64,000 nt of DNA from the NCBI GenBank assembly GCA_903889565.1, contig CAISYC010000029.1, positions 1 through 64,000 of the forward strand. The letters are read 5' to 3'. The notes beneath the pieces are model-generated. The model saw only the letters and a program-made list of their open reading frames with translations. It made no database searches and was not told where the DNA came from. The position numbers and the translations under genes are program-made. Source of the DNA: an uncultured beta proteobacterium. Lineage in GTDB: Bacteria; Pseudomonadota; Gammaproteobacteria; Burkholderiales; SG8-41. This document shows, in pieces, positions 1 through 64,000 of this stretch; position 1 is the first letter of the stretch; every line of letters begins with the position of its first letter.

Positions 1-2
1 CA

Positions 3-341
<339 letters not shown>

Positions 342-351
342 GGGGAATGCC

Positions 352-1857
352 ATGAAGCGACTTTTTACTCTGCTTGCCCTCGTCGGTGCGCTTGGCTTTT
401 GCGCCGCCCCGCTGATGGCGCAGGACAAACCCGCAGAAGCACCGAAGGCTGAAGCTCCGGCCGCTGCGCCTGCGGCAGCGCCGGCTGCTGCCGCACCCGC
501 GGCGACGGCCGAAGCAGCCGCGCCGGCACCGACGCCGAACAAGGGCGACACCGCGTGGATGCTGACATCGACCGCACTGGTATTGCTGATGTCCGTGCCC
601 GCGCTGGCGCTGTTCTACGGCGGCCTCGTCCGCAGCAAGAACATGCTGTCGGTGCTGATGCAGGTGTTCGTCACGTTCTCGCTGATCTCGGTGCTGTGGT
701 GCATCTACGGCTACAGCCTGGCGTTCACCGAGGGCAACTCGTTCATCGGCGGCCTCGACCGGCTATTCCTCAAAGGCACCTTTGACTCGATGAAGGGCGA
801 GTTTTCGATGGCGGCTACGTTCAGCAAAGCCACCCCGATGTACGAACTCGTATTCGTCGCGTTCCAGGCAACCTTTGCCGCGATCACCTGCTGCCTGATT
901 CTGGGTTCGGTGGTCGAGCGCATCAAGTTCTCCGCCGTGCTGATATTTATGGTGATCTGGTTCACGTTCAGCTACCTGCCGGTTGCGCACATGGTCTGGT
1001 TCTGGATGGGCCCGGATGCCTACACCGCAGCCAGCGTGGTCGATGAGATGAACTCCAAGGCCGGCCTGCTCTGGCAGTGGGGCGCGCTCGATTTCGCGGG
1101 CGGCACCGTGGTGCATATCAACGCCGGTGTTGCCGGCCTTGTCGGCGCCTACGTGATCGGCAAGCGCGTCGGCTACGGCAAGGAAGCGATGTCGCCGCAC
1201 AACCTGACGATGACCATGATCGGCGCCTCGCTGCTGTGGTTCGGCTGGTTCGGCTTCAACGCCGGCTCCGCGCTCGAAGCCAACGGTTCAGCCTCGCTCG
1301 CCTTCATCAACACCTTCCTCGCCACCGCTTGCGCCGTGCTGTCGTGGACCTTCGGCGAGTGGATCTTCAAGGGCAAACCTTCGATGCTGGGCGCCGCCTC
1401 CGGCGCCGTTGCGGGTCTGGTTGCGATCACCCCGGCTGCCGGTAACGTCGGCATCCCGGGTGCGTTCGTGATCGGCTTCGCCGCCGGCATCGTCTGCCTG
1501 TGGGGTGTCACCGGCCTGAAGAAGCTGCTCAATGCGGACGATGCGCTGGACGTCTTCGGCGTGCACGCAGTCGGCGGCATCATGGGCGCCCTGCTCACCG
1601 GCGTGTTCAACAACCAGGATCTCGGCGGACCGGGACTGGTGACCGATTGGGTCACGGCCAAAGTCGGCTCCAACCCGATCATGGATCAGTTGCTGATCCA
1701 GGCCAAAGCCGTCGGCGTGACGGTGATCTGGACCGCGGTGGTTGCCTTCATCGCCTTCAAGATCGCTGACATCATCGTCGGACTGCGCGTCTCCGAAGAA
1801 GTGGAGCGCGAGGGCCTCGATACCAACGAACACGGCGAAGCCGCCTATCACGTGTAA
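352..1857 (+). CDS. amtB: Ammonium transporter AmtB
   Basis: Inner-membrane ammonium channel, 501 residues. Residues 1-24 form a signal peptide ending ...PLMAQ. They are followed by about 38 residues very rich in Ala/Pro/Glu before the channel core starts near residue 63 (NKGDTAWMLTSTALVLLM). The pore twin-histidine pair is visible at about H255 (VVHINAGVAG) and H405 (FGVHAVGGIMG). The C-terminal tail contacts GlnK in the family. The start was chosen at ATG 352 after an AGGGGAAT Shine-Dalgarno; an upstream in-frame ATG at 211 would lie inside glnK. The low-complexity linker after the signal peptide is longer than in E. coli AmtB. A rho-independent terminator follows. Confidence 0.96.
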   Translation: MKRLFTLLALVGALGFCAAPLMAQDKPAEAPKAEAPAAAPAAAPAAAAPAATAEAAAPAPTPNKGDTAWMLTSTALVLLMSVPALALFYGGLVRSKNMLSVLMQVFVTFSLISVLWCIYGYSLAFTEGNSFIGGLDRLFLKGTFDSMKGEFSMAATFSKATPMYELVFVAFQATFAAITCCLILGSVVERIKFSAVLIFMVIWFTFSYLPVAHMVWFWMGPDAYTAASVVDEMNSKAGLLWQWGALDFAGGTVVHINAGVAGLVGAYVIGKRVGYGKEAMSPHNLTMTMIGASLLWFGWFGFNAGSALEANGSASLAFINTFLATACAVLSWTFGEWIFKGKPSMLGAASGAVAGLVAITPAAGNVGIPGAFVIGFAAGIVCLWGVTGLKKLLNADDALDVFGVHAVGGIMGALLTGVFNNQDLGGPGLVTDWVTAKVGSNPIMDQLLIQAKAVGVTVIWTAVVAFIAFKIADIIVGLRVSEEVEREGLDTNEHGEAAYHV

Positions 1858-1886
1858 CAGCGTCGGGACCCTCCTCCCCCGACCAT

Positions 1887-1913
1887 TGGGCGCCTTCGGG
1901 CGCCCATTTTTTT
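1887..1913 (+). terminator. Rho-independent terminator after glnK-amtB
   Basis: A perfect 8-bp stem TGGGCGCC / GGCGCCCA closes a TTCG tetraloop (1895-1898) and is followed by seven T residues. It lies 30 bases after the amtB stop and separates this operon from gshA. Confidence 0.95.
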
Positions 1914-1975
1914 GCCTGAATTCCGGCTGCAATGCCGCGATCGCAGGCACCAACAGCCCGGTCAGACGGGTTTGC

Positions 1976-1981
1976 TACAAT
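1976..1981 (+). promoter_or_regulatory. Probable -10 element for gshA
   Basis: TACAAT, 27 bases upstream of the gshA start and downstream of the amtB terminator. No convincing -35 hexamer is visible at 16-18 bases, so this rests on the -10 and its position. Confidence 0.45.
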
Positions 1982-2007
1982 AGCCGCCCGTTTCCGAGGC
2001 AGCCACG

Positions 2008-3318
2008 ATGACCGTCCCGCGCCTGACTACCGCTCTCAGCGGCCCGCCGCTCGATCTCGAGCGCAAGATTCTTGCCGCCATGCCGTCGATCGAGCACTGG
2101 TTCCGCGGCCAGTGGCAGGAACGCGAAACGCCGTTCTACGCCTCGGTCGATTTGCGCAACAGCGGCTTCAAACTGGCGCCCGTCGATACCAATCTGTACC
2201 CCGGCGGTTTCAACAATCTGAATCCCGATTTCCATCCGTTGTGCGTGCAGGCGGCGATGGTGGCAGTGGAAAAAATCTGCCCTGACGCGCGCGGCGTGCT
2301 GCTGATTCCCGAAAACCACACGCGCAACATGTTCTACCTGCAAAACGTGGCCGCACTGCAAACCATCCTGCGCCACGCCGGCATGAACGTGCGCATCGGC
2401 AGCCTGCTGCCGGAAATCACGGCGCCGACCGAGATCGCGCTGCCCGACGGTGCCACGCTCACGCTCGAACCGTTGAAGCGCAACGGCAACCGCCTGTCGG
2501 TCGACGGCTTCGACCCCTGCGTGATTCTGCTCAACAACGATCTCTCCGGCGGCGTGCCGGATATTCTGCGCAACCTCGAGCAAACATTGTTGCCGCCGTT
2601 GCACGCCGGCTGGTTCATGCGCCGCAAGTCGAACCATTTCGCCGCCTACCGCGAGGTTGCCGCCGATTTTGCGAAAGTCATCGACATCGACCCGTGGTTG
2701 ATCGATCCGTATTTCGAGAAATGCGGCAAGATCAATTTCCAGGAACGCAAAGGCGAAGAATGCCTTGAGGGCTATGTCTCGGAAATACTCGATGACATCC
2801 GCACCAAGTACAAAGAGTACGACATCAAGCACGAGCCATTTGTCATCGTCAAAGCCGATGCCGGCACCTACGGCATGGGCATCATGACGGTGAAGGATCC
2901 GTCGGAAGTGCGCGGCCTCAACCGCAAGCAGCGCAACAAGATGGCCGTGGTCAAGGAAGGCCTCGAAGTGCACGAAGTGCTGGTGCAGGAAGGCGTCTAC
3001 ACTTTTGAATCGGTCAACGGCGCGGCCGCCGAACCGGTCGTCTACATGATTGACCACTTTGTGGTCGGCGGTTTTTACCGCGTGCACAACGACCGCGGGC
3101 AGGACCAGAACCTCAACGCGCCAGGCATGCAGTTTTCGCCGCTGGCCTTCGCCGAACCGTGTTCGGCGCCCGATCCGGACGATCTCGGTTGCCCGCCGAA
3201 CCGTTTCTACGCTTATGGCGTGCTGGCGCGTCTGGCGCTTGCCGCGGCCGCGCTCGAACTCGAGCAAACCGCCAGCGCGCCGGCGGAACACTTGCAGGTC
3301 GTCGGCGGTAACGCCTGA
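2008..3318 (+). CDS. gshA: Glutamate--cysteine ligase (T. ferrooxidans-type GshA)
   Basis: First enzyme of glutathione synthesis: ATP-dependent joining of glutamate and cysteine in the cytoplasm. The 436-residue protein resembles the family found in acidithiobacilli and many betaproteobacteria, not the roughly 520-residue E. coli GshA; this is recalled from family knowledge. The segment around residues 285-295 (VKADAGTYGMGIMTVKD) looks like the nucleotide-binding core. The start ATG 2008 follows GAGGCAGCC. gshB begins 19 bases after its stop, which strongly supports the assignment and makes the pair an operon. The last 25 residues are Ala-rich. Confidence 0.93.
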   Translation: MTVPRLTTALSGPPLDLERKILAAMPSIEHWFRGQWQERETPFYASVDLRNSGFKLAPVDTNLYPGGFNNLNPDFHPLCVQAAMVAVEKICPDARGVLLIPENHTRNMFYLQNVAALQTILRHAGMNVRIGSLLPEITAPTEIALPDGATLTLEPLKRNGNRLSVDGFDPCVILLNNDLSGGVPDILRNLEQTLLPPLHAGWFMRRKSNHFAAYREVAADFAKVIDIDPWLIDPYFEKCGKINFQERKGEECLEGYVSEILDDIRTKYKEYDIKHEPFVIVKADAGTYGMGIMTVKDPSEVRGLNRKQRNKMAVVKEGLEVHEVLVQEGVYTFESVNGAAAEPVVYMIDHFVVGGFYRVHNDRGQDQNLNAPGMQFSPLAFAEPCSAPDPDDLGCPPNRFYAYGVLARLALAAAALELEQTASAPAEHLQVVGGNA

Positions 3319-3337
3319 TCATCCGCGTCATTTATTC

Positions 3338-4285
3338 ATGCGCATCGCCTTTCTGATCGACCCGCCCGAGTCGTTCAAGATCTACAAGGACTCGACCTAC
3401 GCCATGATGGTGGAGGCGGCCGGACGCGGCCATGAACTGCATGCGCTGCAGCAGGAAAACCTCGCATGGCGTAGCGGCAGTGTCAGTGCCGCGACGCAGC
3501 GCCTGCACCTGACCGGCGATGCCGACGCATGGTTCCGCCTCGATGCGGCGCAGACCATCGCGCTGAAGGACTTCGATGCGGTGCTGATGCGCAAGGATCC
3601 GCCGTTCGACATGGAATACGTCTACAGCACCTATCTGCTGGAACTAGCGCAGGACCAGGGTGCTCGCGTGTTCAACGATCCGCGCGCGATCCGCGACTGC
3701 AATGAAAAAATGACCATCGCGCGCTTTCCGCGGTTCACGGCGCCGACCCTGGTCACGCGCGACCTCGAATTAATCCGCGGCTTTCTGGCCGAACACGCCG
3801 ACATCATCCTGAAGCCGCTCGACGGCATGGGTGGCACCTCGGTGTTTCGTGTGCACGAAAAAGACCCGAATCTCAACGTCATCATCGAAACGGTCACCCA
3901 TTACGGCCGGCGCACCATCATGGCCCAGCGCTACATTCCGGCGATCGTCGATGGCGACAAGCGCATCCTGCTGATCGGCGGCAAGCCGGTGCCGCACGCG
4001 CTGGCGCGCATTCCCAAACCCGGCGAAACCCGCGGCAATCTGGCCGCCGGCGGCACCGGCGTGGCGCGCCCGCTATCGCTGCGCGACCGTGAAATCGCCG
4101 AAACCCTCGCCCCCCAGCTCAATGCCCGGGGCCTGCTGCTGGTCGGCCTCGACGTCATCGGCGATTACCTGACCGAGGTCAACGTCACCAGCCCGACCTG
4201 TTTTCAGGAAATTACCGAACAAACCGGCTTCAACGTCGCCGGCATGATGATCGACGCGGTCGAACGCGCAGTCGAGCGGCGCTGA
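3338..4285 (+). CDS. gshB: Glutathione synthetase
   Basis: Second glutathione-forming enzyme: adds glycine to gamma-glutamylcysteine using ATP. The 315-residue length is typical of bacterial GshB. It opens MRIAFLIDPPESFKIYKDST, the usual N terminus, and carries ATP-grasp features: DIILKPLDGMGGTSVFRV in the middle, then the glycine-rich loop near GNLAAGGTG and the C-terminal LTEVNVTSPT. ATG 3338 was chosen because the reading frame upstream of it lies inside gshA. It is probably translated from the gshA transcript. Confidence 0.97.
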   Translation: MRIAFLIDPPESFKIYKDSTYAMMVEAAGRGHELHALQQENLAWRSGSVSAATQRLHLTGDADAWFRLDAAQTIALKDFDAVLMRKDPPFDMEYVYSTYLLELAQDQGARVFNDPRAIRDCNEKMTIARFPRFTAPTLVTRDLELIRGFLAEHADIILKPLDGMGGTSVFRVHEKDPNLNVIIETVTHYGRRTIMAQRYIPAIVDGDKRILLIGGKPVPHALARIPKPGETRGNLAAGGTGVARPLSLRDREIAETLAPQLNARGLLLVGLDVIGDYLTEVNVTSPTCFQEITEQTGFNVAGMMIDAVERAVERR

Positions 4286-4322
4286 ACGCTTGCGTTCACG
4301 TTTAAATAGTCGCGGTTCACGG

Positions 4323-4328
4323 TAGAAT
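4323..4328 (+). promoter_or_regulatory. Possible -10 element for the PTS genes
   Basis: TAGAAT, 35 bases before the EIIA start, in the 78-base gap after gshB. TTCACG elements lie upstream but not at optimal spacing. The soluble PTS genes may therefore have their own promoter besides read-through from gshAB. Confidence 0.35.
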
Positions 4329-4363
4329 GTCGCATCGCCATTTCGAGAGCGGCAACAGACGGC

Positions 4364-4780
4364 ATGATCGGCATTCTCATCATCTCGCACGGCGGCCTCG
4401 GCGAAAGCCTGATCCATTGCGCCAGCCATGTGCTGAACAAGCAGCCGCCGCAGTTGATGCAGCTCGGCGTCGGCGCCAAGGACGACCCGCTGCTGGTGCT
4501 GCCGCGCGCGCTCAACATGGTGAAAGAACTCGACGACGGCAGCGGTGTGCTGGTGCTGACCGACATGTACGGCGGCTCGCCGTCGAACATCGCATCCAAA
4601 GTGGTGGTTCCGGGCAAGGTCGAGGCGATCTGCGGCGTCAATCTGCCGATGCTGATCCGCGTGCTGACTTACCGCGACCGCGATCTGCAAACCATCATGA
4701 CCAAGGCGATCAGCGGCGGCTGCGAAGGTGTCATGCGCGTTCCCATGTTCAAACTCCATAATGCTGCAACAGGAAGCTGA
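4364..4780 (+). CDS. PTS EIIA component, mannose family
   Basis: Single-domain EIIA of the mannose/fructose superfamily, 138 residues. It takes phosphate from HPr on the histidine in MIGILIISHGGLGE (H9). DMYGGSPSN (about residues 68-76) is the other conserved loop. No EIIB, EIIC or EIID is encoded nearby, so it is unlikely to move a sugar here and more likely acts as a regulatory phosphocarrier, as proposed for the same orphan EIIA in other betaproteobacteria. The gene overlaps the HPr start by 20 bases, which suggests translational coupling. Confidence 0.93.
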   Translation: MIGILIISHGGLGESLIHCASHVLNKQPPQLMQLGVGAKDDPLLVLPRALNMVKELDDGSGVLVLTDMYGGSPSNIASKVVVPGKVEAICGVNLPMLIRVLTYRDRDLQTIMTKAISGGCEGVMRVPMFKLHNAATGS

Positions 4781-5030
4781 AATCATCAACAAGCTGGGCC
4801 TGCACGCGCGCGCGTCGGCCAAGCTGACCCAGCTCGCCGGCCAGTTCAAGAGTGCGATCTGGCTCACGCGCAACGGCAAGCGCGTCAATGCCAAGAGCAT
4901 CATGGGTGTCATGATGCTGGCGGCGGCCAAGGGTTCGAAAGTCAAAATCGAAACCGACGGCGCGGACGAAGTGGCGGCCATGACCGCCATCACCGCGCTG
5001 ATCGCAAATTATTTCGAAGAAGGGGAATAA
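4761..5030 (+). CDS. ptsH: Phosphocarrier protein HPr
   Basis: Small phosphocarrier of 89 residues passing phosphate from EI (H15 in LGLHARAS) to EIIA. The regulatory serine region NAKSIMGVMML is also present, the target of HPr kinase in organisms that have one; no kinase gene is in this window. The start was set at MLQQEAEIINKLGLHARAS because HPr begins about 15 residues before its histidine. This places the start inside the EIIA gene. It sits between EIIA and EI in a compact cluster. Confidence 0.96.
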   Translation: MLQQEAEIINKLGLHARASAKLTQLAGQFKSAIWLTRNGKRVNAKSIMGVMMLAAAKGSKVKIETDGADEVAAMTAITALIANYFEEGE

Positions 5031-5121
5031 CGCGGACTTCGCGGGCCGCGATCAGGCAAACAGGTAAGCAATTGCGGCACCCGTTTGCCCGATTTCCGGT
5101 CTGCAGTCCGCCATTCTGGCC

Positions 5122-6846
5122 ATGAGCTTCACCATGCACGGCATACCGGTGTCCGGCGGCATCGCCATCGGACACGCCCATCTGGTGTCGCATGCCAGGC
5201 TGGAGGTCGCCCATTACGAGGTGCCGCCGGAGCAGGTCGCTGGCGAACTGGCGCGCTTCGACGCCGCGCTGAAAACCGTGCGCGCCGAACTCGGTGAATT
5301 GCGCACGCAGATTCCGGCCAATGCGCCGCAGGAATTCGACGCCTTCCTCAACCTGCACCTGATGATATTGAGCGACGCGACGCTGTCGTCGGTGCCGCGC
5401 GAAATCATCGAGTCGGAAAAATGCAACGCTGAGTGGGCGCTCAAAGTGCAGATGGACGCGCTGCTCGAGCAGTTCGACCAGATCGAGGACAACTACCTGC
5501 AGGAGCGCAAGGCCGACGTTATTCAGGTGGTCGAGCGCCTGATGAAAGTGCTGCTCGGCCGCCCCGGTTACACGCCGCGGTCGAACGAGGACGAGCGCAA
5601 CCTGATTCTGGTCGCGCACGATCTGTCACCGGCCGACGTCATCCAGTTCAAGCAGCACCAGTTCGCCAGCTTCATCACCGATGTCGGAGGCACCACCTCG
5701 CATACCGCGATCGTCGCGCGCAGTCTCAACATTCCATCGATCGTCGCGCTGCAGCGCTCGCGCCAGCTGATCCGCGAAAACGAGTTGCTGATCGTCGATG
5801 GCACGCTGGGCATGATCATTGTCGATCCCGATCCGCAGGCGCTGGCCGAATACCGGCTGCGCCAGCACCAATGGGATCTCGAAAAACAAAAACTCAAGCG
5901 CCTGCGCGGCACCCGTGCCGCCACCCTCGACAACGTCGAGGTCGAGTTGCACGCTAACATCGAGCTGCCGGGCGATGTGGAGCAGGTGCTGGAAAGCGGC
6001 GGCACCGGCATCGGGCTCTTCCGCACCGAATTCCTGTTTCTCAACCGCGACAACCTGCCCGACGAAGACGAACAGTTCGAGGCCTACCGCCGCGTGGTGC
6101 GTGAAATGGACGGTCTGCCAGTGACGATCCGGACCTACGATCTCGGCGCCGACAAGCAGATCAACGACGCGGTGACGACATCGCAGAATCCGGCGCTGGG
6201 CCTGCGCGCGATCCGCCTGTCGCTGTCCGAGCCGCCGATGTTTCTCGCGCAATTGCGCGCGCTGCTGCGCGCTTCGCACTACGGCAAGCTGCGCATCCTG
6301 ATTCCGATGCTGATGAGCGCGGCGGAAATCAACCAGACGCTCGCTTTCCTTGCGCAGGCGCGGCAGGAGCTCGAGGACAAGTTCATCCCCTATGACCGCG
6401 AGGTCAAGATCGGCGGCATGATCGAAATTCCCGCCGCCGCGCTGGTCATCCAGACCTTCACCAAACGCTTCGATTTTCTGTCGATCGGCACCAACGACCT
6501 GATCCAGTACACGCTGGCGATCGACCGCAGCGACGACGCCGTGTCGCATCTCTACGACCCGCTGCACCCGGCGGTGATCAACCTGATCGCGCATGTCATC
6601 AAGGCCTGCAATAAATCGAAAACGCCGGTGGCGCTGTGCGGCGAAATGGCCGGCGATGTGCGCCTGACACGCCTGCTGCTGGGGCTCGGCCTGCGCCAGT
6701 TCTCGATGCATCCGGCGAGCCTGCTTGAGGTCAAACAGCAGGTGCTGAAATCGAATCTGCGCGACATCGCGCCGCTTGCCGCGCGCATGCTGAATGCCGC
6801 CGACAGCGACAAGCTGCAGGCGATGCTGCGCAAACTCAACGCCTGA
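5122..6846 (+). CDS. ptsI: Phosphoenolpyruvate--protein phosphotransferase (EI)
   Basis: Enzyme I, 574 residues, which autophosphorylates from phosphoenolpyruvate and loads HPr. The phospho-histidine is H194 in GGTTSHTAIVARSLNIP. The PEP-binding barrel is recognisable from GIGLFRTEFLF (about residue 294) to the catalytic GTNDLIQYTLAIDRSDD and the active-site cysteine in ALCGEMAGD. MHGIPVSGG at residue 5 is the usual family start, so ATG 5134 is an alternative. It completes an EIIA-HPr-EI chain with no permease. Confidence 0.96.
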   Translation: MSFTMHGIPVSGGIAIGHAHLVSHARLEVAHYEVPPEQVAGELARFDAALKTVRAELGELRTQIPANAPQEFDAFLNLHLMILSDATLSSVPREIIESEKCNAEWALKVQMDALLEQFDQIEDNYLQERKADVIQVVERLMKVLLGRPGYTPRSNEDERNLILVAHDLSPADVIQFKQHQFASFITDVGGTTSHTAIVARSLNIPSIVALQRSRQLIRENELLIVDGTLGMIIVDPDPQALAEYRLRQHQWDLEKQKLKRLRGTRAATLDNVEVELHANIELPGDVEQVLESGGTGIGLFRTEFLFLNRDNLPDEDEQFEAYRRVVREMDGLPVTIRTYDLGADKQINDAVTTSQNPALGLRAIRLSLSEPPMFLAQLRALLRASHYGKLRILIPMLMSAAEINQTLAFLAQARQELEDKFIPYDREVKIGGMIEIPAAALVIQTFTKRFDFLSIGTNDLIQYTLAIDRSDDAVSHLYDPLHPAVINLIAHVIKACNKSKTPVALCGEMAGDVRLTRLLLGLGLRQFSMHPASLLEVKQQVLKSNLRDIAPLAARMLNAADSDKLQAMLRKLNA

Positions 6847-6852
6847 GCGCGC

Positions 6853-7293
6853 ATGCTGCGCGAGATCCTCGCGGTACGGCAGGACAATCCGGCATTGCAC
6901 AGGCGCTGGTTCCAGGACGACTTCTTTGAGCTCTATACCTGGCAGGCGCAGAACGGCACGCTCGCCGCATTCCAGCTCTGCTACGACGTGCGCGGGCGTG
7001 AGCGCGCGATGACCTGGCACCGCAGCCACGGCTTTTCGCACAACTCCATCGATTACGGCGGCGCGCGCGGCCGCATGAAGGGCACGCCGCTGTTGGCGGG
7101 CGAAGGGCGCTTTCCGCACCGCTTCGTGCGCTCGCGCTTCATCCGCCACGCAGCCACGCTCGACACCGCCATGCGCAGCTTCATACTCGACAAAATGCGC
7201 GAGTTCGGGCGTCACACCGCGCGCGGTGAAATTGCGGTTCAGCGCGGTTCGCGCGCGACGCCTTCCAAAAACCCCGCCAATTCGCCCATTTGA
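6853..7293 (+). CDS. Conserved-looking hypothetical protein downstream of ptsI
   Basis: A 146-residue frame starting 6 bases after the ptsI stop. I do not recognise a named family. It has a compact, plausibly folded core (PALHRRWFQDDFFELYTWQ, then AFQLCYDVRGRERAMTWH) rich in Arg, His and aromatic residues, no signal peptide and no membrane segment. The last 25 residues are basic and low in complexity. Composition matches its neighbours and spacing suggests co-transcription with ptsI. The core looks like a real protein rather than a chance frame, but no function can be assigned. Confidence 0.7.
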   Translation: MLREILAVRQDNPALHRRWFQDDFFELYTWQAQNGTLAAFQLCYDVRGRERAMTWHRSHGFSHNSIDYGGARGRMKGTPLLAGEGRFPHRFVRSRFIRHAATLDTAMRSFILDKMREFGRHTARGEIAVQRGSRATPSKNPANSPI

Positions 7294-7333
7294 CAACCGC
7301 TGCCTGCACGGGTAACTTAACCCATCGTTGTTG

Positions 7334-7386
7334 TGCGCCGATTTGATTCAGCTTGCGGGCGCCTAATAAATCCGGCTAAAGAGAAG
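7334..7386 (+). ncRNA. SAM-II (SAM-alpha) riboswitch aptamer upstream of metX
   Basis: The stretch reads GCGCC-GATTTGATTC...CTTGC-GGGCGC-CTAATAAATCC-GGCTAAAGAG. It fits the SAM-II consensus element by element: P1 pairing of GCGCC (7335-7339) with GGCGC (7358-7362), the GATTT loop, AATAAAT, and the conserved 3' GCTAAA (7375-7380) that closes the pseudoknot. Bound SAM should switch off metX, the homoserine acetyltransferase gene that follows. The class is best known in alphaproteobacteria. An intrinsic terminator lies 15 bases further on. Confidence 0.92.
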
Positions 7387-7400
7387 CATGGAGAACAAAG

Positions 7401-7432
7401 CCCGGTTTAGCGCAAGCGAACCGGGTTTTTTT
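7401..7432 (+). terminator. Attenuator hairpin abutting metX
   Basis: CCCGGTT (7401-7407) pairs with AACCGGG (7419-7425), with a GC-clamped tip and a GCAA loop. Seven T residues (7426-7432) then run directly into ATG 7433. TTTAGC (7406-7411) in its 5' arm is complementary to GCTAAA (7375-7380) of the SAM-II aptamer, so an antiterminator can form when SAM is absent. This looks like the expression platform of the riboswitch. Confidence 0.88.
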
Positions 7433-8578
7433 ATGGCTCAAGAAAACAAACATTCCGTCGGCGAAGTAACGCCGCAGACAGCGCGCTTCGATGAGCCGCT
7501 GGCGCTGAAAAGCGGCGCGTCCATCGCCGGCTACGACCTCGTCTACGAAATGTACGGCGAACTTAACGCGGCGCGCTCGAACGCGGTGCTGGTCTGTCAC
7601 GCCTTGAACGCCTCGCACCATGTCGCCGGCTGGCACGCCGGTGATCCGAAGAATACCGGCTGGTGGGACAACATGATCGGCCCCGGCAAGCCGCTCGACA
7701 CCAATCGCTTCTTCGTCATCGGCGTCAACAATCTCGGCGGCTGTTTCGGCTCGACCGGGCCGTCGTCGGTCAATCCGGCGACCGGCAAGCCCTGGGGCGC
7801 AGATTTCCCGGTGGTCACCGTCGAGGACTGGGTCAACTCACAGGCGCTGCTCGCCGATCAACTCGGCATCGAACGCTTCTCCGCCATCATGGGCGGCAGC
7901 CTGGGCGCAATGCAGGCGCTGTCGTGGACCATCCAGTATCCGGAGCGCGTCGGTCACGCATTGGTGATCGCCGGTGCGCCCAATCTGTCGGCGCAAAACA
8001 TTGCCTTCAACGAAGTCGCGCGCCAGGCCATCATTACCGATCCGGAATTTCACGGCGGCCATTACTACGAACACAACACCAGGCCGACGCGCGGACTGCG
8101 GGTCGCGCGCATGGTCGGTCACATCACGTATTTGTCGGATGACGAAATGGCGAGCAAGTTCGGCCGCCTGCTCCGGAACGGCAAGCTCAATTATTCATTC
8201 GACGTCGAATTCGAAATCGAGTCCTATTTGCGGCATCAGGGCAACAAGTTCTCGGATTATTTCGATGCCAACACCTATCTGCGCATCACCAAGGTGCTCG
8301 ATTACTTCGACCCCGCCGCGGCGCACGGCGGCAATCTGAGCCTGGCGCTGGAACCGGCGACCGCGGATTTTCTTGTGGTCTCGTTCACCACCGACTGGCG
8401 CTTCTCGCCGGAACGTTCGCGCGAAATCGTCAAGGCGCTGCTCGACAACCGGCGTGCCGTCAGCTACGCCGAGATCGATGCGCCGCACGGCCACGATGCG
8501 TTTCTGCTCGACGACGCGCGCTACCATCGGCTCGTCGCCGCCTACTTCGACCGCATTTCGCAGGAGCTCGCGTCATGA
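7433..8578 (+). CDS. metX: Homoserine O-acetyltransferase
   Basis: Alpha/beta-hydrolase fold enzyme making O-acetylhomoserine (or O-succinylhomoserine in some relatives) for methionine synthesis; 381 residues from this start. The nucleophile is S156 in GGSLGAMQ, the acid lies in TDWRFSPER, and the histidine is H354 in [11 protein letters not shown] 7433 gives the N-terminal length usual for betaproteobacterial homologues. An in-frame ATG at 7388 directly follows the aptamer with a weak GAGAAG site and would add 15 residues, placing the terminator inside the coding region. ATG 7433 itself has no good Shine-Dalgarno. metW overlaps its stop (ATGA). Confidence 0.95.
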
Positions 8579-9186
8579 CCGGCAGCGGCGTGCAACGCTC
8601 GGATTTTGCGGCGATCGCCAACTGGATCAAACCGGAGGCGCGCGTGCTCGACCTCGGCTGCGCCGACGGCTCGCTGCTGCGTTATCTGGCCGAACAGCGC
8701 GCCAGCATCGGCTACGGCGTCGAAATCGACGACGAGCGCGTGCTCGCCTGCGTCAAAAACGGCGTCAACGTGATCCAGGGCGATATCGAACGCCAGCTCG
8801 GCGAGTTTGCCGACGCGTCGTTCGACTACGTGGTGCTGTCACAGACCCTCCAAGCGGTGCGCAGCAGCGAACGCGTAGTACGCGAAATGCTGCGCGTCGG
8901 CCGCGAAGGCATCGTCACGTTTCCGAATTTCGGTTACTGGCGCAACCGCCTGCACGTGCTGAGCGGCCACATGCCGGTATCCGACAACATTCCGTTCGAG
9001 TGGTACGACACGCCCAACATTCACCTCTGCACGATCACCGACTTCGAGGACTTCTGCGGCGCGCGCGGCGTGCGCATCCTCGAACGCATCGTCATCAACA
9101 ACCACGGCATGACGGTCAACCTGCTGCCCAATCTGCTGGGCAGCCTCGCCATCTACCGCTTCGAACGCGCGCCGGCAAAAGTCTAA
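8575..9186 (+). CDS. metW: Methionine biosynthesis protein MetW
   Basis: Class I SAM-methyltransferase-like protein of 203 residues, the partner of MetX in proteobacteria and probably needed for full homoserine acetyltransferase activity. The SAM-binding motif is [17 protein letters not shown] near residues 22-38. [11 protein letters not shown] and the [16 protein letters not shown] segment are hallmarks of MetW. The start overlaps the metX stop by four bases (ATGA), so the two are translationally coupled and under the same SAM-II control. Confidence 0.96.
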
Positions 9187-9189
9187 ACC

Positions 9190-10173
9190 TCAGTTTGGTT
9201 TGATGCCGGCCGCCAGCACCTGCGGATTGGCCACATCCACCGGTTCGCCGCGCGCAAACGCCAGCACACGGCTGAATTGGTCGTTGTAGTAACGCTCGAG
9301 CTGATCGCGCTCGACGTAACCCAGATGCGGCGTGCATACCACGTTGTCCATGTTGAGCAGCGGCTGCGCGAGATCGGTCACCGGCTCCTGCTCATAGACA
9401 TCGACCGCCGCGAATCCCGGACGCCCCGCCTTGAGCGCGGCGACCAGCGCGTCGGGCTCGATCAATTCGGCGCGGCTGGTGTTCACGATCAACGCCGTTG
9501 GCTTCATCCACGCAAGATCGGCCGCTTTCACCATGCCGCGCGTTTCCGCATTCAGGCGCACGTGCAGGCACAGCACATCAACCTCCTCGAACAACGTCTG
9601 CCGGCTCGCGGCCGCCGCGTAACCATCGGCGCGCGCTGAGGCGAGCCCGCTGTCGCGCGACCAGATCAGCACCTTCATACCGAAAGCGCGGCCGAACGCC
9701 GCCACCTGCTGGCCGATGCGGCCGTAGCCCCAAACCCCCAGCGTGCGGCCGCGCAAACCGCTGCCGAGCCCGCATTGCCATTGACCGCGCCTGAGGCTCG
9801 CCATCTGCTGCGGGATTTGGCGCAGCGAAGCAATGATCAGTCCCCAGGTCAATTCGGCGGTGGCCGACGACGGCCGCGGCTTGCCAGCGCAGAGCGCGAC
9901 GCCATGCGCGGTGCAGGCATCGAGATCGACATGCGGATAAGGCCCGTTAAGCGTCAGCATTTTCAATTGCGGCAGGCGCGCGATCAGGTCGGCACGGATC
10001 GGCGTGCGCTCGCGCAGCAGCACGATCGCCCCGGCGTCTTGCAGGCGTTCGGCCAGGACATTCGTGTCTTTACTGTGCTCGCGCCAGATCGTGACATGGT
10101 GATCCGCCAGTTGCGAATAGCAGGGAAGCGTGCGCACGGTGTCGAATTCGTCGTCGAGAATGGCGATGTTCAA
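9190..10173 (-). CDS. D-2-hydroxyacid dehydrogenase family protein
   Basis: NAD(P)-dependent dehydrogenase of the D-isomer-specific 2-hydroxyacid family, 327 residues. The Rossmann motif is GVWGYGRIGQQV (about 146-157), the substrate-binding arginine lies in VNTSRAELI, the glutamate in YEQEP and the catalytic histidine in TPHLGY (about 285-290). The substrate cannot be read from sequence; the family includes phosphoglycerate, glyoxylate and phosphonate dehydrogenases. It converges on metW with 3 bases between stops and is transcribed alone, divergently from the SRPBCC gene. Confidence 0.88.
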   Translation of the reverse strand: MNIAILDDEFDTVRTLPCYSQLADHHVTIWREHSKDTNVLAERLQDAGAIVLLRERTPIRADLIARLPQLKMLTLNGPYPHVDLDACTAHGVALCAGKPRPSSATAELTWGLIIASLRQIPQQMASLRRGQWQCGLGSGLRGRTLGVWGYGRIGQQVAAFGRAFGMKVLIWSRDSGLASARADGYAAAASRQTLFEEVDVLCLHVRLNAETRGMVKAADLAWMKPTALIVNTSRAELIEPDALVAALKAGRPGFAAVDVYEQEPVTDLAQPLLNMDNVVCTPHLGYVERDQLERYYNDQFSRVLAFARGEPVDVANPQVLAAGIKPN

Positions 10174-10318
10174 CTCAATTTCCTGTCAAATGGCATACGG
10201 CAATAAAACACGGATAATCGCAGAATAGTCACGCGCGCGGCAACGCCGAATTCAAGGTCGAAGACTGCCGCGCATTTTTGACCCCACATTATCCATTCAG
10301 TAAGTCGCGGAGCCATTC

Positions 10319-10846
10319 ATGTCGAAGAAAATATTCATCGCTGCGGCCGTTATCTTTGCCGCACTGCTCGGCTATGCGGCAACCCGGCCCGATAGCTTCC
10401 GCGTCGAACGCACTGCCAGCATCAAGGCGGCGCCGCAGCAGATCTTCCCGCACATCAACGATTTCCACCGCTGGAGCAACTGGTCGCCGTGGGAAAACCT
10501 TGATCCCGATATGAAACGCAACTACGGCGGCCCCAACCCCGGCGTCGGCTCCAGCTATGCGTGGGCCGGCAACAACAAGGTCGGTGCCGGCCGCATGGAA
10601 ATCATTGCCGCGGAAGCGCCGCGCAGGATCATGATCAAGCTCGATGTCGCGCGCCCCATCGGGGGCCATAACACCGCCGAATTCACACTCACCGGCAAGG
10701 GCGAGTTCACCGAAGTGACGTGGGCGATGTCCGGCGCCAGCCCCTATGCGGCCAAGCTGATGGGGCTGTTCGTCAGCATGGACCATCTGGTCGGCAAGGA
10801 TTTTGAAACGGGGCTGGCGAATCTGAAGACGGTGGTGGAGAAATAG
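10319..10846 (+). CDS. SRPBCC (START-like) family protein
   Basis: A 175-residue protein with an N-terminal hydrophobic anchor or signal (MSKKIFIAAAVIFAALLGYA) followed by a polyketide-cyclase/START-like fold. The typical opening of that fold is visible (FRVERTASIKAAPQQIFPHI, then WSNWSPWE), as are the central strands GAGRMEIIAAEAPRRI. These proteins form a hydrophobic cavity and bind small ligands; the ligand here is unknown. It stands alone, divergent from the dehydrogenase gene, and is probably periplasmic or membrane-tethered. Confidence 0.82.
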   Translation: MSKKIFIAAAVIFAALLGYAATRPDSFRVERTASIKAAPQQIFPHINDFHRWSNWSPWENLDPDMKRNYGGPNPGVGSSYAWAGNNKVGAGRMEIIAAEAPRRIMIKLDVARPIGGHNTAEFTLTGKGEFTEVTWAMSGASPYAAKLMGLFVSMDHLVGKDFETGLANLKTVVEK

Positions 10847-10921
10847 CCGTCAGTTGCATTCTGGTAAAAAATTTTGGTAACGAATAATCGTCGGGTTTTA
10901 TTTACGCGTCCGAGAGAGCTT

Positions 10922-11434
10922 ATGAACATGCGGGTCTCAATATCAGGATTAGTCCTGCTGACGGCGGGTTGCGCGCAACCCGTTGCAGGGCCGGGCACGA
11001 ATCTGGCCGCGCAGATCGTCGGCACATGGCGACTGATTTCTGCAACCCAACGCCTCACGGACGGCACTGTCAGGGCCGATCCGCAACCCGGCGCTAGAGG
11101 CGCTGGCTATATCATGTATACCGAAACAAACCGTATGTGTGCAGTGCTCGCGAATCCTGATCGGCCCAAATGGAAATCAGAAGCGGTCCCGACCGACGCG
11201 GAAATACGTATCGCGTTTGACGGCTTGGTTGCGTATTGCGGTACTTACGAGGTTAACGAATCCGAACGATCCGTCACGCATCACATCGAAATGGATCGCG
11301 TGCCAAACCTTGCCGGGACCGACCGCAAGCGCTACGTGGCCCTTGACGGAAAGCAACTGGTGTTGCGCCCGGCACCGCCGCTACCCCAAGGCGTGGCGGA
11401 ATGGACCGTGGAGTTCGAGCGCGTCACCAATTAG
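10922..11434 (+). CDS. Putative lipoprotein with lipocalin-like domain
   Basis: A 170-residue protein starting MNMRVSISGLVLLTAGCAQ, a lipoprotein signal with lipobox LTAGC, so probably attached to a membrane. The body fits the lipocalin-like domain family: IVGTWRLISATQRLTDGT at the first strand, then GYIMYTETNRMCAVLANPDR and the final LVLRPAPPLPQGVAEWTVEFERV. Such domains bind hydrophobic ligands, but nothing identifies the ligand. ATG 10922 follows GAGAG and yields the lipobox; an upstream in-frame start at 10874 would spoil the signal peptide. Confidence 0.78.
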   Translation: MNMRVSISGLVLLTAGCAQPVAGPGTNLAAQIVGTWRLISATQRLTDGTVRADPQPGARGAGYIMYTETNRMCAVLANPDRPKWKSEAVPTDAEIRIAFDGLVAYCGTYEVNESERSVTHHIEMDRVPNLAGTDRKRYVALDGKQLVLRPAPPLPQGVAEWTVEFERVTN

Positions 11435-11482
11435 CAACTTAGGGTAAGCAACGAGCTCCCACCCCGACTGTTCACGCCGAAC

Positions 11483-12082
11483 TCAAATCGGCCACCGCTC
11501 CGGCCAGTGCGGCAAGGCCTTGCAACGTGCGAGCCACGCCGTGACACCCGGATAGGCGTCGAGCGCAATTCCGCCCTGCGGCGCCGTTTCTGCATAGGGA
11601 AAACAGGCGATATCGGCGATCGTCGGCTGGCCGAGCGCCAGCCACTCGTTTGACTGCAAACGCGCTTCGAGCACCTCGAGCGCGATGCGGCCGTTGGCCT
11701 GCATCTGCTCCAGCGTGCCGGCGCTGTAAATGCCGCGCATGAGGCCGCGCCGCGCGTACTGCAGACCGTAGAGCATTTCATTGCCGGCGAGCGCGACCCA
11801 GTTCATCACTTCGGCCATCCGTGCCGGCGCCGATGGCAGCCACTGTTCGCCGCCGTGCTTGCGCGCGATGTAAACAAGGCAGGCCGCCGAATCCCACAAC
11901 ACGGTTTTGCCATCGACAATCGCCGGCACCTGCCCGCGCGGATTGATTTTCAAGTACTCCGCACTCTTATGCGCATGCGCGCGGAAATCGACCATCACCT
12001 CTTCGTGCTCGACGCCGAGCAATGCCAGCAGCACGCGCAGCTTGTACGAATTGCCCGACTGCTTCCAGACGTAAGCCTTCAT
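11483..12082 (-). CDS. Glutathione S-transferase family protein
   Basis: Thioredoxin-fold plus helical-domain GST, 199 residues. The N-terminal domain begins MKAYVWKQSGNSYKLRVLLA, with the glutathione-contacting NPRGQVPAIVDG (about 53-64) and DSAACLVYIAR. The C-terminal helices include PTIADIACFPYAE, the N-capping box of GSTs. ATG 12082 was chosen over an upstream in-frame start because the GST domain begins there. It lies 5 bases after the Bug receptor gene and probably ends the operon that starts with the aconitase-like genes. Confidence 0.92.
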   Translation of the reverse strand: MKAYVWKQSGNSYKLRVLLALLGVEHEEVMVDFRAHAHKSAEYLKINPRGQVPAIVDGKTVLWDSAACLVYIARKHGGEQWLPSAPARMAEVMNWVALAGNEMLYGLQYARRGLMRGIYSAGTLEQMQANGRIALEVLEARLQSNEWLALGQPTIADIACFPYAETAPQGGIALDAYPGVTAWLARCKALPHWPERWPI

Positions 12083-12087
12083 CGCGC

Positions 12088-13098
12088 CTATTCCGGCTGG
12101 ATTTTCGCGATGCGCGCGGCTTCGGCGTAACGCGCGAGTTCGGCATCGACATATTGGCCGAGTTCTTCCGGCGAGCTGGCGAGGATCTCCCAGCCACCGC
12201 TGACGAAGAAGTCGCGCACCTTCGGCACCTGCATCGCTTTTTTCACCTCGGCGTTCAGCCGCATGATGATATCGCGCGGCGTTTTCGCCGGCGCGAACCA
12301 CGCGTTCCAGGTGAAGTGCAGAACAAAGCCCGGCAGCCCGGACTCGGACAGGGTTGGCAATTCCGGCATGCCGTCCCAGCGTTTCGAGCCGGTGAAGGCG
12401 ATCGCGCGCAAACGCCCCGCCTTGACCTGCGCCACGCCGGCCGGCGGCTGCAGAATAATGACGCTGATTTCGCCGCCGAGCAGCGCGTTCAGCGCCGGCG
12501 CCACCCCCTTGTACGGCACGTGCAGCATGTTGAGGCCGGCGCGCGCGTTGAACAGTTCGGTGGCCAGATGCAGCGTATTGCCGACGCCCGGCGTGCCGTA
12601 GGTCAGCGGCTTGCTTTGCGTCTTCGCAAATGCGATCAGTTCCTTGACGGTGGTCGCCTGCACCGACGGGTGCACCAGCAGCAGATAACCGAAACCCTGC
12701 GCGATGTTGGTAATCGGCGTGAAGTCGCGGTGCAGGTCGTAGGCGAGCTTTTTGTAGACGATGGTATTGAGCGCGAACGACGGCGTCGCATGCACCAGCG
12801 TGTAACCGTCGGGCGCGCCCTTCGCACCCAGTTCGTAGGCGATCAGTCCGTTGGCGCCGGTGCGGTTATCCACCACCAGGGTCTGGCCCATCTGCGATTC
12901 GACCTGGCTCGCCACCATTCGACCCAGCGCGTCGGGCGTGCCGCCGGCCGGGAAGGGCATCAGCAGACGGATCGGCCGCGACGGATAGTCGCTCTTGGCC
13001 TTGACCGCCGGCTGCGCGCAGACGACGGTTGCCATTACAGCGAGGCCGAGCGCGAGTATCAGTTTTTTTGCAAACACGTTGTTCCCCGGCGAATTCAT
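12088..13098 (-). CDS. Tripartite tricarboxylate transporter receptor, Bug family
   Basis: Periplasmic solute receptor of the Bug/TctC family, 336 residues. The signal peptide is within residues 1-28 (KKLILALGLAVMATVVCA), followed by the family signature YPSRPIRLLMPFPAGGTPDA. Residues TYGTPGVGNTLHLATELF form the ligand loop. Bug receptors bind carboxylates and are greatly expanded in Burkholderiales. No TctA or TctB membrane partner is present. Placement after a two-subunit aconitase-family enzyme suggests a di- or tricarboxylate ligand, but that is inference. Confidence 0.93.
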   Translation of the reverse strand: MNSPGNNVFAKKLILALGLAVMATVVCAQPAVKAKSDYPSRPIRLLMPFPAGGTPDALGRMVASQVESQMGQTLVVDNRTGANGLIAYELGAKGAPDGYTLVHATPSFALNTIVYKKLAYDLHRDFTPITNIAQGFGYLLLVHPSVQATTVKELIAFAKTQSKPLTYGTPGVGNTLHLATELFNARAGLNMLHVPYKGVAPALNALLGGEISVIILQPPAGVAQVKAGRLRAIAFTGSKRWDGMPELPTLSESGLPGFVLHFTWNAWFAPAKTPRDIIMRLNAEVKKAMQVPKVRDFFVSGGWEILASSPEELGQYVDAELARYAEAARIAKIQPE

Positions 13099-13172
13099 TC
13101 AATGATTGTTTGTCGATGGCGGCGTTGCCGCTCCACTTACGATCACGCGAGCCGTCGCCGTCGCGATGTCGT

Positions 13173-13676
13173 TCAACCCGCCGCTTCTCGCGCGAGGCGG
13201 GCGCGCAGGTAATTTTTTTCGCCGCCAAGTTCGATCATTTCGCCGAGAAATCCCGGCAGCGGATTGGCCGCGATCGTTTTGCCGCTGGTCAGATTGCGCA
13301 ACTGCCAGCTCGCGGTGTCGAGTTCGATGCGATCACCGGCGTTGACGACGTCAATGATGCCGGGGCAACTCACTGCCCACAACCCCGCACTCGCGGCATT
13401 GGTGATAAAAAGTTTGCCCAGCGATTCGGCGATGACCGCGCCGATGCCGAGCCCGATCACCGCGACATGCGCGGCAGTCGAGGAGCCGCAGCCGAAATTT
13501 TTGCCGGCGACGATGAAGTCTCCGGGCGCCGCCTGAGCGGCAAACGCCGGATCGACTTCTTCGAGGCAGTGCGCGCCCTGCTCTTTCGCAGGCAGATGCG
13601 ACCATGCCTTGCCGCGAATCAAGTCGGTGCTGATGTCTTCCTGGGCGAATTTCCACGCCTTGCCGGTGAGTTTCAT
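13173..13676 (-). CDS. Aconitase-family hydro-lyase, small subunit (LeuD-like)
   Basis: Swivelling-domain subunit of an Fe-S hydro-lyase, 167 residues. It has the LeuD-type core DISTDLI near residue 14 and GKNFGCGSSTAAHVAVIGL around residue 52, the loop that in isopropylmalate isomerase reads FGCGSSREH. The usual REH is here TAA, so the arginine that contacts a substrate carboxylate in that loop is missing. Substrate specificity is therefore probably not 3-isopropylmalate. It lies 10 bases after the large subunit and 74 bases before the Bug receptor. ATG 13676 was chosen at MKLTGKAW. Confidence 0.85.
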   Translation of the reverse strand: MKLTGKAWKFAQEDISTDLIRGKAWSHLPAKEQGAHCLEEVDPAFAAQAAPGDFIVAGKNFGCGSSTAAHVAVIGLGIGAVIAESLGKLFITNAASAGLWAVSCPGIIDVVNAGDRIELDTASWQLRNLTSGKTIAANPLPGFLGEMIELGGEKNYLRARLAREAAG

Positions 13677-13686
13677 GCGGCCACCT

Positions 13687-14958
13687 TTACAAATAATCAC
13701 GCGGATTGGCAATGCAGCCGGCGATTGCCGAGGCCACCACGGTGGCCGGCGAAGCCAGGTAAATTTCCGCGCCCTTGCCCATGCGGCCCTTGTTGTTGCG
13801 CGTGCTGGTCGAGATCGCCACTTCGCCCGGCGCGAGGATGCCGCCGTGAATGCCGGGGCAGGCGCCGCAGTTGGCATTGGTGACGATGGCATTGGCTTCG
13901 TGCAGCGTATCGATATAACCGGCCCTGGTCGCCGCCATCAGCACCTCGCGCGAACCGGGCGTGACGATCAGCCGCACATCCGGATGCACTTTGCGCCCCT
14001 TGATCAGCGCCGCGGCGGTGGCGATGTCTTCGAGCCGGCCGCTCGCACACGACCCCAGATAGGCCTGATCGATGCGCCGCCCCGCCACTGCGCTCACCGG
14101 TTTGACGTCGTCGCAGGCATGCGGCACCGCAACCTGCGGTTCGATCGCCGCGACATCGATCGCATGCGTGCTCTCGTACGCAAAATCGTGGTCGGTTTCA
14201 AACACCGTGTATGGCTTTTTGCAGCGCGGCTGCAGCCACGCCAGCGTCGTCGCGTCGGGCTGGATGTACGACGACACCGCGCCCATCTCGGTGCCCATGT
14301 TGCATAGCGTGAAGCGCATGTCCATGCTGGCCTCAGTGACATACGAACCCCCGAATTCGAGCCCCATGCCGAGCGCGCCCTGCTGGCCCAATACGCCGTT
14401 GACATGCAGCGCGACATCGCGACCGTAGACGCCGGGCCTGAGGCGCCCTTCGAGCGTGACCAGCACGACTTTCGGCACTTCGATCCAGTAGCGGCCGAGC
14501 GCGTAGAGCATCATGCGGCCGCCGCCAAGCGAGGTGCCAAAAGCGCCTATCGCGCCGACGGTGGGCGCATGCGAATCCTGATTGATCACGATGTCGCCGG
14601 GGCCGGCGATGCCGCGTTCGGCCAGCACCAGATGCGAGATGCCGGCGCCGCCGTCGATCACCTCAACGCCATAAGCGCGGAAAAAATCTCGCCACAGCTT
14701 GTGGCCCTCGGCCGCCGCCGCCGAGGGCGCGGGCGAGCCGTGATCGGAAAAAGCGATGATCTTGTGCTTGATCGGCAACTGCTTGACGCCGAGATCGGCG
14801 AGGTTGGCGGTCAGATGGCGCGCCTCGGTCGCGTTGAACGAGACGATGACGCTGAAAATATCCGGTTCGATTTCGAGATATTCGCCGGCGACCGCATGCG
14901 GGCGAGACGGTTTCGCCCTCGCAGCGATCATTTTCTGCAACGCATGCATGCTGCTCAT
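13687..14958 (-). CDS. Aconitase-family hydro-lyase, large subunit (LeuC-like)
   Basis: Fe-S-cluster subunit, 423 residues. Three cluster cysteines are visible: one in YLGSCASGR and two in NCGACPG. Other family landmarks are VINQDSHAPTVGAIGAFGT and the C-terminal RNNKGRMGKGAEIYLASP. The N terminus (PDIFSVIVSFNATEARHL) departs from standard LeuC. With the small subunit it forms a dehydratase/isomerase for a hydroxy-di- or tricarboxylic acid: candidates are homoaconitase-like or dimethylmalate-dehydratase-like enzymes. It is divergent from the AmpG-like gene and heads a probable four-gene operon with a Bug receptor and a GST. Confidence 0.87.
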   Translation of the reverse strand: MSSMHALQKMIAARAKPSRPHAVAGEYLEIEPDIFSVIVSFNATEARHLTANLADLGVKQLPIKHKIIAFSDHGSPAPSAAAAEGHKLWRDFFRAYGVEVIDGGAGISHLVLAERGIAGPGDIVINQDSHAPTVGAIGAFGTSLGGGRMMLYALGRYWIEVPKVVLVTLEGRLRPGVYGRDVALHVNGVLGQQGALGMGLEFGGSYVTEASMDMRFTLCNMGTEMGAVSSYIQPDATTLAWLQPRCKKPYTVFETDHDFAYESTHAIDVAAIEPQVAVPHACDDVKPVSAVAGRRIDQAYLGSCASGRLEDIATAAALIKGRKVHPDVRLIVTPGSREVLMAATRAGYIDTLHEANAIVTNANCGACPGIHGGILAPGEVAISTSTRNNKGRMGKGAEIYLASPATVVASAIAGCIANPRDYL

Positions 14959-15149
14959 GCCGAAGTTTCCTCGCGCGACGATCTGTGCCGCCGCCTGCTG
15001 TCGATTTTCGGAATTCCGGTCGCGCGCGCCGCCCGTCGAACATGATGTGTCGCGGATGCGCGCTGCACGCGGTCGTTCGGACCGCCACCGGATTTGTTAG
15101 TATCCTACCCCGAACTCACACTCCGCGCTTTGCGCCGACCGGCACAACC

Positions 15150-16655
15150 TTGAGCAATCCCCCTGCCGCATCCAATCCGCTGCTGCGTTCCAAACTGTTT
15201 TGGGTTGCACTGCTGTACTTTTCCGAGGGTTTTCCGCTCGGCATTTTCTACGACATTTTTCCGGTGTGGTTCCGCCAGCAGGGCGTGGAGTTGCGCAACA
15301 TTGGCATGATCAGCCTGCTCGGGCTGGCGTGGACTTTCAAATTTCTGTGGGCGCCGGCGATCGATCACTACCGGCGTCACCGCATCTGGATGGCGGTGGT
15401 CGACGTGTTGATGGGTGTCGTCATGCTCGCCTTCGCCGTCACCGAAGGGCTACCGCTGTGGGTGTGGCTGGGCATCGGGATTTTCACCCTGCTGTCGGCA
15501 ACCAACGACATTGCGATCGACGGCTATACGATCGAACTCCTGAACCGAGACGAGATGGGGCTCGCCAATGGCGTGCGCATCGGGTTTTATCGTGTCGGCA
15601 TGCTGGGCGCCGGCATCATTCTGATTCTTTCCGATGTGCTGGGCTGGAGCGGCGCCTTCGCCTGCGCCGGCATTGCTTTCGTCGGCTGCGCCATCGGCTG
15701 CCTCGCCGCTCCGCGCGAATCAAGCGTGGTGCAAATGAAGAGCATCTCGCTAGGCGGCGAGCTCGCCGCCATCGCGCGCGCGCCGCAAACACTGGCGCTG
15801 GTGCTGTTGTTCGCGCTGGCCTGCGTATGGCTGGCCAACCGCGTCACCCACTGGTCGAGCGGCAACACTGCGTTCTGGCCTGCAGCGTGGGGCATTGCGG
15901 CAGCGGTATTCTCGCTGCTAACCGTGGTTAATCTGGCGCGCGGCGGGCGCCTCGCTGAACCGGGCGAAGCGGCGCTGCGCGGGCCGATGTTCGGCGCACT
16001 GATGGATCTGCTCAAGCGGCCGGGCATTCTGCCGGTGCTGCTGTTCATCCTGATTTTCAAACTCGCCGACGCGTCGATGGGCTTCATGATCAAGCCGTTC
16101 TGGGTCGATTGCGGATTCACCGCCGCGGAAATCGGCCTCGTCTCGGTCAACATCGGTCTCGGTCTGTCGATCGCCGGCGGCGTCGCCGGCGGCTGGTACA
16201 CCGATCGCAAAGGCATCTATCGCGCGCTGTGGGTGCTGGGCCTGCTGCAGGCGGTATCGAATCTCGGCTATGCCCTGGCCGCCGCGATCATTCCGCCGGC
16301 GGCGATCGGCGGCACGCTGACCTTCGAATACCGCGCACTGCTCTACAGCGCGAGTGCAATCGAATCATTCACCGGCGGACTTGGCACCGCGGCCTTTCTC
16401 GCCTTTCTGATGGCGATCGTCGATAAACAACGCGCCGCCACCGAATACGCGCTGCTCTCGTCGGTGTTCGCGCTGTCGCGCAGTTTCGCCGGCTGGGCGA
16501 GCGGATTCGGCGCCGAAGCGATGGGCTATGCCGGGTATTTTTTCCTGACCTTTTTTCTCGCGTTTCCGGCATACTTTTTACTGCCGTGGGTCAAAACAAT
16601 GCTGGCGCGCAGCGATACGGATCACGCTGCGGCACTTTCCGGGAGAATGCAATGA
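15150..16655 (+). CDS. MFS transporter, AmpG-like
   Basis: Polytopic inner-membrane protein of the major facilitator superfamily, about 501 residues from the proposed TTG start. The first helices (LFWVALLYFSEGFPLGIFYD, then IGMISLLGLAWTFKFLWAP) match the AmpG/acetyl-CoA-transporter branch, whose best-known members import muropeptides. SATNDIAIDGYTIELL also fits. The start is uncertain: TTG 15150 fits the domain boundary, while upstream in-frame ATGs at about 14985 and 15039 add residues with no homology-like character. The stop overlaps the next gene (ATGA), so the two are coupled. Confidence 0.85.
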   Translation: MSNPPAASNPLLRSKLFWVALLYFSEGFPLGIFYDIFPVWFRQQGVELRNIGMISLLGLAWTFKFLWAPAIDHYRRHRIWMAVVDVLMGVVMLAFAVTEGLPLWVWLGIGIFTLLSATNDIAIDGYTIELLNRDEMGLANGVRIGFYRVGMLGAGIILILSDVLGWSGAFACAGIAFVGCAIGCLAAPRESSVVQMKSISLGGELAAIARAPQTLALVLLFALACVWLANRVTHWSSGNTAFWPAAWGIAAAVFSLLTVVNLARGGRLAEPGEAALRGPMFGALMDLLKRPGILPVLLFILIFKLADASMGFMIKPFWVDCGFTAAEIGLVSVNIGLGLSIAGGVAGGWYTDRKGIYRALWVLGLLQAVSNLGYALAAAIIPPAAIGGTLTFEYRALLYSASAIESFTGGLGTAAFLAFLMAIVDKQRAATEYALLSSVFALSRSFAGWASGFGAEAMGYAGYFFLTFFLAFPAYFLLPWVKTMLARSDTDHAAALSGRMQ

Positions 16656-17404
16656 AAAAGATTTTGCTGGGTCTGCTGGTCGTCATCGTGCTCGCCGTCG
16701 GCGGGGGCGCCTGGTGGCTCTTCAGCGAACGCGACACCCTGATCGCCGACGCCATCCGCACCTACGGTCCGCAGATTCTCGGCGTGCCGGTCAAACTCGG
16801 CGGCGTCAAAACCGATGTCGCCAACCAGAGCGCGGAATTGCACGGCCTCGTCATCGGCAATCCGGCGGGCTTCACCACACCGCAGGCGCTGTCGCTGGGC
16901 GCGGTCGGCCTCAAGCTCGACATTGCCTCGCTGACCAAGGATGTCATCCTGATCAAGGAAATTTCGGTGGTCAAACCCGATATCACTTATGAATACAAAT
17001 CCGGCGGCAGCAACCTTGATGTCATCCAAAGGCATGTCGAAAAATTCGTCGCCGACAAAACCGCCGAGTTCGGTGGCGGCAAGGACGAGAAAAAAGAAGA
17101 CAAGCCGAAGGAACCGGGCAAAAAACTAATTATCGACAACTTCTACCTGAAGGATGCCAAGGCCAATGTCAGCGCGGAAATTCTGGCGGGTAAGGTGATT
17201 TCCGTGCCGGTCGCCGATCTGCATCTCACCGACATCGGCAAAAAATCCAACGGCGCCACTGCCGGCGAAGCAACCCGGCAAATCATCAGCGCGGTGACGT
17301 CGAGCGTCACCAAGGCGAGCAGTTCGCTGTTGACCGGCTCGGTCGAGGGCATCAAGAAGGGCGCCGAGGCGGTTGGCGGCGCGCTCAAGGGGCTGTTCAA
17401 ATAG
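16652..17404 (+). CDS. AsmA-like membrane-anchored protein
   Basis: A 250-residue protein with one N-terminal transmembrane segment (KKILLGLLVVIVLAVGGGAWWLF). The periplasmic domain resembles the start of AsmA/DUF748-type proteins: IRTYGPQILGVPVKLGGVKT, then LIGNP-type loops and LIIDNFYLKDAKANVSAEIL. A charged Lys/Glu spacer lies around residues 145-155. The C terminus is amphipathic and Ala/Gly-rich. AsmA relatives work at the envelope and are linked to lipid transport. It overlaps the MFS gene by four bases and sits 11 bases before the EipA-like gene, suggesting an envelope-related operon. Confidence 0.75.
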   Translation: MKKILLGLLVVIVLAVGGGAWWLFSERDTLIADAIRTYGPQILGVPVKLGGVKTDVANQSAELHGLVIGNPAGFTTPQALSLGAVGLKLDIASLTKDVILIKEISVVKPDITYEYKSGGSNLDVIQRHVEKFVADKTAEFGGGKDEKKEDKPKEPGKKLIIDNFYLKDAKANVSAEILAGKVISVPVADLHLTDIGKKSNGATAGEATRQIISAVTSSVTKASSSLLTGSVEGIKKGAEAVGGALKGLFK

Positions 17405-17415
17405 CGGGGTAACCG

Positions 17416-18009
17416 ATGACGTCGAAAATCACACGCTTCGCCGCAGGTTGCAGGTTTCTCATTACGCTGCTCGCCTTGCTGGTAACGCCGGCGTTGCTCG
17501 CCGCCGAATCCGCGCCGGCGGAGAACGACACCTACGATCAGGATTCGATCATCAAGGACGCGGTCGGCTGGTTCGGCAAGGGCAGCGAGGGTCTCGCCAA
17601 GGTCGTCGAAAAGGCATTCAAGGAACACGGCCGGCCCAACGGTTATATCAAGGGCGAGGAAGCCGGCGGCGCGATTTCGGTCGGGTTACGCTATGGCAAC
17701 GGCACGCTGGTGCTGAAATCCGGCGGCAAGCGCACGGTGCACTGGCAGGGGCCGTCGATCGGCTTCGATCTGGGCGCGAATGCGTCGAAAGTCTTCGTGC
17801 TGGTCTATCATCTGCCGTCGTCCGACAGCATCTACCAGCGTTTCCCGGCCGTTGACGGCAGTTTTTATTACGTCGGCGGCGCCGGCATCAACTACCAGCA
17901 ACGCGACAACATCATCCTTGCGCCGATCCGGCTCGGCGTCGGTCTGCGCGCCGGCGCCAGCATCGGCTACGTTCACTACACCAAAACCAAAACGCTCAAT
18001 CCGTTTTGA
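17416..18009 (+). CDS. EipA/DUF1134 family exported protein
   Basis: Secreted protein of 197 residues with a signal peptide ending around ALLAAES. It has the DUF1134 signature: GYIKGEEAGGAISVGLRYG, KRTVHWQGPSIGFDLGANAS, then FYYVGGAGINYQQRDNIILA and GVGLRAGASIGYVHYTKTKT. The alphaproteobacterial member EipA is a small periplasmic barrel important for envelope integrity. The exact role here is unknown. It is downstream of the AsmA-like gene and overlaps the following GIY-YIG-type gene at TTGA. Confidence 0.88.
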   Translation: MTSKITRFAAGCRFLITLLALLVTPALLAAESAPAENDTYDQDSIIKDAVGWFGKGSEGLAKVVEKAFKEHGRPNGYIKGEEAGGAISVGLRYGNGTLVLKSGGKRTVHWQGPSIGFDLGANASKVFVLVYHLPSSDSIYQRFPAVDGSFYYVGGAGINYQQRDNIILAPIRLGVGLRAGASIGYVHYTKTKTLNPF

Positions 18010-18509
18010 GCGCGCCCGTTTTTCCGTCCTGTGCCGGCACGTATGTCGTGCTGCTGAATGCGGCGCGACGGCGCCGACTCACCATCGGCCGCCTCGGTGC
18101 GCTGGCCATGCGCGAAGGCTGCTATTGCTACGTCGGCTCGGCGTTCGGTCCCGGCGGCCTGCGCGCGCGACTGCGCCATCATCTGGGCGTTGCGCATCGC
18201 CTGCACTGGCACGTCGATTATCTGCGCCGCGTCACCGCGCCCATGGCTGTCTGGTTCAGCGACGACACGCGGCGTCAAGAATGCCGCTGGGCGCGCGCGC
18301 TCGGTACGCTGCCGGGCGCCTCCATGCCGCTGGCCGGATTCGGCGCCAGCGACTGCGATTGCGCGACGCATCTGTTTCATTTCGACACCGCGCCCGCGCT
18401 CGACGAATTCGCGCGGCGGCTGACACCGGCAACAACACCGCGCCGGCCGCTAAATGAGGTATCGGTGCCAGACAATCGCACCGCCAGCACGGCACGACCG
18501 CAGCCATAA
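18006..18509 (+). CDS. GIY-YIG-related DUF123 family protein
   Basis: A 167-residue protein of the DUF123 family, a GIY-YIG nuclease-like fold. Visible hallmarks are AGTYVVLLNAARRRRLTIGRLG, then GCYCYVGSAFGPGGLRARLRHH, HWHVDYL and the distal ASDCDCATHLFHF. No activity has been clearly established for this family to my knowledge. The start is TTG 18006, overlapping the previous stop; an alternative start may exist. The last 30 residues are low-complexity. It is likely co-transcribed with the EipA-like gene. Confidence 0.83.
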   Translation: MSAPVFPSCAGTYVVLLNAARRRRLTIGRLGALAMREGCYCYVGSAFGPGGLRARLRHHLGVAHRLHWHVDYLRRVTAPMAVWFSDDTRRQECRWARALGTLPGASMPLAGFGASDCDCATHLFHFDTAPALDEFARRLTPATTPRRPLNEVSVPDNRTASTARPQP

Positions 18510-18528
18510 TCCGCATCGGGAGGAAAAC

Positions 18529-18909
18529 ATGAGCAAGGCATCCTGGGTGTTCAATCTGCAAGGCGACGCGCGCGGCATCATGCGCACACTGGCGCCCGGC
18601 ATCGAGGCCAATATTTTTCCCGGCGAAAACGTCATGCTGTCGGTGGTGCGCATCGAACCGCATGCGCAGGGCACGGTGCACGCCCATCCCGAAGAGCAAT
18701 GGGGCGTGCTGCTCGAAGGCACATGCACACGCATTCAGAATGGCGAAGCGATCGCATGCACAGCCGGCGATTTCTGGCAGACCCCGGGCGGCGTCATGCA
18801 CGGCATCACCACGGGCGAGTCGCCGGCGCTGGTGCTCGATATTTTCAGCCCGCCGCGCGCCGAATACAAACAGGCCGGCAAAGGCTTCGGCAGCGCCGCA
18901 ACAAAATAG
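18529..18909 (+). CDS. Cupin-domain protein
   Basis: Single-domain cupin of 126 residues preceded by a strong GGGAGGA ribosome site. Cupin motif 1 is HAQGTVHAHPEEQWGVLLEG, with metal-ligand candidates at the two His, the Glu and a later residue. Motif 2 is FWQTPGGVMHGITTGES. A non-haem metal enzyme or sugar/small-acid sensor is possible; the substrate cannot be inferred. It converges on the D-threonine-aldolase-like gene with 3 bases between stops. Confidence 0.87.
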   Translation: MSKASWVFNLQGDARGIMRTLAPGIEANIFPGENVMLSVVRIEPHAQGTVHAHPEEQWGVLLEGTCTRIQNGEAIACTAGDFWQTPGGVMHGITTGESPALVLDIFSPPRAEYKQAGKGFGSAATK

Positions 18910-18912
18910 CCG

Positions 18913-20031
18913 TCAGAGCAAGGCGCCGCGGGCGGTGATCGGCCACAACGCTTCGACGCGGCCGTTGCGCACGCAGACGAACCAGTCGTAGAGATTGACC
19001 GTCGGGTCGCAATGACCCGGAATCAGTTTCAGCTTGTCGCCGACCTTGAAGCGGGTGCTGCTGCGGTATTGCAGCACGCCGTGTTCGTCGGAGGCTTTGA
19101 CAAACTCGACATCGGCGTAATCGGCCACCCGCGGCATGCCCGAATCGACGCTTGACGCCTTGAGGCCCGCATCGACCACCGCGCGGCCTTCCATCGTTGC
19201 GCTCATTACCGTCGTCCACACGAACAAGCTGTGCTCGAACGCCGGAATGCCGCTCTCGGTCCATTCATTGCGCGCGTAATCGGCATCCATGAAGATATAC
19301 GAACCGGCCTGCAGTTCGCGATACACGCTGCTGGTGGCCTCGAACAGATAACTGCCGGTGCCGGCGCCGGTGACGTAATCGCAATCGATGCCGGCGTCCT
19401 TGAGCAGTTGCTGCGTATGGCGCACGTCCGCGACGGCTTGCGCGATCGCGTCGCGGCGCTCGGCGACCTTGCGCACATGCTGCGCAGTGCCCTGATAGGC
19501 CTGCAGACCGGCGAAGCGCAGATTCGCGCTCGCAGTAATCTGCTTCGCCAGCACCACCGCCGGCGCGCCGGGCGCGACGCCGCAGCGATGCGCGCCGACA
19601 TCGACTTCGATCAGCAGGTCGAGCGTGACGCCGGCCGCGTGCGCCGCGGCATCAAGATCGCGCACATTGCCGGCGTCATCGACGCACACCTTGATGCTGG
19701 CGCGTCTGGCCAGTTCGCACAGCCGCTTCAGTTTGGCCGCGCCGACGACCTCGTTGGCGATCAGCACATCGCCGATGCCGCCATCGACCATCGCCTCGGC
19801 TTCGCTCACTTTCTGGCAGCACACGCCGACCGCGCCTGCGGCGAGCTGCCGCCTGGCGATCTCCGGGCATTTGTGGCTCTTCGCATGCGGACGCAGCTTG
19901 ATCGGCAGGCCCTTCAACGAATCCGGCAGGCGCTGCAGATTGCGCTCGAAGGCGTCGAGATCGAGCAGCAGGCAGGGCGTATCGACTTCGGCCAGCGACA
20001 TGCCGACCGTGGCGGCAGGACGGAAACTCAT
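18913..20031 (-). CDS. D-threonine aldolase-like PLP enzyme (DSD1 family)
   Basis: Fold-type III PLP enzyme, 372 residues. The N-terminal alanine-racemase-like barrel begins VDTPCLLLDLDAFERNL and carries the Schiff-base lysine in RPHAKSHKCPEIAR (about residue 46). The C-terminal half carries the metal-binding region with LIPGHCDPTVNLYDWFVCVR, where His and Cys bind a divalent cation in D-threonine aldolase and D-serine dehydratase. Either activity is possible. ATG 20031 overlaps the xth stop by four bases, so it is translationally coupled to exonuclease III. Confidence 0.88.
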   Translation of the reverse strand: MSFRPAATVGMSLAEVDTPCLLLDLDAFERNLQRLPDSLKGLPIKLRPHAKSHKCPEIARRQLAAGAVGVCCQKVSEAEAMVDGGIGDVLIANEVVGAAKLKRLCELARRASIKVCVDDAGNVRDLDAAAHAAGVTLDLLIEVDVGAHRCGVAPGAPAVVLAKQITASANLRFAGLQAYQGTAQHVRKVAERRDAIAQAVADVRHTQQLLKDAGIDCDYVTGAGTGSYLFEATSSVYRELQAGSYIFMDADYARNEWTESGIPAFEHSLFVWTTVMSATMEGRAVVDAGLKASSVDSGMPRVADYADVEFVKASDEHGVLQYRSSTRFKVGDKLKLIPGHCDPTVNLYDWFVCVRNGRVEALWPITARGALL

Positions 20032-20813
20032 CGGGCGGCGACCTTGTAGTCGTAATCGATGATCAGCGGCGCGTGATCGGAAAACCGCTTCTCGGTATAG
20101 ATCTTCACCTTCTTCGCGGTGGCTGCGACACCCGGCGTGGCGATCTGGTAATCGATGCGCCAGCCGACGTTTTTCGCATAAGCCTGTCCGCGATTCGACC
20201 ACCAGGTGTATTGCTCGGGCCGCTGATCGACGCGGCGGAAGACGTCAACCCAGCCGATATCGTCGAATATTTTCGTCAGCCAGTCGCGCTCTTCCGGCAG
20301 AAAGCCCGAGTTCTTGCGGTTGCCCTTCCAGTTCTTGAGGTCGATTTCCTTGTGCGCAATGTTCCAGTCGCCGCAGACGACAATCTCGCGCCCTTCTTTT
20401 TTCAGCGCGGCAAGATGCGGATAAAAGGCATCGAGAAAACGGAATTTCGAAGCCTGGCGGTGTTCACCGCTGGAACCTGACGGCAAATAAATCGAGATCA
20501 CCGACAACGTACCGAAATCCGCGCGCACGTAGCGCCCCTCGTCGTCGAATTCGCGCACGCCGAAGCCGAACTTGACGCGGTCGGGCTCCTGCAGCGAATA
20601 AATGCCGACGCCGCTGTAACCCTTTTTCTCGGCGTAGTGAAAATGGCCGTGGTAGCCCGCGGGGGCGAGCATGTCGGCGCTCATGTCGGCTGCCTGCGCC
20701 TTCAATTCCTGCACGCAAATGACGTCGGCCTTTTGCCGCGCAAGCCAGCCGAAGACGCCCTTGGCGGTGGCCGACCGAATGCCGTTGAGATTGAGTGTGA
20801 TTACGCGTAACAT
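20028..20813 (-). CDS. xth: Exodeoxyribonuclease III
   Basis: AP endonuclease / 3'-5' exonuclease of the ExoIII family, 261 residues. Visible active-site elements are LNLNGIRSA (metal-binding Asn), VICVQELKAQ (metal Glu), GDWNIAHKEIDLKNWKGN (catalytic Asp/Asn) and the terminal SDHAPLIIDYDY (His-Asp pair). It acts on abasic sites in base excision repair. It is transcribed away from pyrE, with a 153-base divergent gap in which I see no strong operator. Confidence 0.96.
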   Translation of the reverse strand: MLRVITLNLNGIRSATAKGVFGWLARQKADVICVQELKAQAADMSADMLAPAGYHGHFHYAEKKGYSGVGIYSLQEPDRVKFGFGVREFDDEGRYVRADFGTLSVISIYLPSGSSGEHRQASKFRFLDAFYPHLAALKKEGREIVVCGDWNIAHKEIDLKNWKGNRKNSGFLPEERDWLTKIFDDIGWVDVFRRVDQRPEQYTWWSNRGQAYAKNVGWRIDYQIATPGVAATAKKVKIYTEKRFSDHAPLIIDYDYKVAAR

Positions 20814-20966
20814 GCTGTTTCGTTGTATTCTTCGCGCGAATTCGCGCGATCAGGCATCATACATTTCGGGGTTCGGCGTCGGCCGGCAGGTAGAACGTAG
20901 TGCCGACCATTGCGACCGTATCGTTTTTAACCGCCTTCATTACACACTTCAAGCGCCCTCCGCCCC

Positions 20967-21620
20967 ATGCCCGCCAGCTTCCGGCACGATTTCATCCGTT
21001 TCGCCATCGCGCAGAAAGTCCTGTCGTTCGGCGAATTCAAAACCAAGGCCGGCCGACTGTCGCCGTATTTTTTCAATGCGGGGCTGTTCCACGACGGGCT
21101 GGCGCTCAAGCAACTCGCGCAATTCTACGCGAAAGCGATTCTCGACAGCGACGTGGCCTTCGACATGCTGTTCGGCCCCGCTTACAAGGGCATACCGCTG
21201 GTGGCGGCGATCGCCATCGCGTTGGCCGACTGCGGACGCAACGTCGATTTCAGTTTCAACCGCAAGGAAGTCAAGGACCACGGCGAGGGCGGCAACGTGA
21301 TCGGCGCGAAACTGGCCGGCCGCGTGCTGATCGTCGATGACGTGATTTCCGCCGGCACCTCGGTGCGCGAGTCGGTCGCCATCATCGAGGCGGCAGGCGC
21401 CACGCCCGGCGGCGTGGCCATCGCGCTCGACCGCATGGAACGCGGCACCGGCGCGCTGTCGGCGGTACAGGAAGTCGAGCGTTATCACGGAATGCCGGTG
21501 GTGAGTATCGCAACGCTCGACGATCTGGTCGATTTCCTGCGCTCAGACCCGTCCTTGTCTGCGCAGGTGGCGCCGGTCGATCGCTATCGGGAGAAGTACG
21601 GGGTGTCGGCGCATGCGTAA
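20967..21620 (+). CDS. pyrE: Orotate phosphoribosyltransferase
   Basis: Pyrimidine biosynthesis enzyme converting orotate and PRPP to OMP; 217 residues. The PRPP-binding motif is [17 protein letters not shown] (about 122-138), and the catalytic flexible loop contains [14 protein letters not shown]. The N-terminal [11 protein letters not shown] segment is also typical. The stop overlaps the start of the downstream coiled-coil gene by 8 bases. The pairing with xth across a divergent promoter is common in betaproteobacteria. Confidence 0.97.
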
Positions 21621-22317
21621 ATCTAGATTTCTGACGCTATACCTGTTTGCCTGCATCGGTTTCATGGCGGGAGGATCCGTGCTGGCCCAGCAGAAGGCCG
21701 GCGGCAGCGGCATCGTCTGCTGGAAAGACAAGTCGGGCAAGACCGTCGGTTGCGGCGACAAAGTGCCGCCCGAGTACCAGGACAACGCGAACAAGGTGCT
21801 CAACCAGCGCGGCATGACCATCAAGCAGACCGACGCGGCGCTAACCGCCGAACAGAAGCGCGCACAGGCGGCAGACGACGACCGCCGACGAATCGACGCG
21901 CAAAAGCGCGAGGAAGAGCGGCGGCACGACCGCGCATTGCTCGATTCATTTACGACGGTAAAGGAAATCGACCTCAAGCGCACGCGCGACATCCAGCAGA
22001 TCGAAATCAATATTTCGGCCCAGCAGACCAATCTGAAAAACGTCGGCGACCGCGAGAGCGAAACACGCGCGAAGATGGACCAGTATAAAAAAGCCAACAA
22101 ACCGGTGCCCGCGCCGCTCCAGGAGGACTACGACCGCCTAGCCACCGAGAAATCGAAAATCCAGGCGCAGATTCTGCAGAAACGCCAGGAAATTGTCGAT
22201 CGCAACATCGAATACGACGAGATGAAAAAGCGCTTTCTGGAATTGACGGGGGCGACTCCGGCGCCCGGCGCCCCCCCGGCGGAAAAAGCGCCGCTGGCAG
22301 GCGGCGCGTCGAAGTAA
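21613..22317 (+). CDS. Exported coiled-coil protein, tandem paralogue 1
   Basis: A 234-residue protein with a signal peptide ending around SVLAQQ. It then carries a short motif [20 protein letters not shown] (about 37-56) with two cysteines and a DUF4124-like look. The rest is a long charged helix, very likely coiled coil (about 70-215): [20 protein letters not shown], then [20 protein letters not shown]. The C terminus is Ala/Pro/Gly-rich. Function unknown. The start overlaps the end of pyrE, and the next gene is a close paralogue. Confidence 0.8.
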
Positions 22318-22383
22318 TTGCGGCGCCACAACTGGAAACAGGCAGGCGCGGTTTTAATCAACAGACTTCTGGAGCAATCGAGT

Positions 22384-23043
22384 ATGCGCAATATCCACAA
22401 ATTTGCAGTGCTTGCCACAGCCGGCCTGTTCGCTCTGTCGATGGGGCCGGCATTCGCGCAGCAAAAAAGCGGCGGCGGCATGGTGTGCTGGAAGGACAAA
22501 GCCGGTAAAACCGTCGGTTGCGGCGACAAGGTGCCTCCCGAGTATCAGGACAACGCCAACAGCGTGATCAATCAGCGCGGCGTGACCGTCAAGGAGAGCG
22601 GGGCGGTACTTACGCCGGAGCAGCAGGCCGCGCAAAAAGCGGAAGCCGAGAAGAAAAAACTGGATGCGCAAAAACGCGCCGACGACGAAAGGCGCGACCG
22701 CGCGCTGCTCGACTCGTTCAGCAACGAAAAAGAAATCGATCTCAAGCGCGCGCGCGACATTCAGCAGGTCGAGGTCAACATTTCGGCCCAACAGTCGCTG
22801 ATCAAGAGCCTGACCGATCGTCAGACCGAAACCCGCGGCAAAATCGACGAACTGAAAAAAGGCGGCAAGCCGGTGTCGCCGCAATTACAGCAGGAATACG
22901 ACAAGCAGACCGCCGATCTGGCCAAACTACAGGATCAGGTCACGCAGAAGCGCAAGGAAATCGCCGACAAGAACGTCGAATATGATGCGATGAAAAAACG
23001 CTTCGTGGAATTGAAAGGCGGCGGCGCGCCGGCAAAGAAATAA
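22384..23043 (+). CDS. Exported coiled-coil protein, tandem paralogue 2
   Basis: A 219-residue paralogue of the preceding gene, with signal peptide (MRNIHKFAVLATAGLFALSM, ending PAFAQQ). It shares the motif [20 protein letters not shown] and the following YQDNANSVINQRG nearly word for word with its neighbour. The coiled-coil body matches in layout: RALLDSFSNEKEIDLKRARD, then NISAQQSLIKSLTDRQTETR. It differs in the C-terminal tail. Start ATG 22384 was chosen for the signal peptide. It is convergent with gatB, whose stop is directly adjacent. The pair is a recent-looking tandem duplication. Confidence 0.8.
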   Translation: MRNIHKFAVLATAGLFALSMGPAFAQQKSGGGMVCWKDKAGKTVGCGDKVPPEYQDNANSVINQRGVTVKESGAVLTPEQQAAQKAEAEKKKLDAQKRADDERRDRALLDSFSNEKEIDLKRARDIQQVEVNISAQQSLIKSLTDRQTETRGKIDELKKGGKPVSPQLQQEYDKQTADLAKLQDQVTQKRKEIADKNVEYDAMKKRFVELKGGGAPAKK

Positions 23044-24492
23044 CTAGCCGGCGAGTTTTTTCTTCAGCAGATCGTTGACCTGGGCGGGGTTCGCCTTGCC
23101 CTTGGTCGCCTTCATCACCTGGCCGACCAGTGCGTTGAAAGCCTTGTCCTTGCCGGCGCGGAATTCCTCGACGGATTTCGCGTTGGCGGAAAGCACCTGA
23201 TCGACGATTTTTTCGATTTCGCCGGAATCTGAAATCTGTTTCAGGCCGCGCTTGTCGATGATCGCATCGGCATCGCCCTCTCCTTCCCACATCGCGGCAA
23301 ACACTTCCTTCGCCATCTTGTTGTTGAGCGTGCCGTCGGCACTCCTGAGTACAAGACCGGCAAGGGCATGCGGTGTCACCGGCGCACCCGCAATATCCGT
23401 TTCGCTGCGGTTAAGCGCGGCGGCGAGTTCGCTCGTCATCAGATTGGCAACGCTCTTCGCTGCCACTGTCTTGTCCGGCACGCCGGAAGCGGCAAGCGCC
23501 GCTTCGAAATAATCCGACCATGCGCGCGATTGCGTGAGCAGACGCGCATCGTAATCCGAGAGTCCAAACTCGCCGGTAAAACGTGTCTGCTTGGCAACCG
23601 GCAATTCCGGCATGGTCGCCTTCACTTCCGCGATCCAATGCGGCGTGATCGTCAGCGGCAGCAGATCGGGATCAGGGAAGTAGCGATAGTCCATCGCGTC
23701 TTCCTTCGACCGCATCGAGCGTGTCTCATCCTTGTCCGGGTCGTACAAACGCGTTTCCTGGACCACCCTGCCGCCGTCCTCGATCAACTCGATCTGCCGG
23801 CGCACTTCGTAGCGGATCGCCTTGTCCATGAAGTTGAAGGAATTGAGGTTCTTGATCTCGCAGCGCGTGCCCAGCGGCTCACCCGCGCGGCGCACCGACA
23901 CATTGGCGTCGCAGCGGAAGGATCCTTCCTGCATGTTGCCGTCGCAAATGCCGATCCACTGCACCAGCGCGTGCAAGGCCTTGGCGTAGGCGACCGCCTC
24001 TTCGGCGCTCGCCATGTCGGGTTCAGTGACAATCTCAAGCAGCGGCGTGCCCGCGCGGTTGAGATCAATTCCGCTCATGCCGTGAAAATCTTCGTGCAGC
24101 GACTTGCCGGCGTCTTCTTCGAGATGGGCGCGGGTCAAACGCACGGTTTTCTCGACCTCGCCGACCATGATGGTAAGCGATCCGCCCTGTACCACCGGCA
24201 GCTCGTACTGGCTGATCTGGTAACCCTTGGGCAGGTCGGGATAAAAATAATTTTTGCGCGCGAAAATCGAACGCGGGCTGATGGTGGCGCCGACCGCGAG
24301 ACCGAAGCGGATCGCACGCTCGACCGCACCGCGATTGAGCACAGGCAGTACCCCGGGCAGCGCGATATCGACGGCGCTCGCCTGCGAATTGGGGCTGGCG
24401 CCGAAGGCGGTCGAGGAGCCGGAAAATATTTTCGAGCGCGTCGACAATTGCGCGTGCGTCTCGAGGCCGATCACCACTTCCCATTTCATCAT
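23044..24492 (-). CDS. gatB: Aspartyl/glutamyl-tRNA amidotransferase subunit B
   Basis: Kinase/tRNA-binding subunit of the GatCAB amidotransferase that converts Glu-tRNAGln or Asp-tRNAAsn to the amide form; 482 residues. The GatB signature is present as [20 protein letters not shown]. The N terminus [16 protein letters not shown] and the C-terminal tail domain ([18 protein letters not shown]) are standard. The start is ATG 24492 (or 24489) after CAGGGGT. A palindromic CACAGAG-type repeat separates it from gatA, so the operon contains an insertion-like spacer of about 94 bases. Confidence 0.97.
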
Positions 24493-24502
24493 TGAAACCC
24501 CT

Positions 24503-24588
24503 GCCACAGAGGGCAAAGAGAGCACAGAGCAAAATTCTCGACGTTTGCCAAGAACGTCCTGTCGGTGTGCTCTGTGATTTCTGTGGCT
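24503..24588. repeat. Dispersed palindromic repeat (CACAGAG type), copy A
   Basis: The left arm GCCACAGA...GCACAGAGC is mirrored by the right arm GCTCTGTGATTTCTGTGGC around a variable centre. It fills the gatA-gatB gap, and its right end supplies part of the gatA stop codon. Two related copies lie at 42584-42667 and 48234-48290. The RNA could form a long imperfect hairpin between the two cistrons. Confidence 0.8.
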
Positions 24589-26050
24589 AACATGTTTCAA
24601 TGCCCTGCGGCATGCGTTGATGCCAGTCGGTCGCCAACTGGTACTGGTGCGCGACATTGAGCATTTTCGCTTCGCCGAAATAATCGCCGATCAATTGCAG
24701 ACCGACCGGCAGGCTGGCGCGGTCGAAACCGCAGGGCAGCGACATGCCGGGCAGGCCCGCCAGATTGACCGCGATGGTGTAAATATCCGACAGATACATC
24801 TGTACCGGGTCGCCGGATTTTTCGCCGATCTTGAACGCCGTCCCAGGGCTGGTTGGCCCGAGTATCACGTCGCACCGCTTGAATGCAGCAGCGAAATCCT
24901 GTGCGATCAGGCGGCGCAGTTTCTGCGCCTTGATGTAGTAGGCGTCGTAATAACCGTGCGACAAAACGTAGGTGCCGATCAGGATGCGGCGTTTCACCTC
25001 GGCGCCGAAGCCCTGCGCGCGCGATTTTTTGTACATGTCGATCAAATCGCCGTACTCCGGCGCGCGATAACCGTAGCGCACGCCGTCGAAGCGCGACAGA
25101 TTGCTTGATGCTTCGGCCGGCGCCAGCACGTAATACACGGGCACCGACAGCTTCATGTTCGGCAGCGAGACCTCGACCATTTCGCAGCCGAGTTTTTTGT
25201 ACTGCGCGATCGCTTCATCAATCGCTTTCGCCACGTCCGGCGCCATGCCTTCGGCAAAAAATTCGCGCGGCAAACCGATGCGCAAGCCCGTCAGCGGCTT
25301 TTCGAGTTCCCGCGTGTAGTCTTCGCGCTCGCGCTCAAGGCTGGTCGAATCGCGCGCGTCGAAACCTGCCATCACGTTCAGCAACAGGCCCAGATCTTCG
25401 GCGGTGCGCGCAAACGGCCCGGCCTGATCCAGGCTGGAAGCAAAGGCGATCATGCCGTAGCGCGACACCACGCCGTAGGTCGGCTTGAGCCCGCAAATGC
25501 CGGTCAACGCCGCCGGCTGACGGATCGAGCCGCCGGTATCGGTGCCGGTCGCCGCCGGCGCCAGACGCGCCGCCACCGCAGCGGCCGAACCGCCGGAACT
25601 GCCGCCGGGCACGGTGGTGATGTCCCAAGGATTTTTGACAGGGCCGAAATACGAGGTCTCGTTCGACGAGCCCATCGCAAACTCGTCCATGTTGGTCTTG
25701 CCGATCGTCACCGTGCCGGCCGCATTGAACTGTTCCATCACGTGCGCGTCATACGGGGCCGTGAAGTTGGCCAGCATTTTCGAGCCGCAGGTCGTCAGCC
25801 AGCCCTTGGCGCAAAAGATGTCCTTGTGCGCGATCGGCACGCCGGTGAGCGAGCCGCCCTGGCCGGCGGCAAGCAAGGCATCGGCCGCCCGCGCAGCGAC
25901 TAGCGTTTTTTCCTCATCAAGGCTGATGAAGGCATTGAGCGTTTTCCCCAGCGTCTTGATTCGCTTGAGGAAAAATTCGGCGGCCTCGACGCTGGAGACA
26001 CGGCGGGCAGCGATTTCGGCAGCCAGTTGCTTGACGGTGAAATTGAGCAT
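24587..26050 (-). CDS. gatA: Aspartyl/glutamyl-tRNA amidotransferase subunit A
   Basis: Amidase-signature subunit that releases ammonia from glutamine for GatB; 487 residues. The Ser-cisSer-Lys triad is visible: the lysine in [12 protein letters not shown] (about residue 76), and the serines in [13 protein letters not shown] (about 150-160) and [12 protein letters not shown]. It lies 48 bases after gatC in the minus-strand gatC-gatA-gatB operon. Length and ends agree with other bacterial GatA. Confidence 0.98.
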
Positions 26051-26098
26051 GAATGCGGCGGGCGGCGGGCGCAGGCCAGATGACTTGCGCGCGGTCGC

Positions 26099-26386
26099 TT
26101 ACTCGATGACTTTGGGCACCAGATAAAGGTCGGCTTCAACTTGCGGCGCGACCGCCTGGAAGGCTGCGTGCTGATCGCGCTCGGTGACGACGTCGTCACG
26201 CAGGCGCAGCATCAGGTCTTGCGCGTGGGACATGGGTTCGACGCCCGCAGTATCGACCGCCTGCATTTCGCCAATCAATGCGAAGATGCCGGAGAGCTGG
26301 CCGAGCACCTGTTCGGCCTCGTGCGGCGCGGCTTCGATGCGGGCCAGATGCGCGATGCGTTTAACGTCGTCAATAGTCAGTGACAT
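26099..26386 (-). CDS. gatC: Aspartyl/glutamyl-tRNA amidotransferase subunit C
   Basis: Small 95-residue belt subunit that wraps GatA and GatB. It has the typical opening [17 protein letters not shown], the central [19 protein letters not shown] and the late [17 protein letters not shown]. First gene of the gatCAB operon, divergent from mreB across an 89-base gap that must hold both promoters. Confidence 0.96.
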
Positions 26387-26388
26387 GA

Positions 26389-27519
<1,131 letters not shown>

Positions 27520-27623
27520 GCCGTCGGCGCCAGGCCCCGACCGGGCGCGTTGCGGCATATCGCTTGCGACTCTTGGGCACGTCCCGGTCCGCGTTGCCGA
27601 CCGCGCGCTGAATGGCGCATTGA

Positions 27624-28520
27624 ATGGAATACACGCCGCCGCCGCTTTTCAACCGCGGCCCGACCCCCCTCGTCAGATTGGTATTGTGCTCGCTGTTGTC
27701 GATCGGCCTCTTGGTCGCCGACGCGCGTTTTCAGTATCTCGATAACATACGCGAGGCGGTCGCCATTGTCGTCTATCCGCTGCAGCGTCTGGCCGGCACG
27801 CCGGCGGCGATCTTTGACCGCATCGGCGACTTCTTCGTCACGCAGGCGCGGCTGCGCAACGACAACAACCGCCTCGCCGAACAGAATCTGCAAAACGCCG
27901 CCAAGCTGCGCCTGTTCGAAGCGCTATCCGCGGAGAACGCGCATCTTCGTGAATTGCTCGCCGCGCGCGAACGCATTCCGGCGACCACCACAGCGGCGGA
28001 GGTGCTCTACGGCGGTCGCGATCCGTTCACGCGCCGCGTCATCGTCGACAAGGGTCAACAGTCGGACATCAAACCCGGTCAGCCGGTGATCGATGAAATC
28101 GGCGTCGTCGGCCAGGTCACGCGCGTTTATCCCTGGCTGTCGGAAGTCACCCTGATCACCGACAAGGAGCAGGTAGTGCCGGTGCAGAATCTGCGCAACG
28201 GTCTGCGCGCTGTGCTCGCCGGCACCGGCAACGACGGCGAACTCGAACTCAAATTCATTCCACTCAATGCCGACTTCCAGAACGGCGACCAGCTCGTCAC
28301 CTCCGGCATCGACGGCGTTTATCCGCCCGGGCTGCCGGTAGCGGCAGTATCGAACGTCGAACGCAACGCCGCTTATCTGTTCGCGCGCATCGCCTGCAAA
28401 CCGCTCGCCGGCGTGGCCAGCCACACCCAGGTGTTGATCGTGAACTGGGAAAACAAGGCGCCTGAACGGCCGACGCCGCCGGAAAAATCCGGCGCCCCGA
28501 AAAAACGGCGGGGTGCCTGA
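27624..28520 (+). CDS. mreC: Rod shape-determining protein MreC
   Basis: Bitopic periplasmic scaffold of the elongasome, 298 residues. One transmembrane helix (LVRLVLCSLLSIGLLVADAR) is followed by a coiled coil (about 70-110: NRLAEQNLQNAAKLRLFEAL) and the beta-rich domain with VIDEIGVVGQVTRVYPWLSE and QNGDQLVTSGIDGVYPPGLP. The C-terminal 25 residues are Pro/Lys-rich. It overlaps mreD by one base, consistent with coupling. Confidence 0.96.
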   Translation: MEYTPPPLFNRGPTPLVRLVLCSLLSIGLLVADARFQYLDNIREAVAIVVYPLQRLAGTPAAIFDRIGDFFVTQARLRNDNNRLAEQNLQNAAKLRLFEALSAENAHLRELLAARERIPATTTAAEVLYGGRDPFTRRVIVDKGQQSDIKPGQPVIDEIGVVGQVTRVYPWLSEVTLITDKEQVVPVQNLRNGLRAVLAGTGNDGELELKFIPLNADFQNGDQLVTSGIDGVYPPGLPVAAVSNVERNAAYLFARIACKPLAGVASHTQVLIVNWENKAPERPTPPEKSGAPKKRRGA

Positions 28521-29041
28521 TGCAGCAGTTCGAAAGCAGACCGCAGACCATCCTGCTGCCGGTGAAGCCGGCCTTCATCGTCTTCACCCTGATCGCCGCG
28601 CTGCTGACCAACCTGCTGCCGTGGTCGGGCTGGCTGCTCGCGATCAAACCCGATTTCGTCGCCCTCGTCACGCTCTACTGGTGGATACAGCAGCCGCGCC
28701 GCGTCGGTTTCACCGCCGCCATGCTGCTGGGTCTCGCCATGGATGTCGCCGACGGCAGCCTGTTCGGCCAGCATGCGCTGGCGTATTCAATGCTCGCCTT
28801 CGCCGGCATCGTGCTGCACCGGCGCGTGCTTGGCTTTACGATGAAGGACCAGATCCTGCACGTGATTCCGCTGCTGCTGGCCAACGACATCATCGTGCTG
28901 GTGATCCGCAAATCCGCCGGCGCCGATTTCCCCGGCGTGACTTACTTCATCGGCAGCTGTCTTGCCGGCGCGCTGTGGCCATCGCTATGCTACCTGCTGC
29001 GGTTGCCGCAGATTCCGAAGCCGGACCCGGATCATGTCTGA
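28520..29041 (+). CDS. mreD: Rod shape-determining protein MreD
   Basis: Integral membrane component of the elongasome, 173 residues, with about five hydrophobic segments (FIVFTLIAALLTNLLPW, VALVTLYWWI, AAMLLGLAMDVADGSLFGQH and others). The motif LGLAMDVADGSLFGQHAL is the MreD signature. It overlaps the preceding stop by one base and the mrdA start by eight bases, so the block is translated as a unit. Confidence 0.95.
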   Translation: MQQFESRPQTILLPVKPAFIVFTLIAALLTNLLPWSGWLLAIKPDFVALVTLYWWIQQPRRVGFTAAMLLGLAMDVADGSLFGQHALAYSMLAFAGIVLHRRVLGFTMKDQILHVIPLLLANDIIVLVIRKSAGADFPGVTYFIGSCLAGALWPSLCYLLRLPQIPKPDPDHV

Positions 29042-30953
29042 GCTGTACATCAACCCGGGCATCGAACTCAGAAATTCGCAGCGCGAAATCCACCAGTTCC
29101 GGTTGCGCCTTGCGGTCGCCTCCGGCTTTGTCATGTTCATGTTCTTCGTGCTGTTCCTGCGCTTTTTCTGGCTGCAGGTGATCCAGCATCAGCACTACAG
29201 CACGCTGGCCGAGGCCAACCGCATTTCGATCGCGCCGATCGTGCCCAACCGCGGCATCATCGTCGATCGCAACGGCGTGGTGCTGGCGCACAACTATTCG
29301 GCCTACACGCTTGAAATCACGCCGAGCAAGATCGAGGACATGGACGCGATGATCGACGCGCTGGCGACGGTGGTCGAGATCACGCCGCGCGACCGCCGCC
29401 GCTTCAAGAAGCTGCTCGAGGAAAGCAAGAGCTTCGAAAGCCTGCCGATTCGCAACCGGTTGTCGGACGACGAGATCGCGCGCTTCGCCGCCAACCGCTT
29501 CCGCTTTCCCGGCGTCGATATCAACGCGCGACTGTTCCGCCAGTATCCGCAGGGCGAGCTGTTTTCGCACGTGGTCGGCCACATCGGGCGGCTTAACCAG
29601 CGCGAGCTCGACCAGCTCGAGGAAGACGGCAACGACACCAATTACCGCGGCACCGAGTACATCGGCAAGGTCGGCCTTGAACAGAGCTACGAAAAGCACC
29701 TGCACGGGACCACCGGCGTCGAGGAAGTCGAGGTCGATGCCGGCGGCCGCGCGGTGCGCACGCTGTCGCGCACGCCGCCGGTGTCGGGCAACAACATCGT
29801 GCTCAATCTCGACGCGCAATTGCAGGAGACGGTGTATCGCGCGTTCGGCGATTTTCGCGGCGCGCTGGTTGCCATCGACCCCGCCACCGGCGGCGTGCTC
29901 GCATTCGTTTCCAAGCCCGGCTTCGATCCGAATCTGTTCGTCGACGGCATCGATCCGCAGAACTGGAAGGAACTCAACGAGTCGATCGACCGCCCGATGG
30001 TCAACCGCGCGCTTGCCGGCACCTATCCACCCGGCTCGACCTTCAAGCCGTACATGGCGCTCGCCGCGCTGACCTACGGCAAGCGGCGGCCCGAACAGGC
30101 GATCCACGATCCGGGCTTTTTCACCTTCGGCAACCACACCTTCCGCGACGATCTGGTCGGCGGTCACGGCATGGTCGACATGTACAAGTCGCTGGTGGTC
30201 TCCTGCGACACCTATTACTACATGCTCGGCAACGATCTCGGTATCGACAACATCGCGAACTTCATGCGCCAGTTCGGTTTCGGCAGCAGAACCGGGATCG
30301 ACCTCACGGGCGAGGCCACCGGCATCCTGCCGTCGCAGGAATGGAAGCGCCAGCGTTTTCGCACACCGGAGCAGCAGAAATGGTACGCGGGCGAAACCAT
30401 CAGCGTCGGCATCGGCCAGGGCTACAACGCCTACACACCGCTGCAAATGGCACAGGCGATTGCCACACTGGCCCACGACGGCGTGATGTTCCGGCCGCAC
30501 ATCGTCAATTACATCGAGGACATTGTCACGCGCAACCGCACCATGGTCGAGCCGCAGCCGCTGCGCACGATCGAGATCAAACCGGAGTACCTGAAGGTCG
30601 TCAAAGACGCGCTGATCGGCGTCAACAAGGAGGGAACCGGCGCGCGCGCCTTCGCCGGCGCCACTTATATCAGCGCGGGCAAGACCGGCACCGCTCAGGT
30701 GGTGGCAATCAAGCAGGGCGAAAAATATATCGCCAGCCGCGTTGCCGAGCGGCATCGCGACCACGCGCTGTTTGTCGCCTACGCACCTGCCGACGATCCG
30801 AAAATCGCCGTCGCCGTGCTGGTCGAAAACGCCGGTTTCGGCGCGGCGGCGGCGGCGCCGATCGCCCGCAAGGTGTTCGATTACTACCTGCTCGGCAAAC
30901 AGGCCACGCCGGTCAAAGCGGAAGATCTCGATGCCAATGCCACGCCTGATTAA
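29034..30953 (+). CDS. mrdA: Penicillin-binding protein 2
   Basis: Monofunctional transpeptidase of the elongasome, 639 residues. One N-terminal membrane anchor (about residues 26-48, VASGFVMFMFFVLFLRFFWL) precedes the dimerisation domain. The transpeptidase domain has active-site S335 in the SxxK motif PGSTFKPYMA, the SCD triplet (VVSCDTYYYMLG) and KTG in SAGKTGTAQVV. Start ATG 29034 (MSELYINPGIELRNSQREI) lies inside mreD; the upstream in-frame alternative at 28962 lacks PBP2 character. Target of beta-lactams such as mecillinam in relatives. Confidence 0.97.
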   Translation: MSELYINPGIELRNSQREIHQFRLRLAVASGFVMFMFFVLFLRFFWLQVIQHQHYSTLAEANRISIAPIVPNRGIIVDRNGVVLAHNYSAYTLEITPSKIEDMDAMIDALATVVEITPRDRRRFKKLLEESKSFESLPIRNRLSDDEIARFAANRFRFPGVDINARLFRQYPQGELFSHVVGHIGRLNQRELDQLEEDGNDTNYRGTEYIGKVGLEQSYEKHLHGTTGVEEVEVDAGGRAVRTLSRTPPVSGNNIVLNLDAQLQETVYRAFGDFRGALVAIDPATGGVLAFVSKPGFDPNLFVDGIDPQNWKELNESIDRPMVNRALAGTYPPGSTFKPYMALAALTYGKRRPEQAIHDPGFFTFGNHTFRDDLVGGHGMVDMYKSLVVSCDTYYYMLGNDLGIDNIANFMRQFGFGSRTGIDLTGEATGILPSQEWKRQRFRTPEQQKWYAGETISVGIGQGYNAYTPLQMAQAIATLAHDGVMFRPHIVNYIEDIVTRNRTMVEPQPLRTIEIKPEYLKVVKDALIGVNKEGTGARAFAGATYISAGKTGTAQVVAIKQGEKYIASRVAERHRDHALFVAYAPADDPKIAVAVLVENAGFGAAAAAPIARKVFDYYLLGKQATPVKAEDLDANATPD

Positions 30954-32040
30954 CCGCCTCGTCCACCTGCTGACGGCGCACGTCGACACGCAACTGCTGC
31001 TCGCCGTGCTGCTGCTGATGGGTGTGAGCCTGCTGGCGATTTTCAGCGGCTCGAACCAGAGCTTCGCGCGCGTCTCCAGCCAGCTCGTCAACATGCTGGT
31101 AGCACTGGGCGTGATGTACGCCTTCGCCTACGTGCCGCCGAATTACCTGCTGCGCATCGCGCTGCCGATTTATCTGCTCGGCGTGCTGCTGCTGGTATGC
31201 GTCGCGCTGTTCGGCGAAATCGTCAATGGCGCACGGCGCTGGCTGCATGTCGGCGTCACCCGCATCCAGCCCTCCGAAATCATGAAAATCGCGGTGCCGC
31301 TGATGCTGGCCTGGTACTTCGACCGCTATGAGGCGACGCTAAAGCTGAAAAATTACATCATCGCTGCGATCCTGCTCGTGATCCCGGTGGCGCTGATCGT
31401 GCGTCAGCCCGATCTCGGCACCGCGGTGCTGGTACTTGCCGGCGGCAGCTACGTGATGTTTCTCGCCGGCCTCAACTGGCGCATCATCGCCGGCCTCGCG
31501 GTCGCCGGCGGCGCCAGCCTGCCGTTTCTGTGGTCGGCGATGCACGACTATCAGCGCCAGCGCATCCTCACGCTGATCGATCCGACGCAGGATCCGCTGG
31601 GCACCGGCTACCACACGATCCAATCGACCATTGCGGTCGGCTCCGGCGGATTTTTCGGCAAGGGCTGGCTGCAGGGCACGCAGACCCATCTGGACTTCAT
31701 CCCGGAACGCACCACCGATTTTATTTTCGCGGTGTTCGCCGAGGAGTTCGGTCTGATCGGCAACCTGGTGCTGCTGTTCCTGTTCCTGCTGGTGATTGCG
31801 CGCGGCATGGTGATCACGGCCAACGCGCCGACGCTGTTCACGCGCCTCTTCGCCGGCGCCATTACGCTCACTTTTTTTACCTATGCCTTTGTCAACATGG
31901 GCATGGTCAGCGGCGTGCTGCCGGTGGTCGGCGTGCCGCTGCCGCTGGTAAGTTACGGCGGCACTTCGCTCGTTACCATCTGTCTTGGCATGGGCATACT
32001 GATGAGCATCCAGACGCACAAGAAACTGGTTCAATCGTAA
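30931..32040 (+). CDS. rodA: Rod shape-determining protein RodA (SEDS glycosyltransferase)
   Basis: SEDS-family peptidoglycan polymerase, 369 residues, partner of PBP2. About ten transmembrane helices. Characteristic segments are VNGARRWLHVGVTRIQPSEI, RQPDLGTAVLVLAGG, QGTQTHLDFIPERTTDFIFA (containing the essential Glu/Asp loop) and the terminal GVPLPLVSYGGTSLVTI. ATG 30931 follows GGAAG by six bases; ATG 30937 is also possible. The start lies inside the end of mrdA (23-base overlap), so the two are coupled. Confidence 0.96.
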   Translation: MPMPRLINRLVHLLTAHVDTQLLLAVLLLMGVSLLAIFSGSNQSFARVSSQLVNMLVALGVMYAFAYVPPNYLLRIALPIYLLGVLLLVCVALFGEIVNGARRWLHVGVTRIQPSEIMKIAVPLMLAWYFDRYEATLKLKNYIIAAILLVIPVALIVRQPDLGTAVLVLAGGSYVMFLAGLNWRIIAGLAVAGGASLPFLWSAMHDYQRQRILTLIDPTQDPLGTGYHTIQSTIAVGSGGFFGKGWLQGTQTHLDFIPERTTDFIFAVFAEEFGLIGNLVLLFLFLLVIARGMVITANAPTLFTRLFAGAITLTFFTYAFVNMGMVSGVLPVVGVPLPLVSYGGTSLVTICLGMGILMSIQTHKKLVQS

Positions 32041-32045
32041 AGCGC

Positions 32046-32127
32046 AAGGAGAGAGGCGTGAGGCGTAAAACAATCGAGACCATTGCGCGCAGGGTTTTTT
32101 CTCCTCACGCCTCACGCCTCACGCCTT
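32046..32127 (+). repeat. Heptanucleotide-repeat hairpin over the rlpA start
   Basis: GAGGCGTGAGGCGT (32053-32066) is perfectly complementary to ACGCCTCACGCCTC (32107-32120). AAGG (32046-32049) pairs with CCTT (32124-32127) across a 3x3 loop. The 3' arm is an array of the heptamer GCCTCAC. The stem covers the AAGGAG ribosome site and the GTG start codon, and the right arm is translated as PHASRLT within the rlpA signal peptide. Confidence 0.75.
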
Positions 32128-33101
32128 GCGGCATTGCCGCCGTGCTCATCGCGGCAATACTCAGCGGCTGCGGCAGTATGGGCACGCGCGAATCGGCGCC
32201 GGTCGCGCGCGTGCCTGATGGCGAACCCGCCGCAGTCAAACCGGCGCCGCCGCGCACGGGCGGCGGCTATTACCTGAACGACGGGCCCGGCGACAATCCG
32301 CCGGCCAATATCGAGCAGATTCCGGATGCGGTGCCGCGACTCGAGCCCTTGCGCGCCGCGACCATGCGCCCGTACACGGTGATGGGACAGACCTACACGC
32401 CGATGACGCGGCTCGCGCCATACAAACAACGCGGCATCGCAAGCTGGTACGGCCGGCGTTACCACGATCAAAAAACCTCATCGGGCGAAATCTACGACAT
32501 GTACGGCATGAGCGCCGCGCACACCACGCTGCCGATCCCGAGCTATGCGCGGGTCACCAACCTCGCCAACAAAAAATCGGTGGTCGTGCGCATCAACGAT
32601 CGCGGGCCGTTTCACTCCGACCGCCTGATCGATCTTTCGTACACCGCGGCCTACAAACTCGGCGTGCTGGGCGGCGGCAGCGCGCTGGTCGAAGTCGAAA
32701 CGATCATTCCCGACGGCACCACACCGTCAAGCGCCAACATTGCCGCCGCCCCTGCCGTCATTGAAACTCCTGTCGTATCGCCGCCACCGCCCGAACCGGT
32801 GGTGACCAATGCGCTGGCAAAAAACGAAACCCCGGCCCCGACGCCGGTGGTGGCGGTGACGAGCGATGCCAAGGGCGTGTTTCTGCAGCTCGCGGCCTTC
32901 GGCTCGCAGGACAACGCCGACAATTATCTGGCGCGCCTGCGCGCGCAGGTCGAGTGGCTGGCGCCGTCGCTGCACGTCTATGCCAAAGACAATCTGTTCC
33001 GCGTGCATGCCGGGCCCTACGCCAGCCAGGCCGAAGCGCGCGCCGCCGCCGAAAAATTGAACCAGACGCTGGGCATCAAGGCGGTCGTGTTGTCGCGCTG
33101 A
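32058..33101 (+). CDS. rlpA: Septal ring lytic transglycosylase RlpA
   Basis: Outer-membrane lipoprotein, 347 residues, that cleaves peptide-free glycan strands in relatives. The signal is IAAVLIAAILSGC with the lipid-modified Cys. A double-psi beta-barrel domain follows (GIASWYGRRYHDQKTSSGE, then VRINDRGPFHSDRLIDLSY), then a Pro/Ala linker and a C-terminal SPOR domain (GVFLQLAAFGSQDNADNYLA) that targets denuded septal glycan. GTG 32058 with AAGGAG is the best start. The n-region of the signal is unusually long because it includes repeat-encoded residues. Last gene of the mre operon. Confidence 0.92.
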   Translation: MRRKTIETIARRVFSPHASRLTPCGIAAVLIAAILSGCGSMGTRESAPVARVPDGEPAAVKPAPPRTGGGYYLNDGPGDNPPANIEQIPDAVPRLEPLRAATMRPYTVMGQTYTPMTRLAPYKQRGIASWYGRRYHDQKTSSGEIYDMYGMSAAHTTLPIPSYARVTNLANKKSVVVRINDRGPFHSDRLIDLSYTAAYKLGVLGGGSALVEVETIIPDGTTPSSANIAAAPAVIETPVVSPPPPEPVVTNALAKNETPAPTPVVAVTSDAKGVFLQLAAFGSQDNADNYLARLRAQVEWLAPSLHVYAKDNLFRVHAGPYASQAEARAAAEKLNQTLGIKAVVLSR

Positions 33102-33134
33102 CCGGCGCGATATCGATCCGGCGCCCGAAGAAAC

Positions 33135-33647
33135 TTAGCGCGCGAACTCGAGCAACAACGGGGTCACCGTTTTTTCCAGCAAGGGCAGGTCGATGCCGGC
33201 CTCGCCATACCATCCGTCTTTGCGCACGATACCCTGGCGGTCGATCACGAAAGTCAGCGGAATGCGCCAGATGCGGCCGTAACCCTTGAGACTGGCGTCA
33301 CGCATAAGCGCCGCCGGAAACGAGAATGCGCGCATGACCTCGCGCACCTTCGCCTCATCTTTCGGATCGTCCATGCTGACGGCAATGATCTGCAGGCCCT
33401 CCGCGCGATGCTTCTGGTAATACGCCTCGATCGCCGGCATTTCCGCGCGGCAGGGTTCGCACCAGGTCGCCCAGAAATTCAGAATGACCACCTCGCCGGC
33501 GTGTTCGCGCAATGCAAACCGCGTACCGTCGAGCAGCCTTGCCTCGGCCGGTGGCGCGGCCTTGCCGACATCGATGGCGGCGGCAACCGTCACGCCGCCC
33601 AGCCACAGCACAACGCCCGCCAGCAGCGCGATGGTTGAAAATTTCAT
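33135..33647 (-). CDS. TlpA-like thioredoxin family protein
   Basis: Periplasmic thiol-disulfide protein of 170 residues. The N-terminal signal or anchor is MKFSTIALLAGVVLWLGGVT. The thioredoxin fold has active-site C63-E-P-C66 in NFWATWCEPCRAEMP, followed by the cis-Pro region RIPLTFVIDRQG. It probably acts as a reductant for an exported partner, perhaps the Cys-containing protein encoded next to it or a copper chaperone; that is inference. ATG 33647 was chosen because earlier in-frame starts add a basic extension without signal character. Confidence 0.9.
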   Translation of the reverse strand: MKFSTIALLAGVVLWLGGVTVAAAIDVGKAAPPAEARLLDGTRFALREHAGEVVILNFWATWCEPCRAEMPAIEAYYQKHRAEGLQIIAVSMDDPKDEAKVREVMRAFSFPAALMRDASLKGYGRIWRIPLTFVIDRQGIVRKDGWYGEAGIDLPLLEKTVTPLLLEFAR

Positions 33648-33707
33648 GGCGTGCCAACATGCTTTCATTTCACGCCATCCCGCGATTTTTGAAATAAACC
33701 GCCGCAA

Positions 33708-33739
33708 CGGGCTTCGCACAACCCAAATGACGAAGCCCG
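33708..33739 (-). terminator. Hairpin downstream of the beta-barrel gene
   Basis: CGGGCTTCG (33708-33716) and CGAAGCCCG (33731-33739) form a 9-bp perfect stem with a 14-base loop, 28 bases after the stop of the minus-strand gene. There is no clear T tract on the minus strand, so termination may be weak or the hairpin may protect RNA. Confidence 0.45.
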
Positions 33740-33766
33740 CCGGCCGTGACCGCATCGTCATGCGCG

Positions 33767-34783
33767 TTAAAACGCGAATCGCGCCCCGACGGAAAACACA
33801 TATTTCGGCGCCAGCTGTATGCCGTTCACATTCTCATAGATCGGCAACTGCAGATTTGCATAGGCGGAAACCTTGTCGGTCAGCGGGACGATTGCGCCTG
33901 GCGTCAGGTAGACCAGCTTGCCGCCTGTGGCATAGGTATCGGCGGCAAGGCCCGAATCCGCTTTCGCGTAGCGGGCGTTGAGCTGGAGGGTGGGGATAAT
34001 TGATTCGAGACCCTGATAACGCAGACCAAGGCTCAGGTTCAGACTGTTGCCCGGCTTGTAGGAACCGGCGGCCATGGTCGAGCTGTTCAGCGCGGTCTGG
34101 ATGCTGCCCTGCGTAAAGTATTCCCAGTCAGCGGAAAGATTATCGAAGTAATAAGCGCCTGCGATCAGGTCGGTGGTGCCGGTGCCAAGCTGCAGACCGG
34201 GATCGACGGCCTGAAAATTGCCGCCATTCGAGAACTGGCTTTTCTGCCCGGTCGGCAACTTGATGCCCAACTGGACGCCGAAGTTTTTCTGCTCCGAAAA
34301 TCCGAAAAAACGGCCGAGCAATCGGACGTCGCCCAGTCCGGACGCCGAAGAAACATAGGCGCCGTTGGTGGCGTTGAAGGTATAGCCGTCGCTGCCCGCG
34401 CCGAGCGTGCCGTGCGCGCGGTCAATGTAAGGCACGATTACGCTGAGCCCCCAGCTGTTGCCGTTGTTGTAATCGACGGTGGCGGTGAGGTAATTGTTGC
34501 GCGTGTATTGCTCGACTTCCGCCGCGGCATTGGTCTGTGTATTGACGGCAGCCGCTGCGGCAGCCGGCGAAATGCTGCCGGTGCCGGATCTCAACTGATT
34601 CTGATTGAGATAGTCGTAGCGCAAGTCCAGACTCCAGCCTGCCGTCGATGAAAGTCCCTGCGCGCTCCAATCCGAATTCAGGCTGCAGCCGCAGCTTGCG
34701 CAGGCGAGCGCCGCGCCGGTTGGAATCACTGCGAGCATGGGTAAGGCGATGGCCGAAGCCAACAATTGATTGTATCGTTTCAT
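33767..34783 (-). CDS. Putative outer-membrane beta-barrel protein with N-terminal CASCGC motif
   Basis: A 338-residue exported protein: signal peptide MKRYNQLLASAIALPMLAVI..., then immediately CASCGCSLNSDW near the mature N terminus, then repeated amphipathic beta strands (WSLDLRYDYLNQNQ, NYLTATVDYNNGN, LGIKLPTGQKSQF) and a terminal phenylalanine (FSVGARFAF), the signature of Bam-assembled barrels. The Cys cluster could bind metal or be kept reduced by the neighbouring TlpA-like protein. The context (DUF2946, ExbBD-TonB, PCuAC, NikR) suggests a metal-related outer-membrane role. No named function is recognised. Confidence 0.78.
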   Translation of the reverse strand: MKRYNQLLASAIALPMLAVIPTGAALACASCGCSLNSDWSAQGLSSTAGWSLDLRYDYLNQNQLRSGTGSISPAAAAAAVNTQTNAAAEVEQYTRNNYLTATVDYNNGNSWGLSVIVPYIDRAHGTLGAGSDGYTFNATNGAYVSSASGLGDVRLLGRFFGFSEQKNFGVQLGIKLPTGQKSQFSNGGNFQAVDPGLQLGTGTTDLIAGAYYFDNLSADWEYFTQGSIQTALNSSTMAAGSYKPGNSLNLSLGLRYQGLESIIPTLQLNARYAKADSGLAADTYATGGKLVYLTPGAIVPLTDKVSAYANLQLPIYENVNGIQLAPKYVFSVGARFAF

Positions 34784-34889
34784 TTGAATTCCCTGTTTAA
34801 GCCGACCAAGCGAACGCCGTCGCGCGGGTTCGGCTTGTCACATGACGATGAAGGCGCGGCCGGTTCGCCGCCGCCTCCGCCAATTCAAT

Positions 34890-35255
34890 TCAGCCCGCTG
34901 CGGGCGGACCGCGCGGGCGCGCGGCGAATTGAAAGACTGCCGTCGTGTAGAACGTCGTCTCAGAGAATTGCTGAAAAGCCGGCGGCGCCACAACCAGCGG
35001 CGTCCGCAGCGCCGGCGCCAGCACCGGTGTGTAATCGCCGGCCCCAGTGCAATACGGGCAATGCACCAGCGTGCCATTGCCGGCAGGCTGAACCGGCGCA
35101 CCGGCCGCACCATCGGCAACGGTATGCATGCCGCTCGCCGAACAGATTGTCATCGGCATAGACTGCGGCGGCGCGGCACCATTGGCGACCAGCGGCCACA
35201 GCGCATTGAGCGCGATGCCCGCCATTGCCAACCACGCTGCTAGATTGCGACGCAT
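34890..35255 (-). CDS. DUF2946-type small exported protein (copy 1)
   Basis: A 121-residue protein with a signal peptide (AAWLAMAGIALNALWPLVAN), the segment MTICSASGMHTV, a CPYC pair (HCPYCTGAGDY) and a C-terminal ARPRGPPAAG. This layout (TICSASG, HCPxC, RGPP tail) matches the DUF2946 family as I know it, often found in metal, mainly copper, gene clusters. It is probably periplasmic or membrane-tethered; no biochemical role is established. It is 110 bases upstream of exbD and 106 bases from the beta-barrel gene, all on the minus strand. Confidence 0.78.
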   Translation of the reverse strand: MRRNLAAWLAMAGIALNALWPLVANGAAPPQSMPMTICSASGMHTVADGAAGAPVQPAGNGTLVHCPYCTGAGDYTPVLAPALRTPLVVAPPAFQQFSETTFYTTAVFQFAARPRGPPAAG

Positions 35256-35365
35256 GCCTGTTCCGGAACGGTTAAAGACGCGCCACTATAACAAAATCCA
35301 CGGGCCGCCGATGCCACCGAATTCATGCGCTGCTGCTTGCACGCCAGCGTGCCGGTTCGGCCTCA

Positions 35366-35785
35366 TCACGATCCTGACGGATCGCTGACAAAGCCGATGC
35401 GAGTGAGGCCGTTCTTCGCCGCCAGCGCCATTACCCTGGCAACATTCTCGTACGGCGTGAGGCGATCGGCGCGGATATGCAGTTCGGGTTGCGGCTGCTT
35501 TTTCGATTCCACGGCAAACCGGGCGCCGATCGCTTCGAGCGGCACGCTGGCGCCGTTCCAGTAGAGCGAGCCGTCGGCGCGGATGCCGAATTCGATATGG
35601 TCGGGGCGCGTGATGTTGGGCGCGCTGCTCGCCTTCGGCAGATCGATCTTCACCGCATGTGTCAGCAGCGGCGCGGTGATGATGAAAATCACCAGCAGCA
35701 CCAGCATCACGTCGACCAGCGGCACGACATTGATTTCGGCTTCCGGATCCTGATGCCGATGCAAATCGAATTTATGTGCGGCCAT
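35366..35785 (-). CDS. exbD: Biopolymer transport protein ExbD/TolR
   Basis: Inner-membrane motor component, 139 residues. A cytoplasmic N terminus (DPEAEINVVPL) leads into one helix carrying the essential proton-path aspartate D25 (VPLVDVMLVLLVIFIITAPL), followed by a periplasmic domain ending LTRIGFVSDPSG. It works with ExbB and TonB to energise outer-membrane receptors. It lies 11 bases after exbB in a tonB-exbB-exbD operon. TolR is excluded by the adjacent TonB and the absence of tolA/tolB. Confidence 0.93.
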   Translation of the reverse strand: MAAHKFDLHRHQDPEAEINVVPLVDVMLVLLVIFIITAPLLTHAVKIDLPKASSAPNITRPDHIEFGIRADGSLYWNGASVPLEAIGARFAVESKKQPQPELHIRADRLTPYENVARVMALAAKNGLTRIGFVSDPSGS

Positions 35786-35796
35786 CGCCGATGCCC

Positions 35797-36510
35797 CTAG
35801 TTTGCCGCATTGACGCGCCGCGCCGCGCTGTTGGTCTTTTCGCCCACCGTAATCACCGCGTACAAATCGTGCGCAAACGCCTCCATGCGCGCCAGCCAGT
35901 TGCGATTGCGGCGGCTGAACGCGCTGAGCGCCAGCACCGCAGGGATCGCAACAGCAAGACCGAGTGCCGTCATGATCAGGGCTTCACCGACCGGCCCCGA
36001 AACCTTGTCGAGCGTGCCCTGACCGGACAGCCCGATGTTGATCAGCGCGTGATAAATGCCCCACACCGTTCCGAACAGGCCGATGTATGGCGAGGCCGAA
36101 CCAGCCGAGGCCAGAACGGAAAGCCCGCGACCGCTGCGCGCCGCCTCCAGATCGATGTGGTTTTGCAGCACGCGCGTGAGAAATTCGCCAACACCGCCGG
36201 CAGCCGCGAATTTCTGCTGGCCCGGTTGTTCGGCGCCGCGCGTTGCCGCCAGCGCCTCTTCGGCCATCGCGGCAAAGGCATTGTCCGCGGGTTGCGCCGC
36301 GACGACGGCGCGCACCTCCGGCAAGGTATTGGCGCGGAAAAAGCGCTCGAGAAACGCCTCAGCGCGGCGGCCGGCCTGCAGATTCGCCAGCAGTTTGGTC
36401 ACGATCTGATACCAGCTCGCGACGGACAGCAAAAGCAGCAGCGCCAGCACGCCATGCGCAAGCGCATCCGACTGCCCGATGAAATGCGCGAATCCCAGAC
36501 CCTCTTCCAT
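35797..36510 (-). CDS. exbB: Biopolymer transport protein ExbB (MotA/TolQ/ExbB family)
   Basis: Proton-channel subunit of 237 residues with three helices: residues about 12-35 (AHGVLALLLLLSVASWYQIV), then in the C-terminal half YIGLFGTVWGIYHALINIGL and GEALIMTALGLAVAIPAVLA. These are the conserved TolQ/ExbB signature segments. ATG 36510 (MEEGLGFAHFIGQSDA) was chosen; a longer in-frame start would run into tonB. One base separates it from the tonB stop. Confidence 0.93.
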   Translation of the reverse strand: MEEGLGFAHFIGQSDALAHGVLALLLLLSVASWYQIVTKLLANLQAGRRAEAFLERFFRANTLPEVRAVVAAQPADNAFAAMAEEALAATRGAEQPGQQKFAAAGGVGEFLTRVLQNHIDLEAARSGRGLSVLASAGSASPYIGLFGTVWGIYHALINIGLSGQGTLDKVSGPVGEALIMTALGLAVAIPAVLALSAFSRRNRNWLARMEAFAHDLYAVITVGEKTNSAARRVNAAN

Positions 36511-36511
36511 A

Positions 36512-37156
36512 TCAACGCCCTTCCAATACGAAATTAAACGGTTGCAACGCCACCGCGCGAACCGGCACGCCGCCGCGCATGGCCGGATTGCAACGCCACT
36601 GCCGCACTGCCGACAACGCCGCCTCGTCGAGACGCGACGAGCCGGAACCGGTGGCGACACCGGCCTGCACGACGCCGCCATGTTCGTCGAGTTCGACGCG
36701 CAACACCACACGACCCTGTTCGCCGCTGCGGCGCGAATAAGGCGGATAGGCCGGGGCCGCACGATTGGGACAGGTCACCGACAATTCTTCGGTCAGCGTC
36801 AGCGGCCCGGCGGGTCGAACGGGCGGCGCCGGCGCCACGGCGACCGGTGGCGGCTCCTTCGGCGGCGCCGGGGCAATCGGCTCGGCCGGAGAAATAATCG
36901 GCGCTTCGGCCACCAGCTGCTGCGGTCGCAGCGGCTCGGGCGGTCGGGGCTTTTCCAGCTTCACCGGCCTGGGCGGCTCTGCTTTGGGCGGCGCCTGCGG
37001 CGGCGGATTGATGAAGTTGACGAACACAGTAAGCGCATCGGCCGGTATAGGCAGGATGCGATAACTCCACAACGCATAGAGCGCCGCCAGGTGAATAGCG
37101 ATGACGAAACTGAGGCCGGCAAGGCGGTCCGGTGAAAAGCGGCGCATCACGATCAT
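36512..37156 (-). CDS. tonB: TonB energy transducer
   Basis: A 214-residue protein: a short cytoplasmic N terminus, one membrane helix (LAGLSFVIAIHLAALYALW), a long Pro-rich periplasmic spacer (about 50-125, with PPPQAPPKAEPPRPVKLEKP and more) and the C-terminal TonB domain (CPNRAAPAYPPYSRRSGEQG, then VRQWRCNPAMRGGVPV). ATG 37156 or 37147 (MRRFSPDR) may be used. First gene of tonB-exbB-exbD. It probably powers the TonB-dependent receptor encoded about 2 kb away. Confidence 0.94.
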   Translation of the reverse strand: MIVMRRFSPDRLAGLSFVIAIHLAALYALWSYRILPIPADALTVFVNFINPPPQAPPKAEPPRPVKLEKPRPPEPLRPQQLVAEAPIISPAEPIAPAPPKEPPPVAVAPAPPVRPAGPLTLTEELSVTCPNRAAPAYPPYSRRSGEQGRVVLRVELDEHGGVVQAGVATGSGSSRLDEAALSAVRQWRCNPAMRGGVPVRAVALQPFNFVLEGR

Positions 37157-37349
37157 CGCCGCTTCACGGCCGCGCGCGCGATTTCACGACACGGTCCATC
37201 ACTACCATCGACCGTCTGTGCCGTCCGTCGCTTACGGTGGACGACCGCACATAACCGACTGCCCGATAGAACCCGGGAAAGTCGTGCAGCCGGAATGTGG
37301 CGTGGAACATAACAATGAACGGTGAAGACTGCTTGGCCTGTGTTCCGCA

Positions 37350-37832
37350 TTAATGATGCATCATGTCCATGCCGCCCTTGTCCATGCTACCCATGCCGCC
37401 TTTTTCATTGAGGGCGCGCGCGGTGGCCTTGACCTCGACAGTCTCGCGCTTCTTGTCCTTGCCTTCGAACACGAGCGTCAGCGGCACGCTGTCGCCGGCC
37501 TTGACCTGGCCTTTGAGGTCAACCAGCATGACGTGATAGCCGCCGGGTTTCAGTTCGACCGTCTTGCCGGCCGGCAGATCGACGCCTGCCAGCGCGCGCA
37601 TTTTCATCACGCCGCCGTCCATCGACATTTCATGCAGTTCAACCGTCTTGGCGACGGTTGAGCGCACCTCGACCAGCCGCGTTCCCTCGGGGGAGGTTAA
37701 CTGCATGAACGCGCCGGTGCTCTTCTGTTCGGCGACGGTGGCGCGCACCCACGGGTCCTTGACGGCGACCTGCGCCAGCGCGATTGCGGGCAAGGCGAAG
37801 CACAATGAAATTGCAATGATCGATCGTTTCAT
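37350..37832 (-). CDS. Copper chaperone PCu(A)C
   Basis: Periplasmic copper chaperone of 160 residues with signal peptide (...PAIALAQ). The Cu(I) motif H-X10-M-X21-H-X-M is exact: H67 (ELHEMSMDG), M78, H100 and M102 (YHVML). The tail GGMGSMDKGGMDMMHH is an additional Met/His-rich metal-binding stretch. In relatives it delivers copper to cytochrome oxidase. A 193-base gap, without an obvious operator, separates it from tonB. Confidence 0.95.
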   Translation of the reverse strand: MKRSIIAISLCFALPAIALAQVAVKDPWVRATVAEQKSTGAFMQLTSPEGTRLVEVRSTVAKTVELHEMSMDGGVMKMRALAGVDLPAGKTVELKPGGYHVMLVDLKGQVKAGDSVPLTLVFEGKDKKRETVEVKATARALNEKGGMGSMDKGGMDMMHH

Positions 37833-37983
37833 GATTTTTCCTCAGGTTTATTTGACCGCGAATTTAACCGCGCCTCAACAGCCGTTTCATTTGCCCGCCC
37901 TGCCGAATAGGTGGGTGTATGGGCAGGAACACGCCGCAGCGCACGATACCGCAAGCGGACGCGCGCCGGCGAATCAATGACAA

Positions 37984-38364
37984 TCAGAGAATTGCAGGGG
38001 GGCCGCGCGGGGGCGGCGAGAGGTCGGGGTTGCCCGGTGCACGAACAGTACCGGGCGCAGCCAAGGGCGCATCGCCCGATGCCATCGCGAACACCGTTAC
38101 CCGCGGTGGCGTGGCAACTGCTGGCGCCGACGCACTGGCCATACACTGCGCACAATAAATGCCGCCGCCCGCCTTGCCCGGAACATGGCGGGCCGGAACA
38201 TCGGGCAAGGACAGTATTTTTTTGACGCCCGAGGTGGTGCAGATCTCAGGAATGCCGGTGCGATTTTGAAACCAGAATGCCGCCAGCGTCGAAGACGATG
38301 CGCTGAACAGCAGCGCAAACAATGCAATGCGAGCGATGCGGACTTTTTTCGTTGCGGCAAACAT
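37984..38364 (-). CDS. DUF2946-type small exported protein (copy 2)
   Basis: A 126-residue protein with signal or anchor (RIARIALFALLFSASSSTLA), the segment EICTTSGVKKIL, a CAQC pair (IYCAQCMASAS) and the tail PPPRGPPAIL. It shares these four landmarks with the DUF2946 protein at 34890-35255 although the rest differs. It is upstream of, and on the same strand as, the PCu(A)C chaperone (151-base gap). ATG 38364 was chosen because the upstream extension of the frame is basic and non-secretory. Probably a periplasmic metal-related factor of unknown activity. Confidence 0.72.
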   Translation of the reverse strand: MFAATKKVRIARIALFALLFSASSSTLAAFWFQNRTGIPEICTTSGVKKILSLPDVPARHVPGKAGGGIYCAQCMASASAPAVATPPRVTVFAMASGDAPLAAPGTVRAPGNPDLSPPPRGPPAIL

Positions 38365-38524
38365 GACGGGCAATGTTACGCTTGGCGTCGCGGCGCGGTC
38401 AATTTCGGCCGGCGGGTCGCGCAATCGACGCGATTGGCCGAGGGGCCGGCCGCGCGGATGCGGGCGTGCCCCGGCGTAACCGCGAAGTTTCGCCATTACG
38501 TTACGAATGTATCCGGAGATTGCC

Positions 38525-38974
38525 ATGGAACGTTTCACGATTTCGATCGACCAGGACCTTGCCCGCGAATTTGACGCGCTGATGCGCGCCAAGGGCTACC
38601 GCAACCGCTCGGAGGCGGTGCGCGACATGCTGCGCAACGAACTGGAAAACTTTCGGCTGGCCGCCGGTGCGGCGCCCGAATGTGTCGGTGTGCTGTCCTA
38701 CGTCTATAACCATCATGAACGGTCGATCGCGCAGAAAGTGATCGGACACGCCCACGCCGAGCACGATCTGGTGGTGTCCACGATGCATGCACACCTCGAT
38801 CACGACAACTGCATCGAGACCATGATACTGCGCGGACCGACCGCGCGCACGCAGCGCTTCGCCGAGACACTGATTGCCGAACCGGGCGTGCGTCACGGCA
38901 AACTCAATCTGATCCCGGTCAAAAGCGGACGGGACGCCAAGCACCGGCACGTGCATTCGCGGCCGATCACCTGA
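38525..38974 (+). CDS. nikR: Nickel-responsive regulator NikR
   Basis: Ribbon-helix-helix repressor of 149 residues. The N-terminal RHH domain is MERFTISIDQDLAREFDALM... The C-terminal ACT-like domain carries the square-planar nickel site: H77, H88, H90 and C96 (VVSTMHAHLDHDNCIE), matching E. coli H76/H87/H89/C95 with a one-residue offset. ATG 38525 was chosen at MERF; an in-frame start 18 bases upstream is possible. It is transcribed towards the TonB-dependent receptor, whose promoter holds a NikR-like palindrome. Confidence 0.95.
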   Translation: MERFTISIDQDLAREFDALMRAKGYRNRSEAVRDMLRNELENFRLAAGAAPECVGVLSYVYNHHERSIAQKVIGHAHAEHDLVVSTMHAHLDHDNCIETMILRGPTARTQRFAETLIAEPGVRHGKLNLIPVKSGRDAKHRHVHSRPIT

Positions 38975-39056
38975 GCCGGCTTGAGCCGTCTCTTCGACCC
39001 ACATCTCGGCGCGCGGCCCGGTTCGTAACCGCGCGTTGGCGTCGAAGCGATAAATT

Positions 39057-39085
39057 GGTATGATGATTTTTTGATTTTTCATACC
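39057..39085. promoter_or_regulatory. Predicted NikR operator upstream of the TonB-dependent receptor
   Basis: GGTATGA - 15 bases - TCATACC is a perfect 7-bp dyad whose half-site is identical to the E. coli NikR site (GTATGA-N16-TCATAC), with the spacer one base shorter. It ends 14 bases before the GTG start, so bound NikR should block expression when nickel is plentiful. The spacer is T-rich. Confidence 0.82.
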
Positions 39086-39099
39086 GTCGGCCCGATTCC

Positions 39100-41238
39100 G
39101 TGCGCAACAAAATAATCTGGACGGTGACCGCGGTAACGCTGCAGCTGACGACCGGCAATTACAGCGCACTGGCGCAACAGGCGCCGGTTGCCAAAGACCC
39201 GGCGGCGACCCCCGCTACAACCGCGCTGCCTGAAGTTGTCATCGAGGGCGGCCATTACGACAACGCGGTCGGCACCTCGGATGCAGCCTCGCAGGGCGTG
39301 GTGCGCGGCGAGCGACTGCAGGATCTGCCGCTGATGAGGCCCGGCGAAGTACTCGAGACCGTGCCCGGCATGGTGGTCACGCAACACTCGGGCGACGGCA
39401 AGGCCAATCAGTATTTTCTGCGCGGCTACAACCTTGACCACGGCACCGACTTCGCATCCTTCATCGACGGCGTGCCGGTCAACATGACGACCAATGCGCA
39501 CGGCCAGGGTTATACCGATCTCAATTACCTGATTCCGGAACTGGTTCAGCGCATCAACTACGGCAAGGGGCCGTATTTCGCCGAAGACGGCGATTTCGCC
39601 TCGGCCGGCTCGGCCAAAATGGTCTATCGCAACAGTCTCGACCGCAACTTTGCCAATCTCACACTCGGCGCATTCGGTTATCGCCGCGCGCTGTTCGCCG
39701 GCTCGACGCCGCTGGCAGCGGGTGCACCGGCAAAGTCGGTGTTCGGCAGCGGCGGACCGACGCTGCTCGGCGCGCTTGAAGTGCTCGGCGAGAACGGCCC
39801 GTGGACCCAGCCCGAGGGCGCGCATAAATTCAACGGGCTGCTGCGGCTGAGCGACGGCGGCATCGATCGCGGCTGGTCGGTCGATGCAATTTATTATGAC
39901 GCAAGCTGGCGTTCGACCGATCAAGTGCCGCTTGAATTGATCCAGTCGGGCCAGTTGGGCCGGTTTTCCGCGCTCGATCCCAGCGACGGCGGCAACAGCG
40001 GGCGCGCCATACTCTCGGGCGAGTGGCACAACCAGAACGAGCAGGGTTACCTCAAGGCCTCGGCCTATGTGCAGCATTACCGTCTGCAGCTGTGGTCCAA
40101 CTTCACCCTGTTTGAGAACAACACCGTGCAGGGCGATCAGGTCGAACAGGCGGAGAGCCGCAACATGTTCGGCGGGCAGATTGCCAAAGGCTGGACGCAA
40201 CGTTTGTTCGACCGCGACTCGGTGACGGAACTGGGTCTGCAGCTGCGTCACGATGCGATTCATGTCGGGCTGATGAATACACAGAACCGCGTCGCCTATG
40301 CGACGGTCAGTGACGACAAGGTCGATCTGACCTCGACCGGGCTGTACGCGCAGAACACCTTTTACTGGACCGACTGGATGCGCAGCGTGGCGGGGTTGCG
40401 CGAACAGTACGTGACGATGGACCGCAATGCGCTGGTGGTCCCGCAAAACAGCGGCAATGCGTCGGGCAGCAAGCTGCTGCCCAAACTGTCGCTGATCTTC
40501 GGCCCATGGAACAAGACCGAATATTTCGTCAGCGCCGGCAAGGGCTTTCACAGCAACGACGCGCGCGGCGTTACCGCCAGGGTCGATTCGACGGGCGCGG
40601 CGGTAACGCCGGTGCCGGCGCTGGTCGGCAGCACGGGCAAGGAGATCGGCCTGCGCACTGAAGCCATTCCCGGGCTGCAGAGTTCGCTGGCGCTGTGGAG
40701 CCTCGACAGCGCTTCCGAACTGGTTTACAGCGCCGACGCCGGCACGACCCAGCCGAACGGCGCCAGCCAGCGCTACGGCCTGGAATGGAACAATCACCTG
40801 AACGTCAACCGCTGGCTGCTGCTTGACGCCGATCTCGCCTGGACGCACGCCCGCTACGCCACGATGAACGACAACGGCGCCGCCGGTAATCTGATTCCCA
40901 ACGCGGTGAACAAGGTCGCGCTATTGGGCGCGACGATACACGACGGTCAATGGTCGGGGGGCATATCGACGCGCTATATCGGCGGCTATCCGCTCACTCA
41001 GGACGGCAGTCTGATGGCGCCGTCGGCAATCGTTACCAACCTGCGCGTGCAGCGCGAGTTCACGCGCGATTTTTCGCTGCAGCTCGACGCACTCAATGTA
41101 TTTAACCGCGAATACTTCGACATCGCCTACGGCCAGGATTACCGTTTGACGCCGACCAGCCCGATCGTGCCTGCCGGCATCACGGTTCATCCGGGCGAGC
41201 CGCGCCAGCTGCGGCTGACCGCCAAATTCAAATTTTGA
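39100..41238 (+). CDS. TonB-dependent outer-membrane receptor, predicted nickel uptake
   Basis: Outer-membrane receptor of 712 residues. The signal peptide (to about residue 26) is followed by a plug domain with EVLETVPGMVVTQHSGDGKA, FLRGYNLDHGTDFASFIDGV and QRINYGKGPYFAEDGDF. The barrel ends with a C-terminal phenylalanine (QLRLTAKFKF). GTG 39100 is the start. Substrate is not readable from the protein, but the NikR-type operator 14 bases upstream and the nikR gene next to it argue for nickel or a nickel chelate. TonB-ExbBD encoded nearby probably energise it. Confidence 0.88.
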   Translation: MRNKIIWTVTAVTLQLTTGNYSALAQQAPVAKDPAATPATTALPEVVIEGGHYDNAVGTSDAASQGVVRGERLQDLPLMRPGEVLETVPGMVVTQHSGDGKANQYFLRGYNLDHGTDFASFIDGVPVNMTTNAHGQGYTDLNYLIPELVQRINYGKGPYFAEDGDFASAGSAKMVYRNSLDRNFANLTLGAFGYRRALFAGSTPLAAGAPAKSVFGSGGPTLLGALEVLGENGPWTQPEGAHKFNGLLRLSDGGIDRGWSVDAIYYDASWRSTDQVPLELIQSGQLGRFSALDPSDGGNSGRAILSGEWHNQNEQGYLKASAYVQHYRLQLWSNFTLFENNTVQGDQVEQAESRNMFGGQIAKGWTQRLFDRDSVTELGLQLRHDAIHVGLMNTQNRVAYATVSDDKVDLTSTGLYAQNTFYWTDWMRSVAGLREQYVTMDRNALVVPQNSGNASGSKLLPKLSLIFGPWNKTEYFVSAGKGFHSNDARGVTARVDSTGAAVTPVPALVGSTGKEIGLRTEAIPGLQSSLALWSLDSASELVYSADAGTTQPNGASQRYGLEWNNHLNVNRWLLLDADLAWTHARYATMNDNGAAGNLIPNAVNKVALLGATIHDGQWSGGISTRYIGGYPLTQDGSLMAPSAIVTNLRVQREFTRDFSLQLDALNVFNREYFDIAYGQDYRLTPTSPIVPAGITVHPGEPRQLRLTAKFKF

Positions 41239-41250
41239 GCCGCAGGTGAA

Positions 41251-42570
<1,320 letters not shown>

Positions 42571-42583
42571 TTAAAACCCTTTT

Positions 42584-42667
42584 GCCACAGAGGACGCAGA
42601 GAACACCGAGAAAATCCGGATTAAAAACTCGGGGATTTAACTCTGTGCTCTCTATGTCTTCTGTGGC
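42584..42667. repeat. Dispersed palindromic repeat (CACAGAG type), copy B
   Basis: The left arm GCCACAGAGGACGCAGAG and the right arm CTCTATGTCTTCTGTGGC form an imperfect long palindrome, with an inner CCGAG/CTCGG pairing. It fills almost the whole hslV-hslU gap. The outer arms match copy A (24503-24588) and resemble copy C (48234-48290). Confidence 0.82.
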
Positions 42668-42673
42668 TCGCTT

Positions 42674-43210
42674 TTATTCCAGCACTTCGATCACGTGCTG
42701 CTGGTTGGTATAGATGCACATGTCACCGGCGATGGTCAGCGCCTTCTTGACGATCTCCTCCGGCGGGAGCGGCGTGTTTTCAAGCAGGGCGCGCGCGGCC
42801 GCCTGCGCGTAGGGGCCGCCGCTGCCGATGGCGACCAGCCCTTCTTCGGGTTCGAGCACATCGCCGTTGCCGGAAATGATCAGCGAACTCTGCGCATCGC
42901 AGACCACCAGCATGGCTTCGAGCCGGCGCAGAATGCGGTCGCTGCGCCAGTCCTTGGCCAGTTCGACCGCCGAGCGCAGCAGGTTGCCCTGATGTTTTTC
43001 GAGCTTGGCTTCGAAGCGCTCGAACAGCGTGAAGGCATCGGCGGTGCCGCCGGCAAAACCGGCGAGTATCTTGTCGTGATACAGCCGGCGCACTTTGCGC
43101 GCGCTCGCCTTGACCACGATATTGCCGAGTGTGACCTGGCCATCGCCGCCCAGCGCGACGCGGCTGCCGCGGCGCGCGGAAACGATGGTGGTACCGTGGA
43201 ATTGTTCCAT
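42674..43210 (-). CDS. hslV: ATP-dependent protease subunit HslV
   Basis: Proteasome-like threonine peptidase, 178 residues. The propeptide MEQFHG precedes the catalytic N-terminal threonine ([20 protein letters not shown]). TARKVRRL-like residues ([20 protein letters not shown]) and the C-terminal [20 protein letters not shown] are conserved. ATG 43210 was chosen so that the propeptide has the usual six residues. It forms the HslVU complex with the next gene. Confidence 0.98.
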
Positions 43211-43321
43211 CAGAGGTGGCCTGTGAATTGGCGTGGCGGCTGCGATCAATACAGCGGTCGCCGGGGAATTATAACGATTGCCAGATGGGGGCAACCCGCG
43301 GCGAATCAAGTGCCGTTTGCG

Positions 43322-44266
43322 CTACACGACGTGATCGGGCGCCAGCGCGCAGGCGCGGCCGGTTTCGATCTGTATGGTCACGTGCCCGATATGAAACTGG
43401 TGCTCGATATGCTCGACCACGTCGGCGAAAAAATCGTCGCCCGGATGGCCGGCGGGCATAACCATGTGCGCAGTCATCGCGTTTTCGGTGGTACTCATCG
43501 CCCAGATGTGCAGATCGTGCACCTCGGTGACACCGGGCAGCGCGGCCAGATAACGGCGCACGCCGAGCGGATCGATGTGTTCGGGCGCTGCCTGCAGCGC
43601 GAGGCGCGTCGAATCGCGCAGCAGGCCCCAGGTGCCGACGAAGATCACGGCGACAATCACCAGGCTGACCAGCGGATCAAGCCACAGCCAGCCGGTGTAG
43701 AGCATGCCGATACCCGCGATGGCGACACCCAACGACACCGCCGCGTCGGCCGCCATGTGCAGATAGGCGCCGCGCATATTGAGGTCTTCCTTGCGTTCCG
43801 ACATGAACATCCAGGCGGTAACGGCGTTGATGACCACGCCCAGCAACGCAACCCAGATCATGGTCGTTTCGTTGATCGCGGCGGCGTTTTGAAAACGGTG
43901 TATCGCCTCCCACGCGATGCCGCCGACCGCCACCAGCAGCAGCATCGCGTTGGCGAGCGCGGCGAGTATGGTGGTGCTGCCCAGACCGTAGGTAAAACGC
44001 GGCGACGGCGGCCGCCGCGACAGTGCAATGGCGCCCCACGCCATCAACAGCCCGATCACATCGCTGAAATTGTGCGTCGCGTCTGCAATCAGTGCCAGCG
44101 AGCCGGCCATCACGCCGTAAATCCATTCGACTGCGACAAACGCGGAATTGAGCGCGACACCGATGGCGAACGCGCGGCGCGCACCGGCGCGCGGCAGCTG
44201 ATGATGGTGGTGGTCCTTGTGACCGTGGTGATGGTCGTGCGGGTGTTCGTGCGGATGGTCGTGCAT
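43322..44266 (-). CDS. Cation diffusion facilitator (zinc-type exporter)
   Basis: CDF-family antiporter, 314 residues. The His-rich N terminus (MHDHPHEHPHDHHHGHKDHH) is followed by about six helices. The metal site is visible as HNFSD in helix II (LIADATHNFSDVIGLL) and as HMAADAAVSLG in helix V. A C-terminal cytoplasmic domain follows (GVTEVHDLHIWAMSTTENAM). This fits zinc exporters such as ZitB/CzcD. It is the last gene of a minus-strand cluster with ZnuAB-type importer parts, an odd pairing of import and export. Confidence 0.92.
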   Translation of the reverse strand: MHDHPHEHPHDHHHGHKDHHHHQLPRAGARRAFAIGVALNSAFVAVEWIYGVMAGSLALIADATHNFSDVIGLLMAWGAIALSRRPPSPRFTYGLGSTTILAALANAMLLLVAVGGIAWEAIHRFQNAAAINETTMIWVALLGVVINAVTAWMFMSERKEDLNMRGAYLHMAADAAVSLGVAIAGIGMLYTGWLWLDPLVSLVIVAVIFVGTWGLLRDSTRLALQAAPEHIDPLGVRRYLAALPGVTEVHDLHIWAMSTTENAMTAHMVMPAGHPGDDFFADVVEHIEHQFHIGHVTIQIETGRACALAPDHVV

Positions 44267-44353
44267 GGCGGCTAGTGGCTCACAGGAATTCGGCCCACTG
44301 TACCTTGAAGCCGCGATGCGCGCCACCGCAATCCGGCAAATTCGCAGCCGGAT

Positions 44354-45121
44354 TCATTTGGCGACGACGGCCGGTCGCGGACCGCAGGCAAAAACAATGA
44401 TGGCCAGCACCACCATGACCCACACGATCAAAGGCCCGGGCGGCAGATCGCTGAACACCGCCAGCGCGAGTCCGGCGGCGTAACCCAGCGCACCCAGCGC
44501 ATAACAGGCCGGCAGGCGCCGGCGCGTAAAACGCCGCGTCGCCAGCGCCGGCACGATCAGGGTGGTGAAAACGAGGTAAAGGCCAACCAGTTGCACCGAC
44601 ACGGTGACCGCGCAGGCAAACAGCGCGTAGAAGCCGATGCGGCCGATGCGCTCGCCGAGACCGAACCATACCGACAGTATGCTGGCGTAGACCAGCGCCT
44701 CCCACGGCAGGCGCGACGCATTGACCCACAGAATCTGGCCGATCAGCAAATCCTTGAGGTGTTCGCCGCCGCGCGGATTGCTCGCCAGCAGCATGACCGC
44801 GCCGCTGGCGGCGAGTATGAATATGACGCCGATGGTCGCCTCCTGCACGTCGGGCCAGCGCTTGTCCGTCCACGTCAGCAAGGCAGCGCCGGCCAGCGCC
44901 GCCGCCAGCGCCGATAACTGTACCGCCCAGCCCATTGGTTCCAGCCCCAGCCAATCGGCGCCGATCACACCAAGCCCGGCGATTTGCGCGATCGCCAGAT
45001 CGATGAAGACGATGCCGCGCCCCAATACCTGGATGCCGAGAGGCACATGCGTCGCGGTGACCAGCAGGCCGGCAATCAACGCCGGCCAGATGATGCTCAG
45101 ATCGGTCGCCGCCGGACTCAT
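44354..45121 (-). CDS. Metal ABC transporter permease, ZnuB-like
   Basis: Inner-membrane permease of the ABC-3 family, 255 residues, with about seven or eight helices. Family landmarks are ATHVPLGIQVLGRGIVFIDL near the N terminus, QEATIGVIFILAASGAVMLL and VGLYLVFTTLIVPALATRRF. ATG 45121 overlaps the ZnuA-like stop by four bases. The gene for the matching ATPase (ZnuC) is not adjacent and I do not see one anywhere in this window, so it must be supplied from elsewhere or the importer is incomplete. Confidence 0.88.
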   Translation of the reverse strand: MSPAATDLSIIWPALIAGLLVTATHVPLGIQVLGRGIVFIDLAIAQIAGLGVIGADWLGLEPMGWAVQLSALAAALAGAALLTWTDKRWPDVQEATIGVIFILAASGAVMLLASNPRGGEHLKDLLIGQILWVNASRLPWEALVYASILSVWFGLGERIGRIGFYALFACAVTVSVQLVGLYLVFTTLIVPALATRRFTRRRLPACYALGALGYAAGLALAVFSDLPPGPLIVWVMVVLAIIVFACGPRPAVVAK

Positions 45122-46023
45122 TTTGCAGTCGGCAACAAACGCGCGATGGTGTCGTCGAACAGGCTGAACAGGTCTTTCGCCTGGTCGCTGCCGCCGACCG
45201 TGTAGGGCACGACGACCGACGGAATCTTCGCCCGCTCCGCCAGCCATTCGCCGGCGCGCGGATCGTTGTAGGCGGAACGGATCACCACTTTCGCGGGCGT
45301 CTTTGCCAGGCGATCGAGCAGCTCGCTCAAATGCGAGGTGGTCGGCGGCACACCGGGTTTCGGTTCAAGGCTGCCGACTTCGCGCAGGCCCAGCCACGCA
45401 ATGAAATAACTCATGTCCTTATGATATACGACCAGCGGCAGGCCTTTCAGCGGCGCGGCTTCCTTTTCCCAGCGCGCAATCGCCTGCTGCCAGCGCTCGT
45501 TGAACGATTTGGCGCGCGCGCGGTAATACTCGGCCTCGGCGGGATCGAGCACCGCCATGCGCTCCGACAACGCGGCCGCGATCTTGGCAACGTTGCGCGG
45601 ATCCATGTGCACATGCGGATTGCCCTGCGGGTGCACGTCGCCCATCGAACGGTCGAGGCGTGCCGGTATCTCGAGCATGAGCACGTTCGGCGCCGCTTCG
45701 AAATAGCCGGGTTGGCCGAGCTGAATTTTCGGATTGCCCGATTGCGTCTGCAGCAACGGCATCCAGCCGACCTCAAGTTCGGCGCCGGTGCACACCATCA
45801 GGTCGGCGCTGCGCGCGCGCGCGATCAGGCTGGGCCGCGCCTCGATGTGATGCGGATCCTGCAGCGCGGTGGTGGCGACGTAGATGCTGACCTTGTCACC
45901 GCCGAGTTCCCTGCTCAAGGCGCCCCACTCGGGTTCGCAGGCCATCACGTTCAATGCCGCCAGCGCCGGCTGCATTGCCAGCCAGCCGCCAAGCAGCGTG
46001 AGCAATTTCAAAATATTTTTCAT
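45118..46023 (-). CDS. Metal ABC transporter substrate-binding protein, ZnuA-like
   Basis: Periplasmic cluster A-I metal-binding protein, 301 residues with signal peptide (LTLLGGWLAMQPALA). Candidate zinc ligands are the His in LQDPHHIEARPS, the His in NPHVHMDPRN, the His in VVYHKDMSYFI and an acidic residue near the C-terminal SAYNDPRAGEW. The His-rich loop of E. coli ZnuA is reduced to HPQGNPHVH. ATG 46023 at MKNILKLL was chosen. Coupled to the permease by a 4-base overlap. Confidence 0.9.
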   Translation of the reverse strand: MKNILKLLTLLGGWLAMQPALAALNVMACEPEWGALSRELGGDKVSIYVATTALQDPHHIEARPSLIARARSADLMVCTGAELEVGWMPLLQTQSGNPKIQLGQPGYFEAAPNVLMLEIPARLDRSMGDVHPQGNPHVHMDPRNVAKIAAALSERMAVLDPAEAEYYRARAKSFNERWQQAIARWEKEAAPLKGLPLVVYHKDMSYFIAWLGLREVGSLEPKPGVPPTTSHLSELLDRLAKTPAKVVIRSAYNDPRAGEWLAERAKIPSVVVPYTVGGSDQAKDLFSLFDDTIARLLPTAK

Positions 46024-46052
46024 TCTCGTATCCTTTGCATATCCGGCAGGCA

Positions 46053-47495
46053 TCAGAACTTGTGCGCGCCATGCGCGCCGAGGCTGTAGATGTACTGCAG
46101 GAAGATTTGATTGTCGGTCGCGCCAAGACGCGCTTTGTCGGAGGCGAACTGCAAACGGAAGCGGCTGAACTCGCTGGGACTCCAGTCGAGCATCACCGTG
46201 TTGCGGGTCGGGCTGTAACTGGCAAGCAGCGGAAAGTCCGCGGCGACCGGCCCCAGGCCGCCGCTGACAATGCCGTTGTTGACGGTGCCGTAGTTCAGCC
46301 GGTCATAGCGGTAGCCGACGCGCCACTGTGGATAAAACTGCCAGGCCCCCTGCAGGTAATAACCCGATTGGTCGGTCTGCAGCGCGCCAGTGACGGAATT
46401 GAATACCGCACTGCCCGCCGAGTCGTTGTAGGTCAGCGTGCCGTCCTGCTTGAGGCGGAAGTATTCGCCCTGCAATTTGAAATTGTTGTAATACGGGTTG
46501 CCGTTCGGCGCCCATTTCAGCACGCCGTTCAAACCGATCAGCTTCGCATTGCCCTGAAACGTATTGGTGACCGCGCCGCCCTGCACGTCGGTGTCGGTAT
46601 AGCTGCGCGAATTCGACGGCGCCTGCAATAACGAAACACCGGTGCGCCACGCCGTGCTGTCGTCGATATCACCACCGAGATTTGCAAACAACATGCCGCT
46701 GCCGATGCCGTTCTTGTTGCGATTGCTGCCCGGAAAATTGTTGCCCGCGCTCAGCTCGCCGCCCAGTTCAATCAGAAGATCCGTCGGCGCGACCCATTTC
46801 AGCTGCACGCCATCCTGCTTCAACTGATTGCCGAGGAAGGCCTTGTAAACAAGCGGCGCATCCTGAAAATCCCAGGCGTGCTGGTGCTGCTCGTTTTGAT
46901 AACCGACGCTCGAAAAGAAGCGTCCGCCCTTGAGGCCAAAGCCCGCCGGCAGGGCGAGTGTCTGAAAATACGCCTCCTCGGCTTCCATGCCGCCCTCGGG
47001 GGCGACCGACAATATCGCCACGCCGCGGAAATAATGATCGATGTTGGCGGCGATCGCGAGTTCAGTCTCGGCAATGCCGAAATTGCGCTTAGGCGGATTG
47101 ACGTCGCCGCCCGAAGGAATGAAACCGTTGATGCGATAACGGTTCGGGTCCTGCGAGGTGTTGGCATAGGCGCCCTGCAGGATCAGCGATACCGCCGGAT
47201 TGAATGCGCCTTCGCCGGTACGATTGGCGGCGGATGACGCCGCCGTTTCAGCCTTGGCGGCGGTTTGTTCGGCCTTGCTCGCGGCAGATTCGGCATTGCC
47301 GGCAGCGGCTTCCGCTTTGCCTGCCTTTGCCTCGGCCTCGGATAAACGCTTCTCCAGATCCTGGATGCGTTTTTCGTACGTATCCTTCATCTGTCGAATC
47401 TCGTCGCGTATGCGGCCGAGTTCGGCGTCCTGCGCCGGCGCAGGTGCGGCATAGGCGACGGCAATTGCCGCGGCAATCAATGTTCGTTTGAACAT
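46053..47495 (-). CDS. Outer-membrane porin-like protein with N-terminal coiled coil
   Basis: A 480-residue exported protein: signal peptide MFKRTLIAAAIAVAYAAPAP..., then a coiled-coil/Ala-Glu-Lys-rich stretch (about 22-90, with DTYEKRIQDLEKRLSEAEAK), then a beta-barrel body with aromatic-rich strands (YYLQGAWQFYPQWRVGYRYD) and a terminal phenylalanine (YSLGAHGAHKF). This resembles zinc-regulated outer-membrane proteins found beside ZnuA-type genes. Coiled coil plus barrel suggests peptidoglycan or periplasmic contact. A direct role in zinc entry is inferred from context only. Confidence 0.82.
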   Translation of the reverse strand: MFKRTLIAAAIAVAYAAPAPAQDAELGRIRDEIRQMKDTYEKRIQDLEKRLSEAEAKAGKAEAAAGNAESAASKAEQTAAKAETAASSAANRTGEGAFNPAVSLILQGAYANTSQDPNRYRINGFIPSGGDVNPPKRNFGIAETELAIAANIDHYFRGVAILSVAPEGGMEAEEAYFQTLALPAGFGLKGGRFFSSVGYQNEQHQHAWDFQDAPLVYKAFLGNQLKQDGVQLKWVAPTDLLIELGGELSAGNNFPGSNRNKNGIGSGMLFANLGGDIDDSTAWRTGVSLLQAPSNSRSYTDTDVQGGAVTNTFQGNAKLIGLNGVLKWAPNGNPYYNNFKLQGEYFRLKQDGTLTYNDSAGSAVFNSVTGALQTDQSGYYLQGAWQFYPQWRVGYRYDRLNYGTVNNGIVSGGLGPVAADFPLLASYSPTRNTVMLDWSPSEFSRFRLQFASDKARLGATDNQIFLQYIYSLGAHGAHKF

Positions 47496-47558
47496 GGACT
47501 TCTCCTGTTGACCCAATGGAAAGCAATAACCGCATGAGGCGGCTATCCCAATGCGAAA

Positions 47559-47885
47559 TCAGAGAAGTGCGGGCGGCCCGCGTGAAAGCGGTGTGAGTAG
47601 TTGCGGCTTGCGTGAAAGCGCAATCGGATTGATAACGCGCTCGGCGGTCTGAGCGACGATACCGAGCGTATGCGCGGCGGCATTGATCGCACCGAGGACT
47701 TCAGCGCAGGCGCCATGGAAATCGCACAAGCGCGGTTTCGACGACTGCTTGCCGCCTTCGTCTTGCTGCGACAGGCCGGCTGGACCGTTCTGCCAGTGCT
47801 TGAACTCGTGAGTCAATGCGGCGTACTGCGCCACCAGCAGCAATGCTGCCAGCAGTAATTGCAGTAAACCGCGTTTGAGCATCAT
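47559..47885 (-). CDS. Small exported protein with RGPPA tail
   Basis: A 108-residue protein with an N-terminal signal or anchor ([20 protein letters not shown]), a central Cys pair ([14 protein letters not shown]), several His residues and the tail [12 protein letters not shown]. It is not clearly DUF2946 (no TICSASG or HCPxC), but the length, secretion signal, Cys pair and RGPPA tail echo the two DUF2946 proteins near the TonB/copper genes. First gene of the zinc-type operon; it probably binds or senses metal in the periplasm. Confidence 0.7.
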
Positions 47886-47973
47886 TCTGCGAACCGAGCA
47901 TCCGGCGGAAAGGTCAGGCGCAACAGATTACGCCGTTCGTGTTTACGTTGCAAAGCCCGTCAAAAACGCGGGG

Positions 47974-47979
47974 TATACT
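47974..47979 (+). promoter_or_regulatory. Probable -10 element for yidD
   Basis: TATACT, 24 bases before the yidD start. A TTGCAA hexamer at 47948-47953 could be the -35, but the 20-base spacing is long. Confidence 0.4.
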
Positions 47980-48003
47980 GCCGCCCGTGTTCCACCGCCA
48001 TCC

Positions 48004-48234
48004 ATGCGAATGAAACGCATACTCCTCGTCGCAATCCGCCTCTACCAGTTGTGTCTGAGCCCCTTTGTCGGCGGCCAGTGCCGTTTCTATCCGAGCTGCT
48101 CGGCGTATGCGGCCGAGGCGGTCGATACGCATGGCGCATTGCGCGGGAGCTGGCTCGCGCTGCGCCGCCTGCTGCGCTGCCATCCCTGGCATGCGGGTGG
48201 CGTCGACCTGGTGCCGCCGAAGCCAAAATCTTAG
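48004..48234 (+). CDS. yidD: Membrane protein insertion efficiency factor YidD
   Basis: Small protein of 76 residues (74 if ATG 48010 is used) with the YidD core: [20 protein letters not shown], where cysteines are conserved, then [20 protein letters not shown] and GGVDLVPP. It assists YidC-dependent insertion. It is normally part of rpmH-rnpA-yidD-yidC; here it stands alone between the zinc-type operon and rlmI. The stop codon abuts a CACAGAG-type repeat. Confidence 0.93.
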
Positions 48235-48290
48235 CCACAGAGTCCACAGAGAAGAATCCAGGCAGCCCCGGGCATTCCGTCCTCTGTGGT
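48234..48290. repeat. Dispersed palindromic repeat (CACAGAG type), copy C
   Basis: Begins GCCACAGAGTCCACAGAG at the yidD stop and ends CCTCTGTGGT, so the outer arms CCACAGAG/CTCTGTGG pair. A shorter version of the copies at 24503-24588 and 42584-42667, here between convergent genes. Confidence 0.75.
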
Positions 48291-48312
48291 AAACGCTTTT
48301 CAAACGCGCTTT

Positions 48313-49485
48313 TCAGTTAACCCGGCAGATCACGCCCTTCAGATACTCGCTCTCGGGAAAATTCAGCGCCACCGGATGATCGGCACCGGCGCTGAGATGG
48401 CCGACGATCTGGGCATCTACGCCGGCATCAAGCGCGGCACCGGCGACGATTTTCTGAAACAGCTCGCGCGACACGCCGCCCGAACACGAAAAGCTGAACA
48501 ACAGGCCGCCGGGCCTGAGCAGCTTGAAGCCGAGCAGATTGATATCCTTGTAGGCGCGCGCGGCTTTTTCCGCGTGCGCCGCGGTCGGCGCAAATTTCGG
48601 CGGATCGAGCACGATCAGATCAAAATTGCGCGCCTGGTCGCGCAACTTGCGCAACACCTGGAACACATCGCCCTCGATGCAGTCTGGCGCCGGCAGATTG
48701 TTCAGTATTGCATTGCGCCGCAGTATTTCCAGCGCGGGTCCGGCACTGTCGACTGTCGTCACCTGCGCGGCACCGCCCTTTAACGCATTGATGGTGAAGC
48801 CGCCGCTGTAGGCGAAACAATCAAGCACCTCGCAACGCGCGGCGAGTTCGCGCAAACGCAGCCGGTTGTCGCGCTGGTCGAGATAAAAGCCGGTCTTGTG
48901 CCCGTGCGGCACGTCAATGGCGAATCGCGCGCCGTTGTCGTCCACCGTCATGTCCTGGGGCGGTGCGGCGCCGCGCAGCAAACCGACCCGCGGCTGCAGG
49001 CCCTCGAGCATGAGGACATCGGCATCGGAGCGTTCGAAAATGGTTTTCGGTTTTACCACCGCATCGACCGCATCGACGAGGGCGTCGCGCCAGCGCATCG
49101 CGCCGGCACTCGATAATTGAAGGACCGCCACATCGCCGTAACGGTCGATCACCACGCCGGGCAGCCCGTCGGCTTCGGCATGGACGAGACGCACGGCGTC
49201 GCAACCGGGCAGCAGCCGTTCGCGCAACGCCGCCGCCTGCGCCACGCGTTCAATGAAAAACGCGGCATCAATCTCGCGCGGCTGCCAATCCCACACGCGG
49301 CCGACGATCTGCGATTGCGGATTGCATGCAGCCACAGCGAGAAATTCGCCGTTGCCGGCGCACACTTCGACGCTGTCCCCGGGTTCGATGTTGCCGGGCA
49401 GTTTCGCCACCGCGCCGGAAAACACCCACGGATGGCGGCGTTTCAGCGATTTCTCGCGACCGGGCCTGAGGATGATTTTTTTCAT
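48313..49485 (-). CDS. rlmI: 23S rRNA (cytosine1962-C5)-methyltransferase
   Basis: Class I methyltransferase of the RlmI type, 390 residues. An N-terminal PUA domain (about 1-75) is followed by the SAM domain: VLDCFAYSGGFTINALKGGA (motif I), DLIVLDPPKFAP (motif IV) and FSFSCSGGVSRELF with the catalytic cysteine (motif VI). It modifies 23S rRNA at C1962 in E. coli. It is monocistronic between two repeat elements. Confidence 0.94.
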   Translation of the reverse strand: MKKIILRPGREKSLKRRHPWVFSGAVAKLPGNIEPGDSVEVCAGNGEFLAVAACNPQSQIVGRVWDWQPREIDAAFFIERVAQAAALRERLLPGCDAVRLVHAEADGLPGVVIDRYGDVAVLQLSSAGAMRWRDALVDAVDAVVKPKTIFERSDADVLMLEGLQPRVGLLRGAAPPQDMTVDDNGARFAIDVPHGHKTGFYLDQRDNRLRLRELAARCEVLDCFAYSGGFTINALKGGAAQVTTVDSAGPALEILRRNAILNNLPAPDCIEGDVFQVLRKLRDQARNFDLIVLDPPKFAPTAAHAEKAARAYKDINLLGFKLLRPGGLLFSFSCSGGVSRELFQKIVAGAALDAGVDAQIVGHLSAGADHPVALNFPESEYLKGVICRVN

Positions 49486-49520
49486 GATATTTGACAGCCC
49501 TGATGCAAAGTTCCGGTCGC

Positions 49521-49595
49521 TTCCGCGCAGGCGGCAACCCGGGTGTTGGACGCCTCAACGCATCAATACATTACTGGATTCCCGCCTGCGCGGAA
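49521..49595. repeat. dRS3-like inverted repeat between rlmI and xerC
   Basis: TTCCGCGCAGGCGG (49521-49534) and CCGCCTGCGCGGAA (49582-49595) are perfect 14-bp inverted repeats. The right arm sits in a TGGATTCCCGCCTGCGCGG-type string, the consensus style of dispersed ATTCCC...GGGAAT repeats (dRS3 in Neisseria and similar units elsewhere). The spacer between the arms is 47 bases. Confidence 0.72.
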
Positions 49596-49641
49596 ATGAC
49601 AACCAGCCCTTAGTCCGTCGTTCCTCGACAGATCAGATGCC

Positions 49642-50577
49642 TTACGATTTCCGTTTCGCGCGCGGGTGCGCCTGATCGTAGACCTTGGCGAGCGTCTGGA
49701 AATCCAGATGGGTATAGATCTGGGTAGTCGAGATGCTGGCGTGACCGAGCATCTCCTGCACTGCGCGCAGGTCGCCACTCGACTGCAGCACATGCGAGGC
49801 AAACGAATGACGCAGCATGTGCGGATGCAGGTCGCCCGACAGGCCGAGCTTGAGCGCCCATTGCTTCATGCGGTATTGAATGGTGCGCGGCGACAGGCGC
49901 GCGCCGGCGGCGTTGATGAACAGCGCTTCGTTGCCGGGCCGCGCCAGCGCGCTGCGTTCGCGCAGCCACGCGCGCAGCGCGGCCAGCGCCTTGCTGCCTA
50001 CCGGCACCACCCGCGTCTTGCTGCCCTTGCCGGTGACGCGCACGATGGCGTCGTCGAAACTGACGTCGTCGATTGAAAGTCCGGTGAGTTCGGCCAAACG
50101 CAGGCCGGAGGAATAGAACAATTCCATGATCGCGCGGTCGCGTACCGCCATCGGGTCGTCGCCCGGGAGTTCCATCAGGCGCGCGGCCTCGTCGGGCGAC
50201 AACGCATGCGGCAGCATCTTTCGCGCTTTCGGCGCGCGCAGTCCGGCGCAGGGGTTGCTGGTGTAAGCGTGGTCGCGCGCGAGGTAGCGGAAAAAGCCGC
50301 GCCACGCGGAGAGCATGCGGGCGAGGCTGCGGCCGTCGAGGCCGCGCGCATGCAGCTGAGCGACGAAGCGCCGCATCTGATGGATCTGCAGTTTGGCCAG
50401 CGGCGCGCCGGCGGCGAGTTCGAGCAGAGCGCGCACATCGTGCGCATAGCCGCTGACCGTATTGGCGCTCAAGCGCCGCTCATTGGCCAGATGCGAAAGA
50501 TATTGCGTCAGCAGCGGTTCGTCACCGGCGGTGCGCGGGGCAATCGGCGGTTTCGTGGCTGCGTCCGCGCGCCTCAC
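49642..50577 (-). CDS. xerC: Tyrosine recombinase XerC
   Basis: Site-specific recombinase, 311 residues, resolving chromosome dimers at dif with XerD. The catalytic set is complete: R160 (SSGLRLAELTG), K184 (VTGKGSKTR), H253 and R256 (HPHMLRHSF), H279 (LGHASISTTQ) and nucleophile Y288 (IYTHLDF). The N-terminal SAM-like domain is also present. XerC rather than XerD is inferred from the dapF-DUF484-xerC order usual in proteobacteria. Confidence 0.95.
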   Translation of the reverse strand: MRRADAATKPPIAPRTAGDEPLLTQYLSHLANERRLSANTVSGYAHDVRALLELAAGAPLAKLQIHQMRRFVAQLHARGLDGRSLARMLSAWRGFFRYLARDHAYTSNPCAGLRAPKARKMLPHALSPDEAARLMELPGDDPMAVRDRAIMELFYSSGLRLAELTGLSIDDVSFDDAIVRVTGKGSKTRVVPVGSKALAALRAWLRERSALARPGNEALFINAAGARLSPRTIQYRMKQWALKLGLSGDLHPHMLRHSFASHVLQSSGDLRAVQEMLGHASISTTQIYTHLDFQTLAKVYDQAHPRAKRKS

Positions 50578-50581
50578 GCCA

Positions 50582-51229
50582 TTACGCCAGATAGCGCAGC
50601 AGCGCGGCGGCAGCGAGTTCGCCGAGACGCTTCAGATACAGGGTGCCCATCTCGGGGTAAAAGCGTTGCGCGTCTTCGCTCGCCATCGCCAGCAGTCCGA
50701 TGGTTTCCGCGTTCTTCAGGCCGACGTAGGCGAAGGAACGCAGATGCGGCGCGTTTTCACCAAACCAGTCGGCGGTATCGACCATCGCCTTCGGCGTGCA
50801 GTACGGGTTGGTCAGGCTCGCCGCGAAATCGTGCGCGGCGGCGCTGACCTCGGCAAATTCCGCGGTCGGCGGATGATCCCATTGCGGCCACAACCGGATC
50901 ATCGTGTGCGGCACGGCGAAATCCTCGCGCAAATGGAAATGCAGCGCCTGAATCACCGATTCGACGTCGCGTGCAGCAACCAGCGCCAGCGTCAGGCGGT
51001 GCAGCTTTTCGCCGATGGCGTCGTTTTGTTCGCCGAACTCGATCAATTCGCGCAGCTTGTCTTCGAGTTGCTTGCCCTTTTCGCGCAGCGACAGGATCTG
51101 GCGTTCGCTGATCGACACGGTACGGCCGCCGTGCGGATGAGGCAGCGAGACCGTGGACAGAAAATCGACCTGCTCTTCGAAAAATTCGGGATGCTGCCTG
51201 AGGTACTGGACCACTGCTTCGGGTGTCAT
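50582..51229 (-). CDS. DUF484 family protein
   Basis: A 215-residue GAF-like protein. Landmarks are PEAVVQYLRQHPEFFEEQVD at the N terminus, then SLPHPHGGRTVSISERQI and LLAMASEDAQRFYPEMGTLY. It is encoded between dapF and xerC with 4- and 11-base gaps, the conserved proteobacterial arrangement. Function is not established; the co-occurrence with xerC is the main clue. Confidence 0.93.
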   Translation of the reverse strand: MTPEAVVQYLRQHPEFFEEQVDFLSTVSLPHPHGGRTVSISERQILSLREKGKQLEDKLRELIEFGEQNDAIGEKLHRLTLALVAARDVESVIQALHFHLREDFAVPHTMIRLWPQWDHPPTAEFAEVSAAAHDFAASLTNPYCTPKAMVDTADWFGENAPHLRSFAYVGLKNAETIGLLAMASEDAQRFYPEMGTLYLKRLGELAAAALLRYLA

Positions 51230-51240
51230 ATCGGCTGTCT

Positions 51241-52077
51241 TTATAGTTCGATTTCGAATTCGCCTTCGAATACGGTGACGGCCGGGCCGGTCATCAGCAC
51301 CGGTTTGCCCTCACCCTCCCATAATATACTGAGCTTGCCCCCTCGCGTAGTCACCGTCACGCGCGCATCGAGCAGACCGCGCTGTATGCCCGCCACCACC
51401 GCAGCACAGGCGCCGGTGCCGCAGGCCATCGTTTCGCCGGCGCCGCGCTCGAACACGCGCAATTTGATTGCCGCGCGATCGATGACCTGCGCGTAGCCCG
51501 CATTGACCCGCCGCGGAAAACGCGTATGGCGCTCGATCGACGCGCCCTCCTCCAACACCGGCGCCGCGGCGACGTCAGGAACGAACTGCACGGCATGCGG
51601 ATTGCCCATCGACAGCGCGCTGATTTCGCGCAGGCGGCCGCCGACCTCCAGCATATAGGTCGGCGCGCGCTGCGCCGCCTCGAACGGAATGCGCGCCGGC
51701 TCGAATTCAGGCGCGCCCATGTCGACGGTCACCGAACCGTCGTTTTCAAGCCGCGGCACGATGACGCCGGAGGCGGTACCGACGCGGATTTCGCGCGCAG
51801 CAGTCAATCCGTGGTCGTGCACATAACGCACAAAACACCGCGCGCCGTTGCCGCACTGCTCGACCTCGCCGCCGTCGGCGTTGAATATCCTGTAATAAAA
51901 ATCGGTGCCGGCGGTGCGCGGCGGCTCGACCTCCAGAATCTGGTCGCAACCGATGCCGAAGCGGCGATTGGCGATGCGGCGCAATTGCTCCGCACCCAAC
52001 TCGATCGGCGCGCGCGTCGCGTCAAGCACGACAAAGTCATTGCCGAGTCCATGCATCTTGGTGAATTTGAGTTTCAT
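51241..52077 (-). CDS. dapF: Diaminopimelate epimerase
   Basis: PLP-independent epimerase converting LL- to meso-diaminopimelate for lysine and peptidoglycan; 278 residues. The two catalytic cysteines are visible in [17 protein letters not shown] (about residue 76) and [11 protein letters not shown] (about residue 219). The N terminus [19 protein letters not shown] is canonical. It overlaps the upstream CoA-binding gene by four bases. Confidence 0.97.
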
Positions 52078-52514
52078 CGCGCGAGCGTCGGTGCGCTTTG
52101 ACGTAAATACTCGTTTTTATAATCGCGATAGATGCAGCGATCCATGACGACAAACAGACCCGCGGCGCGCGCGCGTTCTGCGGCGGCCTCGTCGATCACG
52201 CCATCCTGCAGCCACAGCGCCTTGATGCCCAACGCGATGCATTCATCGACAATACCTGCGACAAACTCAGGCTGGCGAAACACGTTGACCAGATCGACGG
52301 GTGCATCGATAGCCGCCAACTGCGCATAGGCTTTGACGCTAAGCACCTCTTTCACCGCCGGATGCACCGGAATAATGGTGTAGCCGAAGCCCTGCATCGC
52401 CGCCGATACGCCATGACTGGGCCGCGCCGGATTCGGCGACAGCCCGACCACCGCAATCGTCTTCACGCGGGCGAGCAACGCGCAACGCTCGTCGCGACCG
52501 GGGTTTTCAAACAT
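52074..52514 (-). CDS. CoA-binding domain protein (YccU-like)
   Basis: A single Rossmann-type CoA-binding domain, 146 residues. Signature parts are [20 protein letters not shown] near the N terminus, [20 protein letters not shown], and the C-terminal [20 protein letters not shown]. Similar proteins occur widely; no enzymatic function is settled. It overlaps dapF (4 bases) and the GNAT gene (8 bases), so the three are coupled. Confidence 0.92.
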
Positions 52515-53025
52515 CTTTCACCATGAAGTAATCGTCCATCACGAAACCGCCGCCAATGGGCTGCACCACCGAATCGCGAATGCGGAATCCGTATTTTTTG
52601 TAGGCGGCGATCGCCTTCGCATTCGCTTTGTTCACCGCCAGCATCAGCGTCGAGCAACCGGCTGCCCGCGCCGCCATGGCGGCGCGTTCAATCAGGCGTC
52701 CGCCATAACCTTTGCGCTGATGATCGTGATGTACATAGAGCTTGTCGAGTTTCATTTCGCCCGGCCGCGCGGCAGCCATATATGAGGCATAACCGATAAT
52801 GGCGCCGTCGAGCACCAGTTTGTCCCAGCTTGTGTCGCCGCGCGCCAGTTCCGCGCGGATCAGATCAGGCGCGTAGCGTTGTTTAAGCATGTATTCTATC
52901 TGCGCCGCCGAAATGATGTCCGCGTAGTGCACGCGCCAGATTTCCGCCGCCAGCGCCGCAATGGTTTCTGCATCTGCGGCCACCGCGGGCAGAATCTGCG
53001 CGGCCGCCGTCGCTTCACCCCTCAC
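52507..53025 (-). CDS. GNAT family N-acetyltransferase
   Basis: Acetyl-CoA-dependent acetyltransferase, 172 residues. Motif A is KLDKLYVHHDHQRKGYGGRL (about 92-111), followed by ANAKAIAAYKKYGFRIRDSV. The acceptor substrate is unknown. GTG 53025 is the start; the region just upstream consists of short GTGAGGGG-like repeats that double as its ribosome site. It overlaps the CoA-binding gene by eight bases. Confidence 0.88.
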   Translation of the reverse strand: MRGEATAAAQILPAVAADAETIAALAAEIWRVHYADIISAAQIEYMLKQRYAPDLIRAELARGDTSWDKLVLDGAIIGYASYMAAARPGEMKLDKLYVHHDHQRKGYGGRLIERAAMAARAAGCSTLMLAVNKANAKAIAAYKKYGFRIRDSVVQPIGGGFVMDDYFMVKDV

Positions 53026-53042
53026 ACCTTGCCCCTCACCGC

Positions 53043-53915
53043 TTATGGCTCATACGGATTGGCCTCGCCCTCGGGGCGTGTTTTGAAACGCTTGTGCAGC
53101 CAGTAATACTGTTCGGGCATTTCGCGCACGCGTTCTTCGATGAAAGCATTCATGCGCGCGGCGTCGGCGGCGAGATCATCGGTCGGAAAATCGGTCCATG
53201 CCGGATACAGGCACACGACGTAACCGGCGCTGCCCGGCAACTGGCGGGTGATACAGGGCACGATTACCGCGCCGGCCAATTGGGCGATGCGCGACAAGCC
53301 GGTAATGGTGGCGGCCGGTTTGCCGAAAAACGGCGCGAAAACCGAGTCGCGGATACCGAGATCCATGTCAGGCAGGTAATAAAACGGCTCGCCGCGCTTG
53401 AGGGTCTTGACCATCGGCCGGATACCGTCCTGGCGCGCAAACAAGGTAGTCTGGCCGAAACGCGTGCGGCCGTGAATCAGGATGTCGTCAAACACCGCGT
53501 CCTTGGTGCGGCTGTAGACCGAGTTCAACCGGTACTCGGCGGCAAGTCGTATGCCGCCCATGTCGAGGCCAACGAAATGCGGTGCCAGCAGGATGACCGG
53601 ACGGCCGTCGAGACTGCGCCAGTGTTCGAGCCCCTCGATCCTGACCAAGGCCTGCACCTCTGCTTTCGAGCCCCACCACAGCACGCCGTGCTCGAGCACG
53701 CTGCGCGCGAACGCGCGGAAATGCCGGCGCGCCAGCGCGGTGCGCTCGGCCTCGCTCAATTCCGGAAAGCAGAAGCGCAGATTCAGCAGGACGACGCGGC
53801 GACGCGGCACCGCGGCGTAATACAGCAGGGTGCCGAGCAGGGCGCCGAGCCTCGACAGCAGTGCCAGCGGCAGAAAGCGCAGCAGCCAGATGCAGACCAG
53901 CCCGAAACGCGACAT
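53043..53915 (-). CDS. Lysophospholipid / lipid A lauroyl acyltransferase, LpxL-like
   Basis: Membrane-associated acyltransferase of the LpxL/HtrB family, 290 residues. It has one N-terminal hydrophobic helix ([20 protein letters not shown]) and the HX4D catalytic motif in [17 protein letters not shown] (about residue 112). [20 protein letters not shown] (about 182-201) and [16 protein letters not shown] (near the end) are also family motifs. It probably adds a secondary acyl chain to lipid A. ATG 53915 was preferred over GTG 53918. Divergent from metK. Confidence 0.9.
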
Positions 53916-53980
53916 CACGGGCGCAATACTTGAATCAAGTCAGCTTTGGCCATGGTTTCGCCCCTTCGACCAGCCTTTGT

Positions 53981-53986
53981 TATAAT
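53981..53986 (+). promoter_or_regulatory. -10 element of the metK promoter
   Basis: A consensus TATAAT, 33 bases before the metK start. The -35 region (about 53958) is not close to consensus. No SAM riboswitch is seen in the short leader. Confidence 0.65.
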
Positions 53987-54019
53987 GCCGCCCTTTGTCA
54001 ACTCAGCCGTTTGCCTACC

Positions 54020-55186
54020 ATGAGCGATTTTCTGTTTACGTCCGAATCCGTATCCGAAGGCCATCCCGATAAAGTCGCGGATCAGATTTCGGATGCTGTT
54101 CTTGATGCGATTTTAGCGCAGGACAAAGGCTCCCGCGTCGCCGCCGAAACCTTGGTCAAGGACAATCTCGTCGTGCTGGCCGGTGAAATCACCACCGGGG
54201 CCAAGGTGAATTTTGCCGAGGTCGCGCGCAAGACCATTAAGCGCATCGGCTACACCGACCCGTCGATCGGCTTTGATGCCGACACCGCCACGGTCATTAT
54301 GCAGTACGGACAACAATCGCAAAACATCGCGCAGGGCGTGAACGAAGGCCAGGGCCTCGATCTCGACCAGGGCGCCGGCGATCAGGGCCTGATGTTCGGC
54401 TTTGCCTGTGACGAAACCGCGCAGCTGATGCCGCTGCCGATCCATCTGTCGCACCGCCTGGTCGAGCGCCAGGCGGAACTGCGCCGCGACGGCCGACTGC
54501 CGTGGCTGCGTCCGGATGCCAAATCGCAGGTCACGATCAAATACGTCAATGACAAACCGGCGGCGATCGACACCATCGTGTTATCGACCCAGCATCAGCC
54601 CGGCATGTCGCACAAGCAGATCGAAGAAGCAGTGATCGAGCAGATCATCAAACCGGTGCTGCCGAAGGAGCTCATCAAAGGCCAGATCAAGTACCTGGTC
54701 AATCCGACCGGCGTATTTGAAATCGGCGGCCCCAAGGGCGATTGCGGCCTGACCGGACGCAAGATCATCGTCGACACCTATGGCGGCTACTCGCGCCACG
54801 GCGGCGGTGCTTTCTCGGGCAAGGATCCGTCGAAGGTTGACCGTTCGGCCGCCTATGCCGCGCGCTACGTCGCCAAAAACGTGGTCGCCGCAGGGCTGGC
54901 GCTGCGCTGCGAAGTGCAAATTGCCTACGCCATCGGCGTGGCCAAACCGACCAGCGTCATGGTGACGACCTACGGCACCGGCGAGATCTCTGACGAAAAG
55001 CTGTCCGAACTGGTGTCGCGGCATTTCGACTTGCGCCCCAAGGGCATCATCCAGATGCTCAACCTGCTGCGCCCGATCTACGAAAAAACCGCCGCCAACG
55101 GCCATTTCGGCCGCGACGAGCCGGAATTCACCTGGGAACACACCGACAAGGTCGCCGCGCTCAAGGCCGACGCCGGTATCAAGTAA
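54020..55186 (+). CDS. metK: S-adenosylmethionine synthetase
   Basis: Makes SAM from methionine and ATP; 388 residues. Signatures are the N-terminal [36 protein letters not shown] (about 117-132) and [22 protein letters not shown] 54020 was chosen at [10 protein letters not shown]; an upstream in-frame start would lie inside the divergent gene. It is followed by a strong terminator and by the SAH-riboswitch-controlled ahcY-metF genes, forming an activated-methyl-cycle neighbourhood. Confidence 0.98.
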
Positions 55187-55210
55187 TTCCGCTGCAAAGC
55201 CGCGCAAAAT

Positions 55211-55233
55211 CGCCCCGTTTATGGGGCGTTTTT
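55211..55233 (+). terminator. Rho-independent terminator after metK
   Basis: CGCCCC (55211-55216) and GGGGCG (55223-55228) close a GTTTAT loop and are followed by TTTTT. It lies 24 bases after the metK stop, insulating it from ahcY. Confidence 0.92.
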
Positions 55234-55253
55234 GTTTTGGGCCGCTCCTGGGT

Positions 55254-55259
55254 TACAAT
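55254..55259 (+). promoter_or_regulatory. -10 element for ahcY
   Basis: TACAAT, placed so that transcription would begin at about 55265-55268, just before the SAH aptamer. No clear -35. Confidence 0.5.
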
Positions 55260-55268
55260 GCGCGCCTC

Positions 55269-55345
55269 GCCGAGGAGCGTTGCGACGGGCTTTGCCAATA
55301 AAGCCTGCCAGGCTCGGTGGATTTCTTACCGCAACGGCGCTCACG
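55269..55345 (+). ncRNA. SAH riboswitch upstream of ahcY
   Basis: CCGAGGAGCGTTGC (from 55270), the later AGGCTCGG (to 55317) and GCAACGGCGCTC (55331-55342) reproduce the SAH-riboswitch core. CCGAG pairs with CTCGG, GTTGC with GCAAC, and GAGCG with CGCTC. It lies 35 bases before the ahcY start. In this class SAH binding turns expression on, matching the function of ahcY in removing SAH. Confidence 0.93.
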
Positions 55346-55379
55346 TACTTTTTTTCTGCAACCTGGAAAGGAGGGCGTG

Positions 55380-56789
55380 ATGAACGCCGCAACCAAATTT
55401 ACCGATTACAAAGTCGCCGACATGGCGCAGGCCGGCTTCGGCCGCAAGGAAATCGCCATTGCCGAGACCGAAATGCCCGGTCTGATGGCCATTCGCGAGG
55501 AATTCAAAGGCAAGCAGCCGCTCAAAGGCGCGCGCATCGCCGGCTCGCTGCACATGACAATCCAAACCGCCGTGCTGATCGAGACGCTGGCCGATCTCGG
55601 CGCCGACATCCGCTGGGCGTCGTGCAATATTTTCTCGACGCAGGATCACGCCGCCGCCGCGATCGCCGCGCGCGGCATTCCGGTGTTCGCCTACAAAGGC
55701 GAGACGCTTGAAGACTACTGGGATTACACCCACCGCATTCTCGAGTGGTCGGACGGCGGCACGCCGAACATGATCCTCGATGACGGCGGCGACGCCACGC
55801 TGCTGGTGACGCTCGGCGCGCAGCACGAAAGAAACAAAACGGTGCCGCCCGAAGGCACCAACGAAGAAGAAGTCGTCCTGTTCGCCGCCATGCGCAAGAC
55901 GCTCAAGGAAAAGCCCGGCTTCTACTCGAAAATCGAGGCCAACATCAAGGGCGTGACGGAAGAAACCACCACCGGCGTGCATCGCCTCTATCAGATGCAG
56001 AAGGAAGGCCGTCTGCCCTTCCCCGCCATCAACGTCAACGACTCGGTGACGAAGTCGAAATTCGACAACCTCTACGGCTGCCGCGAATCGCTGGTCGATG
56101 CGATCAAGCGCGCCACCGACGTCATGATCGCCGGCAAAATCGCCGTGGTCTGCGGCTATGGCGACGTCGGCAAGGGCAGCGCCGAAGCGCTGCGCGCGCT
56201 GTCGGCGCAGGTGTGGGTCACCGAAATCGACCCGATCTGCGCGCTGCAGGCGTCGATGGAAGGCTTCCGCGTGGTCACCATGGATTATGCCGCCGACAAG
56301 GCTGACATTTATGTCACCTGCACCGGCAACCTCGGCGTGATTACCCACGATCACATGAAACGCATGAAGAACAATGCGATCGTCTGCAACATCGGTCACT
56401 TCGATTCGGAAATCGAAGTCGCCGCACTGAAGCAATACACCTGGGACAACATCAAGCCGCAGGTCGATCACATCGTGTTCCCGGACGGCAAGCGCCTGAT
56501 CCTGCTGGCCGAGGGTCGTCTCGTCAATCTGGGCTGCGGCACCGGCCACCCGTCATTCGTGATGTCGAACTCCTTCACCAATCAGACGCTGGCGCAGCTC
56601 GAGCTTTACACGCGCGGCGACCAGTACGAAAACAAGGTCTATACGCTGCCCAAGCATCTCGACGAAAAAGTGGCGCGCCTGCACCTGAAGAAGCTCGGCG
56701 TCGAACTGACCGCCCTGAGCGAAAAGCAGTGCGCCTACCTCAACCTGCCGGTTGAAGGCCCCTACAAGGCCGATCACTACCGGTATTGA
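55380..56789 (+). CDS. ahcY: Adenosylhomocysteinase
   Basis: Hydrolyses S-adenosylhomocysteine to adenosine and homocysteine; 469 residues. The NAD-binding motif is [19 protein letters not shown] (about 260), and the start [20 protein letters not shown] and the C-terminal [16 protein letters not shown] are standard. The ribosome site AAAGGAGGGCGTG is strong. It heads ahcY-metF-DUF427 and is governed by the SAH riboswitch. Confidence 0.98.
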
Positions 56790-56841
56790 TGGAGCGCGGG
56801 GCGGTGGTGGAACCTTCGTTCACCGCCGCCCTCACAATGCC

Positions 56842-57687
56842 ATGAAGACACAAGCCGCATTGCCGCGCACCTTCAGCGTCGAGTTCTTTCCGCCCAATAC
56901 GCCGGAAGGAAAGGACAAACTGCTGGCGACCGCGGCGCAACTGGCCGCACTGAAGCCGAAGTTTTTTTCGGTCACCTACGGTGCCGGCGGTTCGACGCGC
57001 GAGCGCACGCTCGACACCGTGCTCGATATTCGCAAGACCGGCCACGCCGCTGCGCCGCATATTTCCTGCGTGGCTTCTTCCCGCGACAACATCCGCGAAT
57101 GGCTGCAGCGCTACAAGGACAACGGGATCAAACATCTCGTCGCATTGCGCGGCGACCTGCCTTCGGGCATCGCTGCCGCCGGCGAATTCCGTTACGCCAA
57201 CGAACTGGTGGAATTCATCCGTCGCGAGTTTGGCGATACCTTTCATATCGAGGTCGCCGCCTACCCCGAGTTTCATCCGCAGGCGAAAAGCGCGCAGGAC
57301 GATCTCGCCAGCTTCCGGCGCAAGGTCGAGGCCGGCGCCGATTCGGCGATCACGCAGTATTTCTACAACGCTGACGCCTATTACCGGTTCATCGATGAAT
57401 GCGAAAAAATGAACATCGCGATTCCAATCGTGCCGGGCATCATGCCGATCGGGCGCTTTTCGCAACTGGCGCGCTTTTCGGACGCCTGCGGGGCCGAGAT
57501 CCCGCGCTGGATGCGCAAGCGGCTTGAGGGTTTCGGTGACGATGCGGAATCAATTCGCGCCTTCGGCCTCGATGTCGTGACCGCGCTGTGCGAAGCCCTG
57601 CTGAAAAACGGCGCGCCGGGGCTGCACTTCTACACCTTGAACCAGGCCGGTCTCACCACCGCGATCTGGCAGCGCCTGGGGATCTGA
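56842..57687 (+). CDS. metF: Methylenetetrahydrofolate reductase
   Basis: FAD-dependent reductase making 5-methyltetrahydrofolate for methionine synthesis; 281 residues. Conserved parts are FSVEFFPPNTPEGKDKL near the N terminus, HLVALRGDLPSG, DSAITQYFYNADAYYRFIDE and the C-terminal GAPGLHFYTLNQAGLTTAIW. It lies 52 bases after ahcY, probably in the same SAH-switched transcript. ATG 56842 was chosen at MKTQAALPR. Confidence 0.97.
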   Translation: MKTQAALPRTFSVEFFPPNTPEGKDKLLATAAQLAALKPKFFSVTYGAGGSTRERTLDTVLDIRKTGHAAAPHISCVASSRDNIREWLQRYKDNGIKHLVALRGDLPSGIAAAGEFRYANELVEFIRREFGDTFHIEVAAYPEFHPQAKSAQDDLASFRRKVEAGADSAITQYFYNADAYYRFIDECEKMNIAIPIVPGIMPIGRFSQLARFSDACGAEIPRWMRKRLEGFGDDAESIRAFGLDVVTALCEALLKNGAPGLHFYTLNQAGLTTAIWQRLGI

Positions 57688-57968
57688 TGAAACGTGCGCG
57701 CTGGAACGGCACGGTAATCGCGGAGAGCGATCGTTGCGTAGTGGTCGAGGGCAATCAGTACTTCCCGGCGGATGCGGTTAATCGCGAGTTTCTGCGTGAC
57801 AGCGTTACGCACACGGTCTGCGGCTGGAAAGGCACCGCCAGCTACTACGATGTTGTCGTCAACGGCGCCGTCAACAAGGATGCGGCGTGGTATTACGCCG
57901 ACCCGAAATCGGCCGCCGATAACATCAAGGGTTATATCGCGTTCTGGAAAGGCGTGACGGTCGAATAG
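57687..57968 (+). CDS. DUF427 domain protein
   Basis: A 93-residue single-domain protein of the DUF427 family. It has the opening RARWNGTVIAESDRCVVVEG and the later TVCGWKGTASYYDVVVNGAV and AAWYYADPKSAADNIKGYIA. Function unknown. The start overlaps the metF stop by one base (TGATG), so it is translationally coupled. A bidirectional terminator follows. Confidence 0.92.
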   Translation: MKRARWNGTVIAESDRCVVVEGNQYFPADAVNREFLRDSVTHTVCGWKGTASYYDVVVNGAVNKDAAWYYADPKSAADNIKGYIAFWKGVTVE

Positions 57969-57983
57969 CCGGATACCGGACGA

Positions 57984-58012
57984 AAAAACGGCCGCAATCT
58001 GCGGCCGTTTTT
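57984..58012. terminator. Bidirectional terminator between DUF427 and aminotransferase genes
   Basis: ACGGCCGCA (57988-57996) and TGCGGCCGT (58000-58008) form a 9-bp stem with T runs on the right and A runs on the left. It can terminate both convergent transcripts. Confidence 0.9.
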
Positions 58013-58027
58013 ATTTGCATCGATGAA

Positions 58028-59542
58028 TCAGGCCGCTTTTTTCTTCTTCGCCTGCGCGGCCTTCGCATGCAGCGCGGCATAGGCGCCGTGAGCCGCAGCC
58101 TCGGCATCGCCGACGTGAATCGGCAGACCCATGTCGGAGAGCACCGAACCCAGCGCCGACAAACAGAGCATGACGTTCTCGGGTTTGCACGAGTAGCCCA
58201 TCAGGCCGATGCGCCAGATTTTGCCGGCAAGCGGGCCCAAACCGGCGCCGATTTCGAGGTTGAATTCGTTGAGCAAGGTCTTGCGCACTTCGGCTTCGCG
58301 CGACTGCACCTGTTCCGGGATCAGGATCGCGTTCATTTGCGGCAGACCCGCACCTTCCTTGACCAGGAACTTCAGGCCCATCGCTTCGAGGCCGGCCTTG
58401 AGCGCCAGATGGTTGCGCATGTGGCGCGCCCACGCATTCTCGATGCCCTCTTCCTTCAGGATCACCAGCGCTTCGTGCAACGCGTAGAGGCTGTTGGTTG
58501 GCGCGGTGTGGTGATAAGTACGGGTGGTTTCACCCCAATAACCGAGCAACAGGTTCATATCCATGAACCAGCTGTGGATCTTGTCCTTGCGCGCCTTCAC
58601 GGTCTCGATCACGCGGTCGGAAATGGTCACCGGCGACAGACCCGGCGTGCACGACAGACATTTCTGGCTGGCCGAATACACCGCGTCGGCCTTCCACTCA
58701 TCAACCAGCACCGGAGTGCCGGCCAGCGAGGTGACCGCATCCATGATGGTCAGCGCGTCGTGCTTGTGCGCGATCTCGATCAGCGTTTTTGCATCCGACT
58801 GCACGCCGGTGGAAGTCTCGGCGTGCACGAAGGACACGAGCCGCACATCCGGGTTTTTCTTCAGCGCGTCTTCCAGTTTCTGCGCGTCGATCGGCTCGCC
58901 CCAGGCATCTTCGACCACGATCGCCTCGCCGCCGGCACGCTGCACGTTTTCGATCATGCGGCCGCCGAACACACCGTTGCGGCAGACGATGACCTTGTCG
59001 CCGGGGGCAACCATGTTGACGAAACAGAACTCCATGCCGACCGAGCCCGGCCCGGAGATCGGGAAGGTCAGCGGATTCTTCGTTTGGTAGGTGTAGCGCA
59101 GCAGGCTTTTGAGTTCTTCCATCATGCCGACGAAGATCGGATCGAGATAACCGATCGCCGGCAGGCTCATCGCCGCCATCACGCGCGGCGTGATTTCCGA
59201 CGGGCCGGGTCCCAGCAGGGTGCGTTGCGGCGGGTGAAACGAGTTGACGCGTTTTGCAGGCGCGAAATCATTCATGGTGTCATTCCCTTCAGTTGGCGAT
59301 CCGAACAAACTGCCGCCGTCCGGGCGCGACTTCATGCGCAGGGGCTTGCGGACGGTGGCTTCGTTGAGCACTTCGACTGCGGTGATTTCCCCGCGCGAGG
59401 CCTGCTCCACTTCCATGGCCCAGCGCGCGGGCACGTAACCCGATTTGACCCAGTTGTTGACGACGGCGCGATCAAGGCGAAATTGTCGCGCAACCTCGGC
59501 TTGCGAACCGAACAGGGCGACGAGACGATCGACACAGTTCAT
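58028..59542 (-). CDS. Aminotransferase of the alanine/serine--glyoxylate family fused to an N-terminal HTH domain
   Basis: One uninterrupted 504-codon frame. Residues 1-62 look like a Cro/YdaS-type DNA-binding domain (LVALFGSQAEVARQFRLDRA, then VVNNWVKSGYVPARWAMEVE). About 27 linker residues follow, then from residue 90 a class V PLP aminotransferase: TLLGPGPSEITPRVMAAM, the lysine K294 in SASQKCLSCTPGLSP, and a C-terminal domain with WRIGLMGYSCKPENVMLCL. An internal ATG at 59275 (residue 90, MNDFAPAKR) with GAAGGGA could yield the enzyme alone. The family moves amino groups between glyoxylate and alanine or serine. A perfect palindrome lies 16 bases upstream of the first start. Confidence 0.85.
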   Translation of the reverse strand: MNCVDRLVALFGSQAEVARQFRLDRAVVNNWVKSGYVPARWAMEVEQASRGEITAVEVLNEATVRKPLRMKSRPDGGSLFGSPTEGNDTMNDFAPAKRVNSFHPPQRTLLGPGPSEITPRVMAAMSLPAIGYLDPIFVGMMEELKSLLRYTYQTKNPLTFPISGPGSVGMEFCFVNMVAPGDKVIVCRNGVFGGRMIENVQRAGGEAIVVEDAWGEPIDAQKLEDALKKNPDVRLVSFVHAETSTGVQSDAKTLIEIAHKHDALTIMDAVTSLAGTPVLVDEWKADAVYSASQKCLSCTPGLSPVTISDRVIETVKARKDKIHSWFMDMNLLLGYWGETTRTYHHTAPTNSLYALHEALVILKEEGIENAWARHMRNHLALKAGLEAMGLKFLVKEGAGLPQMNAILIPEQVQSREAEVRKTLLNEFNLEIGAGLGPLAGKIWRIGLMGYSCKPENVMLCLSALGSVLSDMGLPIHVGDAEAAAHGAYAALHAKAAQAKKKKAA

Positions 59543-59558
59543 GGCGGGAATTCTGCCA

Positions 59559-59577
59559 TGTCAAAACTATTTTGACA
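59559..59577. promoter_or_regulatory. Perfect palindrome upstream of the HTH-aminotransferase gene
   Basis: TGTCAAAA-CTA-TTTTGACA, a 19-bp dyad with 8-bp arms, 16 bases before the start codon of the fused gene. Size and symmetry fit an operator for a Cro-like dimer, and the gene's own N-terminal domain is a candidate ligand. The arm contains TTGACA on both strands. Confidence 0.65.
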
Positions 59578-59621
59578 ACTTATGGTTGCCAAATTATTCT
59601 TATATCAGCGTATGTTAGCGC

Positions 59622-60509
59622 CTACTCCGAATCGGAAAAGACGGTGAATTGTTCATCCCGATCAAAGGCTTTGTCACCTTCAACCGGAATTGCGCCCGTC
59701 GCCATGACGGCGGCAAAGTCGAATTTTTCCCGATCCAGCAGGTGTGAAAGGCGCACGTCGGCCAACGCACGGAAGGTGCTTTCGACGCGTCCCGGAAACT
59801 TCTTCTCCCAATCGCGCAACATGCCTTTGATCTGCTTCCTTTGCAGCGTCGGCTGCGAACCGCAGAGATCGCAGGGAATGATCGGAAATTTTTTGACCCC
59901 GGCGTAGGCGATCAGGTCTTCTTCCTTGACGTAGGCAAGCGGCCGGATGACGACGTGCGCGCCGTCATCCGACACCAGCTTGGGCGGCATCGCCTTCAGC
60001 TTGCCGCCGAAAAACAGATTAAGGAAAAACGTTTCGAGGATATCGTCGCGATGATGACCGAGCGCGATCTTGGTCGCGCCGATTTCGCGCGCAACGCGAT
60101 AAAGCACGCCGCGGCGCAACCGCGAGCACAACGAACACATGGTCTTGCCCTCGGCAATCACGCGCTTGACCACCGAATAGGTGTCCTGCACCTCGATCCG
60201 GTAGGGAATGCCAAGCCCGTCGAGATAAGCCGGCAATACATGTTCCGGATAACCGGGATGACGCTGATCGAGATTGACCGCGAACAACTCGAAGTCAACC
60301 GGCGCCTTCTCGCGCAGCCGCATCAGCACGTCGAGCATGGCGTAACTGTCCTTGCCGCCCGACAGGCAGACCATCACGCGGTCGCCGGCCTTGATCATCG
60401 AATAATCGGCGATTGCCGCGCCTGTCAGCCGGCGCAGTCGCTTGGCCAGCTTGTTCGATTCGTAAATCTGCTTCTGGCTGAGATTCAGTTCGCTCTCGGG
60501 CGCGTTCAT
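59622..60509 (-). CDS. ttcA: tRNA 2-thiocytidine biosynthesis protein TtcA
   Basis: Iron-sulfur enzyme that thiolates C32 of certain tRNAs; 295 residues. The PP-loop is SGGKDS (50-55), and the two CxxC pairs that hold the cluster are C125-S-L-C128 and C213-D-L-C216. [19 protein letters not shown] is another TtcA signature. It overlaps the pteridine-reductase gene by four bases. Confidence 0.96.
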
Positions 60510-61258
60510 AACGTGATGCTCCGTCCACCGTCGACCGCGATCACCTGCCCCGTGACATAGGGCGCAGCCGAAACCAGAAAATCCACCGCCTTGGCGATAT
60601 CTGCCGGCTCACCGATGCGCTTCAAGGCGCTCTGGTTGACGATGCGCTGGCGCGACAATTCGTCGCCCCACTCATCGGCCTCCGGCCAGATGATGGTGCC
60701 GGGTGCCACACCGTTGACACGCACCTCGGGGCCGAGTTCGCGTGCCAGCGAGCGCGTCAGGGCCAGCAGGCCGCCCTTGGCCACGGTATAGACGACATAA
60801 TTCTTCATCGGAAATTCGGCATGGATATCGATAATGTTGACGATGCAGCCATGACGCTTGCGCAGTTCCGGCGCCGCCGCCTGCGATAAAAACAACGGCG
60901 CCTTCAGATTGGTTCCCATCAGATCGTCCCACGCCTTTTCGGTGATTTCACCGATCGGCGACGGAAAAAAGCTCGATGCATTGTTAATCAGCACATCGAG
61001 CCGACCGAACTGGCCGACAGTCGTCTTGACCAGATCGGGCAGACTCGCGCCGTTGAGCAGATCGGCCTGGATCAGCGCCACCGAATCGGGCCGCCGCACA
61101 TTCAGCTCGTGCTGCACGGCGCGGGCCTCATTGATCGAGGCGCGATGATGCAACATCAGGTTCGCGCCGCGCGCATGGAGTTGGCGACAGATCGCCGCAC
61201 CGACGCGCTTCGCGCCGCCGGTGACCAGCGCAACCTTGCCCGTGAGATTTTCGTCCAT
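60506..61258 (-). CDS. Pteridine reductase (SDR family)
   Basis: Short-chain dehydrogenase of 250 residues. It has the NADPH motif [19 protein letters not shown] in which the arginine replaces the usual third glycine, typical of pteridine reductases. Other marks are [34 protein letters not shown] (Tyr-xxx-Lys) and [20 protein letters not shown]. It probably reduces dihydro- or quinonoid pterins and folates. ATG 61258 chosen at MDENLTGK. Confidence 0.9.
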
Positions 61259-61308
61259 GCATTCAACCGTACTTGTGGATTCTAGCCCATTCATGGAAGA
61301 TTCAGCGC

Positions 61309-62484
61309 TTGCTGCCCGCCCACCTTTCCCATCTGCCCGCGCCGGCGCCCGAGGCCACGGTGCACAGCACCCGTCTTGCCGCGGCGATCCGGCAAACCAT
61401 CGCTGCGGCCGGCGGCTGGATCAGCTTCGCCCGGTTCATGGATCTGGCGCTGCACGCGCCGGGACTCGGCTATTACAGCGCAGGCGCGCAAAAATTCGGC
61501 GGCGCAGGTGATTTCGTCACCGCCCCCGAACTGGGCTCTCTGTTCGGATCGACGCTGGCGCGCCAGGCGGCGCAGATTCTGCATGCCGACAATGGCGCAG
61601 TCGGCGACATCATCGAATACGGCGCCGGTAGCGGACGCCTCGCCTGCGATTTGTTGCAGCGCCTGCTTGCACTCGACTGCCTGCCGCAACGCTATTGCAT
61701 CCTCGAAACCAGCGCCGACCTGCGGGCGCGGCAACGCGCGCTGATTGAACGTGAGTTGCCAATGCTGGCGGCGCGCGTGCACTGGCTGGATGCGATGCCG
61801 TCAGGCATCGACGCGCTGGTGATCGCCAACGAAGTGCTCGACGCCACGCCGGTCCATCTGGTGACGACGCACAGCGACCGCATCGATGAGATCGGCGTCA
61901 CGGCCGGCGCGGGCGCTGCGTTTGTATTCGAGCCGCGTCCCGCCGGCGGCGCCTTGTTGTCGGCCGCGCAGGCGCTCGAACTGGCGCCGGGCATGACGAC
62001 GGAAATCGGGCTTGCCGCGCGCGCCTTCGCCGGCACGCTGGCCGACTCATTGCGACGCGGCGCCGCGATCCTGATCGACTACGGTTTTCCACGTCGCGAG
62101 TTTTATCATCCGCAGCGCGCGAGCGGCACGCTGATGTGTCATTACCGGCATCACTCGCATGCCGACCCGCTGTGTCTGGTCGGCCTGCAGGACATCACGG
62201 CCCATGTCGATTTCAGCGCGATAGCCGACGCGGTGATCACGCGCGGCGCCAAGGTTGCCGGCTTTTCCGGCCAGGCCCAGTTTCTGATCAACTGCGGCAT
62301 CACCGACGTGCTCGCGGCGACGCCCGCCGGCGATACCGCGAACTACCTGCCGCAGGCGGCGCAGGCGCAAAAACTGCTGAGCCCGGCGGAAATGGGTGAA
62401 TTGTTCAAAGTCTTCCTGTTCAGCCGCGACCTCGATATTCCGTTCATCGGTTTCGCCGCCGGCAACCGCCTGCACACGCTCTGA
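61309..62484 (+). CDS. MidA/NDUFAF7-like SAM-dependent methyltransferase
   Basis: Methyltransferase of the DUF185/COG1565 family, 391 residues from the proposed TTG start. It has IAAAGGWISFARFMDLALHA near the N terminus, GDFVTAPELGSLFGSTLARQ, and SAM motif I IIEYGAGSGRLACDLL. In mitochondria the orthologue methylates a complex I subunit; the bacterial substrate is uncertain. The start is weakly defined: TTG 61309 follows GGAAGA by nine bases, while TTG 61273 and GTG 61360 are alternatives. Divergent from the pteridine reductase gene. Confidence 0.85.
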   Translation: MLPAHLSHLPAPAPEATVHSTRLAAAIRQTIAAAGGWISFARFMDLALHAPGLGYYSAGAQKFGGAGDFVTAPELGSLFGSTLARQAAQILHADNGAVGDIIEYGAGSGRLACDLLQRLLALDCLPQRYCILETSADLRARQRALIERELPMLAARVHWLDAMPSGIDALVIANEVLDATPVHLVTTHSDRIDEIGVTAGAGAAFVFEPRPAGGALLSAAQALELAPGMTTEIGLAARAFAGTLADSLRRGAAILIDYGFPRREFYHPQRASGTLMCHYRHHSHADPLCLVGLQDITAHVDFSAIADAVITRGAKVAGFSGQAQFLINCGITDVLAATPAGDTANYLPQAAQAQKLLSPAEMGELFKVFLFSRDLDIPFIGFAAGNRLHTL

Positions 62485-62526
62485 CCATCAACACCGCCCA
62501 AGCCGGCGCCCGCACAAACGCAGGAA

Positions 62527-63636
62527 TCAACACTTGGTTTTTAACGCCCCCTCGATGGCGGCCACGCGTGCCGCCGCGACTGCATCACGGATCGCTTCAG
62601 AACCCGTCAGATTTTTTGCAATCGCACCGGCATCGACGGTCTGCGCAGCAACGAGGGCGGCGCGCAAGCGTTGTGTCGCCGCGCCCGCCTGCGGCGTATC
62701 CCATTCCAGCACCTCCAGCCACTGCGCAAATCGCGCCGGCCGCCGCAATGCATCGACGGCCTGCAACAACGCGAGCAAGGCTGCGGCATCGAGCGACAGC
62801 GCATGCAGCGCGTTGTCGCGCTGGCGCGCCGCCAGCAGCGCAAGTTCGGCGCACTCCTGCGGCACACGCAAACGCGCGCACAAGGCCTCAAGCGCGGCGT
62901 CACCGGCGTGCATGGTGAGCAGGGCGAAGCGCTGCGCCAGCGCGGCGCCGGCCGCCGCGGCCTGATCGAGCACCCGCATGCGCGGCGCGAGCGCCGCGCC
63001 GGCAAGTTCCTGCGCCAGTTCGCGCAGAATCACGACCAGCGCGCCGCACGCTGCCAGCGTTTCAAACATGCGCGACGGCCGCGCCTCCATCAGGCCGCGC
63101 GCCAGTTCCTGCCAGACACGTTCGGCGACCAGCGCATCGACTTCGCCTTTGACCACCATCTCGCGCATCAGGGTCAGCGTTTCCGGCACCAGCGTGAAAT
63201 TGAACCGCGCGGCAAAACGCGCTACGCGCAGAATGCGCACCGGATCCTCGCCGAAAGCCGGGCCGACATGACGCAGCAGGCCCGCCTTGAGATCGGCAAC
63301 GCCGCCATAGGGATCGATGATCGCACCGTCGTCGCCTTTGGCGATGGCGTTGATGGTCAGATCGCGGCGCGCCAGATCCTGTTCGAGGGTGACGTCAGGC
63401 GCGGCGTGAAACTCGAAGCCGTGATAGCCGCGCGCGGTCTTGCGCTCGGTGCGCGCGAGCGCGTATTCCTCATGGGATTGCGGATGCAGAAACACCGGAA
63501 AATCGCGACCGACCGGTTTATAGCCCAGCGCAATCATTTCATCGGGCGTCGCGCCGACCACCACAAAATCGCGATCGGTCACCGGCAGGCCCAGCAACTC
63601 GTCGCGTACCGCGCCGCCGACGGCGTAAATTTTCAT
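62527..63636 (-). CDS. cca: CCA-adding enzyme (tRNA nucleotidyltransferase)
   Basis: Adds or repairs the 3' CCA of tRNA; 369 residues. The catalytic head MKIYAVGGAVRDELLGLPVT with DRDFVVVG carries the metal-binding acidic pair, followed by RRDLTINAIAKGDDGAIIDP and GEDPVRILRVARFAARFNF. It is about 40 residues shorter than the E. coli enzyme. I do not see the HD-domain His-Asp motif (usually THDLGK) in the C-terminal half, so it may lack phosphohydrolase activity. It shares the strand with the GST gene upstream. Confidence 0.93.
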   Translation of the reverse strand: MKIYAVGGAVRDELLGLPVTDRDFVVVGATPDEMIALGYKPVGRDFPVFLHPQSHEEYALARTERKTARGYHGFEFHAAPDVTLEQDLARRDLTINAIAKGDDGAIIDPYGGVADLKAGLLRHVGPAFGEDPVRILRVARFAARFNFTLVPETLTLMREMVVKGEVDALVAERVWQELARGLMEARPSRMFETLAACGALVVILRELAQELAGAALAPRMRVLDQAAAAGAALAQRFALLTMHAGDAALEALCARLRVPQECAELALLAARQRDNALHALSLDAAALLALLQAVDALRRPARFAQWLEVLEWDTPQAGAATQRLRAALVAAQTVDAGAIAKNLTGSEAIRDAVAAARVAAIEGALKTKC

Positions 63637-63639
63637 GTG

Positions 63640-64000
63640 TCAGGGCCGGTGTTCGAATTGCGGCAGCACTTCGGCCTCGGCTTGTGCGGCCGCATACCAT
63701 TCGCGCATCACCGGCAGCGCCAGTATGCGCTCGACGTAGGCTCGGGCCACGGCACTCAAACTGACGGCATAGGTTTTGAAACGCGTCACCACCGGCGCAT
63801 ACATGGCGTCGGCGATGCCGAAGGCGCCGAACAGGAAGGGCCCGCCGGCACGTTTCAAGCAGTCAACCCAAATCTGTTCGATGCGCGCAATATCCCTGGC
63901 CACCTCCGGCGTCATGCCCGTCCCGGGAAACGAGCGCCGCACATTCATGCCCATGTTGCTGCGGAGCGCTACAAAGCCGGAATGCATCTCTGCGCTGATC
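63640..64000 (-). CDS. Glutathione S-transferase, C-terminal part (truncated by window end)
   Basis: Frame open to the right edge. The visible part carries SAEMHSGFVALRSNMGMNVR and GPFLFGAFGIADAMYAPVVT, the helical-domain capping box of GST-like proteins similar to YfcF/maleylacetoacetate-isomerase-type GSTs, and ends with AEAEVLPQFEHRP. The N-terminal thioredoxin domain lies beyond the window. Three bases separate its stop from the cca start, so it is likely co-transcribed with cca. Confidence 0.88.
   Translation of the reverse strand, partial: ISAEMHSGFVALRSNMGMNVRRSFPGTGMTPEVARDIARIEQIWVDCLKRAGGPFLFGAFGIADAMYAPVVTRFKTYAVSLSAVARAYVERILALPVMREWYAAAQAEAEVLPQFEHRP

Follow-up and report, generated by a model that had tools for sequence, protein, structure and literature searches.

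To our knowledge, the enzymes that repress their own genes form a small set of examples. The regulators MocR, GabR and PdxR are described, in the passages of the reports available to us, as carrying at the N-terminus a DNA-binding domain of about 60 residues that is connected to a PLP-enzyme fold, and the MocR regulators are described there as binding PLP via the aminotransferase-like domain (PMC4944035, PMC6917764, PMC5320631). In the corresponding passages on PutA (PMC9132996) and BirA (PMC6391492), catalysis and gene regulation by DNA binding reside in one polypeptide. As far as those passages go, the gene described here resembles MocR, GabR and PdxR in combining an N-terminal DNA-binding domain with a PLP-enzyme fold, and it resembles PutA and BirA in carrying an enzyme and a DNA-binding domain on one chain, the DNA role here being one predicted from sequence. 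A search of the open full-text literature, with subscription journals mostly outside its reach, found no YdaS/Cro-type helix–turn–helix (HTH) fused to a class V aminotransferase.

In the 64,000-nucleotide stretch of DNA that was analysed (the window), the gene is encoded on the minus strand, where a single open frame of 504 codons runs from an ATG at 59542 to a stop ending at 58028 (58028..59542) and, by ORF and Pfam analysis, encodes a full-length protein of 504 aa, a YdaS/Cro-like HTH fused to a class V aminotransferase. A first-pass annotation of the window had given coordinates and a stop-free frame, both of which are correct, and had left the minus strand unsaid. PF15943 (YdaS_toxin) matches residues 5–59 (59366..59530, minus strand) at 36.3 bits against a cut-off of 30 (E 4.9e-9) with the whole protein as query and at 40.6 bits with the first 89 residues alone, which confirms by profile the HTH that had been placed at residues 1–62; a match to P22 Cro falls below its cut-off, and no GntR family is found among the Pfam matches of the fusion protein up to E 1. 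In 8 phage records, regulators or other small proteins share 35–39% identity with the HTH, which also matches PHROG repressor and transcription-regulation families, suggesting that the HTH is likely of phage origin. A search with the HTH matched only the window's own genome among 274 genomes of the class and gave no match against plasmid records. Compared with the YdaS/Cro phage regulators, which belong to the same HTH family, the HTH here is chromosomal, is fused to a metabolic enzyme and has a basic linker added.

This conserved basic linker (residues 61–75, KPxRxKSRPDG-like; 59318..59362, minus strand) is followed by a variable linker (residues 76–89; 59276..59317, minus strand), which has no in-frame stop, differs in length among relatives at constant frame and also carries the internal ribosome site discussed below. 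Over 1164 non-independent pairs of aligned sequences, dN/dS is 0.098 for the HTH, 0.158 and 0.354 for the two linkers, respectively, and 0.089 for the enzyme. The KPxRxKSRPDG linker is conserved like a functional element and might conceivably serve as a basic arm directed at the AT-rich middle of the promoter site.

The enzyme part, which corresponds to a predicted enzyme-only product of 415 aa (58028..59275, minus strand), belongs by Pfam and structure–sequence alignment to the alanine:glyoxylate aminotransferase family. PF00266 (class V aminotransferase) scores 72.7 bits against a cut-off of 21.5, and with both Pfam domains above cut-off, the HTH, linker and class V aminotransferase that the annotation had seen in one frame are borne out. 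The closest solved structure is 1vjo, an alanine--glyoxylate aminotransferase (E 1.5e-101, residues 100–468), other near solved relatives being PucG (3isl) and mammalian AGT. All three align along the enzyme part, including the SQK lysine motif and a C-terminal RxGLxGY-like stretch; among the 35 solved sequences listed, the best match never extends into the first 94 residues of the fusion. The SQK lysine, K294 (58661..58663, minus strand), which we take to be the Schiff-base residue, aligns with SQK of 1vjo and is invariant in 30 of 30 sequences that were picked for spread and then aligned, suggesting that the enzyme part is probably active. The D-x-V-T-S-L motif, whose Asp is presumably the PLP aspartate, likewise aligns with 1vjo, and both motifs are conserved in relatives. 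The top NCBIfam match, BhcA (L-aspartate--glyoxylate aminotransferase, NF045640), reaches 209.9 bits, far under the equivalog cut-off of 650, and membership in this family was rejected. The window's genome also holds a RuBisCO large-subunit gene (L169, G000:C51:47562-48485; 453 bits), and RuBisCO oxygenation would be a plausible source of glyoxylate for the enzyme.

The fusion departs from MocR, GabR and PdxR in three respects. First, those regulators consist of a GntR-type winged HTH and a fold type I aminotransferase-like domain, whereas the HTH here is YdaS/Cro-like, with no GntR match. Second, the aminotransferase-like domain of MocR and GabR is of class I/II, whereas the enzyme here is of class V, from the alanine:glyoxylate family, and seemingly catalytically complete; on these two grounds, membership in the MocR group was rejected. 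Third, the fusion has a conserved internal start for a predicted enzyme-only product. PutA and BirA are built from other domains, and the fusion further differs from them in its predicted single self-target and two starts, so that the kinship to PutA proposed by the annotation holds as a likeness of function and not beyond it. Here, one compact gene unites an HTH of phage type with one dedicated site and an internal start that is conserved, and the candidate shows conservation in six or more families of a single bacterial order, in environmental betaproteobacteria. It bears on the origin of new transcription factors by domain capture, with fused and unfused orthologues open to comparison, and, through the cofactor-binding enzyme part, ligand control can be put directly to the test.

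From features at the sequence level, namely the fusion, its frame, the promoter site, the near-uniqueness of that site and the internal ribosome site, we infer DNA binding, repression, two products, subunit mixing and a possible ligand effect. The reading we favour, with a probability of about 0.77, is that a phage-type repressor was captured and became fused to the enzyme, with the gene yielding a long form that represses it and a short form consisting of the enzyme alone, in negative feedback. Aminotransferases of this family form dimers. In the proposed mechanism, the HTHs of two long subunits, paired by the enzyme dimer, would occupy the two half-sites of the palindrome, and this HTH pair, sitting on the −35 element and the spacer, would block RNA polymerase, whereby the full-length protein would repress its own gene. 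A weak first start against a strong internal ribosome site would produce the short enzyme-only form in excess; long and short subunits would mix, with good binding only by dimers of two long subunits, and the short form would dilute the long subunits, resulting in homeostasis of the amount of enzyme. Control of binding by a ligand (PLP, glyoxylate or the amino donor) could be a further addition. Repression is read from the position of the site, and activation would be the alternative role. A more specific version is tentative and falls somewhat short of an even chance: the two overlapping proteins and their mixed dimers would act as a counter, in which the double-long fraction, set by the start strengths and possibly by PLP or substrate, would determine transcription, and a phage Cro-type repressor together with its operator would have landed before the enzyme.

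Compatible with the autorepressing two-product reading is the idea of a ligand-gated, MocR-like trigger enzyme, in which the PLP/PMP or substrate state would move the HTHs and switch binding; we regard this as possible, with the odds clearly against it. The idea draws on the joining of an HTH to an apparently complete PLP enzyme and on the binding of PLP by MocR regulators via their aminotransferase-like domain, as described in the passages cited above. However, no coupling is visible in the sequence, the variable linker, with its dN/dS of 0.354, suggests a loose tether, and a plain amount sensor fits the data without a ligand.

The two products of the favoured reading are predicted from an internal start at residue 90 (ATG at 59273..59275, minus strand), the context of which in the window is GAAGGGAATGACACC-ATG, with a Shine–Dalgarno sequence AAGGGA at 59284..59289 (minus strand). 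The annotation had pointed to an internal ATG with a ribosome site, and both are present. All 85 relatives that could be aligned (the 88 unique fused loci less L015, L017 and L082, which run off their contigs) have Met at residue 90, with a GGGAGTGAC-type ribosome site ahead of it. The predicted anti-Shine–Dalgarno energy of the internal start averages −6.7 kcal/mol, against −3.54 under synonymous recoding with pooled codon usage, −2.53 at other Met codons and −1.44 at the first start; energies of −6 or lower are found at 63 of 85 internal starts, at 55 of 1354 other Met codons and at 2 of 85 first starts. At the fourth codon ahead of the internal ATG (n = 85), GGG occurs 54 times and GGA 10 times, although GGG accounts for only 12.6% of all Gly codons in these genes. 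A Shine–Dalgarno sequence conserved beyond amino acid need and beyond the synonymous expectation lends strong support to the earlier idea of two products. In unfused orthologues, the enzyme starts at the residue-90 place or within a few codons of it, suggesting that the internal start is probably the enzyme's old start, retained by selection.

It is unlikely that the full-length protein of an autorepressing fusion is the sole product, the internal ATG and ribosome-like sequence being relics or a result of amino acid constraint. Aligned relatives commonly have a Gly-Ser-Asp-like run ahead of the Met, and the internal ribosome site, individually significant (p ≤ 0.05) in 63 of 85 loci, is not so in the other 22, both of which would suit a single product. 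However, the mean energy lies far past the synonymous null, and the ribosome site survives amino acid change, as in L096 and L108, with Arg AGG codons, and in L093, L098, L100 and L106, with a shifted GGAG. The long form may often be translated from a leaderless message, since the predicted transcript start lies 0–1 nt from the first ATG in 34 and 0–4 nt in 44 of 86 loci, the leader being 9–65 nt in the other 42. In one locus (L045, position 3001), the first start of the fusion is ATA, with no damage to the promoter site, the internal ATG or the ribosome site.

The presumed operator is the palindromic site TGTCAAAA-CTA-TTTTGACA at 59559..59577 (no strand assigned), recognized by its sequence, its conservation and its rarity in the genome; the sequence ahead of the start in the window reads TTGTCAAAATAGTTTTGACATGGCAGAAT. 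The annotation had described a perfect palindrome upstream of the gene and proposed that its conservation be checked. In the window, the outer 8+8 bases are indeed perfectly paired, whereas the relatives, with the consensus TTGTCAAAnTnAnTTTGnCATGnTAnnnT, keep the site mostly as an imperfect palindrome. A near-palindrome TTGTCAAA-N5-TTTGNCA, with its right half between −35 and −10, is found in the promoter of 88 of 88 unique fused loci. Among 86 sites, all nine palindrome pairs match in 3, eight in 35, seven in 39, six in 8 and five in 1, and the third pair matches in just 30. In 86 of the 88 loci, a site matching 10 or more of the 13 core positions lies within 120 bp, with 13/13 in the window; in the remaining two, the site lies farther up (L096, 12/13 at 154 bp; L015, 13/13 at 236 bp). 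In a control of 1760 single-base shuffles of the upstream regions from these 88 loci, a score of at least 10 arose in 53, the best score of 12 arose once, and 13 arose in none.

A promoter scan, together with column conservation, places a −35 hexamer TTGTCA at 59573..59578 (minus strand), overlapping the left half-site, and promoter prediction places a −10 hexamer CAGAAT at 59550..59555 (minus strand), with TG before it and a 17-bp spacer; the predicted transcript start falls within about 1 nt of the first ATG. In the relatives, TTGTCA fits a −35 element and TAnnnT a −10 element, again with a 17-bp spacer and TG ahead of the −10, and the right half-site therefore sits in the spacer. Sigma-70 requires no such sequence in the spacer between −35 and −10, which is a classic position for a repressor. 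The right half TTTGNCA is conserved although it is no promoter element, with the third T kept in 81, the G (outside the scored core) in 83, the C in 84 and the A in 82 of 86 sites. Reading the dyad as an RNA element was rejected, as no known element in Rfam matches within 59200–59700 and transcription is, moreover, predicted to start downstream of the dyad. On the plus strand, a promoter-like pair TTGACA/TATTCT (10/12) at 59572–59600 overlaps the palindrome.

In the window's genome (5.04 Mb), a relaxed pattern allowing up to 2 mismatches finds this site and two other places, each with 2 mismatches, one of them (L113) inside a 726-codon open frame and the other at L114. The exact pattern yields 30 distinct sites in 60 genomes, both strands of one place being counted once; 24 lie just upstream of the fusion gene and 6 elsewhere, these 6 comparing with 3 matches for a reversed control pattern. 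The six off-gene sites (two in G039 and one each in G051, G025, G011 and G022) all fall within open frames of 184–339 codons and thus look like coding sequence rather than promoters. The first 89 residues of the fusion match in 35 of the 60 genomes of this set of relatives, the window's own included; G042, whose match is weak (35%, in a frame of 74 codons), was rejected as a fusion, leaving 34 fused genomes, and the exact pattern is missing from 10 of these because their sites deviate. The near single-copy occurrence of the site in each genome suggests that, provided the fusion protein binds this site, its own gene is probably its one main target, and a wider regulon was rejected on the same ground.

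Of 200 sampled genomes of the order, 87 contain the enzyme at E 1e-80 or better. The 51 loci inspected (50 from these 87 genomes, 30 of them returned and 20 chosen from the list, and L145; L146–L148, in which the enzymes of G003 and G014 are broken or cut, were removed beforehand) comprise 26 fused and 25 unfused, and unfused orthologues are common in this order. Within up to 700 bp of upstream DNA, the best site score is 11–13 of 13 for all 25 fused loci that have such DNA and 7–10 for all 25 inspected unfused ones; L145, the remaining fused locus, is cut by a contig end and scores 8. It is improbable, even more so than a single product, that another transcription factor acts on the palindrome while the fused HTH has a different DNA role or none. 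The independent events are few: HTH and site change together in 2 independent tree pairs, too few for significance, so that shared descent could account for much of the perfect HTH–site correlation. A covariation analysis of HTH residues against the site gave no convincing pair, the strongest pairs falling outside the expected recognition helix, and binding by the HTH is itself a prediction, all of which leaves room for another factor. However, none of the 25 unfused orthologues inspected has the site, which hardly occurs anywhere else in the genomes, and a decayed locus of the same genus, in G003, lacks both HTH and site. In G003, no HTH match is seen, the enzyme is in two pieces in different frames (L148, G003:C6:42170-45742; L146), and the 700 bp upstream contain a ttcA-like end and no site (best 9/13); this joint loss lends weak support, because the enzyme is broken too.

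The 88 unique fused loci derive from a set of 80 + 30 = 110, from which L103, whose contig starts inside the HTH, and then 21 duplicates among the remaining 109 were removed, the window being included in the 88. The 80 are the best of 295 relatives of the full protein in named genomes, nearly all metagenome-assembled by title, and were ranked by fusion match, which biases them towards the fusion. All 88 share the domain order that the annotation had proposed to seek in other betaproteobacteria. Between residue 60 and the enzyme start, none of the 88 loci, the window's own included, contains a stop, against 61 and 63 of 88 in frames +1 and +2, respectively. The number of residues ahead of the internal Met takes seven values, 85–91, and the frame is nonetheless kept. 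An open frame in all loci despite this change in length, together with the low dN/dS, makes it very probable that the joined frame is translated and maintained by selection. An assembly or sequencing artefact fusing two genes, such as the loss of a stop codon that the annotation had raised, can be dismissed, as the same in-frame join with an open linker recurs in 88 unique loci from many assemblies and in all 26 fused loci retrieved by searching with only the enzyme part. An HTH as a separate gene was not seen either, with no HTH match (E 0.001) in any frame up to 700 bp upstream of the 25 inspected unfused orthologues, and a stand-alone upstream HTH gene serving the unfused enzymes was rejected. 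The annotation's reading of a self-repressing trigger enzyme is supported, none of the contrary observations it named having turned up where they were sought.

The fused loci span six families (f1, f6, f11, f13, f30 and f40 in the tool's numbering). In a tree of 68 enzyme domains (43 fused and 25 unfused), the fused rows fall together, except that the unfused L142 and L152 of family f23 lie inside them. The best tree with its starred branches needs two changes of state. A single fused clade is not rejected by the AU test (p 0.178), so that one gain, with or without one loss in f23, is possible.

Upstream of the fusion, on the same strand, lies a gene that we take to be ttcA-like (59622..60509, minus strand, from the ORF list), which is not part of the proposed switch. 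Such a gene is upstream on the same strand in 49 of the 80 named loci, and genes presumed, from sequence features, to be metF-like and ahcY-like lie downstream on the opposite strand in 26 and 22, respectively, the flanks covering about 3 kb on either side or, in many cases, less. Among the 25 unfused loci, whose flanks are shorter, 9 have ttcA upstream. This neighbourhood speaks for orthology and gives no pointer to function. The locus also occurs in records titled Chitinophaga pinensis, Bordetella parapertussis and Nitrosovibrio (L032, L033, L054, L100 and others); L032 has the window's neighbouring genes too, and such titles look like those of mislabelled environmental bins.
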